A stretch of DNA of 64,000 nt. Origin: Myxococcales bacterium SG8_38 (GTDB lineage Bacteria; Myxococcota_A; Polyangia; Polyangiales; Houyiibacteriaceae). The stretch spans positions 17,316-81,315 of the forward strand of contig LJTN01000007.1 in assembly GCA_001303415.1 (NCBI GenBank), given 5' to 3'. This document shows, piece by piece, positions 1 through 64,000 of this stretch; the first letter of the stretch is position 1; the number at the start of each line of letters is the position of its first letter. The notes below the pieces were generated by a model. It was given only the letters and a program-made list of their open reading frames with translations, had not been told where the DNA came from and searched no databases. The position numbers were made by a program, and so were the translations under genes.

Positions 1-860
1 ATCTCCGCCAACCGCTGTCCGTAGTACAGATAGCTCACGCTCCCGATCGGAAGGAACGACGCGAACAGCCGTGAAAGCAGCACGTTGAGCTGATAGACCC
101 CGAGCCCCGCCAGCAGCGGAATCATGAGCCGGGCGCACTTTCGTACGTAGGGGTCGTCGAAGCCGAGCTTGGGACGAACGACGAGGCCCTCTTTGGCCAA
201 CGACGGAAGCTGCGCGACGAGCTGAAGCGCTCCGCCGAGTAGCGCCCCCCAGGCGAGCGCAAAAATGGCGGTCCAACCGAGGGTGTGCATGACCGGAGCG
301 AGAAGGAGTGCCGCCCCGATGAGGGCGACGTTCAGGAGCCCGGGGGCAAAGGAAGGCGCGGCGAACCGCTTGCTCGCATAGAGCGCTCCCATGATCAGGG
401 CCGAGAGCCCCATCAAGAAGATGTAGGGAAAGAGCAGACGGGTGAGCGCGACGGTGGTGCCAAACAGGGTTTCGTCGCGTTGAAAGCCCCAGGCGTATCC
501 CTTGACGATCCAGGGAGCGCCCACGATACCGAGGACCGTCACGCCTAGCAGCACGACAATCATCACCCCGGTTAGACCGCGGTAGAATATTTCGGCGCGC
601 GCTCTGCCCTCGCGCTCCCGAACCTCGGTGAACACCGGGACGAACGCTGCAGAGACGGCTCCCTCCCCGAGAAGCACACGCAAGGCGTTGGGAATCGTGA
701 ACGCCAGCCAGAAGGCGTCGGTTGCCGCCAGCGCGAATACGGCGGCGATGACGGCATCCCGAACCGCGCCGAGCACACGTGAGGACAGGGTGCCCGCGGC
801 CACCATGCCCGCGCGACGGACGATTTCGCCGTTGGTGGACTCAGATGGGTCGCTGGACAT
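1..860 (-). CDS. murJ: Lipid II flippase MurJ (MviN), N-terminal part
   Basis: The reverse strand reads open from 860 to the left edge, so about 286 N-terminal residues are visible and the C-terminus lies outside the window. MurJ is an inner-membrane flippase of the MOP superfamily that moves lipid II outward for peptidoglycan synthesis. Family hallmarks seen are the N-terminal AGTLSSRVLGAVRD stretch, the LLGEGAVSAAFVPVF segment and SYLYYGQRLAE at the edge. The ORF track misses the gene because it has no stop in the window. Start is uncertain: ATG at 860 gives MSSDPSES, and an in-frame ATG at 878 adds six residues; neither has a strong ribosome site. It lies about 50 bp downstream of hslO on the same strand, so co-transcription is likely. 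Confidence 0.93.
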   Translation of the reverse strand, partial: MSSDPSESTNGEIVRRAGMVAAGTLSSRVLGAVRDAVIAAVFALAATDAFWLAFTIPNALRVLLGEGAVSAAFVPVFTEVREREGRARAEIFYRGLTGVMIVVLLGVTVLGIVGAPWIVKGYAWGFQRDETLFGTTVALTRLLFPYIFLMGLSALIMGALYASKRFAAPSFAPGLLNVALIGAALLLAPVMHTLGWTAIFALAWGALLGGALQLVAQLPSLAKEGLVVRPKLGFDDPYVRKCARLMIPLLAGLGVYQLNVLLSRLFASFLPIGSVSYLYYGQRLAE

Positions 861-911
861 CGGCGGAAGGATGCGCATGGGGCGCCGGTCCCGGCAAGAA
901 AGCCGGGCCGA

Positions 912-1769
912 TCAGCTGGCGCTCAGGAGACCTTGCAACTGCGCGATCTCGACGGCGTAAGAAGCGCCGCAATAGTCGCAGCCGATGCTGAGCGGGTCGC
1001 CTTCGTCGACCAGCTCCTGGATTTCCGAGCGGTCGAGCATGGTCAACGCAGTCATCACGCGAAGCTGGCTGCAGTGACAGCCGAAGCGAATGTCGCTGCT
1101 GTGCAGCCAAGTGAAGGGCATGCCTTCGAAGATCTGCTCGATTAGCCGTGTCGGGGAGGCGTCGGAGCCTTGCAGACGCTCCCGAATCTCCCTGAAGCTT
1201 TCGAGGCGCTTCGTCATGGTTTCGAGCGCGGCCTCGGCTTCGGATGCCTCCGGCAGGAGCTGCACCACGAAACCTCCGACGGCTGGGTTCGCGTCCTCGA
1301 CTGCGGACCCAAGCGAGATCATCGATATGATTTGCTCCGATAGCTGCATGTAACGCATGAAGGCTTCCGAGAGATTCCCGCCTTCCGGAACCTCCACGAT
1401 GCCCCGGTGAAGATCGGAGCTCGGAAGGGTCCGCATCATCTCGAGCGTGGCCCGGTCATGACGCATGTCGGGGGCGTCTCCGGTGGGAGACTGGAGCAGC
1501 CCGCGGCTCCATCCATCCGGATGCGAGTCGGCAATCAGCTGTCCCGCGCCACCTTCGAATCGGACGATGCACTGCACGCGCAACGAGGGCGCCATGGTCT
1601 CCCGGTAGAGCACGGCCGCGGTGAGCAAGTCTGCCATGTCGCGGGCGATGTCTCCCGAGAGCTTCTGCGCGTCGATGACGGCGCGCGCCGTATCGGTGGT
1701 CCTGGCCGCCACGATGCGAAAAGCGCCGTCATTGGTCATCGCACGCATGACCGAGTCGGTTTCAGGCAT
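912..1769 (-). CDS. hslO: Redox-regulated chaperone Hsp33
   Basis: Hsp33 is a cytosolic holdase activated by disulfide formation when its zinc site is oxidised. The C-terminus carries the four-cysteine switch as CHC (in RFGCHCSQ) and CDYC (in IGCDYCGAS), about 30 residues apart, which is the family pattern. The product is about 285 aa, normal for the family. I chose the ATG at 1769 (MPETDSVM), preceded by an A-rich AAAAAGAAAC; the ORF track's start at 1805 would reach into the divergent dehydrogenase promoter region. murJ follows on the same strand. All four zinc ligands are present, so it should be functional. Confidence 0.93.
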   Translation of the reverse strand: MPETDSVMRAMTNDGAFRIVAARTTDTARAVIDAQKLSGDIARDMADLLTAAVLYRETMAPSLRVQCIVRFEGGAGQLIADSHPDGWSRGLLQSPTGDAPDMRHDRATLEMMRTLPSSDLHRGIVEVPEGGNLSEAFMRYMQLSEQIISMISLGSAVEDANPAVGGFVVQLLPEASEAEAALETMTKRLESFREIRERLQGSDASPTRLIEQIFEGMPFTWLHSSDIRFGCHCSQLRVMTALTMLDRSEIQELVDEGDPLSIGCDYCGASYAVEIAQLQGLLSAS

Positions 1770-1832
1770 GTTTCTTTTTAGAGCGCATTGGCGATCCGTC
1801 TGCAAGCGCTAGTCTTGGGGCCGGAGCAGGAA

Positions 1833-2864
1833 ATGACAATGCATCAGATTGTGCTCATTCCGGGTGACGGCATCGGCCCGGAGGTGGCTGCGGCCACGAC
1901 CCGCGTGCTGGCAGCCGCTCGAGCGCCCGTGGAATGGGTGATTCGGCACGCTGGCGTCGCTGCGCTCGAGAGCGAGGGCGAGGTGCTTCCCGAACGGACG
2001 CTCGAGGCAATTCGGGAACGGGGCATCGCGCTCAAGGGTCCATGCACGACGCCCGTGGGCGAAGGTTTCAGCTCGGTCAACGTCCAGCTGCGCAAGCGGC
2101 TCGATCTGTACGCTGCCGTGCGTCCGGTCCGCAACCTCCCGAGCGTACGAACGCGCTACGAGGGCGTGGACCTAGTGGTGATCCGGGAAAACACCGAAGG
2201 CCTGTACAGCGGCATCGAAAACGAGGTGACCAAAGGCGTCGTGACGAGCCTCAAGGTAGCCACGGAGTATGCGTCTTCGCGCATCGCCCGCTGGGCGTTT
2301 CGGTACGCCCGCGAACGAGGTCGAAAGAAGGTTACCTTGATGCACAAGGCCAACATCATGAAGTTGACCGACGGGATGCTGATCCGGTGCGCGCGGGCCG
2401 TTCGCGACAAAGAGGGCTTCACGGACGTAGGTTACGAGGAGGTGATCATCGACGCGGGCTGCATGCGGCTCGTGCAGGACCCCACGCAATTCGACGTCTT
2501 GTTGCTCGAAAATCTCTATGGAGACGTGCTGAGCGATCTCTGCGCCGGCTTCGTGGGCGGCCTCGGGGTGATTCCGGGCGCCAACATCGGCGACGACTAT
2601 GCCGTCTTCGAGGCCGTACACGGCTCTGCGCCGGACATCGCAGGCAAGGACGTGGCCAATCCCCTCGCCCTGCTGATGTCGGCGGTGATGATGCTCAACC
2701 ACATCGCCGATGCGCGCGGCGATGACAGCTGCCGTGCCAGCGCCTCCCGAATTCGCGAGGCGTACAACCGCGCGTTGTCCGACGGTCAGAAGACCCGCGA
2801 CCTCGGGGGCACGCTCGGCACGGATGCCTTTGCCACGGCGGTCATCGACAGGCTTGCCCGTTAG
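1833..2864 (+). CDS. NAD-type isocitrate dehydrogenase
   Basis: A 343-aa member of the isocitrate/isopropylmalate dehydrogenase family. The segments SSVNVQLRKRLDLYA (isocitrate-binding Ser and Asn), RENTEGLYSGIEN and ENLYGDVLSDL are those of short NAD-dependent isocitrate dehydrogenases, which oxidatively decarboxylate isocitrate to 2-oxoglutarate in the TCA cycle. The length also fits the short NAD type rather than the long NADP Icd. Homoisocitrate or isopropylmalate dehydrogenase is less likely, because NTEGLYSG is typical of isocitrate enzymes. The start at ATG 1833 is backed by GGAGCAGGAA just upstream. The gene is divergent from hslO and its stop overlaps the convergent RND gene by 4 bp. 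Confidence 0.88.
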   Translation: MTMHQIVLIPGDGIGPEVAAATTRVLAAARAPVEWVIRHAGVAALESEGEVLPERTLEAIRERGIALKGPCTTPVGEGFSSVNVQLRKRLDLYAAVRPVRNLPSVRTRYEGVDLVVIRENTEGLYSGIENEVTKGVVTSLKVATEYASSRIARWAFRYARERGRKKVTLMHKANIMKLTDGMLIRCARAVRDKEGFTDVGYEEVIIDAGCMRLVQDPTQFDVLLLENLYGDVLSDLCAGFVGGLGVIPGANIGDDYAVFEAVHGSAPDIAGKDVANPLALLMSAVMMLNHIADARGDDSCRASASRIREAYNRALSDGQKTRDLGGTLGTDAFATAVIDRLAR

Positions 2865-5437
2865 TCGTCGTTCCGCACCGGGCCGCTTCCGCCGGCGACT
2901 CGAAGAAGCGGCGGCAGGACCACCAGGGTGGCGATCAGACAGCCCCCAAAGGTGACGGCAAACAGCTCTCCGAAGATTCGCACGGGAACGAAGGAGCTTG
3001 CCAGCAACACCCCGAATCCAGCCATCAGCGTGAGACAAGAAATGACGATGGCGCGGCCGGTGCTCCGCATGGCTCGCACCAACGATGCTTCGCGCCCGAT
3101 CCCCGTGCGCATCTCCTCGCGAAAGCGCGCCAGCACGTGAATTGTCGCATTGACCGCGAGGCCGAGGCTGACGGAAAAAATGATGACCGTGGACACGTTT
3201 AGAGGGATTTCGCGCCACACCATGTAGGCCATTGTGGCCACCAGGGGAATCAGGTTGGGCGGAATGCTCAGCAGACCAAACCGAACGCTGCGGAAGAAGA
3301 AGGCCAGCAACAGGAAGATAACGACCACTGCGAGGAGCAGGCTTCCGGTCAGGTCGCTCACCACGGCGACTTGCCCCAAGGAGCCCGTGTACGCCTCTCC
3401 TGTAAACGAAACCCGCACGGTCTTGTCGCTGCCGAGCTCCGTCTCGATTTCTCGCTTCAGGTCGTCGATAAAGCGCAGCGTCGCCTTGGCCCCTATGTCG
3501 CGCAGCTTGAACTGAATTCGGGCCTTCGTTCCGTCTACGGTCAGCCAGTCACTCAAAGGGCTGGAATCGCGCTGGCTCATCATCGTAACCAGGCCCTTGA
3601 CCTGCTTCATGCTCTTGAAGCTTTCTGCGCGAACGCCGGGATCGCCGCTGAGAAGCGCGTAGGATTCCCGCAACATGTCGGCGTAGCTGAGTGAGCGGAT
3701 GATCTCCGGACGCAGTGCCGCCCAGTTACGGATCCTCTGAATGGTTTCGATCATCTCGGGCTGCATGAGATGATCCGGGTCGCTGCTCGCCAGGACGACC
3801 TCGAGCGGCCGGACCCCTCCGAGCTTCTCCTCGATCAGAAGGGTGGTCGTATACACCGGGTCGTCTTCATCGAACTGATCCAGCAGGGCATGATCGACCG
3901 TGATCTTGCTCGCCACGTAGATCGCACCCCCGGTGACCAATGCCGTCGCCACGAGCACGGCCCAGCGCCAGCGCAGGAGCTTCGCCGTGAAGGTGGTCGT
4001 CACGCTGCTGAACATGCTCGTCCGCTCTTTGCGGACCATCTCGTGCTTCGGTGGGGTCACCCAGGTCAGAACCGCCGGAATGAAGATGATGATGACGAGA
4101 TACGAAAACATCACTCCGAGCCCGGCGGTCAGACCGAAGTGACGCAGCATGACGGTCTTCGAAACGACGAGCGAAATCAGGCCGGCCGCCGTGGTCGACG
4201 AGGTGAGCAGGCATGCTATCGCGATTGCGCTGATCGTGCGGCGCCCAGCGGCCCTGTGGTCGCCGGCTTCGTCGTCGAGGTACACCTCGTCGCGGTAGCG
4301 CTGGATCAGATGGGTCGCGTCGCTCATGACCATGATGACCAGCAAGGGTACAATCACGTTGTTGAGGATGTTCATGGGCTCGCCGACCAATCCCATTCCG
4401 CCGACAGTGACCAAGGCGGTGATGGCGACTCCGGCGAGCGGGAGCAGGACCCCCGGCACCCATCGGAACGACAGCATGAGCAGGACGACACAGACCAAAG
4501 CGCTGAGCGGGATCAGCCGTAGGTTGTCCTGGCGCATCTTGCTGACGATGACGCTGCGCAGATAGGGGAGGCCGCCCACGTGCACGTCGATGCCCTCTTG
4601 CTCGAGCCGGCTCAAGTCCGCGCGCAGCTCCTCCATGGCCGCCAGCATCTCGCGCGGATCGAGCTCCTTGAGCTGGAGGGCGATGCCCGCCACGCTGTGG
4701 TCTTCGTCGATCAACCTGCCGACGAGCAGCGGGTTGTCCTTGACCGCATCGATCAGCTCGGCCGCATCTTCCTTGGTGACCGTGGCACCGTTCACGATGG
4801 GCCCGGTCTTGAGCTCTGCCGAGAGAGCGGGTCCGGCCTTGGCTATGCCTCCGGGGAACCGATCGGGATCGCTTTCGATGATGTCGAGCAACGCGTTGAA
4901 CGCATCGTCCTCGAGATCGCCCTGCACATCCGCTTCTTCGTCCAAGGCATCCAGATCATCGAGATCGTCCAGGTCATCGAGGTCCCCTTCGTCGCCAACG
5001 TCACCGACTTCCTCGAGCCCCTCCAAATCGTCCTCGCCCGGGCCGCCGGCCTCTTCATCGGTGACTGCCCGGACGCGACGGGGGATGTTCAGCGTGGTGA
5101 TGCTCGCAACCTTGTCCACCCAAGGCTTGCCCTCAAATCCCAAAGAGATGTCGTGGATCTGTTGCAGCGTTTCCACGGACAGGACGTCATCGGACTCGAC
5201 CAGAATCAGCACGGCTTCACGCCGCTTGCCAAACCACTCCTCGAACCGCTTCTGGATGAGGGCGTACTCCTCGCCCTCGAACGAGGACAGAAGGCTTTCC
5301 GGCGCGGGATCGGCGGTGAGCTTCGGTATCTGCGTCGTGAAGGCCACCGTCACCAAGACCGAAACCCAGACCACGAGCCTTCGGCGCTCCGTCACGAGGT
5401 TGGCGAGCCAATTCAACGTTTGCTGGCGTCGGGACAC
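2861..5437 (-). CDS. RND/MMPL superfamily exporter with acidic periplasmic insert
   Basis: An 858-aa inner-membrane protein with two RND halves, each one TM helix, a periplasmic loop and a block of about five TM helices. Typical segments are SDATHLIQRYRDE in the first half and NATIHVLARFREE in the second, as in MMPL-type and hopanoid/lipid exporters driven by proton flux. The first periplasmic loop (about residues 126-178) contains a strongly acidic Asp/Leu-rich run with repeated DDLDDL units, unusual for the family. Start is GTG 5437 with AGAGG upstream. No membrane-fusion or outer-membrane partner lies beside it, so the substrate cannot be told; lipids are plausible by family. Confidence 0.85.
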   Translation of the reverse strand: MSRRQQTLNWLANLVTERRRLVVWVSVLVTVAFTTQIPKLTADPAPESLLSSFEGEEYALIQKRFEEWFGKRREAVLILVESDDVLSVETLQQIHDISLGFEGKPWVDKVASITTLNIPRRVRAVTDEEAGGPGEDDLEGLEEVGDVGDEGDLDDLDDLDDLDALDEEADVQGDLEDDAFNALLDIIESDPDRFPGGIAKAGPALSAELKTGPIVNGATVTKEDAAELIDAVKDNPLLVGRLIDEDHSVAGIALQLKELDPREMLAAMEELRADLSRLEQEGIDVHVGGLPYLRSVIVSKMRQDNLRLIPLSALVCVVLLMLSFRWVPGVLLPLAGVAITALVTVGGMGLVGEPMNILNNVIVPLLVIMVMSDATHLIQRYRDEVYLDDEAGDHRAAGRRTISAIAIACLLTSSTTAAGLISLVVSKTVMLRHFGLTAGLGVMFSYLVIIIFIPAVLTWVTPPKHEMVRKERTSMFSSVTTTFTAKLLRWRWAVLVATALVTGGAIYVASKITVDHALLDQFDEDDPVYTTTLLIEEKLGGVRPLEVVLASSDPDHLMQPEMIETIQRIRNWAALRPEIIRSLSYADMLRESYALLSGDPGVRAESFKSMKQVKGLVTMMSQRDSSPLSDWLTVDGTKARIQFKLRDIGAKATLRFIDDLKREIETELGSDKTVRVSFTGEAYTGSLGQVAVVSDLTGSLLLAVVVIFLLLAFFFRSVRFGLLSIPPNLIPLVATMAYMVWREIPLNVSTVIIFSVSLGLAVNATIHVLARFREEMRTGIGREASLVRAMRSTGRAIVISCLTLMAGFGVLLASSFVPVRIFGELFAVTFGGCLIATLVVLPPLLRVAGGSGPVRNDD

Positions 5438-5487
5438 GAGCCTCTATGCCTGTTGGGTCCGGGGGCCGCAAGCCTCTGGCCACCGGC

Positions 5488-5516
5488 TTGACAGCCCTCA
5501 ATCACAGGGCTAACAC
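5488..5516 (+). promoter_or_regulatory. Candidate sigma-70 promoter of rpsT with an inverted repeat in the spacer
   Basis: TTGACA (5488-5493), a 17-bp spacer and TAACAC (5511-5516) lie 28 bp before the rpsT start. The spacer carries AGCCCT (5493-5498) and its reverse complement AGGGCT (5506-5511). The -35 box is a perfect match and the -10 box is weak. The inverted repeat could be an operator, but no binding protein can be named. Confidence 0.5.
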
Positions 5517-5543
5517 CCGCGTCCCCACGGGAAGGATATCAGA

Positions 5544-5810
5544 GTGGCCAACCACGCTTCAGCAAAAAAGCGAGCCCGCCAGACGGTGAAGCGCACTGCC
5601 CGTAACCGGCACATCCGGACCGGCGTGCGGACGAGCGTGAAGCGCGTTCGCGCCGCCGTCGAGGCAGGCAACGCCGACGCGGCGAAAAGGGCGCTCCTCG
5701 AAGCCGTGAGCCGTATCGACGGCGCGGTTGCGAAGGGCATCTACCACCGCAAGACCGGCTCGCGATACATCTCCAGGCTGACCCACCAGGTCAACGCGCT
5801 CCAGGGCTGA
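5544..5810 (+). CDS. rpsT: 30S ribosomal protein S20
   Basis: An 88-aa basic protein opening MANHASAKKRARQ and closing with SRLTHQVNAL, the classical S20 ends; it binds 16S rRNA in the small subunit. The start codon is GTG at 5544, with GGGAAGG about 8 bp upstream; the clear ribosome site and the conserved ANHxSAKKR N-terminus settle this start. It stands alone, with its own promoter and a convergent neighbour (holA). Confidence 0.97.
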   Translation: MANHASAKKRARQTVKRTARNRHIRTGVRTSVKRVRAAVEAGNADAAKRALLEAVSRIDGAVAKGIYHRKTGSRYISRLTHQVNALQG

Positions 5811-5829
5811 GCGCCGCTCTACCGGCGCT
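5810..5829. terminator. Hairpin shared by the rpsT and holA ends
   Basis: AGCGCCG (5810-5816), a 6-nt loop and CGGCGCT (5823-5829) form a perfect 7-bp stem that touches both stop codons of the convergent genes. There is no clear T tract on either side, so it could be an RNA-stabilising or Rho-independent-like hairpin working in both directions. Confidence 0.45.
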
Positions 5830-6832
5830 ACTGGCGCTGGTCTGCGCAGAGCTCGAGGACGGCTTCTTGGACGATTACGTCCGGGGGGCGCTTGCTGCTC
5901 TTGAGGGCGCGGTCGGTTTCGGCGATGAGCGCGAACGCCTTTCCCAGGCTGTCGGCGGTGAAGCGCCGTGCGGACTCGGTCAAGTCACCCGCTTTGAAAG
6001 GTGGCGCACCCGCTCGTTTGGCGGCCTCTTGCGGGCGCAGCCCATCCGAGAGCGCCTCGCGCATCCGCGCCACGATGCGGAGCTGACGCGCCACCATCGC
6101 GAGCAAACGGAGCGGCGGCTCGCGGTCGTCGAGCAGGGACTGTGCTGCCGCGACGCCCTTGCGGCGATCCTTGAGACCGATCGCGTCGACAAGGCTCCAG
6201 ATCGACTCCACGCGAATCCGCGTGACGCACGTCGACACGGCGTCCGCGTCGATGCGCTGGCCCGGCCCGACGAACAAGGACAGCCGCTCGATCGCATCAT
6301 CGAGCGCCGCTAGATCGTCGCCCACGGCTTCGATGAGCGCCTCGATCGCTTGAGGCTCGATGTTGTGCTCGCGCGCGGCAGCTTCGGCTTGAACGAATTC
6401 ACGCAGCTCTCGACCGCGCAGCGGCTTGGTATCGACCAGATACCCTTGCTTCTTGGCGGTTTTGGCCAGCTTTTCGCGGCCGTCGAGCTTGCTCGCAGTG
6501 AGCACGAGACAGGTCGTATCGCTGGGATCGTCCAGATAATCGGCCAAGTGGCGCTGCTCGGCCGGCGTCATGCCATCCACGTGGCGCACCAGGACCAAGC
6601 GCATGTCGGCCATCATGGGAAGCGTCCGCGCAGCGGCGACTACGGTCGATGCCTCGAGGCCCTTCCCGTCGAACACCTCGATGTTGAAGTCGGGTGCGCC
6701 CATGGCGTCGACCGCTTTGCGCACGGCGTCGATCGCCCGCTCGATGAGCAGCCGTTCGCTTCCGACCAGAACGTAGACGGGATCGAGCGAGCCTTTTGCG
6801 GCCCTCTTGGTGACGTCACTCAGAGTTGGCAC
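5828..6832 (-). CDS. holA: DNA polymerase III delta subunit
   Basis: A 334-aa protein with the HolA layout: an N-terminal AAA-like domain starting DPVYVLVGSERLLIERA, the FDGKGLEASTVVAAARTLPMM segment, and a C-terminal helical domain. Delta is the clamp-loader subunit that opens the sliding clamp; like other delta subunits it has no working Walker A motif. Length matches the family. It is convergent with rpsT, and the secreted hypothetical upstream ends 3 bp before its start, so the two are probably co-transcribed. Confidence 0.9.
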   Translation of the reverse strand: MPTLSDVTKRAAKGSLDPVYVLVGSERLLIERAIDAVRKAVDAMGAPDFNIEVFDGKGLEASTVVAAARTLPMMADMRLVLVRHVDGMTPAEQRHLADYLDDPSDTTCLVLTASKLDGREKLAKTAKKQGYLVDTKPLRGRELREFVQAEAAAREHNIEPQAIEALIEAVGDDLAALDDAIERLSLFVGPGQRIDADAVSTCVTRIRVESIWSLVDAIGLKDRRKGVAAAQSLLDDREPPLRLLAMVARQLRIVARMREALSDGLRPQEAAKRAGAPPFKAGDLTESARRFTADSLGKAFALIAETDRALKSSKRPPDVIVQEAVLELCADQRQ

Positions 6833-6835
6833 GAG

Positions 6836-7372
6836 TCAGCGGGCTTCGTCATCCGTGAAGGTGACTTCGCCGCTGTGTTGTACCCTGTCTCCGAGAATTT
6901 GAAAGCGGTAACGGCCGACTTCCTGGCGCCGCACCGTGACCACCATCTCCAGACGGCGGTTGGGCTCGAACTGAGGCCGTTTCAAGTGCAGCTTGTGCAC
7001 GATGGTTCGCTGCGTCCGGTCATTGACGAACACCGTCATGGCGGGCGCGATGAACTTCCGCTCGTCGGTTTGGATGTCGTAGAAGAGCACCTCGAACTCC
7101 GAATCGCCGACTGGGGCGTTGAAGTTGACCACCAAGGTAGCGCGCCATTGACGGTCCTCGATGGGGGCGTCCGTCGTTTCCTGTAGGCGAGTGGCTTTGT
7201 TTCCCTGCGCAAAACGGACGACACCCGACTCCGAAAGCGAGCGCGGAACGCCCTTTTGCGTCAGGAAGATACGGGCACGTAGGCCCGAGGCGGCACCGGC
7301 CTCCTGCCAGGGAGTCACCGACGAAACGACGGCGGCCAGCGCAGTTGCAGCGAATGCGATACGAAAGTTCAC
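6836..7372 (-). CDS. Secreted hypothetical protein upstream of holA
   Basis: A 178-aa protein I do not recognise. Residues 1-28 look like a Sec signal peptide (a basic start, then FAATALAAVVSSV, cleavage near AGAAS). The mature part is predicted mainly beta (RARIFLTQKGVPRSL, WRATLVVNFNAPV, FEVLFYDIQ), without cysteines, so an export to the periplasm or surface is likely. It abuts holA with a 3-bp gap, a link that is probably positional rather than functional. No catalytic motif is visible. Confidence 0.7.
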   Translation of the reverse strand: MNFRIAFAATALAAVVSSVTPWQEAGAASGLRARIFLTQKGVPRSLSESGVVRFAQGNKATRLQETTDAPIEDRQWRATLVVNFNAPVGDSEFEVLFYDIQTDERKFIAPAMTVFVNDRTQRTIVHKLHLKRPQFEPNRRLEMVVTVRRQEVGRYRFQILGDRVQHSGEVTFTDDEAR

Positions 7373-7410
7373 GGCTTGCTCCTCGGTTGGGTTCCACGGA
7401 TCAAGCTAAC

Positions 7411-7428
7411 AGCTGTAACTTTACAGTG
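7411..7428. promoter_or_regulatory. Palindromes in the hypothetical/clp divergent region
   Basis: The 170-bp divergent region 7373-7542 contains ACAGCTGT (7411-7418) overlapping CTGTAA-CT-TTACAG (7415-7428), a 6-2-6 perfect inverted repeat. A shorter repeat GTAGG/CCTAC lies at 7452-7468. These could be operators for the Clp ATPase gene or its neighbour. No convincing heat-shock promoter was found. Confidence 0.35.
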
Positions 7429-7542
7429 ACAGGGTGATAAAGTACTCCAGTGTAGGATTTATGCCTACGCAGGAGCCGAGGTACGCCGAAAAGTTGTGCC
7501 CCACGGCGGCGACAGCTAACTCGGACGCAGGAACGGAGCTCG

Positions 7543-9984
<2,442 letters not shown>

Positions 9985-9988
9985 GGCC

Positions 9989-10786
9989 TCAACGTCTCAC
10001 CAGTCGTAGAATCTTCTCTGCGCTGCGCTTGGAAAGCCCTGCGGCGCGGGCGCACCGAACCACCGCGGGCAACACGGCATCGTAGGCGCTGAGGGCCCCC
10101 TCGTCGACGTCGCGCAAGGCTCTGCGGTGTGCTGCCACGGTCTCGGCCTCGCCTCGGGCGATTGGGCCGGTCAGCGCCTCGGGCACGCCGAGCCGCTCCA
10201 CGTTGTCGCCCACGGTGCGCAAGAGGCCTCCAATAGCACGCTCGGCGGCCCGCCGCTCGAATCCCAAACGCGTCAGCACGCGCACCGATGCGAACGCGAG
10301 CGCCGCGGCACCGTTGGCCGCCAGCGCTGCGGCCGCATGGTACGAAGGGTCGCCCGTCCTCGCCACGACGGCTCGCGCTCCGCACGCGGAGGCGATCTGA
10401 CGGCCGGCGGCGATTGCACTGCGCTCGCCCTGGACGGTGAAGGTGGTGCCCTCGAGGGAGGGATGACTCCGCGCGTTAGGAAACGACACCAACGGATGCA
10501 TGACGCCGACCGAGGCACCTCGGACCTTGCATGCGTCGAGCTCCTCGGTGCCGCGTGCGCCCGCGCAGTGGAGAACGCAGACCCCCGGCGTCAGGTTCGG
10601 CGCGATCGAAATGGCGGTGGTTTGGATGGCATCGTCTGGGACCGCGAGGACGATCACATCGGCGGCTCGTTCCCGAGAAGGTTGAGGGCGGCGCCCGCCG
10701 GTCGTGACCCGATGCCGGCCGCTCGACCGCAGAGAACGCCCGAGCGCGCTTCCCACCCCGCCGCGCCCGATGATGTGGACGTTCAT
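9989..10786 (-). CDS. Rossmann-like and DUF2520 domain protein
   Basis: A 265-aa protein with an N-terminal NAD(P)-binding fold opening MNVHIIGRGGVGSALGRSL (GxGxxG), the MHPLVSFPN segment, and a helical C-terminal domain like DUF2520. It resembles 6-phosphogluconate/ketopantoate-reductase-type enzymes, but the substrate is unknown. Its ATG overlaps the nadD stop by 4 bp, so the two are translationally coupled. A role near NAD or pantothenate metabolism is only a suggestion. Confidence 0.82.
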   Translation of the reverse strand: MNVHIIGRGGVGSALGRSLRSSGRHRVTTGGRRPQPSRERAADVIVLAVPDDAIQTTAISIAPNLTPGVCVLHCAGARGTEELDACKVRGASVGVMHPLVSFPNARSHPSLEGTTFTVQGERSAIAAGRQIASACGARAVVARTGDPSYHAAAALAANGAAALAFASVRVLTRLGFERRAAERAIGGLLRTVGDNVERLGVPEALTGPIARGEAETVAAHRRALRDVDEGALSAYDAVLPAVVRCARAAGLSKRSAEKILRLVRR

Positions 10787-11343
10787 TTCTCGTCCAAATA
10801 GAGGTGGTGGGCCCGAATGTGATCGATGACGGTCCGAGGGACGACACCGGAGACGTCGCCCGCGTAATGGAGGCCGCGCCGTATGTCGGTGGAATTGACG
10901 TTCGGGATGGAGATGGGACAGCCCTCGGGGACTGGATAGCCCTGGCGGCCGATCACGAGAGGCGGGGCGATTTTCACTACCTCCTCCCAGCGGTGCCAGC
11001 GATCCGTGCTAGCGAGGACATCGGCGCCGATCAAGAGGCGAAAGGCCGCATCCGGGTGCTCCGCTTCCAGCTTTTCGAGCGTCGCCAGCGTTCGACTGGT
11101 CCCACCGAGACGGCGCTCGACATCCGAAACTTCGACCCTCCGAAACGGCGCGAAGGCGAGCTCGCACATCGCCATGCGCTCCTCGAACGATGCGCCATGC
11201 TCTTTGTCGAAGGCATGCTTCCAGGTGGGAATCACCCAGACCTCGTCGACATCGGCTGCCGACAGCGTCCACGCCACCGAGAGCACGTGCCCGATGTGAG
11301 GCGGATCGAAGCTTCCTCCGTAGACCGCGACCCGTCGCGTCAC
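10783..11343 (-). CDS. nadD: Nicotinate-nucleotide adenylyltransferase
   Basis: This enzyme adenylates nicotinate mononucleotide to deamido-NAD in NAD synthesis. The nucleotidyltransferase signature GGSFDPPHIGH stands at the N-terminus and NSTDIR, the ISSTxIR-type motif, near the C-terminus. I chose GTG at 11343 (MTRRVAVYGGSFD): it overlaps the upstream stop as GTGA and puts the signature at the usual distance. The ORF-track start at 11391 lies inside the upstream gene. The resulting 186 aa is normal. Confidence 0.92.
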   Translation of the reverse strand: MTRRVAVYGGSFDPPHIGHVLSVAWTLSAADVDEVWVIPTWKHAFDKEHGASFEERMAMCELAFAPFRRVEVSDVERRLGGTSRTLATLEKLEAEHPDAAFRLLIGADVLASTDRWHRWEEVVKIAPPLVIGRQGYPVPEGCPISIPNVNSTDIRRGLHYAGDVSGVVPRTVIDHIRAHHLYLDEK

Positions 11344-11933
11344 GGCGCCACCATGACTTTGGCGCCCCGGCCCTGTATCGGCTCGCTCCATCGGACGTCA
11401 CCGTTCAGGTGCAGCGCCCTGAGAACGACGCCCGCCGCCTCGCTTTGATCGTCTAGAAGCCCCACGAAACCGGAGGCCAGCGGGCCGGGGCTGAAGAAGG
11501 CACGCGGGCCGAAGCGCTTGAACATCAGCTCCTTGGCGTCGCCGTAGACGACGATATTGGAGTTGATCACGTCTTCCTCGGCGACCATGGACTTGTGGCG
11601 CACGATCAGCACGATCCGATCGTCGACCATCTCCAATGCGCGTATGGGAGGCGGCGGAGCGACGCGCAGCTTCTCGAGATAGCGGGCGCCGCGGAGCCTT
11701 CGCAGGACGTCCTCGATGTCGTTCGGCGAGCCCGTTGCCGCCACTTCCGCTACGCGTTGCTCGATGCTGCGCTCGCCATCATTCAGCTCGTGCGCACTGA
11801 CGAATTCGTGAAGGGCCGCGTCCTCGGCGAGATAGACCACGGAATCGACCGCGAAGTCGCAAATGAGGAGCCTCGCCGCTTCCTGGAGGGCGCTGGCGTC
11901 GGTTTCCGCGGGTCCGATAAGACCGAGTCGCAT
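11340..11933 (-). CDS. Hypothetical protein upstream of nadD
   Basis: A 197-aa protein with no recognised catalytic motif. It opens MRLGLIGPAETDASALQEAA, which recalls the first strand of small phosphoesterases, but no metal-binding Asp/His pattern follows. The middle holds a Pro-rich run (VAPPPPIR), and the C-terminal half (IVLIVRHKSMVAEEDVINSNIVVYGDAKE) is beta-rich. It lies between giant TPR protein 2 (4-bp gap) and nadD (4-bp overlap), so it is part of the same transcript. No function is proposed. Confidence 0.7.
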   Translation of the reverse strand: MRLGLIGPAETDASALQEAARLLICDFAVDSVVYLAEDAALHEFVSAHELNDGERSIEQRVAEVAATGSPNDIEDVLRRLRGARYLEKLRVAPPPPIRALEMVDDRIVLIVRHKSMVAEEDVINSNIVVYGDAKELMFKRFGPRAFFSPGPLASGFVGLLDDQSEAAGVVLRALHLNGDVRWSEPIQGRGAKVMVAP

Positions 11934-11937
11934 GGCT

Positions 11938-14900
11938 CTACAGATCTACACCAGCTTGGGCCCTGGCTTCAAAATGTGCGTCGCTGATCGCAAAGCGAAT
12001 GATCGCCCAGGCTTCGGGGACCTCGCGGATCGCACCGAGCCTTCCGGCGTCGTTCGGCGGCACTGTCTTGCCGGCCATCTTCAGAAGGGCGTCGACCGCA
12101 GAGGGAACGTCCCCCGTGAGGGTCAGGGCGACACGGTCGCCGAGCTCGCTGATGGCAAACGGCGCCGAGCGCGCCGAGAAGGACGGGTTGCCCCGAAGCT
12201 CCAAGACCAAGCTCTCGACCTCGTCACGCCAACGGCGTGGGACCGCTTTGAGAAGCTTTCTCCGCAGCTCCTGGTTCTGCCGAGGATCGAGTCCCTGGCG
12301 GGCTTCTTCGTGGCCGTGCAACAGCGCGACGAGGGCTGCATCGAGCTCACCCGGACGCGCGCGAAGGGCCGGGGCCAGGTGATTCGCTGCGACCTCGAGC
12401 GCACGCGCGAAGAGGAACACGCGTTCTTGTGGCGTGGTGGTTTCGTGCAGGTGGCCGCCAATCACCAACGTGGGGGGATCGCCCGAGATGGGAATACATG
12501 CCGAAGGAGCGACGTAGGTAACCTTCAAACGCGGCTCGCTGATCCCCATCGCCTGTGCGACCGCTCCGGCCTCCTCGACGAGAGACCGGTGCTCGCTGGA
12601 AGGTTTGCGCAGCCTCCACGCGGCTGCGTCGAAAGGCAGAACCTTGTCGAACGAATGCTCGCACAGCGTGAAGAGACGCCGAAGCGTCGGCGGCAGCCCG
12701 GGCGGCGCTACGACGGCGTGGATTGCCGGCCGCAACGGAACCTCCGGCTCTCCCAACGCCTCGTGCCGAGCCGTCACGTCTCCCTCGAAGAGAGAAGCCG
12801 GATGTCCGATCGCAATGGCCGCGCTCGCTGCACAGGACGCAGGCCCGGGACCATGACGGCGGTGCAGGACGCGCACCAACGTGATCCACAGCGCCTCATC
12901 GCCGGGCTCCGCCTCGAGCGCCGTGCGAAGATCGTTGAGCGCGCGGTTGAGGTGCATCGCTCCGGCGGGCGAATCGCCTTGTCGCTCGTAGAAATCGGCC
13001 ACTGCGAGGATCACGTCGGGGTCGGTAGGCTGGTCGGCTCTCAGACGTTCCAGCACGAGCTCTGCCTGTCGGGCTTGACCGGCTTGCTCGACCGCGCCCG
13101 CGAGTCGAATCCGATAATCACGCCTCTGCGCGTCGTCGGCCGCCCGGCGCACCAGAGCTTCGAGCAGGCGCGCCGACTCGAGGGCGTTTCCCCGGAGCGT
13201 AAGGACGGATGCCAGGCGGTCGAGCGTCTCGGTGTGGCCGGGTGCTAGTTCTCGTGCGCGGCGCAACGAGGCCTCTGCCCGTTCCAAGTCACCGAGGTGC
13301 TCGTGATAGATCTCGCCGAGCTGCGAGAACGCCCAGGCTTGCTCGTCAGTCGAGCGTTTGAGGCGTGCGATCCGGATGAGCGCCTCGGCGGCGCCTTGGT
13401 AGTTTTCGGCGTGACGATGCGCGTCGACGAGCTGCGCGAGTGCGGCGAAATGATGCGGGTCGAGCTCCAAGCATTCGTGCAGCGCGTCGACCACGCCTTC
13501 GGCGTCTCCGCGCTCGCGCCGCTGGGCAGCCTGCTCGAGGAGCAATGTGACGAGCGTCGGCGTGTCGGCTCCGGCGTCGATGCGCGCCTGGGTGAGAGAA
13601 ACGAGCTCGTCGTCCTGGCCGCTGCTGCGGTACTGGTCGGCAAGGCGCCTGTAGACATCGAGGTAGGTGATGTCGGCGTTTGCCGCGGCCATCCATGCCC
13701 GGGTCGCACGCGTGTCGTCGGCGAGCTTGTCTTCGAAGAGGAGCGCGGCCTCACGCCAGAGGGATGCCGCACGCTGGTGATCTCTGGCCCGGCTGGCCGC
13801 CTCCTCATACGCCGAGGCGGCAGCTTCCCACCGTGCAGCCGCTTGCAGCAGGCGGGCCTCCTCCTCGACCGCCAGCGGATGACTTCGCGAATGCCGTAGC
13901 GTTTCGAGTGCTTCGTCCGTGTCTCCGAGCTCCCGCAACACGCGGGCTTCTTCCAAGGCGAGCGCGCCCCGCTCGAGCTCTTCCGTCAGCGAGGTGCCGA
14001 GCGCCCGAAGCGCGCCCAGACAAAGTACGCCATCGTTCTTGGCGTACGCCGCCCCCAGCAACTGCCGGGCCAACCCGGGGTCTGCATCGGGGCGATCTTC
14101 GATGGCTCGCAAGGCATGGTCGATGTCGGTCTGGAGGATGTCGGAATCGGCCTTGAGCAGCTCCACGATGAGCCTGCGTCTTGCCAACCCGTCAGCGCAG
14201 CCCCGCTCCAAGGCGTCGATCAAGCGGCGCGCGCCGGAGCGGATCCGTTCGGTGTCCTCCTCTCGAAGCGCATCCCATTCGAGCGCGCGGGCGGTCGGGA
14301 TGTGATCGGGACGCATCTCGGCGATCGACTGCAGCGACAATCGGGCGCTTTGCATGTCGCCACGTGCGAGCCGGTCCATTTCCGACATGGCGCACAAGGC
14401 GGCAAGTTCGTCCTCCTGGCTCTCGGCCGCTTTCGCGCGCTCCATCGCGGCGTCTGCAAGTCGTGCAAACTCCCCCGCTTCGAGCTGCGCGTCCTTGCGC
14501 CGTGCGCGAATGCCGACGTCGTCGGGCATGGCCGCCTCTGCATCCCGCAGCAACCGGGCCGCAACTGCGGGTAGACCCGACGCGCGGTAGGCGTCCGCGG
14601 CACGTTGCAGATACGAAGGCTCCCCCAGCTTGCTCGCTGCGAGCCGCATGAGGCCACCAGCGTCCGCGGATGCAGATCCGCTCAGGTCGATCAGATGCTC
14701 GACGAGAAGCGAGTCCGGGGCATTCCAGTCCAAGGCGGCGTGCGCATGAGCCGCCCGATCGGCAGGGGAACCCGTCCAAAGCGACGCGCGTAGCAGATGA
14801 CTCGCACGGTTTTGCGGGTCGAGCTCTGCCTGCTTGCGTGCGGCATCGGCCCGTACGTCCCTCGAGCTGTCTTCGGATTCCAGTTTCCAGAGCGCGGGCC

Positions 14901-16638
14901 AGTAGTCGGGCTGACGGCGGAGGGCCGATTCACACGCGGGGCGCAAGGCGTCGATGCTGGGCATCGCTCGGTAGGCCATCATGAAGGCAAACGCCGAGCG
15001 TGCCCCATCCGCTGCTTCGCCCTCCGCCTTCCATCGGCCCGCATTTCGTCGGGCGTCGCCATCGACGATCATCAGCGCTCGGCTCAAGAGCGGATTGCCA
15101 GGGCTCCTTCGCTCCGTGTCGAGCAGCGCCGCCAATCGCTCCGCCGAGCCGAGCGCACCCGAGGCTTCGGCAACGGCAAGGAACGCTCCCACGCGGCATG
15201 ACTCGGGGACGTGCTCGATCTCTTGCTTCAGGGTGCGTAGCAAGGTCGGCACATCCGAGACGCGAGCGGCTCGATCCGCGTTCGCCATTTTCGCGGCGGG
15301 GCTCGCGTCGTCGCGGGGTACGGTTTCGAGCAGGCGCCGAAGGGCGCCATTCGACGGCTCTTCACTAGCGCACAAGCGCCGTAGCGCGCGAAGATATGGC
15401 ACGAGATCCGGCAACGCTTGCGCCTCGAGGACCGCCGCCCCGAGCGCCGCTTCATCGTTCGCTTCCGCGTGAATCCGTGCACGCCTGGTGCTGCGCAGCG
15501 CGGCGAGCACCTCGGTGTCGTCGGTTGCATCGGCTTCGAGTGCCTCTCTGGCGCGGGTGGAATCGCCAGACAGCGAAGCGATTTCTGCGAGCGTCCAACG
15601 CGAAGATGCGTTCGTCGCGCGGTCTAGCAACGCCATGGCGTCTGCGTCGTTGCCCATCGCGTGGTGGATCACCGCAGCCGACCGGCGAAGCGCCTGCGCC
15701 ACCGGTGCGGACTCGTGCTCCGCTGCCGCGCACAGCTCGTCGATCGCCCGCGATCGCTCACCGAGGGCCCGGGCCGCGCGCACGAGACCGAGGCGCGCCG
15801 CCAACGATTCCGGCTCGAGATCGACGACGCGTTCGAACAGCGTTTTGGCCGCTTCGGGAGCGCGAGCCCGCTCCATGAGCTCTGCGGCATGCAGCAGGAC
15901 CACGGCCTGCGCAGACGGCACAGGCCACCGTTCAGCGGCGCGGGCCAGCGTTTCGGCGGCACGTCGGTGCTCGTTGCGCACAAGGCATGCGGACACGATC
16001 AGGGCGCAGGCGACGAAGTCATCGGCCTGCAGCTCTGCTGCGCGGGTTGCCGCCTGCTCTGCGGCCGCCGGGTCACCGAGCTTGTAAAGAAGGATGGTTG
16101 CCAGCATTCGCAGCGCAGCCGCCCGTTCCGACGTCGCGATATCGAGCGCGGCTTCCTTCTCGAGGGCCGCGGCCGCAGCCGGCCAATCCCGACGGCGAAT
16201 CGCGTGCCGCCGGAGCGCCCGAAGGACGATCACGTCGCGCGCATCGGCGGCAAGCGCTTGCCCGTATCGAAAGACGGCGCCCTCTGCATCTCCGAGTTGG
16301 TCGCACAGCTCTGCGGCAGAGGTCATGAGCCGCGACCTCGCCGAGCCAACCGCTTGCTCCGTGAGGGTATCCAAGAGCACGATCCGGCGCTTCCGAGCTT
16401 CGACAGAATCACCGACCAAGGGTAGAGCGTCGTGACGCCGGATGCGCTGAAAGACAGTACGCTGCGCGACCTGCGCGCCCGCGTCGTTTGGATCGGCCGG
16501 ACGGCTCACATGCTTCGATTGGGGCCCGGTCTGCGTCTCGACGAATGCGTCGAGAAGCGTGGCGATCGCGTCGTCGTCGAAGTCGAACGCGGGAAGCGCC
16601 GAATCCCGACTGGCTTGTGACAGGTCGTCCTCAGGCAT
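11938..16638 (-). CDS. Giant TPR protein 2
   Basis: A protein of about 1566 aa made almost wholly of helical TPR-like repeats (for example VFRYGQALAADARDVIVLRAL and GEIYHEHLGDLERAEASLRRA), followed by a non-repeat C-terminal region of about 280 aa that ends WAIIRFAISDAHFEAR. There is no signal peptide or membrane helix, so it is probably a cytoplasmic scaffold. I chose ATG 16638 (MPEDDLSQ), which overlaps the upstream TPR gene's stop by 8 bp. Tandem arrangement and a similar C-terminus suggest it is a paralogue of the upstream gene. Its partner proteins are unknown. Confidence 0.85.
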   Translation of the reverse strand: MPEDDLSQASRDSALPAFDFDDDAIATLLDAFVETQTGPQSKHVSRPADPNDAGAQVAQRTVFQRIRRHDALPLVGDSVEARKRRIVLLDTLTEQAVGSARSRLMTSAAELCDQLGDAEGAVFRYGQALAADARDVIVLRALRRHAIRRRDWPAAAAALEKEAALDIATSERAAALRMLATILLYKLGDPAAAEQAATRAAELQADDFVACALIVSACLVRNEHRRAAETLARAAERWPVPSAQAVVLLHAAELMERARAPEAAKTLFERVVDLEPESLAARLGLVRAARALGERSRAIDELCAAAEHESAPVAQALRRSAAVIHHAMGNDADAMALLDRATNASSRWTLAEIASLSGDSTRAREALEADATDDTEVLAALRSTRRARIHAEANDEAALGAAVLEAQALPDLVPYLRALRRLCASEEPSNGALRRLLETVPRDDASPAAKMANADRAARVSDVPTLLRTLKQEIEHVPESCRVGAFLAVAEASGALGSAERLAALLDTERRSPGNPLLSRALMIVDGDARRNAGRWKAEGEAADGARSAFAFMMAYRAMPSIDALRPACESALRRQPDYWPALWKLESEDSSRDVRADAARKQAELDPQNRASHLLRASLWTGSPADRAAHAHAALDWNAPDSLLVEHLIDLSGSASADAGGLMRLAASKLGEPSYLQRAADAYRASGLPAVAARLLRDAEAAMPDDVGIRARRKDAQLEAGEFARLADAAMERAKAAESQEDELAALCAMSEMDRLARGDMQSARLSLQSIAEMRPDHIPTARALEWDALREEDTERIRSGARRLIDALERGCADGLARRRLIVELLKADSDILQTDIDHALRAIEDRPDADPGLARQLLGAAYAKNDGVLCLGALRALGTSLTEELERGALALEEARVLRELGDTDEALETLRHSRSHPLAVEEEARLLQAAARWEAAASAYEEAASRARDHQRAASLWREAALLFEDKLADDTRATRAWMAAANADITYLDVYRRLADQYRSSGQDDELVSLTQARIDAGADTPTLVTLLLEQAAQRRERGDAEGVVDALHECLELDPHHFAALAQLVDAHRHAENYQGAAEALIRIARLKRSTDEQAWAFSQLGEIYHEHLGDLERAEASLRRARELAPGHTETLDRLASVLTLRGNALESARLLEALVRRAADDAQRRDYRIRLAGAVEQAGQARQAELVLERLRADQPTDPDVILAVADFYERQGDSPAGAMHLNRALNDLRTALEAEPGDEALWITLVRVLHRRHGPGPASCAASAAIAIGHPASLFEGDVTARHEALGEPEVPLRPAIHAVVAPPGLPPTLRRLFTLCEHSFDKVLPFDAAAWRLRKPSSEHRSLVEEAGAVAQAMGISEPRLKVTYVAPSACIPISGDPPTLVIGGHLHETTTPQERVFLFARALEVAANHLAPALRARPGELDAALVALLHGHEEARQGLDPRQNQELRRKLLKAVPRRWRDEVESLVLELRGNPSFSARSAPFAISELGDRVALTLTGDVPSAVDALLKMAGKTVPPNDAGRLGAIREVPEAWAIIRFAISDAHFEARAQAGVDL

Positions 16639-19600
16639 CTCGACCCCACAAGGGCGACTCGTCATCAATGCAGAATCGAACCAGATCGAGGCCCCGCGTA
16701 GAAGATTTCAAGGTGGCGAGGGTAGGGGACTCACCGAGAAGCGCGTGAAGCGCTGCGGCAACGTCACCGGAGGCCAGCAAGCCCGCGCGGTCCGCAGCTC
16801 GATGCAAGCTCTGCGCGAATGCGAGCAGCGTCGACGCGTCGAAGACGGTGCCGCCCACTGCTTCCTGAACGGCCCGTCGCGCCGACCGTCGCAGCTTGAT
16901 CTCGGCGGCAGGCAGCATGGGCTCGCCCGATTCCACCTCGCAGCGTGCAGCGCGCAAGGTCGCAGCGATCTTGCCGGCCGCTGCCAGCGCCGAATCGCCG
17001 AGCAGCCAGCCTGCGCCGCGCGGGACCGCCCAAGCCAACCGGCCCGCATGAAACCGTGCACGCGCGTCGAGACCGTTGCGGCATTTGTCGGGAACCAACC
17101 AATGGATCTCGCGGTCTGCGCCCCCGTGCGCGATCGGCGTCGACACATCGCCGCAAAGCCCGACCGAAGCAGCATGTGCGCCAAAGCGATGGGAGAGTCG
17201 CTCGAGCTCCGCGTACACGGGATCACCGGGGGCGGCCTTCACAGCGCGGAGCCGGAGCTTCGAAAGCGAGGGGCCCACCCGACGCAGCACTCGATCGAGC
17301 GCCGCAAAGCCTTCTTCATCCCACGGCGAGTCGACCGAGACGCCGTCCACCTCGAACGTCCACGGCTCGCCATCGGCGAGCTCGAGACCGAGCGCTCGCT
17401 CGACGGCGCGGATCGCCGATGCCCGTCCAGACTGTCCGCGCCAGACGGCTGCGTCGCGCAAACCCCGGAGCGACGATGCGTCGAGGTTTTCTTGCTCGAT
17501 TCGCACCCAGAGCGCCCTTTCGTATCGCGTGAGGGCGGTTTGTGTCGCGGCGCCCTCGAGAAGACCGACCAACCCCGCGATCGAAGCAACATGGGTTGGC
17601 TCCGCCTGGAGGGCTTGCTCGTAGGCCTCGATCGCCGCTTTCGGGCTCCCCAGCGCTTCTTCGAGGGCGCCGATGCGAGCCCAGGTTTCCGCGTCCGCCA
17701 GCCCCAAGGCCTCGATGGCGCGCAGCTCGACGAGCGCTTGGTCTTTTGCGCCGAGGCGAGCTTCGAGAAACTCGGATGCGCCGAGGTGCGCGAGCCGCCG
17801 CTGCTCGTCTGGAATGCTGGAGCGGGCCAGTCGCCGAAGGCAGTCGACCGCGTCTTCCCATTGCTCGAGAGACACGTGGACCTCTGCGGCCAACGCCAAT
17901 GCGCCGGCGTGGTCGGGATCGGTCGTGAAGAGCTCGCCCAGCACCTCGAGCGCGCCGGGACGGTCGCTGAACCCTCGCAGCAGGCGGGCGCGTTCGTAGA
18001 GCAGATCGGGGCGTTCCTGCGAGGCCCCGTGCGCAAGCCGCGTGGAGACGAGCGCCTCGAGGGCCTCGGCGTCTTCCCTTTCGACTAGCAGGTCATGCAG
18101 GCGCCGAAAGGCAACCGATCGCGTCGGATCTGCATCGAGGGCGCTTCGCAAGAGATCCTCTGCCTGCTGATGCTGCTCCATGCAATCGAGGCGGACGACG
18201 CCCGCCTCTTCCAGAAGGTCCGCTTTGAGCGAGCCCGAGACGAATTGCGCGAGCCGTTCACAGGCCTGGGCTACGAGCGGCCATTGCCCCGCCTGGCGCG
18301 CCGCGGTGCGCAGCGTCTCCCAGACGGCCAAGTCGTCGGGTCTTTGCTCGATTGCGCCGATGAGCAACGTCACGGCTTCGGCACCCCGTTCTGCCTCCAC
18401 GAGCGCGCGACAATGCGCCGCATCGACGGCTCCACGCCCGAGATCCGCGCTGTGCCGAAGCTTTCGTTCGAGAGATGCGACCCTCAACTCGGGATCGTCG
18501 CCCGGCGCCAGCGCTTCGTCGATCGCGATTGCCGCCTCTGGCAGCTCCCGCGCCAGATCCTCGGCGTCTTGGGCCAGGATGAATAGATCGTCGAGCGCAT
18601 CATCTCCTCTGGCGATGCGCATCGCGCGAAGCCCCTGTAAGAGGGCGCCAGTGCGCAAGCCGTCGGTGGGCGCGAGCGCGGCGAGCCCGAGCCAAGCGTC
18701 GCCGGTCGCGGCGTCCGGCCGTCCGAAGGATGCGCGCAAGGCGCCGTACGCCTTGGCAAATCCGCTAGCGGACGGCTCCGTCGAGCTTGTGGCATCGCCC
18801 AAAACCTCCTCGGCGGCCGAGCGCTGCTCCTCGCTCGTGAGGTGTACCGGCATCGAGAGCAACGCCACCGCGCCGCTGAGCGCCGTGACCGGGTGCTCGA
18901 GCGCTTTCTCGTAGGCCGGGCTCGCTTCGCGCGCCACGCCCGTCTCGAGACAAAGCGCGTCGCCGCGCAACAGGGAAAACAGCTCAGGGGCCCCTCCGTC
19001 GAGCGGCCCTTCGGCCAGGCTTGCGTACGCGCGCACCCTCGCACTGCCGTCCGACTGACGACGTGCGACCTCGGCGATCGCAAGCGCCGCCGAAGGCGAG
19101 CCGGGTGCATCAGCGAGCGCTTGCTCGTACGCGCGTCGCGCCGAAGACAGGTTCCCCGCGCGCTCCGCGTTGGCTCCCGCGAGCAACAGTGAGAGGTCCC
19201 CTCGCGCGTCGGTGGCCGGCGAAAGGGCGTGCTCTCGCGCTAGCGCGACCACGTCCTCCGTCCGGCCGCTTTCGCGCAACACCCCATCCAACAAGGAGAG
19301 CACGTGCCGGTCGCCCGGGGCGATCTCCAATGCCTGCCGGATCACTCGCTCCGAAGCGCTCCAATCGCCCACCCTGGCGTGCGCCTCGCCCGCGGCGCAC
19401 AGGTGTCCGATGCGCACCTCGGCGTCGGTCAGGCTCGCCACGGCTTCGTGGGCGCGGGCCAACAGCGTCGGGTCGTCATCGAGGGCTCCACGAACGCGAG
19501 CCAAAAATGGGGCCCAGGACTGGTGGGTCGCCTCCCCGAGCGCATCGCGCAAGAGCCGCTTGGCCTCTTCGCTTTGGCCGAGGGCGTTTTGTGTGACGTC

Positions 19601-21046
19601 ATACTTGGAGAAGAGGAGCAGCGCTTGCTCCTCCGGATCGAGCTTGCACTCGAGCAGGTCGTCAGATCGAGCGACGATTGCCTCGGTTTCCTTTGCAGCC
19701 AACGCGAAACCAAGAGCATCACGCAAGATCGGCACTTTCCACCGTCGGTCCTCGGCGGCCGCAACGCAAAGCTCGGCCTGGTGAGGCCCTTGGACGCGCG
19801 ACAGCGCCGCTTGCCACGACGCGAGCTGCCGTGTCTCACCCTCGCCGGCGTCGGCCCGCTCCCGAATCCGGTCCGCAAGCTCGGCGTGTGCCGCGGTCCG
19901 CATGAGCCCAACATCGAGCGCGGCCTGCGCAAACCTGGAAGCGGGATGGCGTGTCGCCGCATCCCGCAGCACGTCCACCGCTTTGCGCTGCTCCTCACTC
20001 GTGAGCGCGCGTCTGACTTGGTACGCGACGAACGCCGGATGCTCGGGTGCCTCCTCACGGAACCACGCCGGCGCCGAGCCGGCAGTGTCGTCGTTTCCTT
20101 GGCGCTCCGAAAATGACAGCGACTGCAGCCGTAGCTGGACATCGTCCGGCAGCAGCTCGATCGCCGCGTCGAGATGACTGCTCGCGGCGTTCATATCCGA
20201 TAGCTGGTTTGCGCTACAGGCTGCGGCCTCTTGCCACAGCAGAGCCGCCAGCGAAAGACGCTCGTTTTCGGGCACGGGCAAACGCAACGGGTCGACCGTC
20301 TGGCCGGCTCGGACAGCTTCTTCGAGCAAGGACGCCATAGAGGTCGCGGCGCGAATCAAGACGTCCCAACGTTCGTGCTGCTTGGAGATCCGCCGCTGAA
20401 GACCTCGGGCGAACCATGCGACCGCATCCGACTCGGCCGCGAGATCGAGCGCATGCAACGCCGCGTCGACCTCGTCGCTCTCGAGCTCGTTGAGCGCGAC
20501 GTCGATCCACAGTGCGCCGCGCAGCGCCGGGTCCGACGCGTGGTGGGCTTGCGCGCGGAGGGCTTTCCCAAGCGACTCTCGATCGCCCGCGGCTTCCGAG
20601 AGCCACTCGAGGACGAGCGCCGGGACCACGGGTGCGGGGGACCTCTTGATTGCCTCGCCAAGCAGAGAGGCCCAATCATTCGAGCGCAAGGCCAGGTCGA
20701 TCAGCGCCGCGGCGCTGACGGCTGGGGAGTGGGCGGAAGCCACCGTTGCCGCGCAAAGCGTCCCGAGGTCGTGCCCGCCGTTTGCCCTCTCGGCGATGCG
20801 CATTTGCGCGATGAGCGCGGGCTCGAACGAAGGCGCCGTCTCCTGCGCTCGCGCGTAGCACCGCATCGCCTGGTCGACCCGGGCGAGGTCGTGCTCGTAG
20901 AGCGACCCCATGTGATAGAGGATGGCGGCGCGGGCCGACGGGTCGGGATCCGCCTCCAGCTCGCGCTTCAAATTGGCGATGCGCAGCTCGACCAAATCGA
21001 GCTTGCGCGCGTTCCGCGCAGGCTCCTGTGGCGGCTTGTCCATCAT
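16631..21046 (-). CDS. Giant TPR protein 1
   Basis: A 1471-aa helical-repeat protein. It opens MMDKPPQEPARNARKLDLVEL, then carries TPR-like units such as ILYHMGSLYEHDLARVDQAM and AIEAYEQALQAEPTHVASIAG. The last 250 aa are not repeats and end GLDLVRFCIDDESPLWGRD, resembling the C-terminus of TPR protein 2 (IIRFAISDAHFEAR). No secretion signal or membrane helix is seen. It follows the SDR gene by 12 bp and overlaps TPR protein 2 by 8 bp. The pair probably works as one complex, though this is inference. Confidence 0.85.
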   Translation of the reverse strand: MMDKPPQEPARNARKLDLVELRIANLKRELEADPDPSARAAILYHMGSLYEHDLARVDQAMRCYARAQETAPSFEPALIAQMRIAERANGGHDLGTLCAATVASAHSPAVSAAALIDLALRSNDWASLLGEAIKRSPAPVVPALVLEWLSEAAGDRESLGKALRAQAHHASDPALRGALWIDVALNELESDEVDAALHALDLAAESDAVAWFARGLQRRISKQHERWDVLIRAATSMASLLEEAVRAGQTVDPLRLPVPENERLSLAALLWQEAAACSANQLSDMNAASSHLDAAIELLPDDVQLRLQSLSFSERQGNDDTAGSAPAWFREEAPEHPAFVAYQVRRALTSEEQRKAVDVLRDAATRHPASRFAQAALDVGLMRTAAHAELADRIRERADAGEGETRQLASWQAALSRVQGPHQAELCVAAAEDRRWKVPILRDALGFALAAKETEAIVARSDDLLECKLDPEEQALLLFSKYDVTQNALGQSEEAKRLLRDALGEATHQSWAPFLARVRGALDDDPTLLARAHEAVASLTDAEVRIGHLCAAGEAHARVGDWSASERVIRQALEIAPGDRHVLSLLDGVLRESGRTEDVVALAREHALSPATDARGDLSLLLAGANAERAGNLSSARRAYEQALADAPGSPSAALAIAEVARRQSDGSARVRAYASLAEGPLDGGAPELFSLLRGDALCLETGVAREASPAYEKALEHPVTALSGAVALLSMPVHLTSEEQRSAAEEVLGDATSSTEPSASGFAKAYGALRASFGRPDAATGDAWLGLAALAPTDGLRTGALLQGLRAMRIARGDDALDDLFILAQDAEDLARELPEAAIAIDEALAPGDDPELRVASLERKLRHSADLGRGAVDAAHCRALVEAERGAEAVTLLIGAIEQRPDDLAVWETLRTAARQAGQWPLVAQACERLAQFVSGSLKADLLEEAGVVRLDCMEQHQQAEDLLRSALDADPTRSVAFRRLHDLLVEREDAEALEALVSTRLAHGASQERPDLLYERARLLRGFSDRPGALEVLGELFTTDPDHAGALALAAEVHVSLEQWEDAVDCLRRLARSSIPDEQRRLAHLGASEFLEARLGAKDQALVELRAIEALGLADAETWARIGALEEALGSPKAAIEAYEQALQAEPTHVASIAGLVGLLEGAATQTALTRYERALWVRIEQENLDASSLRGLRDAAVWRGQSGRASAIRAVERALGLELADGEPWTFEVDGVSVDSPWDEEGFAALDRVLRRVGPSLSKLRLRAVKAAPGDPVYAELERLSHRFGAHAASVGLCGDVSTPIAHGGADREIHWLVPDKCRNGLDARARFHAGRLAWAVPRGAGWLLGDSALAAAGKIAATLRAARCEVESGEPMLPAAEIKLRRSARRAVQEAVGGTVFDASTLLAFAQSLHRAADRAGLLASGDVAAALHALLGESPTLATLKSSTRGLDLVRFCIDDESPLWGRDA

Positions 21047-21058
21047 GAGCCGCCCCGG

Positions 21059-21820
21059 CTATGCGAGCGTCCAGCCGCCGTCGATCACCATGACATCCCC
21101 CGTCACGTAGTCCGATTCATCGGAGGCCAAGAACACGGCCCCTCCCGCGATGTCCTCCGGTTGACCCACCCGGCCCGCTGCGGTTCGATTGACGATGCTG
21201 CCGCGTATCTGGTCGTTGTCTACCAGGACCTTGGCGAACTTCGTTTCGATCAGGCCGGGGGCGATGGCGTTGACCCGTATACCGGCGCCGCCCAGCTCCA
21301 TCGCGAGGGTCTTGGTCATCGAGATCACCGCGGCTTTGGTCATCGCATACACACCCTGCATGGGGGCGGCCATCAAGCCTACCACGCTGGCCACGTTGAC
21401 GATGGAGCCCTTGGCCTTTCGCTCCTGCAGATGGCCGGCCACCAGTTGGCTCATGCCGAAGTAGCCCTTCACGTTCACCTCGAACGTCTTGTCCCACGCC
21501 CCCTCGTCGATCGAAAGCATCGGCCCGAAGTACGGATTGGTCGCTGCGTTGTTCACCAGGATGTCCACCTTGCCGTACGTCTCGAGCGCCTGCTCGAGCA
21601 TGGCTTCGCGCTCCGCCACGTGCCCCACATGGCAGGCGATCGGTGTCGCTTCACCGCCCCGCGCTCGGATGTCGTCCGCCACGGCGGAAAGGCCTTCGAT
21701 CTTCCGTGATACGACGATCACCTTCGCGCCCTCGTCCGCCATCTTGGCAGCGATTGCAGCACCGATTCCCCGGCTTGCTCCCGTGACGATCGCGACCTTG
21801 CCATTCAGGCGCTCACCCAT
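21059..21820 (-). CDS. SDR-family oxidoreductase
   Basis: A 253-aa classical short-chain dehydrogenase with cofactor motif TGASRGIG, NNAAT, catalytic Ser in NVASVVG and YAMTK (YxxxK). The C-terminus YVTGDVMVIDGGW is the common SDR ending. Substrate cannot be told; FabG-like 3-oxoacyl reductases and alcohol dehydrogenases share these motifs. I chose ATG 21820 (MGERLNGK) because AAGGAGGGG stands 8 bp before it; the ORF track's upstream ATG at 21838 lacks this. It heads the minus-strand run that contains the giant TPR genes. Confidence 0.87.
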   Translation of the reverse strand: MGERLNGKVAIVTGASRGIGAAIAAKMADEGAKVIVVSRKIEGLSAVADDIRARGGEATPIACHVGHVAEREAMLEQALETYGKVDILVNNAATNPYFGPMLSIDEGAWDKTFEVNVKGYFGMSQLVAGHLQERKAKGSIVNVASVVGLMAAPMQGVYAMTKAAVISMTKTLAMELGGAGIRVNAIAPGLIETKFAKVLVDNDQIRGSIVNRTAAGRVGQPEDIAGGAVFLASDESDYVTGDVMVIDGGWTLA

Positions 21821-21900
21821 GCTGTCCCCTCCTTGCACGTGACGTATAGCGCCGCGCGGGGTAGTTTCGCCAGCGCGAACTGCATGAGGGTTGCGCTCCG

Positions 21901-22923
21901 TTGCTCCTGCGCAATGCTGGACCCCCTCTCTTCATCCCGAAAGAGGTCGTTCTGCTGCTGCTCTACGCAATCATCGCGGTCGTCGTGGGCTTCGTCGCCT
22001 TGGTCTGGGGGGCAGATCGCTTCGTCTACGGCGCGGCGGGTCTGGCCAGGAATCTCGGAATCAGCCGCGTGGTGGTTGGCCTCACGATTGTCGCATTTGG
22101 GACGTCCGCGCCGGAGATGTTGGTATCAGGGATGGCCGCCGCCGCTGGAAGCCGGGAAATGGGCGTTGGGAACGCCGTCGGGTCGAACGTCACCAATGCC
22201 ACGCTGGTCTTGGGGGCCGCTGCGCTCGCAGGGCCGTTGAGCGTGCATTCGCGCCTGTTGATGCGCGAGGTTCCCGTTCTCTTCGTCAGCATGGCGCTCG
22301 CGTGGTGGTTTCTGTGGGACGGCGACCTCAGCCGGTTCGAGGGCTTGATCCTGTTCTCGGGGCTGATTCTCTTGATCGGGTGGATCAGCGTGGAGTCTCG
22401 CCTCGAGCAGCCCGACGCCCCTCGGGCGATCGGCGCAGACCTCGATGACGACATTCCCGATTCCCTGCCCGCCGCGAGGGCCATCGGGTTGTTCCTCCTA
22501 GGCTTGGCGTTTCTGCTGATCGGGTCGCGGGTGGTCGTATGGGGCGCGGTAGGCCTTGCGCGCAACCTCGGCGTGAGCGAGCTGGTGATCGGGCTCACCT
22601 TGGTCGCGCTCGGCACGAGCCTGCCCGAGCTCGCCGCATCGGTGGCTGCGGCGCGCCGGGGGGAACCGGATATCGCGGTCGGGAACGTCGTAGGGTCCAA
22701 CATCTTCAACTTGCTGGGCGTGCTCGCGTTGCCGGGTATCATCGCCCCCGGTGCTGTCGATCGCACGGTGATCCACCGCGATTTTCCCATCATGGCCGGT
22801 GTGACCGTCCTCTTGGTCCTGATGACGATAAATCGGCACAATCGAATCGGGCGCCGAAGCGGGGTCGCGCTCATCGCCGCGTTCGTCGTCTACTTCGTGA
22901 TGTCCTTTTGGGCGTCGTTTTGA
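21901..22923 (+). CDS. Calcium/sodium antiporter (CaCA family)
   Basis: A polytopic inner-membrane protein of about 340 aa with two inverted alpha repeats: GLTIVAFGTSAPEMLVS followed by VGNAVGSNVTN, and GLTLVALGTSLPELAAS followed by VGNVVGSNIFN. These are the ion-binding repeats of CaCA exchangers such as YrbG. Between them is an acidic cytoplasmic loop (GADLDDDIPDS). The start is uncertain: TTG 21901 is the ORF-track choice, but the first strongly hydrophobic segment (VVLLLLYAII) begins about 15 residues later, and no start has a strong ribosome site. Confidence 0.88.
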   Translation: MLLRNAGPPLFIPKEVVLLLLYAIIAVVVGFVALVWGADRFVYGAAGLARNLGISRVVVGLTIVAFGTSAPEMLVSGMAAAAGSREMGVGNAVGSNVTNATLVLGAAALAGPLSVHSRLLMREVPVLFVSMALAWWFLWDGDLSRFEGLILFSGLILLIGWISVESRLEQPDAPRAIGADLDDDIPDSLPAARAIGLFLLGLAFLLIGSRVVVWGAVGLARNLGVSELVIGLTLVALGTSLPELAASVAAARRGEPDIAVGNVVGSNIFNLLGVLALPGIIAPGAVDRTVIHRDFPIMAGVTVLLVLMTINRHNRIGRRSGVALIAAFVVYFVMSFWASF

Positions 22924-22933
22924 TCGTCGTCCG

Positions 22934-23551
22934 TCAGGCCGTTCTCCTCCAGACCAACGTCATGTTGTTGGCAGGCATGTCGACCCGATCTTCAAGCGAT
23001 AGGCCGGTACGGTTTGCAAGCGCCGTCAGCTCGTCGATGTCGCGGACGCCCCAGCTCGGATCACGCGAGCGCAGACTCTGGTCGAAAGCGGCATTGCTCG
23101 GCGCGGTGTGCTCGCCATGGAGCCGATAGGGTCCGTAGGTAATCAGTGCACCGCCCGGGCACAGGAGCCTTTGCGCCCCGACGAAGAGAGCCTCCGTGGT
23201 CTCCCAAGGGGAGATGTGAATCATGTTGATGCAGACGATCGCGTCTGGATTGCGAACCGGCCACTCCGGCCAGCGCACATCCAGCTCGATCGGGGGCAGG
23301 AGATTGTCACCCGGGGCGTCGTCGACCCAAGCCCGAATGTTTTGGAGGGCTTCGGTGGATGCATCCGTCGGTTGCCATCGAAGGGAAGGGAGGTGCCGCG
23401 CGAAGTACGCTGCGTGCTGTCCGGTGCCACTGGCCACCTCGAGCACGATACCGGTCGGGGGAAGGACGCGGCGCAGGACACGGAGGATCGGCTCACGATT
23501 GCGCTCGGCTGCTGGTGCGAAAGCCTTTGCCATCGCTGTTTCATAGCCCAT
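22934..23551 (-). CDS. DUF938 SAM-dependent methyltransferase
   Basis: A 205-aa methyltransferase-fold protein. The SAM-binding motif I is VLEVASGTGQHAAYFA, with DAST at the end of strand 2. NMIHISPWE and the C-terminal DMPANNMTLVWRR are characteristic of the DUF938 family. Substrate is unknown. It is convergent with the antiporter (10-bp gap) and transcribed away from the phosphotransferase gene. Confidence 0.85.
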   Translation of the reverse strand: MGYETAMAKAFAPAAERNREPILRVLRRVLPPTGIVLEVASGTGQHAAYFARHLPSLRWQPTDASTEALQNIRAWVDDAPGDNLLPPIELDVRWPEWPVRNPDAIVCINMIHISPWETTEALFVGAQRLLCPGGALITYGPYRLHGEHTAPSNAAFDQSLRSRDPSWGVRDIDELTALANRTGLSLEDRVDMPANNMTLVWRRTA

Positions 23552-23613
23552 AACTTCCCCCCATCGAAGCAGACCGTGGGCAGTGGAGGAGACGATTCGG
23601 CTGGGCGCTCGTC

Positions 23614-25791
23614 GTGTCAGTATGCCTCGGTGCGCCGTGGCTGACGCGCGCGCTCCTCTTGCAGGAAAAGCACCTGCCGCTACGGCGGATCGACGTGCGT
23701 GGCGTGTTTGCCGACGCCTCGGTGGCTTTGCTCGTGATCGGGGTCACGGCGCTGTTCTTGCGAATCGGCCGGTGGTGGGGACGCACCTTGGCGGTTGGGG
23801 CCCTGGTGTCGCTCGTCGTGACGAGCTTTGCGATGTACGAGTTCATCACGGTCTTCGACTCGCTCTATGCCGTCAGCCACGTCGCATTCCTAGGTGATGC
23901 CACGTTTGTCGGCGGCTCGGCGCGACACATCCGCCACCCGGCGCTGCTGACCCTCATGATTGCGGCTGCGATCGCGGGCGGCGTGTCGGCGCGAGCACCA
24001 GGCACGCGTTGCTGGCGAGGGTGGGGCATTGCCCTCGGCGCGTGTGTAGTCGGGCAGGTGCTCATGCCCACTTCCTCTGCCTACGAGGGGTGGAGGCAGA
24101 GCCATGCCCTTCAGGCCAATCTCTCGCTCCCTTTCGAATCGCCAAGCGGGCGGCCCACCGCGATCAGTGCCGAGCTTCGCGGCGTGTTCCGAGCTGACCT
24201 CCGTGGCAGACGCTGGGTCGGCCCTTTTCAAGATCGGCCGAACGTGCTGCTGATCATGGTGGAAGGCGCTTCGGGCGCATACCTGCCTTCGGTCGCTGCC
24301 GCGCAGGGGGTACGGAGCTCCACGGTGATGCCGAGGTTGGATGCCCTCGCTCAGCGCCACGTATTGTTGACTCGCGTCATCTCCCACCAGCGTCAGACCA
24401 ACCGCGGAGAATACGCCATCTTATGCGGGGACTATCCGAAGCTCTTGACCGATCAGTCGAAGATGACCGAGCAGACCTACGGGCTCGCCCGCCGCTGTCT
24501 TCCCGCCCTCTTGCGGGACGCCGGCTATGCAACCGCGTACATCCAGGCGGCCCCGCTCGGTTTCATGCTGAAGGACCAGTTCATGCCGAAGGCCGGGTTC
24601 GAGGAGCTCATCGGCGAGCCTTGGTTCGACCAAGCGTATGCGCGGACCGACTGGGGCGTCGATGACAAGGCGTTCTTCGAGCAGGCGCTTGCGCGAGTGT
24701 TGGCACTGCATCGCGCCGAGGAGCCGTTCTTCGCCACGATGCTCACGGTGGGCACCCATCATCCCTACACGATTCCCGAGACCCAAAACCCGAATGATTC
24801 GGTCCGCAGACACGAGCGAGCATTTCGGTGGGCGGACGATGCGCTCGCGGATTTCGTGGCCGCGCTCGAACGGCACGGCGTCCTTCAAGATACGGTCGTC
24901 CTCATCACCTCGGACGAGTCCGCTGGGCTGGTGGAGGCCGCGAGCGCGACCCAAAGGCTCCTCTCGCAGAGTTGGTCCTTCGTGGTCGTCATGCTGCCGC
25001 AGCCGCAGGCCAAGCGGATCGACACGCTGTACGGACACGTCGACACCGCGATTTCGGTCGCTGATCTCCTCGGGATGGAAAGAGGCGCGACGCAGTTCCT
25101 CGGGCGGAGCTGGTTCCGTGAATATGATACGCCGCGAAGACTGTTCGCCGGCAACACCTACGCACGCAGCGTCATGATGTGGGAGCCTCCGAACGGGGTC
25201 GTGGTGTGCGGCGAATCGCTGAGCCAGTGCGTGCGCACGGAGGCCGAGGAAGGCCGGATATTCGGGCCGAAACGCGAGAGTCGAGCTCCGGCGGCCCGCG
25301 AGCAGCAGCTTCTCGGGGAGGTTGCACGGCTGACGAGATCGGGCCGAGACGACTTGTCGGAATCGGGCACGATGAGGCTGTTGACCGACGAGCAAGTGCA
25401 TCTGCGCGCCGGCGACGGAAAGAAGCTCTTGGTCGGCGGTCAATACCTGCGAGTGCCCGGCGGCACCAACCTGCGCATCGACCTCGACCTCGAAGTCGAT
25501 GGCGAGCACGCCATCGTCGGCTTTCACCAGGACACGCTCATGGACGGCTATCCGAAGATCGCGCGGAAGAACGTCCGAGTCCGCAACGGACAGCGTTGGC
25601 AGCTGCGCTACGAAATCGGGGTGCCCCACGACGCCAGTCAACTCGTCGTTCAGCTGTACGCAGAGATCGTCTCGGGGGAGGCCGCGACCATTCGCTTTGC
25701 CGATGCCCGGCTCAGCATGATTCCAGCCGAGATCACCTCGGCCGAGCCCGTGGTCATCGAGGATGCGCTGTCGCCGGTTGGTCCGCCTTGA
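23614..25791 (+). CDS. LtaS-like membrane phosphotransferase (alkaline phosphatase superfamily)
   Basis: A 725-aa protein with about four or five N-terminal TM helices, a catalytic domain starting RPNVLLIMVEGASG, and a C-terminal beta-rich domain (about 600-720). HQRQTNRGEYAILCGDYP matches the LTA synthase nucleophile region (QTxxGE), with Thr as likely nucleophile; Glu of MVEG is a probable metal ligand and GTHHPY is the usual His site. The family GDH motif reads SDES here, so one metal ligand appears changed. It would transfer a phospho-group to a surface glycan. The only in-frame start candidate is GTG 23614, although the hydrophobic reading continues upstream, so the start is doubtful. 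Confidence 0.78.
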   Translation: MSVCLGAPWLTRALLLQEKHLPLRRIDVRGVFADASVALLVIGVTALFLRIGRWWGRTLAVGALVSLVVTSFAMYEFITVFDSLYAVSHVAFLGDATFVGGSARHIRHPALLTLMIAAAIAGGVSARAPGTRCWRGWGIALGACVVGQVLMPTSSAYEGWRQSHALQANLSLPFESPSGRPTAISAELRGVFRADLRGRRWVGPFQDRPNVLLIMVEGASGAYLPSVAAAQGVRSSTVMPRLDALAQRHVLLTRVISHQRQTNRGEYAILCGDYPKLLTDQSKMTEQTYGLARRCLPALLRDAGYATAYIQAAPLGFMLKDQFMPKAGFEELIGEPWFDQAYARTDWGVDDKAFFEQALARVLALHRAEEPFFATMLTVGTHHPYTIPETQNPNDSVRRHERAFRWADDALADFVAALERHGVLQDTVVLITSDESAGLVEAASATQRLLSQSWSFVVVMLPQPQAKRIDTLYGHVDTAISVADLLGMERGATQFLGRSWFREYDTPRRLFAGNTYARSVMMWEPPNGVVVCGESLSQCVRTEAEEGRIFGPKRESRAPAAREQQLLGEVARLTRSGRDDLSESGTMRLLTDEQVHLRAGDGKKLLVGGQYLRVPGGTNLRIDLDLEVDGEHAIVGFHQDTLMDGYPKIARKNVRVRNGQRWQLRYEIGVPHDASQLVVQLYAEIVSGEAATIRFADARLSMIPAEITSAEPVVIEDALSPVGPP

Positions 25792-27772
25792 CCCGAAGTC
25801 GGCACTCGATGCGTCGGAGCTGCGCTTGCTCCCACCGCTGCAGCTCGCTTTGAAGGAGGTTGCGTGCTTCCGGGGCTTCGGCGCCAACCAGTCGTTCCGC
25901 TCCACGCTCTCGTTCATAGAGCAACCAGGCATCGGCCGCCCTGTGATGGACCAAGCGGTATTCGTCGCGGGTCACGGCCCCCTTCGGCTCGTAGCCCTTG
26001 TTGGCAATGTGGATGCTCCGCAGCCTGTCCCGGATGGTGCCTTCATCGAGCCCCGGAAGGCGGAAGCTGTCGAACAGCTCCCGGCCGCGCACCGGAAACG
26101 CCTCGGAAAACGAGCCGCGGCCGCGCCGATTGGGGTCCAGCGTGAAGAGGCTTTGCGCGGCGATGTCCGAAGGAATCGGAAGCCCCAGGAAATGGAGCAC
26201 GGTGGGCGCCACGTCCGCCAGGCTCACCCCAACCGTCGGCCGCATCGGCGCGAGGTCGGCGTGCCACAGCATCAGCGGGACGTCGATCATCCAGCCGTTC
26301 AGGTACACGTGGTGCCCCCAATAGGCATTTTCTCCCAAGGCCTCTCCGTGGTCTGAAAAGAAAACGACCAAGCTGTCGTCGAGCCAGCCATCCTCTTCGA
26401 GGTATGCGAGCAGGCGACCGAGCTCCGCGTCGAAATAGGCGACCTCGCTCAGATACGCGCTCCTCTTGTCCGGCCCAAAACCAAAACGAGGCCGGCTGAT
26501 GTACGGGTCGTGCGGAGAATAGTAGTGAACCCATGCCATCACCGACGCCTCTTCGGCGCGTGCGGCGCGCAGCCGCTCGATGATCAACTCGGTGGCCGCC
26601 CCGTCGCTCGGGGCGAAGCTCGTTTCGACGCCTGGGGCGAGGAACTGCCCAACGATGGGGAGACGAAACCAGCCGACATCGGGAAACACCGCGATCTGAC
26701 GATCCAGGTGGGCCCGCGAGCGCGTGAAGATGGTCTCTGGAAGCGTCGGGGAAAGATAGAGCTCGGCTGGGCTGAGACCGGTGAAGGCGCTTCCGACGGC
26801 GAAGAGGGTCGCCGGGTATGTCGAGGTCGCATTCTGAAAGGAGACCCCTCGTCCGGAGAAGCGCGAGAGCGCCGGCATGAGGCGCCGACCTTCCACCACC
26901 GTGTCGACGACGTCATTGCGGAGGGCGTCGACGGTGACGAGGATCACGTTGCGGCGGCTTTCGGCTGCGATCCCCATGGGCGTCTCTTCGACGAACGGCC
27001 GCGGCTCGGGGCAGGGCTGCCCGTTCGTCGACCAAGAGGGGTCGGCGTCGAGCCGTGGCAGCACGTAGAGCGTCACCAAGGCCCCGGCGCGGCTGTGCGC
27101 AATCAATGCACGCTGACCCGTTGCTGCTAGCGATGGAACGAAGCGCGAGACCAAGGCCAGCACCAAGCCCGCGGCGGCCACACCCACGACGAGGGAGACG
27201 CGACGTGTCCGGCGTACGAGCAAGAACAGAACCGAAGCGGTGAGAAGCCCCGAGGGGAGAACGAGCTGCGCCATCGAGTAATCGTAGGCTCGGTACCGCA
27301 CCATCGCGGTGGTGAGAAGCGCCACGGCAGCTGTGGTCACGATCGACCAAATGGCGAGGCTTCGCGGTCGCTCGATCCGCATTCCTCCCACCAACCAAAG
27401 CCAACCACTCGCTCCGACAAGAGCGAGAAACGCCGCCATGATCGCCCGCAACGAGGCGCGCCATGGATGGAGGGCAGAGCGTGGTCCCGACAACAAGAAG
27501 TCCGTGTGCTCCCAGCCAACCGCGACCGTGAGAAGGGCGAGCGCGACGGTCGTCGCGACGACGATGCGGGGCTGCGATTGCGCTGCGCGAGCCGCCGCAC
27601 CGAGTAGAAGGGTCGTGGGAATCGATCCGATCGAGGCCAGCCAGCAGAGCTCCCCCAGAAGCGGCAGGGAAGGCCACGCGTGCGGGGCCAGCTCCGCCAA
27701 CAGGAAAAGCAAGCATCCAGCGTAGGCCGAAGACCAGAGCGCAAGCGGCGAGGTCGGCGGTCTAGAGGCCAT
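25754..27772 (-). CDS. Membrane sulfatase-fold enzyme with Thr at the nucleophile site
   Basis: A 672-aa protein with about six to seven N-terminal TM helices and a sulfatase/phosphotransferase domain from about residue 270 (NVILVTVDALRND). SDHGEALGE and YSPHDPY are standard metal and His sites. Where FGly sulfatases have CxPSR this reads TYPAT, so maturation as a sulfatase is not possible; a Thr-nucleophile phosphotransferase or hydrolase is more likely. Its 3' end overlaps the convergent LtaS-like gene by 38 bp, and its start overlaps the upstream GT39-like gene by 11 bp. Confidence 0.78.
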   Translation of the reverse strand: MASRPPTSPLALWSSAYAGCLLFLLAELAPHAWPSLPLLGELCWLASIGSIPTTLLLGAAARAAQSQPRIVVATTVALALLTVAVGWEHTDFLLSGPRSALHPWRASLRAIMAAFLALVGASGWLWLVGGMRIERPRSLAIWSIVTTAAVALLTTAMVRYRAYDYSMAQLVLPSGLLTASVLFLLVRRTRRVSLVVGVAAAGLVLALVSRFVPSLAATGQRALIAHSRAGALVTLYVLPRLDADPSWSTNGQPCPEPRPFVEETPMGIAAESRRNVILVTVDALRNDVVDTVVEGRRLMPALSRFSGRGVSFQNATSTYPATLFAVGSAFTGLSPAELYLSPTLPETIFTRSRAHLDRQIAVFPDVGWFRLPIVGQFLAPGVETSFAPSDGAATELIIERLRAARAEEASVMAWVHYYSPHDPYISRPRFGFGPDKRSAYLSEVAYFDAELGRLLAYLEEDGWLDDSLVVFFSDHGEALGENAYWGHHVYLNGWMIDVPLMLWHADLAPMRPTVGVSLADVAPTVLHFLGLPIPSDIAAQSLFTLDPNRRGRGSFSEAFPVRGRELFDSFRLPGLDEGTIRDRLRSIHIANKGYEPKGAVTRDEYRLVHHRAADAWLLYERERGAERLVGAEAPEARNLLQSELQRWEQAQLRRIECRLRVKADQPATAHPR

Positions 27773-29465
27773 CGAGCTCTGCCACCTTCTCGTTCAACGA
27801 CTGCTCCGCGGCGATCTGGCGTGTCGCTCGGACCGGCGGCTCGAATGCGCTGTAGAAGAGCCACCAACGGGGATTGAACGAAAGCGTGGTGAGCTCCCAA
27901 ACCTCGATGTCGAGCTCGTCGCGTCGCAGGTCGAGCATGAAGTAGCTGCCGAATTGCCGATAAGGATGACGTGAAGCGAAGCGAGCCCGCTCTTCTTCGG
28001 TGAAGGCATCGACCGCTGCGACGAAGACCCAGCCCGCGGCGCCTTGCTCGTTCGGAATGTCGCTACGTGGATTCTGCGACCAGCGGTGTGTGACGCGGTC
28101 GAGCGTGACGTCGAACCGCGGCTCGAGGCGACGCGACTTGAGGCTCGTGTGGAGCTGCACGCCCGTGTCCCGATTCGTCCAAGCTCTGACGCGCTCGGCG
28201 AAACGAAGCTCGGGCCTGCCGGAATCGTAGGTGTCCATCTCGCCTCGAACCGGGGTGAAGAACCACATCGAGCCCCCCACGTAGCGTCCTTGTGGAACGA
28301 TCTGGGCCACGCGAATCCCGAGCGGAACCAAGAGAAGGGCGAGCGCCAAGCTCGGAGCGATGCCGGCCTTGCCTCGGATCCACCGCCCCGCATCGATCAA
28401 TGAAGAAGCAACCATGATGCCCACGGCGGGAAGGGTCGGCCAGGCCCAGTATGAATGGACGATCGCGCTCCAGCGGAAGGTCCAGTAGTGGATCAAGCCG
28501 GCCACCAAGAACGCGATGGGGACGAGGTCGCGGGGCCGGGCCGCGCCTCGATAGAGGCGGATGAGCCACGCAATCAGCCAGCCCGCACAGAGGGCGAGAA
28601 CCGGAAGCGTGAACATGAGCTCGGGGACCACCAGCAGGTGGGTACGAAACCGCGTCCACGAAAGCGCCCGCCTCGCGTTGAAGGTGCCCGTGAGCTCGTC
28701 GAGATTGCCCGTCAATGCTTCCACGAGCACGAAGTGCCCCACGAAAAGCAAAAGCACCCAGGCACAAAACACCCCCAACTGCAGGAGCGAGCCCGGGGCC
28801 GTCTGCGGCTCGCGACGCCACGAAGCCCAAGCCCAGTGGACGGCGATGCAAGAAGCGACGTAGTACGCCGGCCAATCCCAGGAGGCTGCGATTGCAAAGC
28901 TTCCCAAGAACGAGACGAAGCCAGGCCACGGCCACGTCGGCGCACGGCTCGCGCGCACGTAGAGGAACAGCGCGAGAAGGCTCCAGAAGATGAAGCCAGC
29001 CGAATGGTTGGCCATGTTGGTGTAGATGGCGTTGATCGGCAGCGCCACGTAGACGGCCGAGGCCGCGAGGGCATGGATGTTGTCCCAGAGCCGTTTCACG
29101 ACCGCGAAGAGCATGCAGAGCGCCGCCACGCTCCAAAACCCCGCCACGAAGCGGATCGACAGCTCCCTGTCTCCCAGCAACGCGAGGCTTGCCACGTTGT
29201 GCAGGTGCAGGCCCAAAGGTGCGTGGGTATAGAGCTGCTCCCTGCGTGGAGGCACGTTGGCGGTCTCGTACTGGAGCGGGAAGAGCACATCCCAACGAAG
29301 CGTGTTCCGCGCAGCGTTGTGATACGCGGCTCCGTTCCAGCCGTTGTGCCCGCGCGTCCACTGATCGGCGATTCCCAGGACCGCCAGGAAGACCTGCAGT
29401 GCGAGAATCAGGGCGAAGGCGACGCGAACCGCTCGTCGCCTGCCGCCGACGCGGTCGGGACCCAT
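27762..29465 (-). CDS. GT39-like integral membrane glycosyltransferase
   Basis: A 567-aa multi-TM protein (about ten to eleven helices) with a soluble C-terminal domain. The first loop contains the acidic/aromatic region following RGHNGWNGAAYHNAARN, and EQLYTHAPLGLHLHN resembles lipid-linked-sugar GT39/ArnT-type enzymes, which use polyprenyl-phosphate sugars on the periplasmic face. A typical DE metal pair is not obvious, so the catalytic assignment is provisional. It overlaps the sulfatase-fold gene by 11 bp, suggesting joint decoration of a surface glycan. Confidence 0.62.
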   Translation of the reverse strand: MGPDRVGGRRRAVRVAFALILALQVFLAVLGIADQWTRGHNGWNGAAYHNAARNTLRWDVLFPLQYETANVPPRREQLYTHAPLGLHLHNVASLALLGDRELSIRFVAGFWSVAALCMLFAVVKRLWDNIHALAASAVYVALPINAIYTNMANHSAGFIFWSLLALFLYVRASRAPTWPWPGFVSFLGSFAIAASWDWPAYYVASCIAVHWAWASWRREPQTAPGSLLQLGVFCAWVLLLFVGHFVLVEALTGNLDELTGTFNARRALSWTRFRTHLLVVPELMFTLPVLALCAGWLIAWLIRLYRGAARPRDLVPIAFLVAGLIHYWTFRWSAIVHSYWAWPTLPAVGIMVASSLIDAGRWIRGKAGIAPSLALALLLVPLGIRVAQIVPQGRYVGGSMWFFTPVRGEMDTYDSGRPELRFAERVRAWTNRDTGVQLHTSLKSRRLEPRFDVTLDRVTHRWSQNPRSDIPNEQGAAGWVFVAAVDAFTEEERARFASRHPYRQFGSYFMLDLRRDELDIEVWELTTLSFNPRWWLFYSAFEPPVRATRQIAAEQSLNEKVAELDGL

Positions 29466-29498
29466 CAGGGGCCAGTATGGCCGCTCGTCCGGCGTTCG

Positions 29499-31109
29499 TC
29501 AGCTTTCGAGGAGGCGCCGCGCGACCACGTGCGCCTGGATCTCGTTGGCGCCTTCGAAGATGCTCAGCACCCGCGCATCGACGAGCAGGCGAGACGCGGT
29601 GTACTCCTCCGCGTAGCCGTTACCGCCATGGATCTGCACGTTGGCATCAGCGGCCTCCCACGCGGATCGAGTGGCCAGCAGCTTTGCCATCCCTGCCTCG
29701 AGGTCGCAGCGCTTCTCTTGATCCTTTTCGCGTGCGCTGAAATAGGTGAGCTGCCGGCCCGCCTCGATGCGCGCCACCATGCGGCCGATCTTGCGTGCGA
29801 CGCGGGGGAACTGGAAGATCGGCCCGCCGAACTGCTCGCGCTCGGACGCATAGAGAATCGCGTCTTCGAGCGCGGCCTGTCCGAGCCCGACACCTCGCGC
29901 CGCCGTTTGGATGCGCGCGCTCTCGAAGGTTCGCATCAGCTGCTTGAAGCCTGCGCCCTCCTCGCCGCCGAGTAGAGCATGGGCAGGGACCTTGAAGTCT
30001 TCGAAGGCGAGCTCGTATTCCCTCATGCCCCGGTAGCCCAACACCTTGATCTCCGTTCCCGTCAGACCTTCGTCCGGGAACTCCGGCTGCTCGCCTTCAC
30101 CGACTCGCGTCTTTTCGGCGAGGAACATCGACAAACCCTTGTAGCCTGGCTCGTCGGGATTCGTTCGCGCCAAGAGGGTCATCAGGTCCGCACGAGCCCC
30201 GTGGGTGATCCAGGTCTTCTGGCCGTTGACGACGTAGCTTCCGTCGGCCTGTTTGACGGCGCGGGTGCTCAGGTGGGCGAGGTCCGAGCCCGTGTTGGGC
30301 TCGGTGAACACCGCAGTGGAGAGCACCTCGCCTGCGGCGATCTTGGGCAGCCAATGTCGCTTCTGCTCGTCGGTGCCGCCGCCCATGATGAGCTCGGCGG
30401 CGATTTCCGCGCGGGTCCCGAGGGACCCAACGCCGATGTAGCCCCGCGATAGCTCCTCCGTCACCACGCACATGGCGACCTTGCTCATTCCGAGCCCGCC
30501 GTGCTCCTCGGGGATCGTCAAGCCGAACACGCCGAGCTCGCTCATTCGATCGACGATGTCCATCGGGATCAAGATGTCGTTTCGATGGATGTCCTGCGCG
30601 CGGGGGATCACCTCGGCATCGACGAACTTCGAGAACTGGGAGCGAATCTCGTCGAGCATCTCGTCATCGAAGCCGCGATTGGGAAAGCCGTGGTCACGCG
30701 CGTGGGCTGCGAGCTCCAGGTACACGCCTCCGCTCGCATGCTTCGACGAGAACGCCACGACGGAGGGCTTGAGTAGGGTCTCGCGGAGGTCGTTGACCGT
30801 GATTCCCAAGTCGCTCAGCGGGACGTTCTCGCAAGGTCCGAGATCGATTCCGCCAGGGATCGAGCGGGCAACTTCACCGATGTACGCGCGAGCAACCTTC
30901 TGCTCGTAGTCTCCGCCAACGCGACCCGACCATGCGGCCAACTGACGGCAAGCTTCGAGCTCCGTGGCCAGATACGCCACACCGTGCGCGGCGAGCTGGT
31001 GCGCGTTCAGCTTCTTGGCGCTGATGCGGTCCCCGTCCGAGACCATCGCTTTGACGTTGTCGTGCGCCCGCTGGTACAGCCCTTCGATGGCTCTGATGAC
31101 TTCCTGCAT
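29499..31109 (-). CDS. mcd: (2S)-methylsuccinyl-CoA dehydrogenase
   Basis: A 536-aa FAD-linked acyl-CoA dehydrogenase with an N-terminal extension of about 150 aa before the classical fold, which is how Mcd differs from ordinary 380-aa family members. Typical segments are FTEPNTGSDLAHL, ITHGARADL and IHGGNGYAEEY. In the ethylmalonyl-CoA pathway it oxidises methylsuccinyl-CoA to mesaconyl-CoA. The assignment rests largely on its place directly after ccr, meaB and ecm. AGGAGG sits 5 bp before the ATG and the ccr stop is 9 bp upstream. A general acyl-CoA dehydrogenase is the alternative. Confidence 0.83.
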   Translation of the reverse strand: MQEVIRAIEGLYQRAHDNVKAMVSDGDRISAKKLNAHQLAAHGVAYLATELEACRQLAAWSGRVGGDYEQKVARAYIGEVARSIPGGIDLGPCENVPLSDLGITVNDLRETLLKPSVVAFSSKHASGGVYLELAAHARDHGFPNRGFDDEMLDEIRSQFSKFVDAEVIPRAQDIHRNDILIPMDIVDRMSELGVFGLTIPEEHGGLGMSKVAMCVVTEELSRGYIGVGSLGTRAEIAAELIMGGGTDEQKRHWLPKIAAGEVLSTAVFTEPNTGSDLAHLSTRAVKQADGSYVVNGQKTWITHGARADLMTLLARTNPDEPGYKGLSMFLAEKTRVGEGEQPEFPDEGLTGTEIKVLGYRGMREYELAFEDFKVPAHALLGGEEGAGFKQLMRTFESARIQTAARGVGLGQAALEDAILYASEREQFGGPIFQFPRVARKIGRMVARIEAGRQLTYFSAREKDQEKRCDLEAGMAKLLATRSAWEAADANVQIHGGNGYAEEYTASRLLVDARVLSIFEGANEIQAHVVARRLLES

Positions 31110-31118
31110 CGATTCCTC

Positions 31119-32339
31119 CTAGCCCTTGGACATCGCGGCGCGCGTCTCTTCGAAATTCTTCAGACCCGGCCGCGGAGCGCCGACCAGACACGAGACGGTT
31201 CCGTGCAGTTTGTTCTCGTACATGAGCTGGTGGGCCTGTGGAATCTCGTCCCAATTGAACAGGCGCGTCATCACGGGCTTGACCTTTCCTTGAATCATCA
31301 GTCGATTGGCGCGACGCGCAGAATCGGCATCCGCGAAATGGGAGCCAATGATTTTTTTCTGACGCATCCAGAGGTGCCGCACGTCGAAGGTCAGGTTGTA
31401 CCCCGTCGTGGCGCCGCAAATGACGATCCGGCCGTACTTGGAGGCCAAGAAGACGCTCGCGGGGAACGTGGCCTTGCCTACGTGCTCGAACACCACATCC
31501 GGGCCCTTGCGCTCGCCCAAGATCTCCCAGATGCGCTTGCCGAACGCTTTGATGTCCGCGTTGTGGGCCTTTTCCTGCTCGGGCGTCATATCGTCCCTGT
31601 ATTGCAGGGCCGGGAACTCCTTGCGATTGATCACCCCGTGCGCGCCGAGCTGCATTGCGAGCTCCGCTTTGTCGTCGCTCGAGACGACGGCGATACCACG
31701 CGCGCCCATCACGTTGCACAGCTGAACGGCGAACACGCCAAGGCCGCCGCCCGCTCCCCAGATCAAAACGTCTTCGCCCGGCTCGAGGTGGGCGCGATCG
31801 ACCAACATGCGGTGCGCCGTGTAATAGGTCAGCCCGTAGCTTGCAGCTTCCTCCCAACTGAGCTGCGGCGGTTTCGGCAGTACCTGCTGCGCCTGCACCC
31901 TGGTGAACTGTGCGAACGATCCGTCCGGGGTCTCGTAGCCCCAAATCGTCTGCAGGTCATTCGTGCCCGGGTTCACCAGATGGTTGCAGTGGAGCACGAC
32001 CTCGTCCCCGACCCCGATGTCATTGACGCCGGGACCGACCGCCCACACCAGGCCGGAGGCGTCGGATCCAGCAATGTGGAAATCGAGGCCATGGCCTTTG
32101 AGCACGTTGACCGGCTCCCCGAGCCCCGCCCAGATTCCGTTGAAGTTGACGCCGGCTGCCATCACCTGAACCAGCACCTCGCCGGGGCCTAGTTCCCAGA
32201 CGTCCATCTCTTCCGGTTGGAAGGACTTCTTGGGCTCACCAAAACGTTCCGGCCGAATGACGTACGCGTGCATCTTCTCGGGAACCACACCTAGCTCGGG
32301 AACTCGACCAATGGGCACGATATCAGGACGTTTGCTCAT
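31119..32339 (-). CDS. ccr: Crotonyl-CoA carboxylase/reductase
   Basis: A 406-aa medium-chain dehydrogenase/reductase. The N-terminal RPERFGEPKKSFQPEEMDVWELG, the GVNFNGIWAGLGEP segment, the NADPH motif GAGGGLGVFAVQ and the conserved GSHFADADSARRAN are those of Ccr, which reductively carboxylates crotonyl-CoA to ethylmalonyl-CoA with CO2 and NADPH. It lies 10 bp after meaB and 9 bp before mcd, inside a four-gene operon. Secondary-metabolism Ccr homologues exist, but the neighbouring mutase and dehydrogenase support the EMC assignment. The start has GAGGAAAAG upstream. Confidence 0.93.
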   Translation of the reverse strand: MSKRPDIVPIGRVPELGVVPEKMHAYVIRPERFGEPKKSFQPEEMDVWELGPGEVLVQVMAAGVNFNGIWAGLGEPVNVLKGHGLDFHIAGSDASGLVWAVGPGVNDIGVGDEVVLHCNHLVNPGTNDLQTIWGYETPDGSFAQFTRVQAQQVLPKPPQLSWEEAASYGLTYYTAHRMLVDRAHLEPGEDVLIWGAGGGLGVFAVQLCNVMGARGIAVVSSDDKAELAMQLGAHGVINRKEFPALQYRDDMTPEQEKAHNADIKAFGKRIWEILGERKGPDVVFEHVGKATFPASVFLASKYGRIVICGATTGYNLTFDVRHLWMRQKKIIGSHFADADSARRANRLMIQGKVKPVMTRLFNWDEIPQAHQLMYENKLHGTVSCLVGAPRPGLKNFEETRAAMSKG

Positions 32340-32349
32340 CTTTTCCTCA

Positions 32350-33354
32350 TCACCTCTTGCCGAGCGTCGCCAAGTACTCCCGGCTCAGTTGTTCGCATAG
32401 CCTCAATGGGGTTTGTCCGCCATCGAGGTCTTGCTCAGCGCGGCCTCTCAGCTTGGAGATGCCTCCTAGGGCCGAAATGCCGTGCTCGCCATGCTTGCGC
32501 CGAAAAAGCTCGAGGGCCCACTGTACCTCCCCGCTTCGGCGGCGGTCGTCCAAAGTCGCTTCGATATGCTTCCGATGCGCGTCGAGGTTGTCGATGAGGG
32601 CGTCGATTCCGGTGCCTTTGGTGGCGCTGGTCGCCACGATTGGAGTTTCCCAACCCGAGTCGGCCGCGCTCGACGCTCCGGCGGCCTGAGCCGTTCGAAG
32701 GGCGCCGCGAAGGTCGGCGACGGCGCGCTTGGCCAGCTCCTCGTGGTCGGCCTTGTTCACAACCAGTATGTCCGGGATCTCCATGATCCCCGCCTTGAGA
32801 AACTGAAGGACGTCTCCGCTCCCGGGCTGGATCACCAGGGTCACGGTGTCTGCCACGTGCACGATGTCGATCTCGGACTGGCCGACTCCGGTCGTTTCGA
32901 CGACGACGACGTCATACGCGGCGGCCAAGACGCGCACCGCCGAGTTGGCGGCGTAGGCCAGCCCCCCGACTTCGCCTGCTGTGGCCAGCGAGCGCACGAA
33001 CAAGCCTGCGTCGGTAGGGTCGAAGCTCATTCGGGCGCGGTCCCCGAGCAGCGAGCCCCCCGACCGGACGCTGGACGGATCGACCGCAACCACGCCCACC
33101 GTGCGCCCGCGTTGCCGCAAGGCCCGGGCCAGTGCCGACGTGAGCGTGCTCTTGCCCACCCCGGGTGGACCGGTGAGACCCACGCGGTGGCCGCCTTGCG
33201 CCTTGGGTGCATCCTTCAGGGCTGCGAGCAAATCCGCAACGCGCGCGTGTGATTCTGGGCGACGGTCCTCCACCACGTTCAAGGCGCGCGAAACCGCCGC
33301 CTTGTCCGCGGACATCACCCGCCGTGCGTCGTCGGCGAGATCACTCCGCGGCAT
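32350..33354 (-). CDS. meaB: Methylmalonyl/ethylmalonyl-CoA mutase-associated GTPase MeaB
   Basis: A 334-aa G3E-family GTPase with P-loop GPPGVGKST, DPSSVRSGGSLLGDR, ETTGVGQSE and NKAD motifs. MeaB guards and repairs the adenosylcobalamin of acyl-CoA mutases. Its start overlaps the end of ecm by 14 bp, which points to the ethylmalonyl-CoA mutase as its client here. ATG 33354 is accepted because the overlap is in a different frame and the normal family N-terminus follows. Confidence 0.92.
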   Translation of the reverse strand: MPRSDLADDARRVMSADKAAVSRALNVVEDRRPESHARVADLLAALKDAPKAQGGHRVGLTGPPGVGKSTLTSALARALRQRGRTVGVVAVDPSSVRSGGSLLGDRARMSFDPTDAGLFVRSLATAGEVGGLAYAANSAVRVLAAAYDVVVVETTGVGQSEIDIVHVADTVTLVIQPGSGDVLQFLKAGIMEIPDILVVNKADHEELAKRAVADLRGALRTAQAAGASSAADSGWETPIVATSATKGTGIDALIDNLDAHRKHIEATLDDRRRSGEVQWALELFRRKHGEHGISALGGISKLRGRAEQDLDGGQTPLRLCEQLSREYLATLGKR

Positions 33355-35347
33355 GCTGGCGGTCCACCAGGTCGATCAAGTCGCTCATGATCTGATCGAG
33401 CTCGAAGTCTTTCGGCGTGTAGACCGCTGCAACGCCTTCCCGGCGAAGCCGCGCGGCATCGGCATCCGGAATGATGCCGCCCACGACCACCGGAACGTCG
33501 GTGAGACCTGCTTCGCGAAGCTTCTGCATCACTTCAGGGACGAGCGCCAAATGCGAGCCGCTGAGGATGCTGAGGCCGATGAGGTGCACACCTTCCTCGA
33601 GGGCCGACGCGACGATCTGCGCCGGAGAGACCCGAATCCCTTCGTAGACGACATCAAAGCCCACGTCGCGCGCCTTGATGGCGATTTGCTCGGCGCCGTT
33701 CGAGTGACCATCGAGGCCGGGCTTGCCGACCAATAGCTTCGGTCGTCTTCCCATGCGGGCCTCGAGATCGTGCAGGCGATTGCGAAGCCTTTCGACGGCT
33801 TTGGCGGCCGCTCCGGTGCCCGACGTCTTCGTCGTCGCACCGGACACGCCGGTCGGCGCTCGGTACTCGCCCCAAACCTCGCGCAACGTGTGAGCCCATT
33901 CGCCGGTCGTCACGCCCGCGTGGGCCGCGGCAATCGACGGAACCATGATGCTTTCGTCGGTCTTGGCGACACGCCGTAGCTCCGCGAGCGCCTTTTTCAC
34001 GGCCGCGCCGTCGCGCGTCTCTTTCCAACGGGCCAGTGCTTCGCGCTGGCGCGCATCGACCTCGGGGTCGACCGTGAGGATTGCCTCCTCGAGGTTCTCG
34101 GTGAGCGGAGAGGGCTCTCCTTCGACGTACTTGTTGACGCCTACGACCACCTGGTCTCCGGTTTCGATGGCGCGAAGACGGGCCGCGTTCGACTCGACGA
34201 GCTTCTGCTTGATGTAGCCGGTCTCCACCGCTTCGACCGCACCACCGCGCTTCAGCACCTCTTGGACCTCGTCCCATGCGGCCTCGACCAGCTCGTTGGT
34301 CTTGGCCTGAACTACCTCCCCACCGGTGAACAAATCGGCGTACTCGAGCAGATCCGTTTCGTAAGCCAGGATCTGCTGCGCCCGCAACGACCATTGCTGA
34401 TCCCAGGGCCTTGGAAGCCCGAGGGCTTCATTCCAGGCGGGAAGCTGGATCGCGCGGGCGCGTGCGTCCTTGCTCAGCGTCACCGCCAGCATCTCGAGGA
34501 CGATACGGATGATGTTGTTCTCCGGCTGCTGCTCGGTCAGACCCAGCGAATTGACCTGAATGCCGTAGCGAAAACGCCGCTCCTTCGGGTCGGTCACCTT
34601 ATAGCGCTCCTGCGTCACGCGGTCCCAGAGCTCCACGAACGCGCGCATCTTGCACATCTCTTCGATGAAGCGGATGCCGGCGTTGACGAAGAAGCTCATT
34701 CGGCCGACTACCTTGCCGAACTCGCCATCGGGTATGCGGCCGGTGGCTTTCACGGCGTCGAGAACGCCGATGGCGGTCACTAGCGCATAGGCGAGCTCCT
34801 GCGTCGGCGTCGCACCCGCTTCCTGGAGGTGATAGCTGCAGATGTTGATGGGGTTCCACTTGGGAACCTCGTCGACCGTATAGGTGATGAGGTCCGTGGT
34901 CAGACGCATCGAGGCCGCCGGCGGGAAGATGTACGTGCCGCGCGAGAGGTATTCCTTGATGATGTCGTTCTGCGTGGTGCCGCGAAGCACGTGATGGTCG
35001 ACGCCTTGGTCTTCCGCGGCGGCGATGTAGAGCGAGAGCAGCCAGACCGCCGTGGCATTGATGGTCATCGACGTGTTCATCTGGTCGAGCGGGAGACCTT
35101 CGAACAGCGCGCGCATGTCGCCGAGGTGGGAGATGGGAGTGCCGACCTTGCCGACCTCTCCACGGGCAAGTGGTTCATCCGCGTCGTACCCCGTCTGCGT
35201 CGGAAGATCGAAGGCCACGCTGAGCCCCGTCTGTCCCTTGGCCAGGTTCGTTCGATACAGCTCGTTCGACGCGGCCGCCGTGCTGTGGCCGGCGTATGTA
35301 CGCATGATCCACGGTTTGTCGCGCTCCCGCCTGCCGTACTCCGCCAT
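33341..35347 (-). CDS. ecm: Ethylmalonyl-CoA mutase
   Basis: A 668-aa B12-dependent mutase fused in one chain: a TIM-barrel domain opening WIMRTYAGHSTA and DLPTQTGYDADEP, then a C-terminal cobalamin domain with DGHSNG (the DxHxxG lower-ligand motif) and GGIIP. The MRTYAGH and DLPTQTGYD signatures fit Ecm, which converts ethylmalonyl-CoA to methylsuccinyl-CoA, better than methylmalonyl-CoA mutase (RQYAG). The four-gene operon with meaB, ccr and mcd agrees. AAAGGA lies 7 bp before the ATG. It is divergent from the ScfR-type regulator. Confidence 0.92.
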   Translation of the reverse strand: MAEYGRRERDKPWIMRTYAGHSTAAASNELYRTNLAKGQTGLSVAFDLPTQTGYDADEPLARGEVGKVGTPISHLGDMRALFEGLPLDQMNTSMTINATAVWLLSLYIAAAEDQGVDHHVLRGTTQNDIIKEYLSRGTYIFPPAASMRLTTDLITYTVDEVPKWNPINICSYHLQEAGATPTQELAYALVTAIGVLDAVKATGRIPDGEFGKVVGRMSFFVNAGIRFIEEMCKMRAFVELWDRVTQERYKVTDPKERRFRYGIQVNSLGLTEQQPENNIIRIVLEMLAVTLSKDARARAIQLPAWNEALGLPRPWDQQWSLRAQQILAYETDLLEYADLFTGGEVVQAKTNELVEAAWDEVQEVLKRGGAVEAVETGYIKQKLVESNAARLRAIETGDQVVVGVNKYVEGEPSPLTENLEEAILTVDPEVDARQREALARWKETRDGAAVKKALAELRRVAKTDESIMVPSIAAAHAGVTTGEWAHTLREVWGEYRAPTGVSGATTKTSGTGAAAKAVERLRNRLHDLEARMGRRPKLLVGKPGLDGHSNGAEQIAIKARDVGFDVVYEGIRVSPAQIVASALEEGVHLIGLSILSGSHLALVPEVMQKLREAGLTDVPVVVGGIIPDADAARLRREGVAAVYTPKDFELDQIMSDLIDLVDRQHAAE

Positions 35348-35445
35348 CCGCCGGTCCTTTCCTGTGCGATTCGCCCGAAGGGCCAGAAGCCTACCTCGTT
35401 TTTCGTTGCGCTGCGTTCCAAGCCCTGGTGACCGTTGCGGTGCCC

Positions 35446-35561
35446 TTTACAGCTTCACACGGTCGAGCCTCGTGTTTCTCGATTACCACACGGCCAAGGC
35501 GGGTCAAGCAGCCGGTAAACCGGGCTTTTCAATGCAACGGGCCTCTGGGCGAAGCTGTAAA
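35446..35561. promoter_or_regulatory. Candidate operators between ecm and scfR-like gene
   Basis: The 233-bp divergent region holds the 11-mer GAAGCTGTAAA on the plus strand at 35551-35561, 19 bp before the regulator ATG, and on the minus strand at 35446-35456, about 99 bp before the ecm ATG. The plus copy continues ATTTGCGGTAAAA, which recalls the TTTGC core reported for RamB/PccR-type regulators. GCAACGG also occurs once near each copy, and CCGGTAAACCGG (35512-35523) is a nearly perfect palindrome between them. Binding is inferred, not shown. Confidence 0.5.
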
Positions 35562-35580
35562 TTTGCGGTAAAAGGTCCTG

Positions 35581-37086
35581 ATGGCCGAAACGAACGCCGC
35601 CATGGGACAGCGATTGCGCGAGCTGCGGGTGCGGCGCGGCCTGCAGCAGAGCGAGGTCGCGCGGCGTCTGCAGATCTCGCCCGCGTACCTCAGCCTGATC
35701 GAAAAGGGAAAGCGCGTCGTCCAGCTTCCGCTCCTGTTCCAGGCGCTCGAGCTCTATGACGTTGCCGTCGAGGACTTCATGCGGAGCCTCGGCGAACGTC
35801 GGGTGGACGACGGCTTGGCGCGTCTCCTCGACGAGCCGCTCTTGCGCTCGCTCAACCTCAGCGAGGAGGACTTGGCAAGCATCAGCGCCGAGCCGCGCAT
35901 GGTGACAACCATCACGGCGCTCTTCAACCTGTACAAGAACACGCGCAGCCAGCTCGATCACGTGCTTGCAAGCGTCGCGCAACGCGAGCGGCAGGCAGGC
36001 GACGACTCACTTCGATTCGACTACAGCCCCTACGACGAGGTGACCGACTTCCTCGAGCGCAACGACAACTGGTTCGAAGCGCTGGAGGAACGCGCCCAGC
36101 AGTTCCGGCGTGATGGCGCATTCGGCCGGCGTGTGAACAGCGCCGATTTGGAAAAGGCGCTCTTCGAGCAGTTGGGCGTTCGTGTGCACCGAATCCCCGA
36201 GCGCACCGACAGCTCGGTAATTCGCACATGGCAGCCCAAGGAACGCGTCCTGACGATATCGAGCGATCTGTTCGAGCAACGCCTGAAATTCCAATTCGCG
36301 CACACCGTGGCTCTCGCTTTGTTCGACGAAGAGAAGCTGCACGAGCCGATTCTCGAGGGCTACAGCGGGCAGCATGCCGAGACTCGCAAACTGCTCAAGA
36401 TCCACCTCGCCAACTACTTCGCCGGTGCGTTGCTATTGCCGTATCCGGAGTTCTACCGGGAGGTCACCACCGCCCGATACGACGTCGAGCTGCTCGCGCA
36501 ACTCTTCGAGTCGTCTTACGAGACGGTCGCGCACCGCATGTGCAACCTGTCCGATCCGAGACGCCGCGGCGTTCCCATGCACTTCCTGCGGGTCGACGTG
36601 GCCGGGAACATCTCGAAGCGTTACTCGGGCGACGGGATTCGCTTTCCGCATCAGGACGGGTCTTGTCCGAAAATGGCGGTCCATCTCGCGTTTCTGACCC
36701 CTAGCGTGATCACGAAGCAATACTCCGCGTTTCCGGACGGATCGACGTACTTCTGCTTCGCGAAGGTCGTGAGCGAGCCGCACCAAGGTTCCTTGGTCAA
36801 GGGAACCACCTACAGCATCGGTCTCGGCACTCATGCCGACAACGCCAAGCACTTTGCATACGCAGACGACATGCCGTTTGCAGATCCCAAGAAGATGGCG
36901 GTGCCCGTCGGAACGACATGCCGTTTCTGCGAGCGCACCGATTGCAACATGCGTTCTGCACCGAGCTACAAGTTCGCGTTCCGGGTCGACGAGTACACCA
37001 AGAAGGACAACTTCTTCTCCCCGATCGTCAACGCGGACTCGGGCACGGAGTCTCAAAAGACGGCTCGCCGGAAATCGACGGCGTGA
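35581..37086 (+). CDS. ScfR/RamB-type transcriptional regulator
   Basis: A 501-aa protein with an N-terminal XRE helix-turn-helix (LRELRVRRGLQQSEVARRL), an ImmA/IrrE-like middle domain whose HExxH zinc motif is lost (FAHTVALALF), and a C-terminal Cys-rich DUF2083-type domain (CRFCERTDCNMR). This is the layout of short-chain fatty-acyl-CoA regulators (PccR, MccR, RamB), which sense acyl-CoA and control C2/C3 assimilation genes. It is divergent from the EMC operon and a shared motif lies between them, so EMC regulation is likely. AAAAGG stands before the ATG. Confidence 0.86.
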   Translation: MAETNAAMGQRLRELRVRRGLQQSEVARRLQISPAYLSLIEKGKRVVQLPLLFQALELYDVAVEDFMRSLGERRVDDGLARLLDEPLLRSLNLSEEDLASISAEPRMVTTITALFNLYKNTRSQLDHVLASVAQRERQAGDDSLRFDYSPYDEVTDFLERNDNWFEALEERAQQFRRDGAFGRRVNSADLEKALFEQLGVRVHRIPERTDSSVIRTWQPKERVLTISSDLFEQRLKFQFAHTVALALFDEEKLHEPILEGYSGQHAETRKLLKIHLANYFAGALLLPYPEFYREVTTARYDVELLAQLFESSYETVAHRMCNLSDPRRRGVPMHFLRVDVAGNISKRYSGDGIRFPHQDGSCPKMAVHLAFLTPSVITKQYSAFPDGSTYFCFAKVVSEPHQGSLVKGTTYSIGLGTHADNAKHFAYADDMPFADPKKMAVPVGTTCRFCERTDCNMRSAPSYKFAFRVDEYTKKDNFFSPIVNADSGTESQKTARRKSTA

Positions 37087-37110
37087 TATGGTCACACCAG
37101 GGAGGTTCAC

Positions 37111-37596
37111 ATGCCGTCGTTCGATGTCGTTTCCAAGCTAGACCAGCACGAAGTCGACAATGCGATCAACCAGGCTGGCAAAGAGATCGCACAGCGATAC
37201 GATTTCAAGGGAACGGAAACCACGATCGAGCAGACCGAGGAGGGCATCGTGATTCGCGCGAATAGCGAGGGACGGCTCGATGCAGCGCGTGACGTGCTCG
37301 AGACCAAGATGGTTCGAAGACAGGTTTCCCTCAAGTCTCTCGATCCACAGCAACCGCAGCCGGCTGGCGGAAAAATGTGGCGGCAGCTCATCAAGCTGAA
37401 AGAGGGCGTGTCCAAGGAGAAGGCCAAAGACATCGTCAAAGCAATCAAGGACAGCAAGCTCAAGGTTCAGGCCTCCGTTCAGGGCGATACCGTGCGCGTC
37501 TCGGGCAAGAAGCGCGATGACCTGCAGGCGACCATCGCCTTCCTCAAAGAGCAGGACTTCGATCTGCCCCTGCAGTTCGTGAACTTTCGAGACTGA
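37111..37596 (+). CDS. YajQ-family nucleotide-binding protein
   Basis: A 161-aa protein opening MPSFDVVSKLDQHEVDNAIN and ending DLPLQFVNFRD, the ends of YajQ (DUF520), which bind cyclic di-GMP or RNA in some bacteria. ReKDFKG-like RYDFKGTETTIE is present. It lies 24 bp after the ScfR-type gene and 11 bp before pheA. Whether it senses cyclic di-GMP here cannot be told from sequence. Confidence 0.92.
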   Translation: MPSFDVVSKLDQHEVDNAINQAGKEIAQRYDFKGTETTIEQTEEGIVIRANSEGRLDAARDVLETKMVRRQVSLKSLDPQQPQPAGGKMWRQLIKLKEGVSKEKAKDIVKAIKDSKLKVQASVQGDTVRVSGKKRDDLQATIAFLKEQDFDLPLQFVNFRD

Positions 37597-37607
37597 GGCA
37601 GCCGACG

Positions 37608-38471
37608 GTGACCGAAACGACCCGAGAGGCGGCAGTTGGTTACCAGGGCTCCGAGGGCGCTTACAGCCAGCTCGCGGCGCTCCGGCACTTTGCGCGCGCT
37701 GGCAAGCCGATTCGTTGCGTCGGCTACCGCAGCTTCCGGGCCATGCTGGAAGCGCTCAAGGCCGAAGAGATCGACTACGCGGTGCTTCCAATCGAGAACT
37801 CGATCGCCGGGTCGATCAACGAGAGTTACGACCTGCTGGCGGAGATGGGGCTCTTTTTGGTCGGCGAGGAGTTTCAACCGATCGCACACTGCTTGATCGG
37901 CGCGGCCGCGGTGCCCGTGACCGAGATTCGGCGCGTGTTTTCTCATCCGGTCGCGCTGGCTCAATGCGGAGCGTTTCTGGCGGCGTTGAAGGACTGCCAC
38001 GTAGAGGCGTTCGTCGACACGGCGATGGCCGTCGAAAAGGTCAAGCATGACGGTGATCCGACACAGGCGGCCATCGCGAGCGAGCAGGCCGCCGCGCTTC
38101 ACGGTCTGCCCATCCTGCGACGCGACATCGCAGATCATCCGGAGAACTACACGCGCATGGTCATCGTCGCGACGGACCCGGCCCACCACGAGCGCGGCGT
38201 GCCCTGCAAGACATCCCTGATCTTCTCGACCATCCACGAGCAGGGCGCCCTGGCTCGATGCATCACGATCTTCGCAGAGCGGGGTCTGAACCTCACCAAG
38301 ATCGAATCGAGGCCCAAGCCCGACACCCCGTTCGAGTACATTTTCTACGTCGACTTCGAGGGCAACGTCGATCGAGAGACGACGCAGGCCGCACTACGCG
38401 ATCTCGAGTCGGTCACGACGTTCTTGAAGGTCTTGGGCTCTTATCCGACGCGGCGGGCCGGCGTCAGCTAG
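37608..38471 (+). CDS. pheA: Prephenate dehydratase
   Basis: A 287-aa monofunctional enzyme that converts prephenate to phenylpyruvate in phenylalanine synthesis. GYQGSEGAYSQ, LPIENSIAGSI and NYTRMVIVA (the TRF-type motif, here TRM) are seen in the catalytic domain. The C-terminal ACT domain has GALARCI and KIESRP, the phenylalanine-binding motifs, so it should be feedback-inhibited. There is no chorismate mutase domain. The start is GTG 37608. It ends 8 bp inside the convergent scaffold gene. Confidence 0.92.
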   Translation: MTETTREAAVGYQGSEGAYSQLAALRHFARAGKPIRCVGYRSFRAMLEALKAEEIDYAVLPIENSIAGSINESYDLLAEMGLFLVGEEFQPIAHCLIGAAAVPVTEIRRVFSHPVALAQCGAFLAALKDCHVEAFVDTAMAVEKVKHDGDPTQAAIASEQAAALHGLPILRRDIADHPENYTRMVIVATDPAHHERGVPCKTSLIFSTIHEQGALARCITIFAERGLNLTKIESRPKPDTPFEYIFYVDFEGNVDRETTQAALRDLESVTTFLKVLGSYPTRRAGVS

Positions 38472-40785
38472 CCATCGCTTCGGCGGCGTGCGCCAGGCGA
38501 TCGGCATCGGTCGGCAGGCCGGCAGCCAGGCAGGCAGCTGCGACCATCTTCAAAGCGGCTGCTTCCGCGGACCCTTCGCGACGGGACCTGGCGACGGCTA
38601 ACGCCTGTAGCGCGTCGATCATCGCATCCCGTTCGCGCCCTTGCGCGAGATGCAAGCACGCGGATGCGAGGGAGATCCGGATTTCCGATCCTGAGCCCTG
38701 GTTGGGGCTGCTCGTGGCGGCTTCCAACGCTGCCTTTGCCGAAGCGATGTCCTGTCGTGCGACGTAGGAAAAGACGCGCAGGCAGTGGGCGCCGATCAGA
38801 TCGCCGCCTGCTGCAATCGATGCGTCGATCAGCGCATCGAACCGGGCGTGGTCCTGCTCCTTGAGCGAGCGCACCACCTCGGCGGCCGGCTTCTCGAGCT
38901 GTGCTTCGGGGATGGGCATCGTGGGCCGGTCTTCGAGCTCATCCGACGGGAAGCCCGAAGGCGCCCGGACCGCTCTGCTGATCTCGGAGGCCACCGACCG
39001 AGTGTCTCCGTCGGGTTGGTATTGCACGGCCGCAGCGGCAAGCCGCACCGCGGCGTTCGTGTATCCCCTGTCGGCCGCCAGAGAGCCCGCTTCGAGCAGG
39101 GCTTGCACCCCCCGCTCGAGGTCGCCTCCCTCACAGAGATACGCGCCCACGGTGGCCGCCATCGAGGGGCCGACCAGAGGCTCTGCGCTGTGCAACGCCT
39201 GCGCTACGAAACGGTAAACCTCGGTGCGCCGCGCCGGAGGCATCCGCTGCACCACCGCCCTTCGCAGAAGCTCCGACGCCGGCTTTCCCTGATGGGTCAG
39301 CAGCCCGTCGTTGATCAAGGCATCGAAAGCTCTCCGACGGGTATCCTCGGGAATGCCATCGAGCGCCACCGCGACGTCGATCACCTGGGCCGTGGAAGCG
39401 GGAAGGGCGGCGCACGCCACTTCGAGGAATCGCATCGAAGAGGTGTCCAAGGTGGCAAATCGCTCCTCGAGCAGAGCCCGCGGACCGACGAGCTGTCGCC
39501 GCTCCCCCTGCTCTTCGCGAAAGACGAAGCCTTTGCCGTCGTGCACTAGGTCGCCAGTGGCGATCATGGTCCGGGCAGCTTCGGTGATGCCGAGCACCGT
39601 CAGCCCGCCGGTGATGACGAGCTGCTTCGCGATTTCCTGGTCCGCGCCGGGACCCAAGATGGCGGTCGCTATCGACAGAGCCTCGTGCGTATTGAGCGAA
39701 GGCAGATCGATGGTCGCGGCGCGAGGAATGGGACGAAGCCCGGCCGGAATGCTCGATTCGGTCGTGCGAACGACCAGCAGGGCAGCCACCGTCTCGTCCG
39801 ACAAGGCCGCCCCGAGCACCTCCACGGTCGCCGGGTCGACCGCGGACATGCGATCGGCATAGAGCCAAGGCATCCCTCGCTCCCTTTGGAGCGCGCGCAG
39901 CGTGACCTTGAGCGCATGGATGGCGGCTTCGCGGGGTGGCGGGGTAGCACATGCAATGCCTTTGAGCGCCTCGGCGACGCCGGGATCACTCCTCTTCAAT
40001 CGCTTGCGGGTGGGCTCGAGGGTTCGCCAAGATTTCAAGAGCGCCAAACGGAGACCGCCGAGCGGCTCGAGACCGCCGGGTACCGCGCCGATCTCCAGAA
40101 ACGCCGGCGGCCGTAGCTCGTCTCGGAGCGCGCGGAGGCAAGACCCCGCGCCGAGCCCGAGGGGGCCCTTCAGATAGAACGCAGAGGTGCGCCCTGCGCT
40201 CGAGGCCTCTCGGATCGGTTCGAGGGCTTGCCGAAGGCCTTCGGGCGTCGGTGCTGCCTCGAGCAGGCCGACCGCCCTTCGACAGTCTTCGAGCAGTGGC
40301 CTGGTTCGGTCGATCGTTTCGCCCCGCAACGCAAACGAGCTCGTGCTCACCGTTCGCCCGAACAAGTACGTTCTCGACGCGGCCTCCCGTGATGCGACGT
40401 CGAGCACCACCTCGCCCGCCAGTGCCTGGTTGGCCAGAAGCTGCGCACGATCGATAGCGCTCCCTCCGGTGGCCGGGTGGTCGGCGTCGTCCTTGCCGCG
40501 CGTGATGTCACCCGTGGCGATCCCAAAGGCAATCGGCACCCCGCCGACCGGCACCGGCTGCGACTCGGCCTCGGCGAGCAGGCGAAGCGCCAGGTTGATC
40601 GCAGCCTTGAGGTCGTGGAGCGCGAAGTGCGCGACGACGGTGCCCGCCAGAGAGGAAAGGACCTCGCCACCGCCCCTCTTGAGCTCGCTCGTGACGTAGC
40701 GCGCCCACTGGGCAGCCGCCGCCGTCGTTTCCTCCTCTTCGAAGGCCGGGGGCAGAATCCTGTGCCAGAGGACGAAGCGTTCCAT
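38464..40785 (-). CDS. Degenerate cyclase/STAND-like/TPR scaffold
   Basis: A 773-aa cytoplasmic protein. Residues about 40-170 resemble a class III nucleotide cyclase domain (VPIAFGIATGDITRG, GGSAIDRAQLLANQALAGEVVLD) without recognisable catalytic Asp residues. Next comes an AAA16/STAND-like region whose P-loop reads GPLGLGAGS: the essential Lys is missing. The C-terminal 300 aa are TPR-like helices. The architecture is that of cyclase-ATPase-TPR regulators, but both catalytic modules look dead, so a scaffold or sensor is likely. It starts 12 bp after pspA, suggesting one transcript. I do not know a characterised homologue. Confidence 0.65.
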   Translation of the reverse strand: MERFVLWHRILPPAFEEEETTAAAAQWARYVTSELKRGGGEVLSSLAGTVVAHFALHDLKAAINLALRLLAEAESQPVPVGGVPIAFGIATGDITRGKDDADHPATGGSAIDRAQLLANQALAGEVVLDVASREAASRTYLFGRTVSTSSFALRGETIDRTRPLLEDCRRAVGLLEAAPTPEGLRQALEPIREASSAGRTSAFYLKGPLGLGAGSCLRALRDELRPPAFLEIGAVPGGLEPLGGLRLALLKSWRTLEPTRKRLKRSDPGVAEALKGIACATPPPREAAIHALKVTLRALQRERGMPWLYADRMSAVDPATVEVLGAALSDETVAALLVVRTTESSIPAGLRPIPRAATIDLPSLNTHEALSIATAILGPGADQEIAKQLVITGGLTVLGITEAARTMIATGDLVHDGKGFVFREEQGERRQLVGPRALLEERFATLDTSSMRFLEVACAALPASTAQVIDVAVALDGIPEDTRRRAFDALINDGLLTHQGKPASELLRRAVVQRMPPARRTEVYRFVAQALHSAEPLVGPSMAATVGAYLCEGGDLERGVQALLEAGSLAADRGYTNAAVRLAAAAVQYQPDGDTRSVASEISRAVRAPSGFPSDELEDRPTMPIPEAQLEKPAAEVVRSLKEQDHARFDALIDASIAAGGDLIGAHCLRVFSYVARQDIASAKAALEAATSSPNQGSGSEIRISLASACLHLAQGRERDAMIDALQALAVARSRREGSAEAAALKMVAAACLAAGLPTDADRLAHAAEAMAS

Positions 40786-40797
40786 CGTATCTCAGGG

Positions 40798-41478
40798 TCA
40801 GCTGCCGAGCTTTGCTTTGAGAGCCGCTAACTCGTCCTCGATCTGATCCCCGCCTTCCTCTGTTTCGAGAGCCCTGAAGCGCGCATCGAGCTCGGTGCGC
40901 TTGGGGTCTTCGAGCACGTGGTGCGCCTCCACCTCCGCGTCGAGCTGGTCGATTTGATCGGCCATGCGCTCCAGGTCGGAGAACGCTCCCCCACCGAGCC
41001 TGTCGCCAGCAGGGCGAGACGCATCCACGTGCTGCGCCCTTGCTTGCCGCACCTGGGCCGCCAGCGTCTTTTGCCTGGCCTTGAAATCGTCGAGCTTCTT
41101 TTCGATGCGCTCGAGCTGATCCTTCATCGCCTCTGCGGTGGTGGCCTGTTCGGCCGCTCGCTCTCGTACGTGCCGCGCTTCGTTCGAGACGCGTGCCTTG
41201 CGGCGCAGCGCCTCGCGCGCCAAGTCCTCGTCGTCGCGCTCGAGAGCGAGAACGGCCTTCCGCTCCCAATCGACCGCTTCTTGCTGGAGCTCCTTTTCTT
41301 TTTTCTCGAGGCGTTTGGCGCTCCCCATGGCCTCGACCAGCTCTTTGCGCGCGCGCTGAAGCGCCGATTTCATGTCGGCGACGGTCTGGCCGAGCATCTT
41401 GTCGGGGTCCTCGGCCTGGTCGATGAGCGCGTTGAGGTTGGACTTGATCACGCGATTGAGTCGACTGAAAATCCCCAT
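40798..41478 (-). CDS. PspA/IM30 family membrane-stress protein
   Basis: A 226-aa, nearly all coiled-coil protein opening MGIFSRLNRVIKSNLNALID, the amphipathic helix of PspA/Vipp1. These ESCRT-III-like proteins assemble on damaged inner membrane. AEDPDKMLGQTVADM is the second conserved block. ATG 41478 is chosen because AAGAGGGGAC precedes it and the product begins at the family N-terminus; the ORF track's 41655 start would run into the epimerase gene. It is followed by the pseudo-cyclase scaffold. No pspF, pspB or pspC is nearby. Confidence 0.88.
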   Translation of the reverse strand: MGIFSRLNRVIKSNLNALIDQAEDPDKMLGQTVADMKSALQRARKELVEAMGSAKRLEKKEKELQQEAVDWERKAVLALERDDEDLAREALRRKARVSNEARHVRERAAEQATTAEAMKDQLERIEKKLDDFKARQKTLAAQVRQARAQHVDASRPAGDRLGGGAFSDLERMADQIDQLDAEVEAHHVLEDPKRTELDARFRALETEEGGDQIEDELAALKAKLGS

Positions 41479-41496
41479 GTCCCCTCTTCCCAACGA

Positions 41497-41563
41497 TCCC
41501 ACGTGGGACGCTCGCTGTAAAGGTACTGAGCTTTCTCGACTTCGAGCTTCGGGGTATGATACC
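41497..41563. promoter_or_regulatory. Palindromes between pspA and the epimerase gene
   Basis: The 94-bp divergent region carries TCCCACGTGGGA (41497-41508), a perfect 12-bp palindrome 18 bp before pspA, and GGTAT-G-ATACC (41553-41563) before the epimerase. The latter overlaps TATGAT, a possible -10 box. Either could be an operator; no regulator gene is adjacent. Confidence 0.4.
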
Positions 41564-41572
41564 TGAGGGGCG

Positions 41573-42538
41573 ATGTTGAAGGGGGCGAACGTCCTGATCA
41601 CCGGGGGCGCGGGGTTCATAGGGACTGCGTTGGCCAAGCGATTGGCCGCTGACAATCACATCCGCGTCCTGGACATCCTGCGCCGGAACGCGCTTTCGAA
41701 GGCCGGCCTCGATAGCCACCCGAACGTGGAGCTCATCGTGGGCGACGTGAGAGACATGACCGCGGTTCGGCGGGCGGTCACCGGCTGCGACTACGTCATC
41801 CACATGGCGTCGATCGCAGGCGTTGATACCGTGCTCAAGAACCCGGTTCTGACCATGGAGATCTCGCTCGAAGGAACCATGAACGTGTTACGCGCAGCAA
41901 ACGACTGCACCGGCATCAAGCGCGTGATCGACTTCTCGACCAGCGAGGTGTTCGGCTCTTATGCGTTCCGTGTTCGGGAAGCCGACGTCACCAGTCTTGG
42001 GGCAGTCGGCGAAGCCCGCTGGACGTACGCAGTGAGCAAGCTCGCCACCGAGCATCTGGCACACAACTATTGGAAGCAGTTCAACCTTCCAACTTGCTCG
42101 ATTCGGCCGTTCAACATCTACGGTCCGGGCCAGGTCGGCGAAGGCGCCGTGCACGCTTTCGTGGTGCGGGCGCTCCAGGGCGAAAGAATTCTCATCCACA
42201 ACGAAGGCGATCAAATCCGCTCGTGGTGCTACATCGACGACATCGTCGACGCGATCTTGCTCGCCATGGAGCGCGACGAAGCCATCGGCGAGAGCTTCAA
42301 CATCGGGAATCCGCGCAGCACCGTTACGATCTATCAGCTTGCGCAGCTCATCGTCCGTCTGACCGAGAGCAAGTCGCCCATCGAGTTCGTTGCGTGGGAC
42401 TTCCCGGACGTCGAGCTCAGAATTCCCGACGTGAAGAAGGCCGAGGAGCGGCTCGGTTTTCGTGCCCACGTCGAGCTCGAGCAGGGCTTGTTGCACACCA
42501 TCGAGTGGTATCGCCGAAAGCTCAGCGGCGAGGCGTGA
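41573..42538 (+). CDS. NAD-dependent nucleotide-sugar epimerase/dehydratase
   Basis: A 321-aa extended SDR with TGGAGFIG, FSTSEVFGS and YAVSK (YxxxK). RPFNIYGPGQ and SWCYIDDIVDAI are typical of UDP- or dTDP-sugar epimerases and decarboxylases. It acts on a cytosolic sugar nucleotide for cell-surface polysaccharide, but which one is not determined. The next gene begins 1 bp after its stop, so they form an operon. A glycan decorating enzyme set lies elsewhere in the window. Confidence 0.85.
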   Translation: MLKGANVLITGGAGFIGTALAKRLAADNHIRVLDILRRNALSKAGLDSHPNVELIVGDVRDMTAVRRAVTGCDYVIHMASIAGVDTVLKNPVLTMEISLEGTMNVLRAANDCTGIKRVIDFSTSEVFGSYAFRVREADVTSLGAVGEARWTYAVSKLATEHLAHNYWKQFNLPTCSIRPFNIYGPGQVGEGAVHAFVVRALQGERILIHNEGDQIRSWCYIDDIVDAILLAMERDEAIGESFNIGNPRSTVTIYQLAQLIVRLTESKSPIEFVAWDFPDVELRIPDVKKAEERLGFRAHVELEQGLLHTIEWYRRKLSGEA

Positions 42539-42539
42539 A

Positions 42540-43640
42540 GTGGTCGGTCGCTCTCCACGCGTCTACGATCTTTCGACGGCGCGCCCCGATGGCTGGTTCG
42601 ACGGTGTGCTCGCGCAGTCCGAAGACTTCGAAAAGGCGTGTCAGATCATCGGTCGCAACACGCTCGGGCTTGCCTTGGTGGCCGGTGCGCGCGTTTCGAG
42701 CCTCACCGCCAATCCACACTCGGAGGAGCGGACCATGGTGGAGTTCTCGATTGGACGGGATCCGACCGTGCGGCAAGTCCCTCTTCCCGAGTTCCGCCAG
42801 ACGATTGCCCAGTACCTGTTGACGCCCTTGCAAGGTGTTGCGCTTCCCGAGAATCCGGACGTGGAGGTGCTTCAAGCCCACGTCGGGGGGCGCTACATGC
42901 TCGAAGCGTCTTTATTCTACGTACGACTGCTCGAGCTCCGTCACGAGGTCGGCCTCTCCGAGGTCGTCGTCGAGTTCAACGACCTGCGACATACCTTGAC
43001 GCTCGACGATTTCCGCGACGTGATCGACGAGCGCGTTCGCGCCGAGCTCGGGATCGAGCAGCCGGCAGACGGGATGGCCATCGACCTGGCCGTCGTGGAT
43101 CAAGCCGAAGAAGCCAATGCGCACGGCAACTGGGGAGCCACCGTTGCCATGCTGACTCCCTGGTTGACCCCCATCTCGATGCTTCTGCGGACGGGCGAGG
43201 CGGGAACGCTGAGCGAGGAAGTCCATGGCCGACTCTCCGAGAGCCTCGAGCTCTTGGGTACGGCCTACGCCAACATGGGAGACTTCGACGCGGCCAATGA
43301 GGTTCTTCGCCTCGGGGTTCAATGGGCCGGCGAATCGAGCAAGGCGGCAGAGCTGTTTCTGACCTTGGGCCGAGCCTCCGTGGCAAGCGACAAGCACGGC
43401 GAGGCGATTGGGCTGTTGCGTCGGGCGCTGCGACTCGGCGCGGACGAGCACCAAGCGTTGCTTCTTTTGGCCAGATCCTTTGCCGCGCGAAACCAGAGCT
43501 TGGCAGCGCTGGTTTGCCTCGAACAGGCGGGCGGATCAGTCGCAGACGACCCCTCGCTTGCAGATCTGGAAGCGGATTTGCAGGACCGCTTGGGCGACGC
43601 TTGGGCGCGGTTTCAGGCGTGGTTGGCGGCTGCGGAGTAG
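42540..43640 (+). CDS. TPR-containing protein of unknown function
   Basis: A 366-aa protein with an N-terminal region ([24 protein letters not shown]) I do not recognise and a C-terminal TPR stretch ([40 protein letters not shown]). No signal peptide or TM helix. The start is GTG 42540, directly after the epimerase stop (TGA at 42536-42538), with GGCGAGG upstream; the ORF track's 42462 lies inside the epimerase. It probably serves as a scaffold. Confidence 0.75.
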
Positions 43641-43683
43641 TCGCTTTACTTTGGCTCCGAGGCTTCGTACCGTATCGATCCGG

Positions 43684-45183
43684 ATGTCGGGCTTTCTTTT
43701 GTCGATCGATCAGGGAACCACTGGTTCCACCGCCCTCTTGTTGTCGCCGGAGGGCAGGATTCTAGGGCGCGCCAATCGCGAGTTTCGGCAGCATTTTCCG
43801 AGGCCCGGCTGGGTCGAGCACGATCTCGAGGAAATCTGGGAGAGCGTGGGCGGCGCCGTCACCGACGCGGTCGCCAAGGCCGGGGTGGCTCCCAAAGACT
43901 GTCTCGGTATCGGCATCACGAACCAGCGGGAAACCACCGTGTTGTGGGATCGAAAGACCGGTGCAGCCGTCCACCGCGCGATCGTATGGCAGGATCGGCG
44001 TACCGCGAAGCGTTGCCAGGAGCTGAAGGATGCCGGCAAGGAAGCGGTGTTCCGCCAGCGTACCGGATTGGTGCTCGACCCCTACCTGGCCGGTACCAAG
44101 CTCGAATGGCTTCTCGATCACGTCGATGGCGCGCGAGCTCGCGCCGAAAAGGGGGAGCTCGCCTTTGGAACGATCGATTCGTGGCTCGTGTACCGGCTCT
44201 CCGGCGGCAAGGTCCACGTGACCGATGCCAGCAACGCATCGCGCACGCTACTGTTCGACATCGCCAAGCAGCGGTGGGACGAGGAGCTCGCTGCGGAGCT
44301 GCACGTTCCCATGGCTCTGCTGCCCGAGGTGAAGAGTTGCTCGGAGGTCTACGCCCAAACCTCCGGCGTGCCGGGCGTGCCGGACGGCATCCCAATCGCA
44401 GGGATGGCTGGCGACCAGCAAGCCGCGCTCTTCGGCCAGACCTGCTTCGAGGTGGGTGACGCCAAGTGCACCTACGGCACCGGCGCTTTCTTGTTGATGA
44501 ACACCGGGTCGGAGGTGGTGCATTCAGAAAACGGGCTATTGACTACGATCGCATGGCGCCTGGGCGAGCAGACCGTGTATGCCCTCGAAGGAAGCGCGTT
44601 CATCGCCGGGGCTGCAGTTCAATGGTTGCGTGATGGGCTCGGCTTGATCGCCTCCTCGGACGAGATCGAGGCCAAGGCCCGCGAGGTCGAGACGACCGGC
44701 GACGTAGTGTTCGTACCGGCGCTGGCGGGGTTGGGCGCACCGTACTGGGATCCGCACGCGCGGGGCCTGATTTATGGGCTTACGAGGGATACGACCGCCG
44801 CGCATCTGGCGCGCGCAACCCTGGAGGGAATGGCTTTTCAGATAGTGGACTTGGTCGACGCCATGCAGGCGGATGCTGGTCGGCCCATCAAGCGCTTGAG
44901 GGTCGATGGTGGCGCGGCTTCCAATGACTTATTGATGCAATTTGAAGCGGACATGCTCGGGGTGACGATCGACCGCCCCGAAAACGTGGAGACGACAGCG
45001 TTGGGCGCTGCTTACTTAGCCGGCATGGCCGTTGGCGTGTTCGGCGGCCTTGATTCTGTGAAGGATGCTTACCGTATCGAGCGTAGCTTTGAGCCTCAGA
45101 TCACCCGAGCCGAAAGGGAGGGCCACTTGAGGCGCTGGCGCGACGCGGTACGGCGGGCGCGAAGTGAAATGAGAATAACATGA
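43684..45183 (+). CDS. glpK: Glycerol kinase
   Basis: A 499-aa FGGY-family kinase that makes glycerol 3-phosphate from glycerol and [37 protein letters not shown] and [12 protein letters not shown] are glycerol kinase motifs, and the length is normal. I chose ATG 43684 ([11 protein letters not shown]), at the family N-terminus. No glpF or glpD is near. Its stop overlaps the UPF0158 gene as ATGA, so they are coupled. Confidence 0.95.
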
Positions 45184-45908
45184 GTGACGATGATGTCGGG
45201 CAGGCAAAAGAAGCACTAGAGGTACCGGTAGCTTGGGAGGCACTCGAAGACGCTTTTGAGAACAATGCACCCGAGGTGCACAGCTATTTGCACTTCGACA
45301 CGGGCGAGGTGATTCGCATCGTGGACGGCGTCGCCGATCCGACGATGCATTCACGCATCATGAACGACAAGCGGTATCTGCGGATCGATCCCGTCTCGTC
45401 GCGGGAGCAATACCGTTGGATGGAGCGATTCATCGCCACCGTCGAAGCCGACGATCTCCGGCGGAGGCTCAACGTGGCGATCGACGGGAAAGGCGCGTTT
45501 CGACGATTCAAGGACGCGCTGATGAGCCACCCCGTCGATCGAGAGCGCTGGTTTGCATTTCGGTCGGAGCGGTTGCGGGCCTGTATGGAGTCCTGGCTGA
45601 CGGCGCATGGAATCCGGCCCGTCGAGCGGCCCACCTGGCACGTTCCAACCGCGAACGAGGTCGCTGCCCCGGAGGCCGAGGGCGCGTCCGCGACGAGCGA
45701 GACCGCGGCCGCGCCGAACCGTCCGGACGCGGCCGACACACACCGGCGCCGGCTGCACGAGCTCGTCGACGGCCTCGCATCGAGAGACCTCGAAACCGCT
45801 CGCAGCTTCCTGGAGTTCTTGCAGGAGAAGCGCCACGCTCCGAGGGCCAGAACGATGCCCCCGAGCGAGCCACCCGCTTCGACCGCCCATCCAGCCGAGC
45901 GTGAATAG
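45180..45908 (+). CDS. UPF0158 family protein
   Basis: A 242-aa protein. Residues 18-150 match the UPF0158 pattern ([54 protein letters not shown]). A low-complexity Ala/Glu/Pro linker and a short C-terminal helix with LEFLQEKRH follow, an extension beyond the usual family. Function of the family is unknown. It overlaps glpK by 4 bp. Confidence 0.8.
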
Positions 45909-45949
45909 GCCGGCCGCTGCGGACGGGACGTGGCCATGGCGGCAGGGAA

Positions 45950-46013
45950 CCACAACATATTGTGGGGGTCACTGACTGACACTCGCTTCTGGTCGCGCAA
46001 AACATTGCAATGT
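45950..46013. promoter_or_regulatory. Two palindromes upstream of smc
   Basis: In the 152-bp gap before smc lie CCACAA-CATA-TTGTGG (45950-45965), a perfect 6-4-6 inverted repeat, and ACATTGCAATGT (46002-46013), a perfect 12-bp palindrome. Both stand before the GTG start of smc (46061). They are candidate operators; no parS-like site (TGTTNCACGTGAAACA) was recognised. Confidence 0.45.
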
Positions 46014-46060
46014 CGTATGTTCAGTGATAGCCAGATCCAGATACTCCTTTGGGGGGCAGC

Positions 46061-49000
46061 GTGAAGATCAAGAAGCTTCAAATCGTTGGCTTCAAGTCCT
46101 TCGTCGACCACACCACGGTCCATTTCGACCACAACATCACCTGTGTCGTCGGCCCGAACGGATGCGGAAAATCCAACATCGTCGACGCCATCAAGTGGTG
46201 CATGGGTGAGCAATCGCCGTCCCGGCTCCGCGGCAAGCACATGGAGGACGTGATTTTCAGTGGTGCCGAAGGGCGTGGCCCCCACGGATTCGCCGAGGTG
46301 ACCCTGACTTTCGACAACGCCGACGGTCTCGCGCCCCCGGAGTACAGCGAGTACGAAGAGATCCAGGTGACCCGCCGTCTGGATCGCCAGGGCCACAGCG
46401 ATTACCTCATCAACCGGACGCCGGTCCGGCTGTTGGATGTCACCAACCTGTTTCTAGGAACCGGCGTCGGCAAACGGGCGTACTCGATCATCGAGCAGGG
46501 CCGAATCGGATTCATCGTCACCTCCAAGCCGGAGGACCGCCGCGCGATGATCGAGGAAGCGGCAGGCATCAGCAAGTTCAAGCTGAGCAAACGCGCTGCG
46601 GAGCGCAAGATGGATCAGACGCGCCAAAACCTCTTGCGCGTAACCGACATCATCGGCGAGCTCGAACGCAGCCTCGGCTCGCTCAAGCGGCAGGCACAAA
46701 AGGCCGAACGATACAAGCGCTACAAGAAGGAGATGCGAGACCTCGACCTGTGGGTCGCATCACATCGATTCCTCGAGCTGCGCGGACAGATTGCAACGGT
46801 CGCTGCTGCTCTGTCGATGGCCAAGGAAGGTGCGCAAGCGGCGCGCCACGAGCTCATCGCAAAGGAAGCGTCGGTCGAGGCGGAGCGTGTCTCGCTACAG
46901 CGCTTGAGCTCCGAGGTCGAGCGTGCCCAGGCGCTCACGTACGAGCTCGACAATTCGGTGCGCCAACTCGAGGGTCTGATCCGCCAGCAGCAGGAACGCC
47001 AAACGGGCTTGGCCGAGCGAAAAGAGCTCGCGAGCCGAGAGTTGCGTCAACTCGAGCAACAGCGGCAACAGCTGCAGCAGGAAGCCTCGAGCGTGCGGGT
47101 CTCCCTTAGCGAGCTCGCGGCCCTCGAAACCGAAGCGGAGCGGCTTCTGTGCGAGGTCGAAGTCGAGCTCCAAGACCGCAAAAACACGGCAGAAGAGGCG
47201 GAGATCGCGCTCGGGAATGCGCGCGCCTGGCTGTCCGAGGGCCGAGCTCGCGTGGCGGGCGCGGAGGCGGTCCTCGCCGGGTATGGCGCGCGGCGCCAGG
47301 AGACGAAAGCCCGGCTCGAGCGGTTGCGCGACGAGACGCAGGCCTCGGCCGCGCGCGAGATCGAGTTTCGACAGCAGGGCGGTGAGCTCGAAGGCAAGAT
47401 CACCGGCCTGCGCAGCGGCAAGGTCGAGACGGCCGAACGACAAACCGAGATCGAGGCTTCGCTTGCTTCGCAAAAGCAAGCGCTCCAGCAATCGGACGCC
47501 GAGGTCGATGCGCTTCGCGAGAAGCTCGCCGTGACGAGCTCGCGATTGCGCTCCCTCGGCGAGATTCACGAGCGCTTCGAGGGCGTCGGCGCAGGAACGC
47601 AAGCCGTCATGACGGAGTACGCGCGGGACGTGGGCGAGTCTCATTCGGGTTTGGTAGGCTTGGTTGCCGATCGGCTCGAGTGCGACGCCGAGCACACGCG
47701 CGCGCTGGGCGCCGCTCTCGGCGCGTCGCTCGAGTGCTTGCTGGTAGAGGATATCGACTCGGCGCTGCGGGCCGCCGCATACCTCGCACGCGAAGAAAAA
47801 GGCCGTGCCGCGTTCTTGCCGCGCGCGCCAAGCAGCGGGCCCCGTGTGGTGCCGCCTTTCCCGACCGGGGCGGGCATCGTTGGGCCGCTGACCAGCCTCG
47901 TTCGTCATTCCCACTCGGACGCCGCCTGGGTCCGTCATCTCTTGTTCGACGTGCTCGTGGTGGACGGCTTGGAGACGGCCGCGCGTCTGCACCGCGAGGG
48001 CTTTTCCGGGAAGCTGGTCACGCTCGACGGCCAAGCGTTGCTTCCGGATGGAGCCGTCGTTGGCGGCGCCAACGACGAGTCCGCTACGCATCTCCTCCGG
48101 CTCCAGCGAGAGATCCGCGAGCTCGAGCAGGCAGCCACATCACAGAGAGCCGAGCTGGAACGCGCCATCGGCGACCAAGGACGCCTCCGTGCTTCCATTG
48201 CAGAGCGACAAGCGGCAATCGACTCCGTGCGTGCGCGTGCGCACGATTGCGAGCTCGAGATTCTCGGCGCCGAACGCGACCTGCAGGCGCTCGAGATGGA
48301 GCTTCGGCGCATCGCGGAGCGCCGCTCGGAGATCTCCCTCGCGGAAACCGAAGCAAATGCCGCGCTATCCCAAATCGACGTCGACGAGGCCAACACCAAG
48401 CGCGAGCTGCAAGACGCGCGCCGCCACGTGACCGATGCCGATGAGGCCACGCGCATCGCGGAGAGCATCCTCGCGGAACGGCGGCGGATCGTCGAAAAGC
48501 AGGCCGCGCGGGCGACCGAGGTGAAGGTCGAGGCGACGCAATCACGCGAGCGAGCAGACCGCGAGCGTTCGGTCTTGGCTCAGCTCGATCGTGCGCTCGC
48601 CCAGCTAAACGCGCGGGAGGACCGGCTGAGGGAGGATGTGGCCATCGCCGATCGCGATCAGGGCCAGGCGGCGGGCCGCATCCTGTTGCACCGAGGGCGA
48701 GTCAGCGAGGCCGCGCACGAAGCTGCCTCCGCGCGCGAGCAGCTCTCGATCCTACGCGGAAGGTTCGACGAGGCCCAAGCCCAGCTCGGGAAATCCGAGG
48801 CTGCCCTCAAAGAGCTTCGTGGCGTGCTCGAGGAGCGCTCGAACGAGCTCAACGAGCTGACTCTTCGGGAACGTGAGCTGGCGCTTTCGCTCGAGCATCT
48901 CGTGGAGCAGGTGCGCGACAAGCATCGCGTCGAGCTCGCCTACGTGTTGGGCGACTACCACGACCGGCCGATACCCGACGCCGAGATCGCGGCGCGTGCC

Positions 49001-49663
49001 GAAGAGCTCCAGGGGCTGATCGATCGCATGGGCGAGATCAACCTCACTGCCATCGAGGAGTACGAAGAAAACGCCGAGCGCTACGAGTACCTGACCAGTC
49101 AGCGGCGTGATCTCGAGGAAGCCCTCACCAAGCTAGACAAGGCGATTCGGCAGATGAACCGTGAAAGCCGAGCGATGTTCCGCGAGGCATTCACCGGCAT
49201 CAACGAGCGATTCAAGCGTATTTATCCGCTGCTCTTTCGTGGAGGTCAGGCCGAGCTCCGCCTGACGGAGCCACAAGACATGCTCGAGACGGGAGTCGAC
49301 ATCATCGCGCAGCCGCCAGGCAAGCGTCTGGGGTCGCTCGAGCTGATGAGCGGCGGTGAGAAGGCTCTGACCGCGGTCGCCCTCATCTTCGCAATCTTCC
49401 AGTACAAGCCAAGCCCTTTCTGTCTGCTCGACGAGGTCGACGCGCCACTGGACGAAGCCAACATCGGCCGCTTTGCCGATGCCATTCAGCAAATGACCGA
49501 CCGCTCCCAGTTCATCATCATCACGCACTCGAAGCGAACCATGGAATACGCCGACGTTCTCTACGGCGTCACCATGGAACAACCCGGCGTCTCCAAGCTC
49601 GTCTCCGTCGAGCTGCGCGGCGGCAAACGCCCCGTCCCAGCCGCCGTCGAAGCCGCCGAATAG
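46061..49663 (+). CDS. smc: Chromosome segregation protein SMC
   Basis: A 1200-aa condensin ATPase. The N-terminal head has Walker A GPNGCGKSNIVDAI; two long coiled coils flank a hinge at about 510-670 (GAGTQAVMTEYA, LGASLECLLVED); the C-terminal head has LMSGGEKALTAVAL (signature) and CLLDEVDAPLDEA (Walker B). It works with ScpA and ScpB, which are not in the window. The start is GTG 46061 (MKIKKLQIVGFKSF), with GGGGGG upstream; the ORF track's 46049 is a TTG. Length is that of a full bacterial SMC. Confidence 0.96.
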   Translation: MKIKKLQIVGFKSFVDHTTVHFDHNITCVVGPNGCGKSNIVDAIKWCMGEQSPSRLRGKHMEDVIFSGAEGRGPHGFAEVTLTFDNADGLAPPEYSEYEEIQVTRRLDRQGHSDYLINRTPVRLLDVTNLFLGTGVGKRAYSIIEQGRIGFIVTSKPEDRRAMIEEAAGISKFKLSKRAAERKMDQTRQNLLRVTDIIGELERSLGSLKRQAQKAERYKRYKKEMRDLDLWVASHRFLELRGQIATVAAALSMAKEGAQAARHELIAKEASVEAERVSLQRLSSEVERAQALTYELDNSVRQLEGLIRQQQERQTGLAERKELASRELRQLEQQRQQLQQEASSVRVSLSELAALETEAERLLCEVEVELQDRKNTAEEAEIALGNARAWLSEGRARVAGAEAVLAGYGARRQETKARLERLRDETQASAAREIEFRQQGGELEGKITGLRSGKVETAERQTEIEASLASQKQALQQSDAEVDALREKLAVTSSRLRSLGEIHERFEGVGAGTQAVMTEYARDVGESHSGLVGLVADRLECDAEHTRALGAALGASLECLLVEDIDSALRAAAYLAREEKGRAAFLPRAPSSGPRVVPPFPTGAGIVGPLTSLVRHSHSDAAWVRHLLFDVLVVDGLETAARLHREGFSGKLVTLDGQALLPDGAVVGGANDESATHLLRLQREIRELEQAATSQRAELERAIGDQGRLRASIAERQAAIDSVRARAHDCELEILGAERDLQALEMELRRIAERRSEISLAETEANAALSQIDVDEANTKRELQDARRHVTDADEATRIAESILAERRRIVEKQAARATEVKVEATQSRERADRERSVLAQLDRALAQLNAREDRLREDVAIADRDQGQAAGRILLHRGRVSEAAHEAASAREQLSILRGRFDEAQAQLGKSEAALKELRGVLEERSNELNELTLRERELALSLEHLVEQVRDKHRVELAYVLGDYHDRPIPDAEIAARAEELQGLIDRMGEINLTAIEEYEENAERYEYLTSQRRDLEEALTKLDKAIRQMNRESRAMFREAFTGINERFKRIYPLLFRGGQAELRLTEPQDMLETGVDIIAQPPGKRLGSLELMSGGEKALTAVALIFAIFQYKPSPFCLLDEVDAPLDEANIGRFADAIQQMTDRSQFIIITHSKRTMEYADVLYGVTMEQPGVSKLVSVELRGGKRPVPAAVEAAE

Positions 49664-49736
49664 CGGGACACTATCCACCCTCCTAACACGCCGAAAACAA
49701 AGCACTCCCTCGCCAAAGATCGCAGCATCAAATCCT

Positions 49737-51053
49737 TTGACTTCGGCTCCGGCCTCCGGGCGGTTTCTCGGCTTGGGATCCGGGATCGGTCTGGTCGTCG
49801 CGAATATGGTGGGTGCGGGTGTTTTCTTGAGCGCAGGCTTCATGGCCCAGGAGCTGAGCGCCGGATGGATCCTCGCGGCGTGGGTAGTCGGGGCGCTTCT
49901 CGCGATGGCGGGCGCGCGATCGTACGCCGAGGCGGCCATGCTGATTCCTCGGTCTGGGGGCGAGTACCGCTACCTCTCCGAGTTGCTCCACCCCGCGGTT
50001 GGCTATCTCGCCGGTTGGGCTTCGCTGCTGGTCGGGTTCTCGGCGCCGATGGCGATCAGCGCGTTTGGCGCGGCGGCTTTTGCATTCGCCGTATTCGGCG
50101 CAGGGAACGAACGGCTTGGCGCGGCGGTGCTCATCGGCTCGCTTTGCGTGCTCCACGCGGTCGGCCTCCGCTCGTCGAAGTGGGTGCAAAATGGTCTAGT
50201 CATCGTGAAGGGGCTTCTCATCCTCGCATTCGTCGCTTTCGGCTTGGCGTTGGGCGACAACAGTTGGCCCACTTGGGAGCCGGCGAGCGATTCGACCACG
50301 CTCGCGCTCCCCTTCGCGACCAGCTTGTTCTTCGTCGCCTACGCATTTTCCGGCTGGAACGCGGCAGCATACGCTGCCGGCGAGTTCCACGAGCCCCGGC
50401 GCGACGTACCGCAGGCCATGCTGATCGGCTGTGCGCTCGTGGGCATCGCGTACCTTTTGGTGAACTGGATCCTAGTCGCCAACCTCACGCCTGAGCGCGC
50501 CGAGGTGGTCTTCGAGTACGAAGAAGCCAGGGTGACGCTAGGCCATCTGGTCGCACGCGACTTCCTCGGCGACGCCGGCTCGAACGCCATGTCGTTGGGC
50601 ATCGCGGCGCTCATGGTGTCCAGCACCAGCGCGATGCTCTTGGTCGGTCCTCGTGTCTACGCGGAAATGGCGCGTGACGGCTTCCTGCCGTCGATGTTGC
50701 GCGCCAAGCCTGGCAGGCCGCCTCGGATGTCGATATTCCTGCAAGGAGCCATCGCCATTGCGCTGCTCTACATCCACACGATTGGTGACCTCTTGAGCAA
50801 CGTCGGCGGAATCCTAGTCCTGTTTTCGGCCTTGGTTTCGATCAGCCTCTTCGGCGTCAAGCGCCGCAGGCCGGACCTCGGCGCCCCGCGTCCGCAGGCA
50901 TTGGTGGCCGCCGCCATCTATTCGGGCTCTTCCATATGGATGCTCTACAACGCCTTCAAGACCCAGACCGGCCTCATCCCGTGGATCGCCATTGCAGCCG
51001 GCGCTGGGCTGTTGGCGTATGGCCTGACCGTCAGGAAGGCTCGTGGACGATGA
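49737..51053 (+). CDS. APC-family amino acid permease
   Basis: A 438-aa inner-membrane protein with about 12 TM helices. It starts [18 protein letters not shown], the unwound TM1 motif of APC transporters, and has the [22 protein letters not shown] block. Substrate cannot be told. The start used is TTG 49737; no strong ribosome site is seen, and the conserved motif lies only 14 residues further. Its 3' end overlaps convergent purL by 23 bp. Confidence 0.85.
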
Positions 51054-53322
51054 AGTCGAGGGCGGCCGCATGTGCTTCGGCTAGCTCTTCGATTGGAACA
51101 TCGCAGATGTCCTCGATCAACAGCGTAGCGCCGCCGACCCGGCCGATCTTCCGAAACGGAACGCCGTAGCGACGACAAATTTCGCCGACGTCGCCGACGT
51201 CGCTCGGCGAGATGCTCACGATGATGCGGGAAGGCTCTTCGCTGAAGAGCAGAGCATGCGCGGGCGCATCGTCGGTCGGGGGTAGGGTGACCCGAGCGCC
51301 GAGACCTTCGGCAATGCACGATTCGGCCAAGCAGATTGCGATGCCGCCGTCGCTGATGTCGTGTGCGCTTTGAAGCAGCCTATTGCCGATGAGCTCGAGC
51401 ATCGCGTGTTGCAGTGCGACCTCCGCGTCCAAGTCGATTCCCACGGGTGCTCCGGTCACCGACCCCGTTCGCTGGACGAGCCATTCCGATCCGCCCAGCA
51501 CTCCACGGGACGGCTCTCCCAAGTGCGCGATCACGTCACCATCGCGAACGAATCCGAGCCCAAGCCGGTGGCTCGGATCCTCGAGCTGGCCGACGGTGGC
51601 GACGGTGGGCGTAGGCAAGATCGATCTGCGATCCGTTTCGTTATAAAGGCTCACGTTGCCCGAGACCACGGGAGCGCCGAGCGCTCTGCAGGCGGCCGAC
51701 AATCCGTCGATGGCCTGCGAGAAACGCCACATCTGCTCGGGCACTTCGGGATTTCCGAAGTTGAGGCAGTCGGTGAGACCAAGCGGCTTGGCGCCGACGC
51801 ACACCAGATTGCGAGTGCACTCGGCGACCGCCATGGCCGCACCTGCGAAGGGGTCGAGCTCTACGTGCCGAGCGTTGCAGTCGACCGAGATGGCGAGGTA
51901 CTTCTCACGCGTGCCCGTCTCGTCCCTGCAAAACACGCGAATCACGGCGGCGTCTCCATCGCCGGGCCGTATCACCGTGCCGTCCTGCACGATGTGATCG
52001 TACTGCCGCCAGATCCACGAGCGGCTCCCGATGTTCGGTGAGCCAATCAAACGCACGATCTCGGCGCCGAGGTCCTCTGGCGCATCTCCCGTCAGAGAGA
52101 CGATCGAAGCCCGTTCGGTTCGCGGCCGTTGGGGACGGTCGTACTTCGGTGCGGCATCGGTCAATAGGTCCACCGGCAGATCGACGACCACCACCGGGTC
52201 TCGCGTGCCCGTGCCGTCGAAGGGGTCGTAGCCTGGCGTGGCCTTGCACACGAAACGCCCCGTGTCCGTGACCCGGCCTACGATGGAGGCATCGAGGTCC
52301 CATTTGGCGCAGATATCGAAGACCTCTTGCTCCCGGCCCTCTTTGGCCACCATCAGCATGCGTTCCTGCGACTCGCTGAGCAGCATCTCGTAGGGACTGA
52401 GAGCTTTTGTGCGTCGAGGAATCGCGTCGAGGTCCAGCTCGACGCCGTTGCCCGCACGCGCGGCCATCTCCACGGACGACGAGGTGAGCCCCGCGGCGCC
52501 CATGTCTTGTACGCCGGCCAGGCAGTCGGTCTTGAATATCTCCAGACACGCCTCCAACAAGAGCTTTTCCATGAACGGGTCGCCTACCTGCACCGTTGGC
52601 AGCTTGCTCTCGGTTTCGTCCCCGAACTCGGCGCTCGCCATGGTGGCTCCGTGAATGCCATCGCGCCCCGTTTTCGCACCGACGTAGATGATCGGATTGC
52701 CTACGCCCTCGGCCACGCCGAAAAAGAGCTCCTCGGTCTTGGCGATTCCGACGGTGAAGGCGTTGACGAGAATGTTGCCGTCGTAGCTGGCATCGAACTG
52801 CACCTCGCCGCCGACCGTGGGGACGCCGATGCAGTTGCCGTACCCGCCGATCCCAGCGACGACCCCTTTCAACAGATGAGGCGTCTTCGGATGATCGGGG
52901 CGCCCGAAGCGGAGCGAGTTGAGCGATGCGACGGGCCGCGCACCCATGGTGAATACGTCGCGCAGGATGCCGCCGACGCCCGTCGCTGCGCCCTGATACG
53001 GCTCGATGTACGAAGGATGATTGTGCGACTCCATCTTGAACACGGCGCAGAAGCCGTCGCCGATGTCGACGGCGCCCGCATTTTCACCGGGCCCTTGAAC
53101 CACTTGTGGTCCGGTCGTGGGAAGCCTCCCCAAGTGGATCCGTGAAGACTTGTAGGAGCAATGCTCGGACCACATCACGCTTATCACTCCGAGCTCCGCG
53201 TAGCTCGGCTTGCGTGACAGCGTAGTCAGCACTCGGTCCCATTCGTGATCCGCGAGGCCGAACTCCCTCGCGATCGCAGGGGAGCTTTCCGGTTCTCCAG
53301 GAAAATTCGCTGGTGCGCTCAT
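51031..53322 (-). CDS. purL: Phosphoribosylformylglycinamidine synthase subunit PurL
   Basis: A 763-aa small-type PurL that converts FGAR to FGAM with ATP, using ammonia from Pur[41 protein letters not shown] and the C-terminal AIRS domain ([14 protein letters not shown]) are typical. I chose ATG 53322, which overlaps the purQ stop as ATGA; the ORF-track extension to 53760 lies over purQ. Small PurL normally needs PurS too, which is not recognised in the window. Confidence 0.95.
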
Positions 53323-54014
53323 TCGAATCCCAAGTGCCGTCGAAGCGACTGAAAAATGGCTAGTCCGTCGTCGTTGCCGAGGATGGCCTCGCTTGCTCGT
53401 TCCGGGTGCGGCATCATCCCGAGGACGTTCCTTTCGCGGTTGTACACGCCTGCGATGTCTCCGACCGATCCGTTCGGATTCGCATTGCTTCCGTTGGGGG
53501 CGCCGCCTCGGCGGGTGCTGTAGCGGAACGCGATCTGCCCCTGTTGCTCGAGCTCGGCGAGGCCCCGTTCCGTGGTGTGATAGCGTCCGTCCGCGTGGGC
53601 AATTGGCAAGCGAAGGATGGTGCCTTTGCCCATGTCCGTGAAAGGGCCTTCGCTTTCGACGCGCACGTAGACGTCGCGGCATTCGAAACGAAGGTGCGCA
53701 TTGCGAGTCAAGGCCCCCGGCAAGAGACCCATCTCGGTGAGGATCTGAAAGCCGTTGCAAATGCCCAGGATGGGCCCGCCGCGGCCCGCGAAATCCCGGA
53801 TGGCGCTCACGATGGGGCTGAACCCTGCGATGGCGCCGGCGCGCAAGTAGTCTCCGTACGAAAAGCCCCCCGGGATCACCACCGCGTCGGCATCACCTAG
53901 GCTCGTTCGCTTATGAAAGACGTACCAGGCATCCGCTCCGAGGACGTCTCGCACGGCGTGCAAAGCGTCCCAGTCGGCGTTCGATCCCGGAAACTGTATG
54001 ACCGCGACTCTCAT
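53319..54014 (-). CDS. purQ: Phosphoribosylformylglycinamidine synthase subunit PurQ
   Basis: A 231-aa class I glutamine amidotransferase supplying ammonia to Pur[37 protein letters not shown], the nucleophile Cys in [17 protein letters not shown] and the MMPHPERA His site are all present. The N-terminus is canonical, so the ATG 54014 start is secure, although it lies 104 bp inside the end of the signal-peptidase-like gene. Confidence 0.95.
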
Positions 54015-54621
54015 TGGCTTGGGCGCTCTCGGCGGGCGGAGCATCGACGGGCGTGACCCGAAACACGATGGTGCCTCGGCACGTCGACGCGTCGACCGTT
54101 CCGTACGCGCGACTGTCCTGCCCCATGTATGCCCGGTGGTCTCCGAGTAGATAGAGCATTCCGTCGAGAATCTCCGTCTTGCGAATCGACTTGCGGCCGT
54201 TTTCGTCGATGAAGATGCGGTGTGGCTCGGGTCCAAGGTACTCGTCTCCCCAAATGACCGTCGACGTCTGATCGTTGTCGGCGTTGTGAAAGGAGATCTT
54301 TCCCTTTTCGTCGAACACCACGGGCTCGCCGTCGACGCGGACTGCGCTGCCAGCCGAATCGATGACCATGCCTCCGGTCGCAGCAACGCGTCCGACCACC
54401 CAGCCGTCCTCGGTGGGATGCCGGCAAACCGCGATCGACCCGAGGACGGGCTCCGCGCGCTTGTTGATCAAGACCCTTTCTCCGCGGAGCAACGTCGGCG
54501 CCATGCCATTGTGCCCCACTTCTGCCATGTCGAAGACGAACGCCTTGAGGAGCAGCGCGATGACGATGATGATCGCGCCCACCCAGGAGAGAAATCCGAG
54601 CCCACTTCGAACCGCACCCAC
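53911..54621 (-). CDS. Signal peptidase I-like protein lacking the Ser-Lys dyad
   Basis: A 236-aa S26-type protein with one N-terminal TM helix (WVGAIIIVIALLLKAFVF) and a periplasmic domain. Family boxes are recognisable: GHNGMAPTLLRGERV stands where SxMxPTL is usual, so the nucleophile Ser is Gly; VGRVAATGG stands where KRVVGLPGD is usual, so the catalytic Lys is Gly; GDHRAYMGQDSRAYG retains the GDN-R/DSR box. It is therefore probably not a protease. GTG 54621 is preferred as start, 7 bp after thiE stop. Its last 104 bp overlap purQ. A role in membrane assembly is only a guess. Confidence 0.78.
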   Translation of the reverse strand: MGAVRSGLGFLSWVGAIIIVIALLLKAFVFDMAEVGHNGMAPTLLRGERVLINKRAEPVLGSIAVCRHPTEDGWVVGRVAATGGMVIDSAGSAVRVDGEPVVFDEKGKISFHNADNDQTSTVIWGDEYLGPEPHRIFIDENGRKSIRKTEILDGMLYLLGDHRAYMGQDSRAYGTVDASTCRGTIVFRVTPVDAPPAESAQANESRGHTVSGIERRLGRFARRARRPRSGCLVRLS

Positions 54622-54628
54622 AGCCTGG

Positions 54629-55267
54629 CTATTCGCCGCACTCGGGGCGCTTGTCAAGCAGGGTCGACAAAGCCCGGAGCGTCTCGGCCGGATCGCTCGA
54701 CTCATAGATTGCACGCCGGACGGCTACGCCGAACGCGCCGGCAGAGATCAACGGCTCGACGTGCTCGGCGCCAATCCCTCCCAGCGCGAACGTCGGCATG
54801 CCGACACCAGCGATCGCCCTTTCAAACCCCCCAATGCCCAGGGGCACACCTTTGCCGGGAACCACGAAAACAGGGCTCAGAAACCCATAAGAAGCGCCTC
54901 GCCGCTCCGCGGTTTGAAGGCCTGCCCGATCGTGGCGTGATACCCCGATCAGCCTCAATTCCGGCCAAAACCGGGCCACGACCTCCGGCGCGAGACCCAG
55001 CTCGGGGAGATGGACGCCGTCCGCACCCACGATCTGGGCGACGTCCGGCCGTCGATTGATCGTCAACGCGGCGCCGGCAGCGGAGGTGAGCTCGCGCAGC
55101 TCCCGCCCCCACGCGGCCAATTGGCGATCCGATGCGCGCTTGGCGCGCAATTGCACGCCGACGAGGCCGGCCGGACAGCCATCGAGCGCGCGCCGAATCG
55201 ACGCGATGGGGCCCTCCGGGCGATCCGGGTCGGTGATGATCCAGATCCGGGGTAGGCCTCCCACCAT
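54629..55267 (-). CDS. thiE: Thiamine phosphate synthase (ThiE/TenI family)
   Basis: A 212-aa TIM-barrel protein. GVQLRAKRASDRQL (the VQLReK region), HLPELGLAPEVV and GVSRHDRAGL (the VSCH-type motif) and ALGGIGAEHVEPLISAGAFGVAV belong to the ThiE/TenI family. ThiE joins the pyrimidine and thiazole halves of thiamine. A TenI-type aromatase is an alternative, since both share this fold. It follows thiG by 9 bp. Confidence 0.8.
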   Translation of the reverse strand: MVGGLPRIWIITDPDRPEGPIASIRRALDGCPAGLVGVQLRAKRASDRQLAAWGRELRELTSAAGAALTINRRPDVAQIVGADGVHLPELGLAPEVVARFWPELRLIGVSRHDRAGLQTAERRGASYGFLSPVFVVPGKGVPLGIGGFERAIAGVGMPTFALGGIGAEHVEPLISAGAFGVAVRRAIYESSDPAETLRALSTLLDKRPECGE

Positions 55268-55276
55268 CGCGTCGAC

Positions 55277-56074
55277 TCAGGAGCGGCTGTCCTGATCGGA
55301 GCCGATGACGCCTTCGAGCGGGCTCGATGCGGTGGCGTAGAGCCTTCGCGGGATCCGGCCGGCAAGGAATGCATCCCGACCGGCTTCGACCGCCGCCTTC
55401 ATCGCGCGGGCCATGCGAACCGGGTCCTTCGCGCCCGCGATCGCGGTATTCATCAGCACGCCGTCGATGCCGAGCTCCATCGCGATGGCTGCATCCGACG
55501 CCGTACCCACACCGGCGTCGACGATGACGGGCACGGCGGCGTGCTTGACGATGATCTCGATGTTGAACGGATTCCGCACACCGAGACCGCTTCCGATCGG
55601 CGCGGCGAGCGGCATCACCGCAGCGCAACCCATGTCCTCCAAGCGGCGTGCCGCCACCGGGTCGTCATTGAAGTAGGGCAGGACCGTAAACCCGTCTTCC
55701 ACCAGCGTTTTAGCCGCTTCGAGCGTCGCGGGGACGTCGGGAAAGAGGGTTTTCTCATCTCCGATCACCTCCAGCTTGATGAGGGGAGTGTCGAGCAGCT
55801 CGCGAGCCAGGCGCGCCGTGCGGATGGCGTCTTGCGCGGTATAGCAACCGGCCGTGTTAGGAAGGATCGTGTAGTTGCCCTCCCGCAGCACCGACATGAT
55901 CGAGTCGGCTCCCGTGGCTTTCAGGTCGACGCGCCGAACGGCGACGGTCACCACCTCGCATCCCGACGCCTGCAACGCTCTTCGAGCGGTATCGAGGTCC
56001 AGGTACTTCCCGGTGCCGGTGAACAATCGCGACCGAAACTCGAACTGGCCGATCTTGAGCAGATCCTGAGTCAC
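55277..56074 (-). CDS. thiG: Thiazole synthase ThiG
   Basis: A 265-aa barrel enzyme making the thiazole phosphate of thiamine from DXP, dehydroglycine and ThiS thiocarboxylate. [17 protein letters not shown] carries the catalytic Lys, and [26 protein letters not shown] is conserved. GTG 56074 is the start; the thiS stop is directly upstream, and GGAGGCGG, within the thiS end, serves as ribosome site. ThiO or ThiH for dehydroglycine is not in the window. Confidence 0.95.
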
Positions 56075-56275
56075 TCAACCGCCTCCTACGAAGTGCACGA
56101 CTTCGACGTGGTCACCCTCGTGCAACACCGTGCTCTGGTGTCGAGCGCGCGGAACGACTTCTTCATTGCGCTCCACGGCCACGAGCGTGCCGCCGAGACC
56201 GAGCGAAGCCAAGAGCTCCTTCACAGTCGTGCTCGCTTCGACCTGCAGTTCCTCTCCGTTTACCAAGAGCCGCAT
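56075..56275 (-). CDS. thiS: Sulfur-carrier protein ThiS
   Basis: A 66-aa ubiquitin-fold protein starting [14 protein letters not shown] and ending VHFVGGG, so it has the C-terminal GG that is thiocarboxylated. I chose ATG 56275 rather than the ORF-track 56311, since the family N-terminus starts there. It is first in the thi-pur run. No TPP riboswitch was recognised before it. Confidence 0.9.
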
Positions 56276-56359
56276 CGAACAGATGCTAGGACCGCCCCCA
56301 TGGAGCCGCAAGCGGGCGTCCCATGGGCGCGCGCGCGGCCCGATGGTAGGCTCGCGAGC

Positions 56360-57226
56360 GTGAGGCAGATCCTGCAGGGCGACAACCTCGAGCTACTGGC
56401 GAAGCTTCCCCGCGGATTTGCCCGCCTGATCTACATCGATCCCCCCTTCAACACGGGCCGCAAACAAGCGCGCAACCGCATGAGCGTCAGAGCAAGCGCC
56501 CAGGGCATCCGCGGAGGCTTCGGCGGCAGGCGCTACGAAGTCGAACGATTGCAAAGCCCTGCATATGACGACGACTTCGACGACTACGTCGCGTTTCTCA
56601 TCAGCCGAATCGAAGCGGCCCTGCCTTGCCTGACGGCGGATGGCTCGCTTTTCGTCCATCTCGACTACCGAGAGGTTCACTACGTGAAAGTCGCCCTCGA
56701 CCGGCTGCTGGGGCGTGCGTGCTTTCGCAACGAGATCATCTGGGCATACGACTTCGGTGGCCGGCCGAAGCGATGGTGGCCGGCAAAGCACGATACGATC
56801 CTGTGGTACGTCCTCGACCCCCAGCGGTACGTCTTTCGCTTCGAGGAGATGGACCGAATTCCGTACATGGCGCCCGGCCTCGTCGGGAAAGACAAAGCAG
56901 CGCGTGGCAAGACGCCAACCGACGTTTGGTGGCACACCATCGTGCCCACCAACAGCAAGGAAAAGACCGGCTACCCGACCCAGAAGCCACTCGGTCTCTT
57001 GGAGCGGATAGTGAAAGTGCACACCGACCCCGGCGACATCGTGCTCGATTTTTTCGCGGGAAGCGGAACCGCGGGCGAGGCCGCGGCGCGGCTGGGTCGA
57101 GGTTTCGTGCTCATGGACGAGCACCCCGACGCCATCGCGATCATGCGAAAGCGTCTCGCGCAATGGAACCCCGTCGTCGAGGCGCTTGCCGACTACCGGG
57201 GCACCAGCTCGACCTCGAATACGTGA
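56360..57226 (+). CDS. Orphan beta-class DNA methyltransferase (N4/N6)
   Basis: A 288-aa methyltransferase with motif IV as IDPPFNTG near the N-terminus and motif I as [13 protein letters not shown] near the C-terminus, the beta-class order. The target sequence is not predictable. GTG 56360 ([13 protein letters not shown]) is preferred over ATG 56300 because the family commonly begins there; both are in frame. No restriction endonuclease gene is beside it, so it may be regulatory like CcrM. It overlaps the convergent cyclotransferase gene by 34 bp. Confidence 0.85.
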
Positions 57227-58092
57227 GGCCAGAGCTTTCCCGTCAATAGAAACGTGTCGGTGTCGGGCTTGTACGCGATGCCGTTGAGCACGTCGGCACG
57301 CAGCGCCTCGCGCCAAGAGAGTAGGTTGCTGGCATCGATGGAGCCGGTGACCCTGCCGGTCTTGGCATCGATGCGGAGAATCTCCTGACGCTGCCAGATG
57401 TTGGCGTAGACGTCGGAGCCCACGCACTCGAGCTCGTTGAGCTGAGGCACTGGGTGACCGTTCTTCAACACGGTGACCTCTCGAATCAGCTCCATCGTGT
57501 CGGGATTCCGAAACTCCAGAATCGACGAGCCATCGCTCATCACCAGCGCGTTGCCGTCGAAGCAGAGCCCCCAGCCCTCCCCGGGATAGCGAAGCCTCTT
57601 TTGCTCCTCGAGGGATCCGAGGTCCGACACGACGGCCACGCCCTCCCGCCAGGTCAGCTGAATCAGCTGCTGACCGACGACCGCCAGCCCTTCTCCAAAG
57701 ATCTGGGGCTCGAGCCTGCGCTCGGCGAGAATCTCGCCGTTCTCGAGACGGACTCTGCGCAGCGACGAGCGGCCGTACCGGCCGGTGCTCTCGTATAGAA
57801 CGCCTCCATGCCAGATGAGACCTTGCGTGAATGCGTCGTCGGCATGCGGGTACTTTCGAATCACGCGCACCCCGAGCTCTTCCACGGCGGGGGCGACAGC
57901 GGGGCGTGGCGCCTCCTCGGGCGCGATCTCGACCGGAGTGACCTTCTCGTCTGCCGCCTCCCGAAGCCGAGGTGCGAGCACGATGCCGACGGCGAGGATG
58001 CCTCCCAACAGCATCCCTCCCCAAAGCAGCCCGGACGCGCGATGCTCCGCACGCTTGATCGCCTGCTGCCGACGTCCTCCCGCCCTCGCCAT
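57193..58092 (-). CDS. Glutaminyl-peptide cyclotransferase
   Basis: A 299-aa protein with an N-terminal TM anchor (GLLWGGMLLGGILAVGIVL) and a beta-propeller of the plant/bacterial glutaminyl cyclase type (FTQGLIWHGGVLYESTGRYG, LNELECVGSDVYANIW, NGIAYKPDTDTFLLTGKLW). It converts N-terminal Gln of exported proteins to pyroglutamate, in the periplasm or anchored. ATG 58092 is chosen so that the anchor is N-terminal; the ORF-track extension to 58701 lies under alr. Confidence 0.88.
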   Translation of the reverse strand: MARAGGRRQQAIKRAEHRASGLLWGGMLLGGILAVGIVLAPRLREAADEKVTPVEIAPEEAPRPAVAPAVEELGVRVIRKYPHADDAFTQGLIWHGGVLYESTGRYGRSSLRRVRLENGEILAERRLEPQIFGEGLAVVGQQLIQLTWREGVAVVSDLGSLEEQKRLRYPGEGWGLCFDGNALVMSDGSSILEFRNPDTMELIREVTVLKNGHPVPQLNELECVGSDVYANIWQRQEILRIDAKTGRVTGSIDASNLLSWREALRADVLNGIAYKPDTDTFLLTGKLWPHVFEVELVPR

Positions 58093-58203
58093 CAGGCAGC
58101 AGCCTAGTCCCCGCCGGCGGGGACGCCAATGCTTGACGCCGACCCGGCCAGCCGTTAGCTCCATGCGGTGCAATTCGATTCCGCCACACCGTTGAGGCCC
58201 GAG

Positions 58204-59322
58204 ATGCGACGCGCGGAAGCATCTTTGCGCCCCACGCGTGCCGAGATCCTGCTCGATGCCATCGCACACAACCTCCAGGTCGTGCGCGCCGCTGCGCCCG
58301 GACGCCGGGTCCTCGCGGTCGTGAAGGCCGACGCCTACGGGCACGGCGTGGTGCCGGTTGCCCGGCGGCTTCAGGCCGAAGGCGTGGACGGGTTCGGGGT
58401 CGCATTGGCGGAGGAAGGCATCGAGCTTCGCGAGGCCGGCATCGACCGGGCAATCTTGGTGCTCAACGGCATCAACGGCGGCGCGCATCGAGAGATCGTC
58501 GCCGCTGGGCTGACGCCGGTCATCTACGAGATCAGCGAAGCGAGCGCCTTCGACGTGGTGGCCGGGGGCCGCCCTCTCGACGTGCACCTCAAGGTCGATA
58601 CGGGAATGGGGCGCCTCGGCGTGCCGCTGCGCGAGCTCACGGGCTTTCTCCGCGAGCTGCGCCGCTTTCCTTCGATTCGCATCGCGGGGCTCATGACCCA
58701 TTTGTCGACCGCGGATGCAGACCCCGAATACGTGGCGGAACAGATCGCCGCGTTCAAGCGTGCGGAGGGTCTAGTCCGTCGCTTCGGTCACGAGCCGGCG
58801 GTGATGCATGCGGCCAACAGCGCTGCCGTATTCCGTCATCCCGAAACGCATTTCGATTGGGTGAGGCCAGGCCTCGCGATCTACGGTTACCCGGGTTCGA
58901 GCTCGATCGACGCGCCCTTGCGTCCTGCGATGCGTTGGCGGACCGAGGTCTTGCAGCTGCGGACGCTTCAGCCGGGCGAGTCCGCCGGCTACGGCCGCTC
59001 CTTTCGCGCCGCCCGACAAACGCGCTTGGCCACTCTCCCGCTCGGCTACGGGGACGGCTTGCTGCGGTCGGCATCGAATCGAGGGCAGGTCTTGGTCCAC
59101 GGAGTGCGTTGCTCGATCGTCGGGAACGTCTCGATGGACCTCACCACGGTCGACGTGACGGACGTGCCGGGCGTCGCCGTCGGTGACGAAGCGCTTCTTC
59201 TCGGGGAGCAGGACGGCGGCACCCTCGACGCGCGGGATCTCGCCGCCGCGGCGGGGACGATACCTTACGAGGTTCTCACGAACGTATCGCGGCGCGTGCC
59301 TCGCCTCTACCTGAACGCCTGA
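58204..59322 (+). CDS. alr: Alanine racemase
   Basis: A 372-aa fold-type III PLP enzyme that supplies D-alanine for peptidoglycan. The PLP Lys stands in AVVKADAYGHG; the catalytic Tyr region is ESAGYGRSF, and NVSMDLTTVDVTD is conserved. ATG 58204 with TTGAGG upstream is preferred; the ORF track uses GTG 58168. mlaE follows after 33 bp. Confidence 0.94.
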   Translation: MRRAEASLRPTRAEILLDAIAHNLQVVRAAAPGRRVLAVVKADAYGHGVVPVARRLQAEGVDGFGVALAEEGIELREAGIDRAILVLNGINGGAHREIVAAGLTPVIYEISEASAFDVVAGGRPLDVHLKVDTGMGRLGVPLRELTGFLRELRRFPSIRIAGLMTHLSTADADPEYVAEQIAAFKRAEGLVRRFGHEPAVMHAANSAAVFRHPETHFDWVRPGLAIYGYPGSSSIDAPLRPAMRWRTEVLQLRTLQPGESAGYGRSFRAARQTRLATLPLGYGDGLLRSASNRGQVLVHGVRCSIVGNVSMDLTTVDVTDVPGVAVGDEALLLGEQDGGTLDARDLAAAAGTIPYEVLTNVSRRVPRLYLNA

Positions 59323-59355
59323 CGGTCCCGCGCAGAAGCATGCTATGAAGCCCTC

Positions 59356-60201
59356 GTGCCTGACGCCGCGCCCACCGCGTCCGACGCCGAAGAGTCGTCG
59401 AAACCCCGCGCGTCCTTGCGCGATGCGGGCGAATGGCTCCTCAAGCTCCTTCTCTCGCCGTTCGCCGAGCTCGGCGCGCTCTTCGAGTTGCTTGGAGAGG
59501 CCTTGTTCTGGGGCATTCGTCCGCCCTATCGCGGCCGGCTTCTGGTCGAGGCCATGGAGTTCGTGGGCATCGGCTCGATCTTCATCGTCTCTTTGACCGC
59601 GCTCTTCGTCGGAGGCGTTCTCGCGCTCCAGCTCGTGGACGGCTTTCGCGACTTCGGAGCGGAGAACCAGACCGGAGCAGTCATCGGCCTGGCGCTTGCC
59701 CGCGAGGTGGGTCCGGTCTTTGCCGCGTTGATGGTCACGAGCCGCGCGGGCAGCGCGATGACGACGGAGCTCGGCTCCATGCGTGTGACCAGCCAGATCG
59801 ATGCGCTCATCACCATGGCCATCAATCCGGTGCAGTTCCTGGTGGTGCCGCGTCTAGTGGCCGGGCTCGTCATGGTCCCCGTGCTCACGATGCTCTTCAA
59901 CATAGTCGGGGTGTTCGGCGCGTTCTTCGTCGCGGTGTCGCTGCTCGGGCTCGACCCAGGAGTCTTCATGGACCGCTTGCAGTGGTTGGTGGACTGGGAT
60001 GACGTGTCGCAGGGCCTGATCAAGGCCATGGTGTTCGGCATTGCAGTGACGCTGATCGCGTGCCGGCAAGGCTTCTATGCAAGAGGCGGCGCAGCCGGCG
60101 TCGGACGGGCGACCAATCGTGCGGTCGTCCAAAGCGCCATTGCGATCCTCATGCTCGACTATCTCGTGACCAGCCTGATCTTGGGTCAAGGTTTCTTCTG
60201 A
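59356..60201 (+). CDS. mlaE: MlaE-family ABC transporter permease
   Basis: A 281-aa inner-membrane permease with about five to six TM helices. GLALAREVGPVFAALMVTSRAGSAMTTELGSMRVTSQIDAL is the hallmark of MlaE/YrbE, which moves phospholipids between inner and outer membrane to preserve lipid asymmetry. The start is GTG 59356. An N-terminal acidic extension is about 40 aa. Its TGA overlaps the mlaF ATG by 1 bp. MlaD is not in the window. Confidence 0.92.
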   Translation: MPDAAPTASDAEESSKPRASLRDAGEWLLKLLLSPFAELGALFELLGEALFWGIRPPYRGRLLVEAMEFVGIGSIFIVSLTALFVGGVLALQLVDGFRDFGAENQTGAVIGLALAREVGPVFAALMVTSRAGSAMTTELGSMRVTSQIDALITMAINPVQFLVVPRLVAGLVMVPVLTMLFNIVGVFGAFFVAVSLLGLDPGVFMDRLQWLVDWDDVSQGLIKAMVFGIAVTLIACRQGFYARGGAAGVGRATNRAVVQSAIAILMLDYLVTSLILGQGFF

Positions 60202-61013
60202 TGAAGCTCTTTAGGCGCAATGCGATGCGGCTCGCGCACGCTTCGCTGCCTCCGCAGAAGAAGGATGATCCCATCCACGTGCGCATCGTCGACGTACACA
60301 AGAGCTACGGAGACCAGCACGTCTTGAAAGGGGTTTCCCTCGACATTCATCGAGGCAAGACCAATCTGATCATCGGTCCTTCGGGCTCCGGCAAGACCGT
60401 GTTGATGCGCCAGCTGATACGCCTCGAAAAACCGGATTCTGGAAAGCTGTTGGTCAACGGGATCGATTTCGCGAAGCTCGAAGGCCTCGAGCTCGCCGCA
60501 ATGCGACGCACGTTCGGCATGGTGTTCCAAATGTCGGCGCTCTTCGACTCGATGACCGTCTTCGACAACGTGGCATTCCCGCTCCGAGAGCACACCACTC
60601 TCTCGCGCAAGGAGGTGCGCGATCGCGTCATGGCGCGTTTGTCGGCACTGGGCGTCGCAGGCGCGGCCCACAAGCTGCCCGCCGAGCTGTCTGGCGGCAT
60701 GCAGAAGCGCGTTGCCGTGGCGAGGGCGATGGTCCTGGAGAGCGAGATCCTGATTTACGACGAGCCCACGACGGGCCTCGATCCGATCACGACCGAGATG
60801 GTCGACGACCTGATCATCGAGGCCGAAGAGATGTTTGGGGTGACTTCGATCGTGATCAGCCACGACATGGCGTCGGTCATGCGCATCGCAAACTACTTGA
60901 GCTTTCTACACGAGGGACGAATCGTGGCATCGGGCACCAAAGAGGAGCTGCTCCGCAGTGAGCATCCTGCAACCGCGGAATTCGTGAGGGCATCCAGAAT
61001 CACGCTGGAGTAG
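60201..61013 (+). CDS. mlaF: MlaF-like ABC transporter ATP-binding protein
   Basis: A 270-aa ATPase. Walker A is GPSGSGKT, signature is LSGGMQKRVAVARAM, Walker B is ILIYDEPTTGLDPIT, then H-loop VISHDM. FGMVFQMSALFDSMTVFDNVAF is the MlaF-type Q-loop region. It energises the MlaE permease. ATG 60201 overlaps the mlaE stop (TGATG); the ORF-track start at 60060 lies inside mlaE. Confidence 0.93.
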   Translation: MKLFRRNAMRLAHASLPPQKKDDPIHVRIVDVHKSYGDQHVLKGVSLDIHRGKTNLIIGPSGSGKTVLMRQLIRLEKPDSGKLLVNGIDFAKLEGLELAAMRRTFGMVFQMSALFDSMTVFDNVAFPLREHTTLSRKEVRDRVMARLSALGVAGAAHKLPAELSGGMQKRVAVARAMVLESEILIYDEPTTGLDPITTEMVDDLIIEAEEMFGVTSIVISHDMASVMRIANYLSFLHEGRIVASGTKEELLRSEHPATAEFVRASRITLE

Positions 61014-61016
61014 CGG

Positions 61017-61039
61017 CCTCGGCCGCTTGCGGCCGGAGG
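61017..61039. terminator. GC-rich hairpin after mlaF
   Basis: CCTCGGCCG, a 4-nt loop and CGGCCGGAGG form a stem with one bulge, between mlaF and the DUF5522 gene. There is no T tract, so it may be a processing or attenuating hairpin rather than a classic terminator. Confidence 0.35.
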
Positions 61040-61060
61040 GATAGGCCCCAGAGTCCGGCC

Positions 61061-61273
61061 GTGTCCGACACGCTCCCGCCGCACGTTCTGGAGGCTCATC
61101 GCGCCGCGATGAAGCGTGGCGACGAAGGGTATCTCGATCCGGACACGGGTCTGTTCGTCATGACGGAAGCGACGCTTCGAGCCCGGGGCAGGTGTTGCGG
61201 GTCGGGATGCCGGCACTGCCCATACTCGGCCGAGGAGCAGCGGGCCGCCGGGAGGCCGACCATTCGGGAATGA
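61061..61273 (+). CDS. DUF5522 small Cys-rich protein
   Basis: A 70-aa protein with GRCCGSGCRHCPY near the C-terminus, the signature of DUF5522. The four Cys and one His could bind a metal. Function is unknown. It begins with GTG 61061 and ends 19 bp from the convergent dam end. Confidence 0.8.
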   Translation: MSDTLPPHVLEAHRAAMKRGDEGYLDPDTGLFVMTEATLRARGRCCGSGCRHCPYSAEEQRAAGRPTIRE

Positions 61274-61292
61274 GGCTCAGTCGGGCCGCTCT

Positions 61293-62168
61293 TCATGCGT
61301 AGTTGCGGACCACGATCTCGGTCACCTTGCCGCGTTTCGCGGCGTCGCAGTTGATCGCGCGGGGCGCAGCTACGATGTCCACCTTGAAGCGCCGGTAGAG
61401 GTTCCGGATGAACGGGACGTCGCTGTTGGAAAGCATGAGCTTGCAGCCCCTTCGGTCGAGCGCTCCATAAACCTCGGCCAGCCGTCGTTGATCCACTCGC
61501 GAAAATCCGTCGCGCGCATAGGAAGTGAAGCTCGCGGTCGTCGATACCGGCTCGTACGGTGGATCGAAATAGATGAAGTCGCCCGGTTTGGCGGTTTCGA
61601 GCAATGCCTCGAAAGAGGAGCAGCGAAGCTCCGCTGAACGGAGCGCACGGCTTGCTGCTCTCAGGCCTCCCTCGTTCAAGATGCGTGGATTCTTGTAGGA
61701 GCCAAAAGGCACGTTGAACTCGCCCTTTCGATTCACCCGATGCAGACCGTTGAAGCAGGTCTTGTTCAAGTAAATGAACATCGCCGCGCGCTTTTCGGCG
61801 GTGAGCCTCGCGCCGCGGTTGTAGCGTTCGCGGACCTGGTAGTAGCGTTCCTTGCAGTGGTCGGCCGCGAGCGCTTCCAGTGCGTCAATCACCCGATCCA
61901 CGTCGTCGCGGATCGCGTGATAGGCGTCGATCAACTGAGGGTTGATGTCCGTCAGCAAGGCTCGGCTCGGCTGGCGCGAAAAGAACATGGCCCCACCGCC
62001 GACGAATGGCTCGACGTGCCGCATGCGGGCGACACCCGGAGGGAGGAGCGGCCGCAGTTGGCTGAGCAGTCGTCCCTTGCCTCCGGCCCATTTCACGAAG
62101 GGGGCCGCCTCCCGAGGTTCTCTCGCAACCCTCGATGCGATCGCGGCGGATGTCGTCATGTGTAGCAT
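61293..62168 (-). CDS. Dam-like adenine-specific DNA methyltransferase
   Basis: A 291-aa alpha-class methyltransferase (motif I before motif IV): FVKWAGGKGRLLSQL and EPFVGGGAMFF at the N-terminus, then FIYFDPPYEPVS. It methylates adenine N6; relatives such as Dam and DpnM act on GATC, but the target here is inferred only. MutH, SeqA or a partner endonuclease are not adjacent. ATG 62168 has TAGG upstream; a second ATG at 62159 is possible. Confidence 0.88.
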   Translation of the reverse strand: MLHMTTSAAIASRVAREPREAAPFVKWAGGKGRLLSQLRPLLPPGVARMRHVEPFVGGGAMFFSRQPSRALLTDINPQLIDAYHAIRDDVDRVIDALEALAADHCKERYYQVRERYNRGARLTAEKRAAMFIYLNKTCFNGLHRVNRKGEFNVPFGSYKNPRILNEGGLRAASRALRSAELRCSSFEALLETAKPGDFIYFDPPYEPVSTTASFTSYARDGFSRVDQRRLAEVYGALDRRGCKLMLSNSDVPFIRNLYRRFKVDIVAAPRAINCDAAKRGKVTEIVVRNYA

Positions 62169-62213
62169 GGTTGCCTACACAAGCCCAAATCCGGAAAAAA
62201 GCAGCGTGTCCAA

Positions 62214-62260
62214 GGCGAATTCCGATCGGATTTCGCCGAGTTGAGGCGACTTCTAGTCGC
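62214..62260. promoter_or_regulatory. Hairpins between the aminotransferase and dam-like gene
   Basis: A near-perfect 24-bp palindrome GGCGAATTCCGATCGGATTTCGCC (62214-62237, one mismatched pair) stands 45 bp upstream of the dam-like start. Next to it is GCGACT-TCT-AGTCGC (62246-62260). On the minus strand these follow the aminotransferase stop, with a run of six T about 13 nt later, so terminator and operator readings are both open. Confidence 0.45.
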
Positions 62261-62265
62261 GGCTC

Positions 62266-63543
62266 CTACCGGGCTTCGCGCACCATCGCGTCGAGCCGCC
62301 CGAGCGCCTCTTCGAGCACTGCCATGTGCGGCCCGAACGAGAATCGGACGTGCTGGACGAACCGAGAGGGGCGGCCGGTCCGGCGCTTCCCGGGATTCAC
62401 GTCGAAGAAGTGGCCGGGCACGCAGATCACCTTGCGGTCGAGGGCCGCTTTGAAAAAGTCGTCGCTATTCCGAAGCGACGGGGGTAACCCGCTCAGGTCT
62501 CCCCATGCATAGAAGGTGCCCTGCGGCTCGAGGTCGAATCGGACACCGACGTCCTTTAGGCCTTCGACCAGGAAGTCCCGCTTTTGCTTGAACTCGCCTT
62601 GGATGGCCGCCGTTTCCTGCAGGGTCGGCTTCTCTTGCACGAGATCGACGGCGGCCCGCTGAACCGGCGCCACGCCTCCGCCGTCGAGAAAGGAGCCAGC
62701 GCTCGCGGCAGACTCGATCACACGCCTCGGACCGACGATCCAGCTCACCCGAAAGCCGGGATAGCGCCAGTTCTTGGTGAGCCCGTCGAACACCACAACG
62801 GGGTCTTCGTCGACGTCCTCGACGTATTCGGTCGCGCTGATGATCGATCGATCGCCTGTCCAGACGTAATGAGAATAGAACTCGTCGAGCAGCAGGGCGC
62901 ACCCGAGGTCCCTCGCGGTTTCAACCCATCCGGCGAGCGCATCTCCTTGCACCACCTTCCCGGTCGGGTTGCAGGGATTGCTCGCCAGGATCGCGCTCAG
63001 CCCACGTCCGAGAATCTCGTCCTCGAGCTCCCGGCGGGTGAACTCATACCCATGCTTCGGGTCCAGCAGGATGGGGATCGGCAAGAACCGCCGAAACACA
63101 TCGAGAAGCTCTTCGTACGCCGTGTAGTCCGGCAGAAAGTGTCCCAAGTGAATGGGTGCAATCGCTGCGCACGCCCGCATGACCGCCACCCGTCCGCCAC
63201 CGGCGATGGCAACGTTCTCCGCCGAATACTGTGATTTCATTCCACGGCGGAACAGCTGATTGTAGAGGCCCGCCACTGCTTCACGAAGCTCCCACACGCC
63301 AGGTATCGGAGCATAGTCGAGGTCCGCTGGGTGCACCTCGATGCTCGTGACGCGCTCGGGAGCGCCTGGGAGCGGCGAGGTGTCGGGTTGGCCCTGTCCC
63401 AAGTTGCACCAGTCCGGCGCGTCGTGGACGTAGCCGCGCTTCTGCGCTTCGACGGTGACATAGATCACGCCCGTTCGCGGCACCGGGCGAAACGCGGCCA
63501 CTTCCGCGACATCGTTGATGGGACTGGGCCTCGGATCGCTCAT
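62266..63543 (-). CDS. PLP-dependent class I/II aminotransferase
   Basis: A 425-aa fold-type I enzyme. CNLGQGQPDTSPLPG, LASNPCNPTGKVV and DGLTKNWRYPGFR, with Lys in the usual place for the PLP Schiff base, identify an aspartate-aminotransferase-like protein. The substrate is unknown. I chose ATG 63543 (MSDPRPSP); the ORF track's 63609 overlaps the divergent folB start. Confidence 0.85.
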   Translation of the reverse strand: MSDPRPSPINDVAEVAAFRPVPRTGVIYVTVEAQKRGYVHDAPDWCNLGQGQPDTSPLPGAPERVTSIEVHPADLDYAPIPGVWELREAVAGLYNQLFRRGMKSQYSAENVAIAGGGRVAVMRACAAIAPIHLGHFLPDYTAYEELLDVFRRFLPIPILLDPKHGYEFTRRELEDEILGRGLSAILASNPCNPTGKVVQGDALAGWVETARDLGCALLLDEFYSHYVWTGDRSIISATEYVEDVDEDPVVVFDGLTKNWRYPGFRVSWIVGPRRVIESAASAGSFLDGGGVAPVQRAAVDLVQEKPTLQETAAIQGEFKQKRDFLVEGLKDVGVRFDLEPQGTFYAWGDLSGLPPSLRNSDDFFKAALDRKVICVPGHFFDVNPGKRRTGRPSRFVQHVRFSFGPHMAVLEEALGRLDAMVREAR

Positions 63544-63592
63544 GGGCTGCGGCACTCTAGCAGAAGTCGCGAAATGCGATAGCCTTCGCCGA

Positions 63593-64000
63593 ATGGACGT
63601 CCTGCGCATCGAGGAGCTGATGGTGGACTGCGTCGTGGGAGTCTACCCGCACGAGCGGAACGCCTCCCAACCGCTCTGCGTCGACGTCGAAATGCGGCTT
63701 TGCACCGAGGCGTCCGCGGTCAAGGAAAGCCTGCGCGCTACGGTCGACTATGCGGCCGTGGCTTCCCAGTTGGTATTCCTCCTGCGTAGCTGCCGCTTTC
63801 GTCTTCTCGAAACGGCCGCGCACGTTCTCGCCCGGTATATCCTTGCCCCACCCGCGCCTGACGAGCGACGCGCCCAGGTCGACTCGGTGGTCGTACGCCT
63901 CAGCAAGCCGGGGGCGCTCCGCGGATTCGCCATTCCGTCGCTTGAGATCGAGCGGCGGGCGGAATGGTGCAGCTTCGAGGTGGAGCACAAGCCGTTCGGC
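63593..64000 (+). CDS. folB: Dihydroneopterin aldolase-like protein, cut by right edge
   Basis: Reads open from ATG 63593 to the right edge (136 codons). MDVLRIEELMVDCVVGVYPHER, VDYAAVASQLVF, LLETAAHVLARYIL and VRLSKPGAL match FolB, which cleaves dihydroneopterin in folate synthesis. After the usual end (KPGAL) a further 27 residues are visible, so the protein is longer than the usual 120 aa or is fused to another domain beyond the window. It is divergent from the aminotransferase. Confidence 0.82.
   Translation, partial: MDVLRIEELMVDCVVGVYPHERNASQPLCVDVEMRLCTEASAVKESLRATVDYAAVASQLVFLLRSCRFRLLETAAHVLARYILAPPAPDERRAQVDSVVVRLSKPGALRGFAIPSLEIERRAEWCSFEVEHKPFG

Follow-up and report, generated by a model that had tools for sequence, protein, structure and literature searches.

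A 773-aa scaffold protein is encoded directly behind pspA in the window, the whole 64,000-nucleotide stretch of the Myxococcales bacterium SG8_38 genome analyzed here. Judged by its sequences, it belongs to one order-wide family, in which a cyclase homology domain and a STAND domain that have both lost their catalytic residues are joined to a TPR-type C terminus. Because the gene pair recurs across the order, the protein probably still functions as an adaptor despite its ruined sites. The explanation we favor, with moderate confidence, is a pseudoenzyme adaptor for membrane maintenance that works usually, but not only, with PspA. Our literature search found no description of a pair of pspA and a pseudo-cyclase scaffold gene.

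Scaffold gene, domain architecture, and family range

A classical pspA gene adjoins the scaffold gene on its upstream side, on the same strand; the 12-bp gap claimed in the sequence-only reading is borne out by the ORF coordinates and the PspA assignment by its Pfam match (Table 1). The intergenic region upstream of pspA is common to pspA and a divergent epimerase gene and carries a promoter-like element that is conserved in the window and 17 homologous loci, with retention at loci devoid of pspA (alignment of 18 upstream regions). The pspA gene and its scaffold partner have this single promoter-like element in common, a point in favor of the adaptor explanation. The earlier statement that pspC is absent also holds, as a genome-wide search gave no PspC match anywhere in the window's genome. 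PspB gave only a subthreshold match on another contig (24.6 bits versus a cutoff of 25.6; L226, G000:C10:91767-91934). At its 3' end, the scaffold gene overlaps a convergent prephenate dehydratase gene (37608..38471) by 8 bp (38464-38471).

Table 1. Features of the pspA-scaffold locus, in window coordinates
Feature	Position	Strand	Basis
Scaffold gene: pseudo-cyclase/pseudo-STAND/TPR, 773 aa, ATG start	38464..40785	-	ORF
Class III cyclase homology domain, N-terminal, residues ~1-160	40306..40785	-	AF2, Foldseek, profile versus Ma1120
STAND/AAA nucleotide-binding region and lid, residues ~190-435	39481..40218	-	Foldseek, family alignment
Helical C terminus, TPR-like repeats, residues ~541-773	38467..39165	-	AF2, TPR profile matches
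pspA, PspA1 clade, 226 aa	40798..41478	-	PF04012 E=1.4e-45 and clade placement
Intergenic region with conserved promoter-like element (CTTTACA, ~13 nt, CGTGGGATC)	41479..41572	-	18 aligned upstream regions

A Pfam search alone returned no match for the scaffold protein. The full-length AlphaFold model, built from 14 sequences, left residues 1 to 163 unfolded, which was resolved with a 59-sequence N-terminal alignment: residues 1 to 200 were then modeled with a pLDDT of 91.9 and matched class III cyclases in Foldseek (E ~2e-11), and a profile of the 59 N-terminal sequences matched the Ma1120 cyclase (E=3.4e-8). The full-length model matched the STAND-TPR protein 6mfv (E=9.5e-10) and MalT (8bob, 3e-7) in Foldseek. 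TPR profile matches fall at residues 685 to 767, residues 607 to 632 form a variable linker, and among the 32 members of set A3, 14 gave an AAA_16 match and 11 a TPR_12 match (E up to 0.1). Model and profile matches agree, confirming at the level of predicted structure the layout of cyclase homology fold, STAND fold, and TPR-type C terminus that had been proposed from the letters.

The scaffold gene is present in 27 of 38 relatives, and the family was found in 106 of the 184 genomes of the order (E<=1e-10, the weakest being partly generic STAND/TPR matches). A 379-genome sample of the phylum, searched with a 12-row alignment, contained no full-length match outside the order, just two weak matches to the STAND region. 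A gene conserved in tens of genera cannot be explained by chance. One genome (G014, CP070650) has the scaffold split into residues 1 to 148 and 254 to 773 at distant chromosome sites (L032 and L046), perhaps an assembly error.

Loss of catalytic residues across the family

The P-loop of the window protein reads LKGPLGLGAGS (residues ~205 to 214), and the missing lysine already noted in its GPLGLGAGS core is likewise missing from Walker A in all 67 aligned members. Distant members show RADPGxGGTR, keeping the outline GxxGxGG(T/S)R along with a Walker-B DD, and the outline is wholly gone in the lineages g31 and g5 and in genome G032. The cyclase site has fared no better in the alignment against Ma1120 (~90 rows). 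The transition-state Asn occurs in no row and the substrate Lys in only one, most likely that of L211, an unrelated active cyclase next to PspA1, outside the scaffold family. The transition-state Arg remains in 6 of 89 rows and is missing in the window protein. The Asp of the GD motif is mostly replaced (D in 8 rows, one of them L211, and E in 5); among the ~90 members, ~12 have an acidic residue, D or E, at this second metal position. No beta-1 metal Asp is conserved in the family; the window protein lacks it and has Gly for the GD-motif Asp, in keeping with the earlier remark that no cyclase metal Asp is evident. The cyclase catalytic residues are not retained as a complete set in any member, and new residues have become near-invariant (R9, R154, D159, and P163 in window numbering).

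Site loss is thus, by these alignments, a trait of the whole family and no one-off degradation. A single mutation or an assembly error is ruled out by the family-wide absence of the P-loop Lys, and pseudogene decay is ruled out by the intact frames of most members together with low dN/dS. We infer that the scaffold makes no cyclic nucleotide and does not switch on ATP.

Linkage with PspA1 and persistence without pspA

PspA proteins of the order form two main clades, which differ in score against the linked-PspA profile: PspA1, the clade dedicated to this linkage, exceeds 200 bits, and PspA2 stays under ~190. A scaffold member, full-size in most cases, is listed for 91 genomes, and by match coordinates 67 of them have PspA1 as the next gene upstream on that strand. 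Taking whole reading frames adds four more (G082, read directly, and G077, G104, and G135, deduced from ORF lengths), giving 71 of 91 genomes in which PspA1 adjoins the scaffold gene; the linkage seen at this one locus extends order-wide. A further 60 PspA1 regions were read. A full-size or near-full-size member lies downstream in 13 of them, ~16 have a shorter PspA1-adjacent member, and ~30 (31 genomes) have no recognizable partner, a few of these being contig ends. Most short members, of ~280 to 460 aa, are pseudo-cyclase-TPR fusions that lack the STAND core (L168, L169, L178, L180 to L184, L188, L189, L193, L195, L204, and L224); L187 consists of the cyclase part only, and the middle of L219 is a long stretch of low complexity. 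On the PspA tree, genomes with different partner states are intermixed, which suggests, as far as this phylogeny goes, that the partner was lost several times independently. In most genomes, across 7 families, the two genes stay next to each other with their order unchanged, STAND-less forms included. A partner-specific C-terminal motif of PspA1 was sought and rejected: (D/E)(D/E)ELAALK occurs whether or not a partner is present, and a similar motif is found in PspA2.

The reverse situation, a scaffold kept after the clean removal of pspA, has arisen four times or more: twice within the window's genus, where two clades show it, and once each in g5 and g31. In L020/L021 and L028/L029/L030 of the window's genus and in L042 of g5, the scaffold starts 106 to 163 bp from the divergent epimerase gene, compared to ~790 bp where pspA is present. 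Neither PspA1 nor PspA2 was found in the genomes of L020/L021, L028 to L030, and L042, some of which have a divergent PspA-like gene; g5 and g31 have no PspA match at all. Completeness is given as 100% for genomes G015, G016, and G018. L022 sits at a contig end with its locus unseen, and its genome lacks PspA. In the scaffold tree, L020 to L022 and L028 to L030 form separate clades, the pspA-bearing L019 being sister to the first (supports 0.93 to 1.0), indicating two losses of pspA in the window's genus. In L020 and L021, the ribosome-binding region of pspA and its ATG GGC ATC start are still there, before a short open frame. This remnant start opens an 18-codon frame that lies shortly before the start of the scaffold (position 1501). 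In the genus, a divergent PspA-like coiled-coil protein (L070 to L075, PF04012 E ~1e-9) is found both where pspA is present and where it is missing.

How strongly is the scaffold constrained once pspA is gone? In the window's genus, scaffold dN/dS is ~0.12 with pspA, ~0.10 without it, and ~0.11 overall, absolute values being rough at a pS of ~0.6. The dead cyclase domain has the lowest values (0.06 with pspA and 0.055 without), the first TPR part is about equally low (0.08 and 0.05), and the STAND core follows at 0.14 and 0.09. Because purifying selection persists without pspA, the scaffold must be kept for more than serving the adjacent pspA. This bears on the earlier proposal of a new PspA regulator or effector, which agrees with the order-wide linkage but finds only partial support: constraint is the same where pspA has been deleted, and PspA1 often lacks a scaffold. 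A possible but less probable explanation goes further, giving the dead scaffold an essential job unrelated to PspA and reducing the operon to inherited linkage or shared regulation. Persistence of a dN/dS of ~0.10 after pspA loss, retention of the scaffold in g5 and g31, and the many PspA1 genes standing alone all speak for it, but neutral linkage would decay, whereas adjacency and order are kept over 7 families, even in STAND-less forms. In one genus, g75 (L107, L118, L121, and L126), an mlaE-type permease gene (PF02405 E ~1e-70) takes the place of pspA immediately before the scaffold gene, with PspA1 located elsewhere; this neighbor hints, for a single genus, at a membrane-lipid setting again.

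Proposed pseudoenzyme adaptor and its counterparts

Under the adaptor explanation, the scaffold would be a pseudoenzyme descended from cyclase-STAND-TPR signaling proteins. Its dead cyclase domain, which is under the tightest constraint, may provide a dimerization or docking surface, the TPR end would bind a partner, and the STAND core would act as a spacer, deleted in several lineages. Its usual putative partner is probably the ESCRT-III-like PspA or a protein that joins PspA in protecting the membrane; since the scaffold outlives PspA, one or more additional partners must exist. The suggestion that degraded domains serve as surfaces for protein binding agrees with the strong purifying selection, which peaks in the dead cyclase domain. 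A doubtful further step would make the scaffold an ATPase-less Vps4 counterpart for a bacterial ESCRT-III, with the TPR on PspA polymers and a cyclase dimer linking or limiting them; PspA assembly would then be controlled by a dead signaling enzyme rather than by ATP hydrolysis.

It is unlikely that the scaffold is instead a ligand sensor, whose former cyclase pocket or altered P-loop would bind a nucleotide or small molecule and signal to PspA or another partner with no catalysis. An intact cyclase fold in the most constrained domain, the near-invariant R9, R154, D159, and P163, and the P-loop outline and Walker-B DD of distant members are compatible with such a pocket, but g31, g5, and G032 lack the outline altogether, several lineages dispense with the STAND core, and the substrate Lys and transition-state Asn are lost family-wide. 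An enzyme still active as a cyclase or ATPase through noncanonical residues is very improbable. In its favor, the folds are intact and the second metal position is occasionally acidic, but the P-loop Lys occurs in no member and the full cyclase residue set in none.

The adaptor reading can be set against several known systems. The mycobacterial Rv0386/Rv1358/Rv2488c group consists of cyclase-STAND/NB-ARC multidomain signaling proteins, and soluble adenylyl cyclase has a domain order comparable to theirs. The scaffold shares with cyclase-STAND/NB-ARC proteins the succession of cyclase homology domain, STAND NTPase, and helical/TPR region, but differs in that both catalytic sites are dead family-wide, in being tied to pspA, and in that no HTH domain was found in it. 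Like the STAND-TPR ATPases and MalT (6mfv and 8bob), it has a STAND fold followed by TPR; unlike them, it carries an extra pseudo-cyclase domain, and without a P-loop lysine it is not expected to switch on nucleotides.

With PSP envelope-stress systems, the locus has in common a pspA gene and a conserved neighbor, but not PspC. In E. coli, PspA binds PspF, an AAA+ protein and active sigma-54 activator (PMC6003685); the scaffold resembles it in sharing an operon with PspA and in having an AAA-type fold, but its own AAA-type core is predicted to be inactive and is dispensable. The main text of PMC11237479 presents many PspA partners, one with two AAA+ domains of which the N-terminal copy is inactive, mentions neither a cyclase-type partner nor any case from myxobacteria, and states that regulation of PspA without an associated AAA ATPase is unknown. 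PMC9239133 mentions a cyclase just as a two-hybrid tool. An order-wide dedicated PspA neighbor with dead sites is a concrete candidate for such regulation, and the natural series of full-length, STAND-deleted, and pspA-deleted forms separates the roles of pseudo-cyclase, STAND, and TPR.

Follow-up and report, generated by a model that had tools for sequence, protein, structure and literature searches.

Inactive homologues of signal peptidase I are known, and those found in the literature are Gram-positive, with an established role for SipA alone among them. In SipA the Ser and Lys are replaced by Asp and Gly and the peptide cleft is kept; peptidase activity was undetectable, and the protein is required for pilus polymerisation (PMC4049620). 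Staphylococcus aureus SpsA is an inactive signal peptidase homologue in which two conserved catalytic residues are missing, with an active signal peptidase alongside, and is described as dispensable only (PMC12445088). YbjN-family proteins, to which a neighbour of the present gene shows similarity, reportedly act through protein-protein interaction and fold like class I T3SS chaperones (PMC5398634). Our literature search for signal-peptidase pseudoenzymes in Myxococcota gave none in the titles and abstracts that it returned.

Here we analyse a pseudo-signal peptidase I gene, hereafter X, within the window, i.e. the whole 64,000-nucleotide stretch of Myxococcales bacterium SG8_38 DNA under study. 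Features of X and its surroundings are collected in Table 1.

X encodes a signal peptidase I homologue without the catalytic dyad

The start codon of X lies 7 bp past the thiE stop codon. The protein is recognised as an S26/signal peptidase I family member by both TIGR02227 (E 2e-17, 63.5 bits; curated cut-off 47) and PF10502 (E 2.4e-17, 63.9 bits; cut-off 22.9). As both curated profiles score X above the signal peptidase I cut-off, it will probably be mislabelled by automatic annotation. The catalytic Ser is absent from box B, which reads GHNGMAPTL when extended and has Gly39 at this position, and the catalytic Lys is absent from box D (VVGRVAATGG, extended), where it is replaced by Gly77. 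The same letters underlie the two Gly replacements reported in a preliminary description of this DNA, which also noted a retained GDxR...DSR box and membrane anchor. Both were found here, box E as GDHR...QDSR (canonical GDNR...DSR) and the anchor as a hydrophobic N-terminal helix. The DSR of box E is invariant among X sequences, with the GD and R nearly so.

Table 1 Features of X and the adjacent genes, with positions in the window
Feature	Position	Strand	Basis or remark
purL	51031..53322	(-)	ORF list, neighbourhood comparison
purQ (FGAM synthase, glutaminase subunit)	53319..54014	(-)	adjoins X throughout genus
X, pseudo-signal peptidase I CDS	53911..54621	(-)	GTG start, 236 aa; profiles, orthologues
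Aberrant C-terminus of X, junction ~54047/54048	53911..54047	(-)	~90-bp deletion; purQ read out of frame from 54014
Cys181 of X, second invariant Cys, after DSR	54079..54081	(-)	60/60 pseudo, 0/34 canonical
Box E of X, GDHRAYMGQDSR, retained	54109..54144	(-)	sequence, alignment
Box D of X, VVGRV (canonical xxKRV)	54385..54399	(-)	residue counts on alignment
Gly77 of X, Lys position in box D	54391-54393	(-)	G 36, A 3 of 39 X
Cys66 of X, invariant in pseudo-SPase lineage, before box D	54424..54426	(-)	60/60 pseudo vs 0/34 canonical
Box B of X, GHNGMAPT (canonical xxSMxPT)	54493..54516	(-)	sequence, alignment
Gly39 of X, nucleophile Ser position	54505..54507	(-)	residue counts on alignment
Predicted N-terminal transmembrane helix, residues 7-29 of X	54535..54603	(-)	hydrophobic sequence; helix in AF2 model
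thiE	54629..55267	(-)	adjoins X in genus and in 20/32 loci beyond
thiG	55277..56074	(-)	ORF list, neighbourhood comparison
thiS	56075..56311	(-)	ORF limits; true start probably internal

An AF2 model of X, computed from an alignment of ten genus sequences, consists of a transmembrane helix and a beta-domain (moderate quality, pLDDT 65), with low confidence for the box-B loop (pLDDT <50) and also for the C-terminus. Foldseek matched this model to E. coli LepB (best E 2.7e-6) and to S. pyogenes SipA (4n31, E 2.8e-3), again subject to the low-confidence box-B loop. A profile search of PDB sequences with X retrieved active signal peptidases as well as the inactive SipA entries 4n31 and 4k8w (E 1.3e-15 and 2.1e-14).

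Dyad loss is conserved and a canonical LepB is present alongside

X orthologues were found in 17 of 18 same-genus genomes, the sole genome without one (G003) being a fragmented draft, and also in six families of the order (f1, f3, f4, f8, f9 and f10). In a single alignment of 39 X sequences, the Ser position is occupied by G (28), A (8) or S (3) and the Lys position by G (36) or A (3), with Lys itself in 0/39; canonical S26 sequences in the same alignment have Ser in 32/34 and Lys in 32/34. Two sister groups, f12 (f12 plus f7 sequences, n=15) and f25 (n=6), have kept Ser in 12/15 and 5/6 sequences respectively, and Lys in none (0/15 and 0/6), with G, A or L instead. A dyad of the ER-type Ser-His kind is likewise not seen, the Lys position holding G, A or L alone, and never His, across X, f12 and f25. 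All 60 sequences of these three groups carry the Cys66 and Cys181 pair, which occurs in 0/34 canonical sequences.

The preliminary description had named two observations that would speak against its reading of X as a non-enzymatic paralogue. Neither was made: no substitute Ser/Lys or Ser/His pair is conserved in the X site of the alignment, and no close relative with the normal dyad was found. Dyad loss holds across the genus, the six families and the sister groups elsewhere, which rules out an isolated mutation in the window copy. Beyond the class, none of the seven best phylum-level matches is a member of this lineage, some being canonical, with Ser and Lys, and the rest degenerate homologues of other kinds, devoid of the Cys pair. 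Three signal peptidase homologues from beyond the class (L203, L204 and L207) have Lys replaced by Arg and Ser by Asp, Gly or Ala, and have no Cys pair. Similarly, L115, L120 and L121 (f15, f16 and f24) combine Arg at the Lys position with Asp or Gly at that of Ser, have no Cys pair, and group neither with the canonical sequences nor with those that carry the Cys pair; L121 directly follows thiG-thiE.

The genome to which the window belongs (3.6 Mb, 92% complete) contains a single further S26 gene, which encodes a canonical LepB whose boxes read SMEPTL and VKRVIG. A PF10502 search of the other genomes recovered a canonical S26 gene in all those searched except G013, which is only 81% complete. 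X thus lacks both Ser and Lys in a genome that also encodes an active-type signal peptidase and, given the absence of both catalytic residues, should be filed as a pseudo-signal-peptidase and not as signal peptidase I.

In a tree built after masking four alignment columns (Ser, Lys and the two Cys positions), each group forms one side of a branch (X 100/99, f12 100/95, f25 100/99, canonical 98/93). The persistence of these groups after masking excludes an artefact of the trait columns. At a minimum, the tree requires 3 changes of the Lys state and 10 of the Ser state, which would most simply reflect a single early loss of Lys in this lineage, then repeated loss (or regain) of Ser.

A dN/dS comparison, as suggested in the preliminary description, gave values of about 0.1-0.3 within the genus (mean 0.21; Nei-Gojobori, first 195 codons, 153 pairs). 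The window copy gave 0.10-0.24 against its relatives, rough values because dS is often >1, yet well below 1. X is under purifying selection. Conserved dyad loss, a separate LepB and purifying selection together make it very probable, on these sequence comparisons, that X is a non-enzymatic paralogue, as first proposed, and not the product of random mutation.

A conserved neighbour of X is a candidate partner

The gene most often found downstream of X, termed Y, encodes an apparently secreted protein of ~170-200 aa, in which an apparent signal peptide is accompanied by a TDSNFDRxAFR motif and two invariant Cys. Two Y sequences were covered by a Pfam scan: one exceeded the cut-off for YbjN (PF10722, E 7e-5) and matched CesT and TY-Chap1 more weakly, and the second, from f25, had no Pfam match. 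No NCBIfam family matched Y.

Both genes, taken as X (or its f25 relative) plus Y above 50 bits, occur in 31 genomes, for which the hit tables were compared by hand. Y lies directly downstream of X on the same strand in 26 of the 31, an adjacency found across f1, f3, f8, f9 and f25. The five exceptions comprise three genomes with the genes on different contigs (G049, G260 and G019), one with X at a contig end (G033) and one in which they are 3.2 kb apart (G023). Loci with Y downstream of X include L046, L053, L049, L102, L103, L064 and L125; Y follows thiE at L191-L200, L209 and L210. In f25, where the X-Y pair is present without thi genes, the pseudo-signal-peptidase gene of L103, L104 and L106 is divergent from an adjacent yajC-secD-secF-recJ. 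On the strength of the 26/31 adjacency, f25 included, Y appears the strongest partner candidate for X.

The f5 genomes examined have thiG-thiE-Y with Y directly after thiE and no X-like gene detected upstream of it. Conversely, the Y search found no Y in the genus of the window, and f12 yielded none beyond weak generic matches. Hence, neither X nor Y strictly requires the other. The f25 pair without thi genes, the f5 Y without X and the genus X without Y suggest that the ancestor of this bacterial order probably had its genes arranged as thiS-thiG-thiE-X-Y, and that X and Y were later lost separately.

The same neighbourhoods bear on an unlikely alternative, in which X would serve canonical LepB or the Sec exit site as a non-catalytic partner or regulator, binding signal peptides and modulating their processing. 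X shares the LepB fold and is expected in the same membrane, canonical LepB is kept alongside, and the divergent arrangement with yajC-secD-secF recurs in some f25 genomes. However, lepB was not seen beside X in the loci examined, sec proximity is confined to part of one family, and the recurrent neighbours of X are Y and thiE.

The window copy has lost its conserved C-terminus

In 17 genus relatives, X ends in a conserved tail of the type AHxYFELIR (...AHrYFELIR*), and in 17/17 the stop codon is located 69-72 bp ahead of purQ. Nucleotide alignment reveals that ~86 bp, covering the tail, the stop codon and part of the intergenic gap, are gone from the window copy, with another 4 bp gone nearer purQ. 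As a result, the open frame of X extends into purQ by 104 bp, and its final ~35 codons pass through that gene in a different frame. Short sequence similarity at the ends of the ~90-bp deletion suggests slippage or assembly collapse.

A conserved overlap with purQ is thus ruled out by the position of the stop codon in all 17 relatives. The 104-bp overlap had been taken earlier as a sign that the gene is kept intact; the overlap is present, but the copy has lost both its conserved tail and its stop. Being either a deletion private to this genome or an assembly error, the overlap provides no evidence that the gene was kept intact. It is nonetheless improbable that the window copy is itself decaying, having lost Y together with its stop codon and C-terminal tail: while the deletion is found in this genome alone and Y is missing from the genus, the core domain is intact, dN/dS against relatives is low, and the deletion may be an assembly error of a draft genome.

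Linkage to thi and pur genes

Within the genus the gene order is thiS-thiG-thiE-X-purQ-purL. Of 32 X loci outside it, 20 have thiE immediately upstream of X in the same orientation. purQ adjoins X in 17/17 genus members and elsewhere lies directly downstream at L063 alone. The f12 and f25 relatives have neither thi nor pur neighbours; in f12 the X relative belongs instead to a conserved block (L108-L118, L131 and L136) that reads proB, TPR-like, trypsin-like secreted protease, pseudo-signal-peptidase, FHA/zinc-ribbon protein. In f1 (L050, L051, L057 and L058) a third small envelope-type gene of ~85-100 aa is located between thiG and thiE; its product has a hydrophobic N-terminus, then a conserved Cys and a TPR-like EALW.L.ERF motif, and a similar small gene occurs between thiG and thiE in the f5 loci L191-L200. 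Beside the thi genes of the window, ~56300-57226 (+) and 57193-58000 (-) hold what we take to be a DNA methyltransferase-like and a glutamine-cyclotransferase-like gene, each retained at this position in most of the genus.

The preliminary description had linked X by position to FGAM synthesis and thiamine. A functional purQ link, and with it the link to purine synthesis, is not supported, the adjacency being nearly confined to the genus. The thiE linkage is real and old, but is common to Y and absent in f12 and f25. Accordingly, of the thiE-purQ neighbourhood the thiE half is conserved and the purQ half is nearly genus-limited, and the proposed FGAM/thiamine function is weakly supported.

For X to anchor or assist thiamine or purine enzymes at the membrane seems highly improbable. 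The thiS-thiG-thiE-X order in these 20 loci and in the genus members examined, the X-purQ adjacency within the genus and the fact that Y likewise follows thiE in f5 would fit such a role. They are set against f12 and f25 relatives without these neighbours, a single purQ adjacency beyond the genus, and a topology that would make the domain periplasmic whereas ThiE and PurQ would be cytosolic. Equally remote is peptide cleavage by X through a rebuilt site (e.g. His37, the Cys pair or an Asp) in place of the Ser-Lys dyad: His37 is present in 33/39 and Cys66/Cys181 in 39/39 X sequences, and f12 and f25 mostly keep Ser, but neither a Ser/Lys nor a Ser/His pair is conserved in the X site, f12 and f25 have other residues in place of His37, a disulfide would account better than a nucleophile for two Cys that are invariant and lineage-specific within a periplasmic domain, and SipA, with comparable substitutions, shows no detectable peptidase activity (PMC4049620).

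Discussion

A non-catalytic role of X is well supported by the sequence evidence. On balance, we favour a model in which X is a non-catalytic, SipA-like, periplasmic peptide-binding scaffold that originally worked with Y. X would be held by one N-terminal membrane helix with the signal peptidase beta-domain on the periplasmic side, retaining the fold with small residues at the former Ser-Lys dyad and presumably no activity. Most likely, it would act as a scaffold or holdase, in the way proposed for S. pyogenes SipA: on the outer side of the inner membrane it would bind protein N-termini or exposed stretches of peptide and leave them uncut. Cys66 and Cys181 may form a disulfide. Ancestral X probably cooperated with, and may have contacted, the Y protein encoded directly downstream. 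Since Y has been lost in the genus of the window, X there must act either by itself or with a different partner; in the window copy the conserved C-terminal tail is missing as well.

A more speculative extension, doubtful as a whole, is that X and Y constitute a lineage-wide two-protein envelope module of myxobacteria, in which membrane-anchored X captures translocated polypeptides in what was once its substrate groove and hands them to Y, a secreted chaperone of YbjN/CesT type. This would represent a protease-derived periplasmic chaperone system, with Lys lost once and Ser later repeatedly.

X is a new clade of an already known kind, the pseudo-signal-peptidases. Its lineage is old, well sampled and Gram-negative, and illustrates the passage from essential protease to non-enzyme, probably with Lys lost first and Ser later; it also carries a Cys pair of its own and comes with a candidate partner, Y, through which the function of a dead signal peptidase becomes directly testable.

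X matches LepB (S26A) in profile, in fold and, except for the missing dyad, in boxes B, D and E; it exists in addition to LepB and forms a separate, well-supported lineage. Y resembles YbjN-family and T3SS-chaperone-like proteins through the PF10722 match above cut-off of one Y, but differs in its apparent signal peptide, two invariant Cys and TDSNFDRxAFR motif. X and SpsA are both signal peptidase homologues without two conserved catalytic residues in genomes with an active-type signal peptidase; unlike SpsA, X has lineage-specific Cys residues and its own conserved neighbours. The closest functional precedent for X is SipA (LepA/SipA2) of Streptococcus pyogenes (PDB 4N31/4K8W). Both have the signal peptidase I fold and a membrane anchor, with Asp48 and Gly85 in SipA where X has Gly39 and Gly77. 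Whereas SipA belongs to Gram-positive pilus clusters, X occurs in a Gram-negative lineage beside thiE and a YbjN-like gene, with no pilin, pilus or sortase gene identified among its neighbours in the loci examined, and is further set apart from SipA by its invariant Cys pair.
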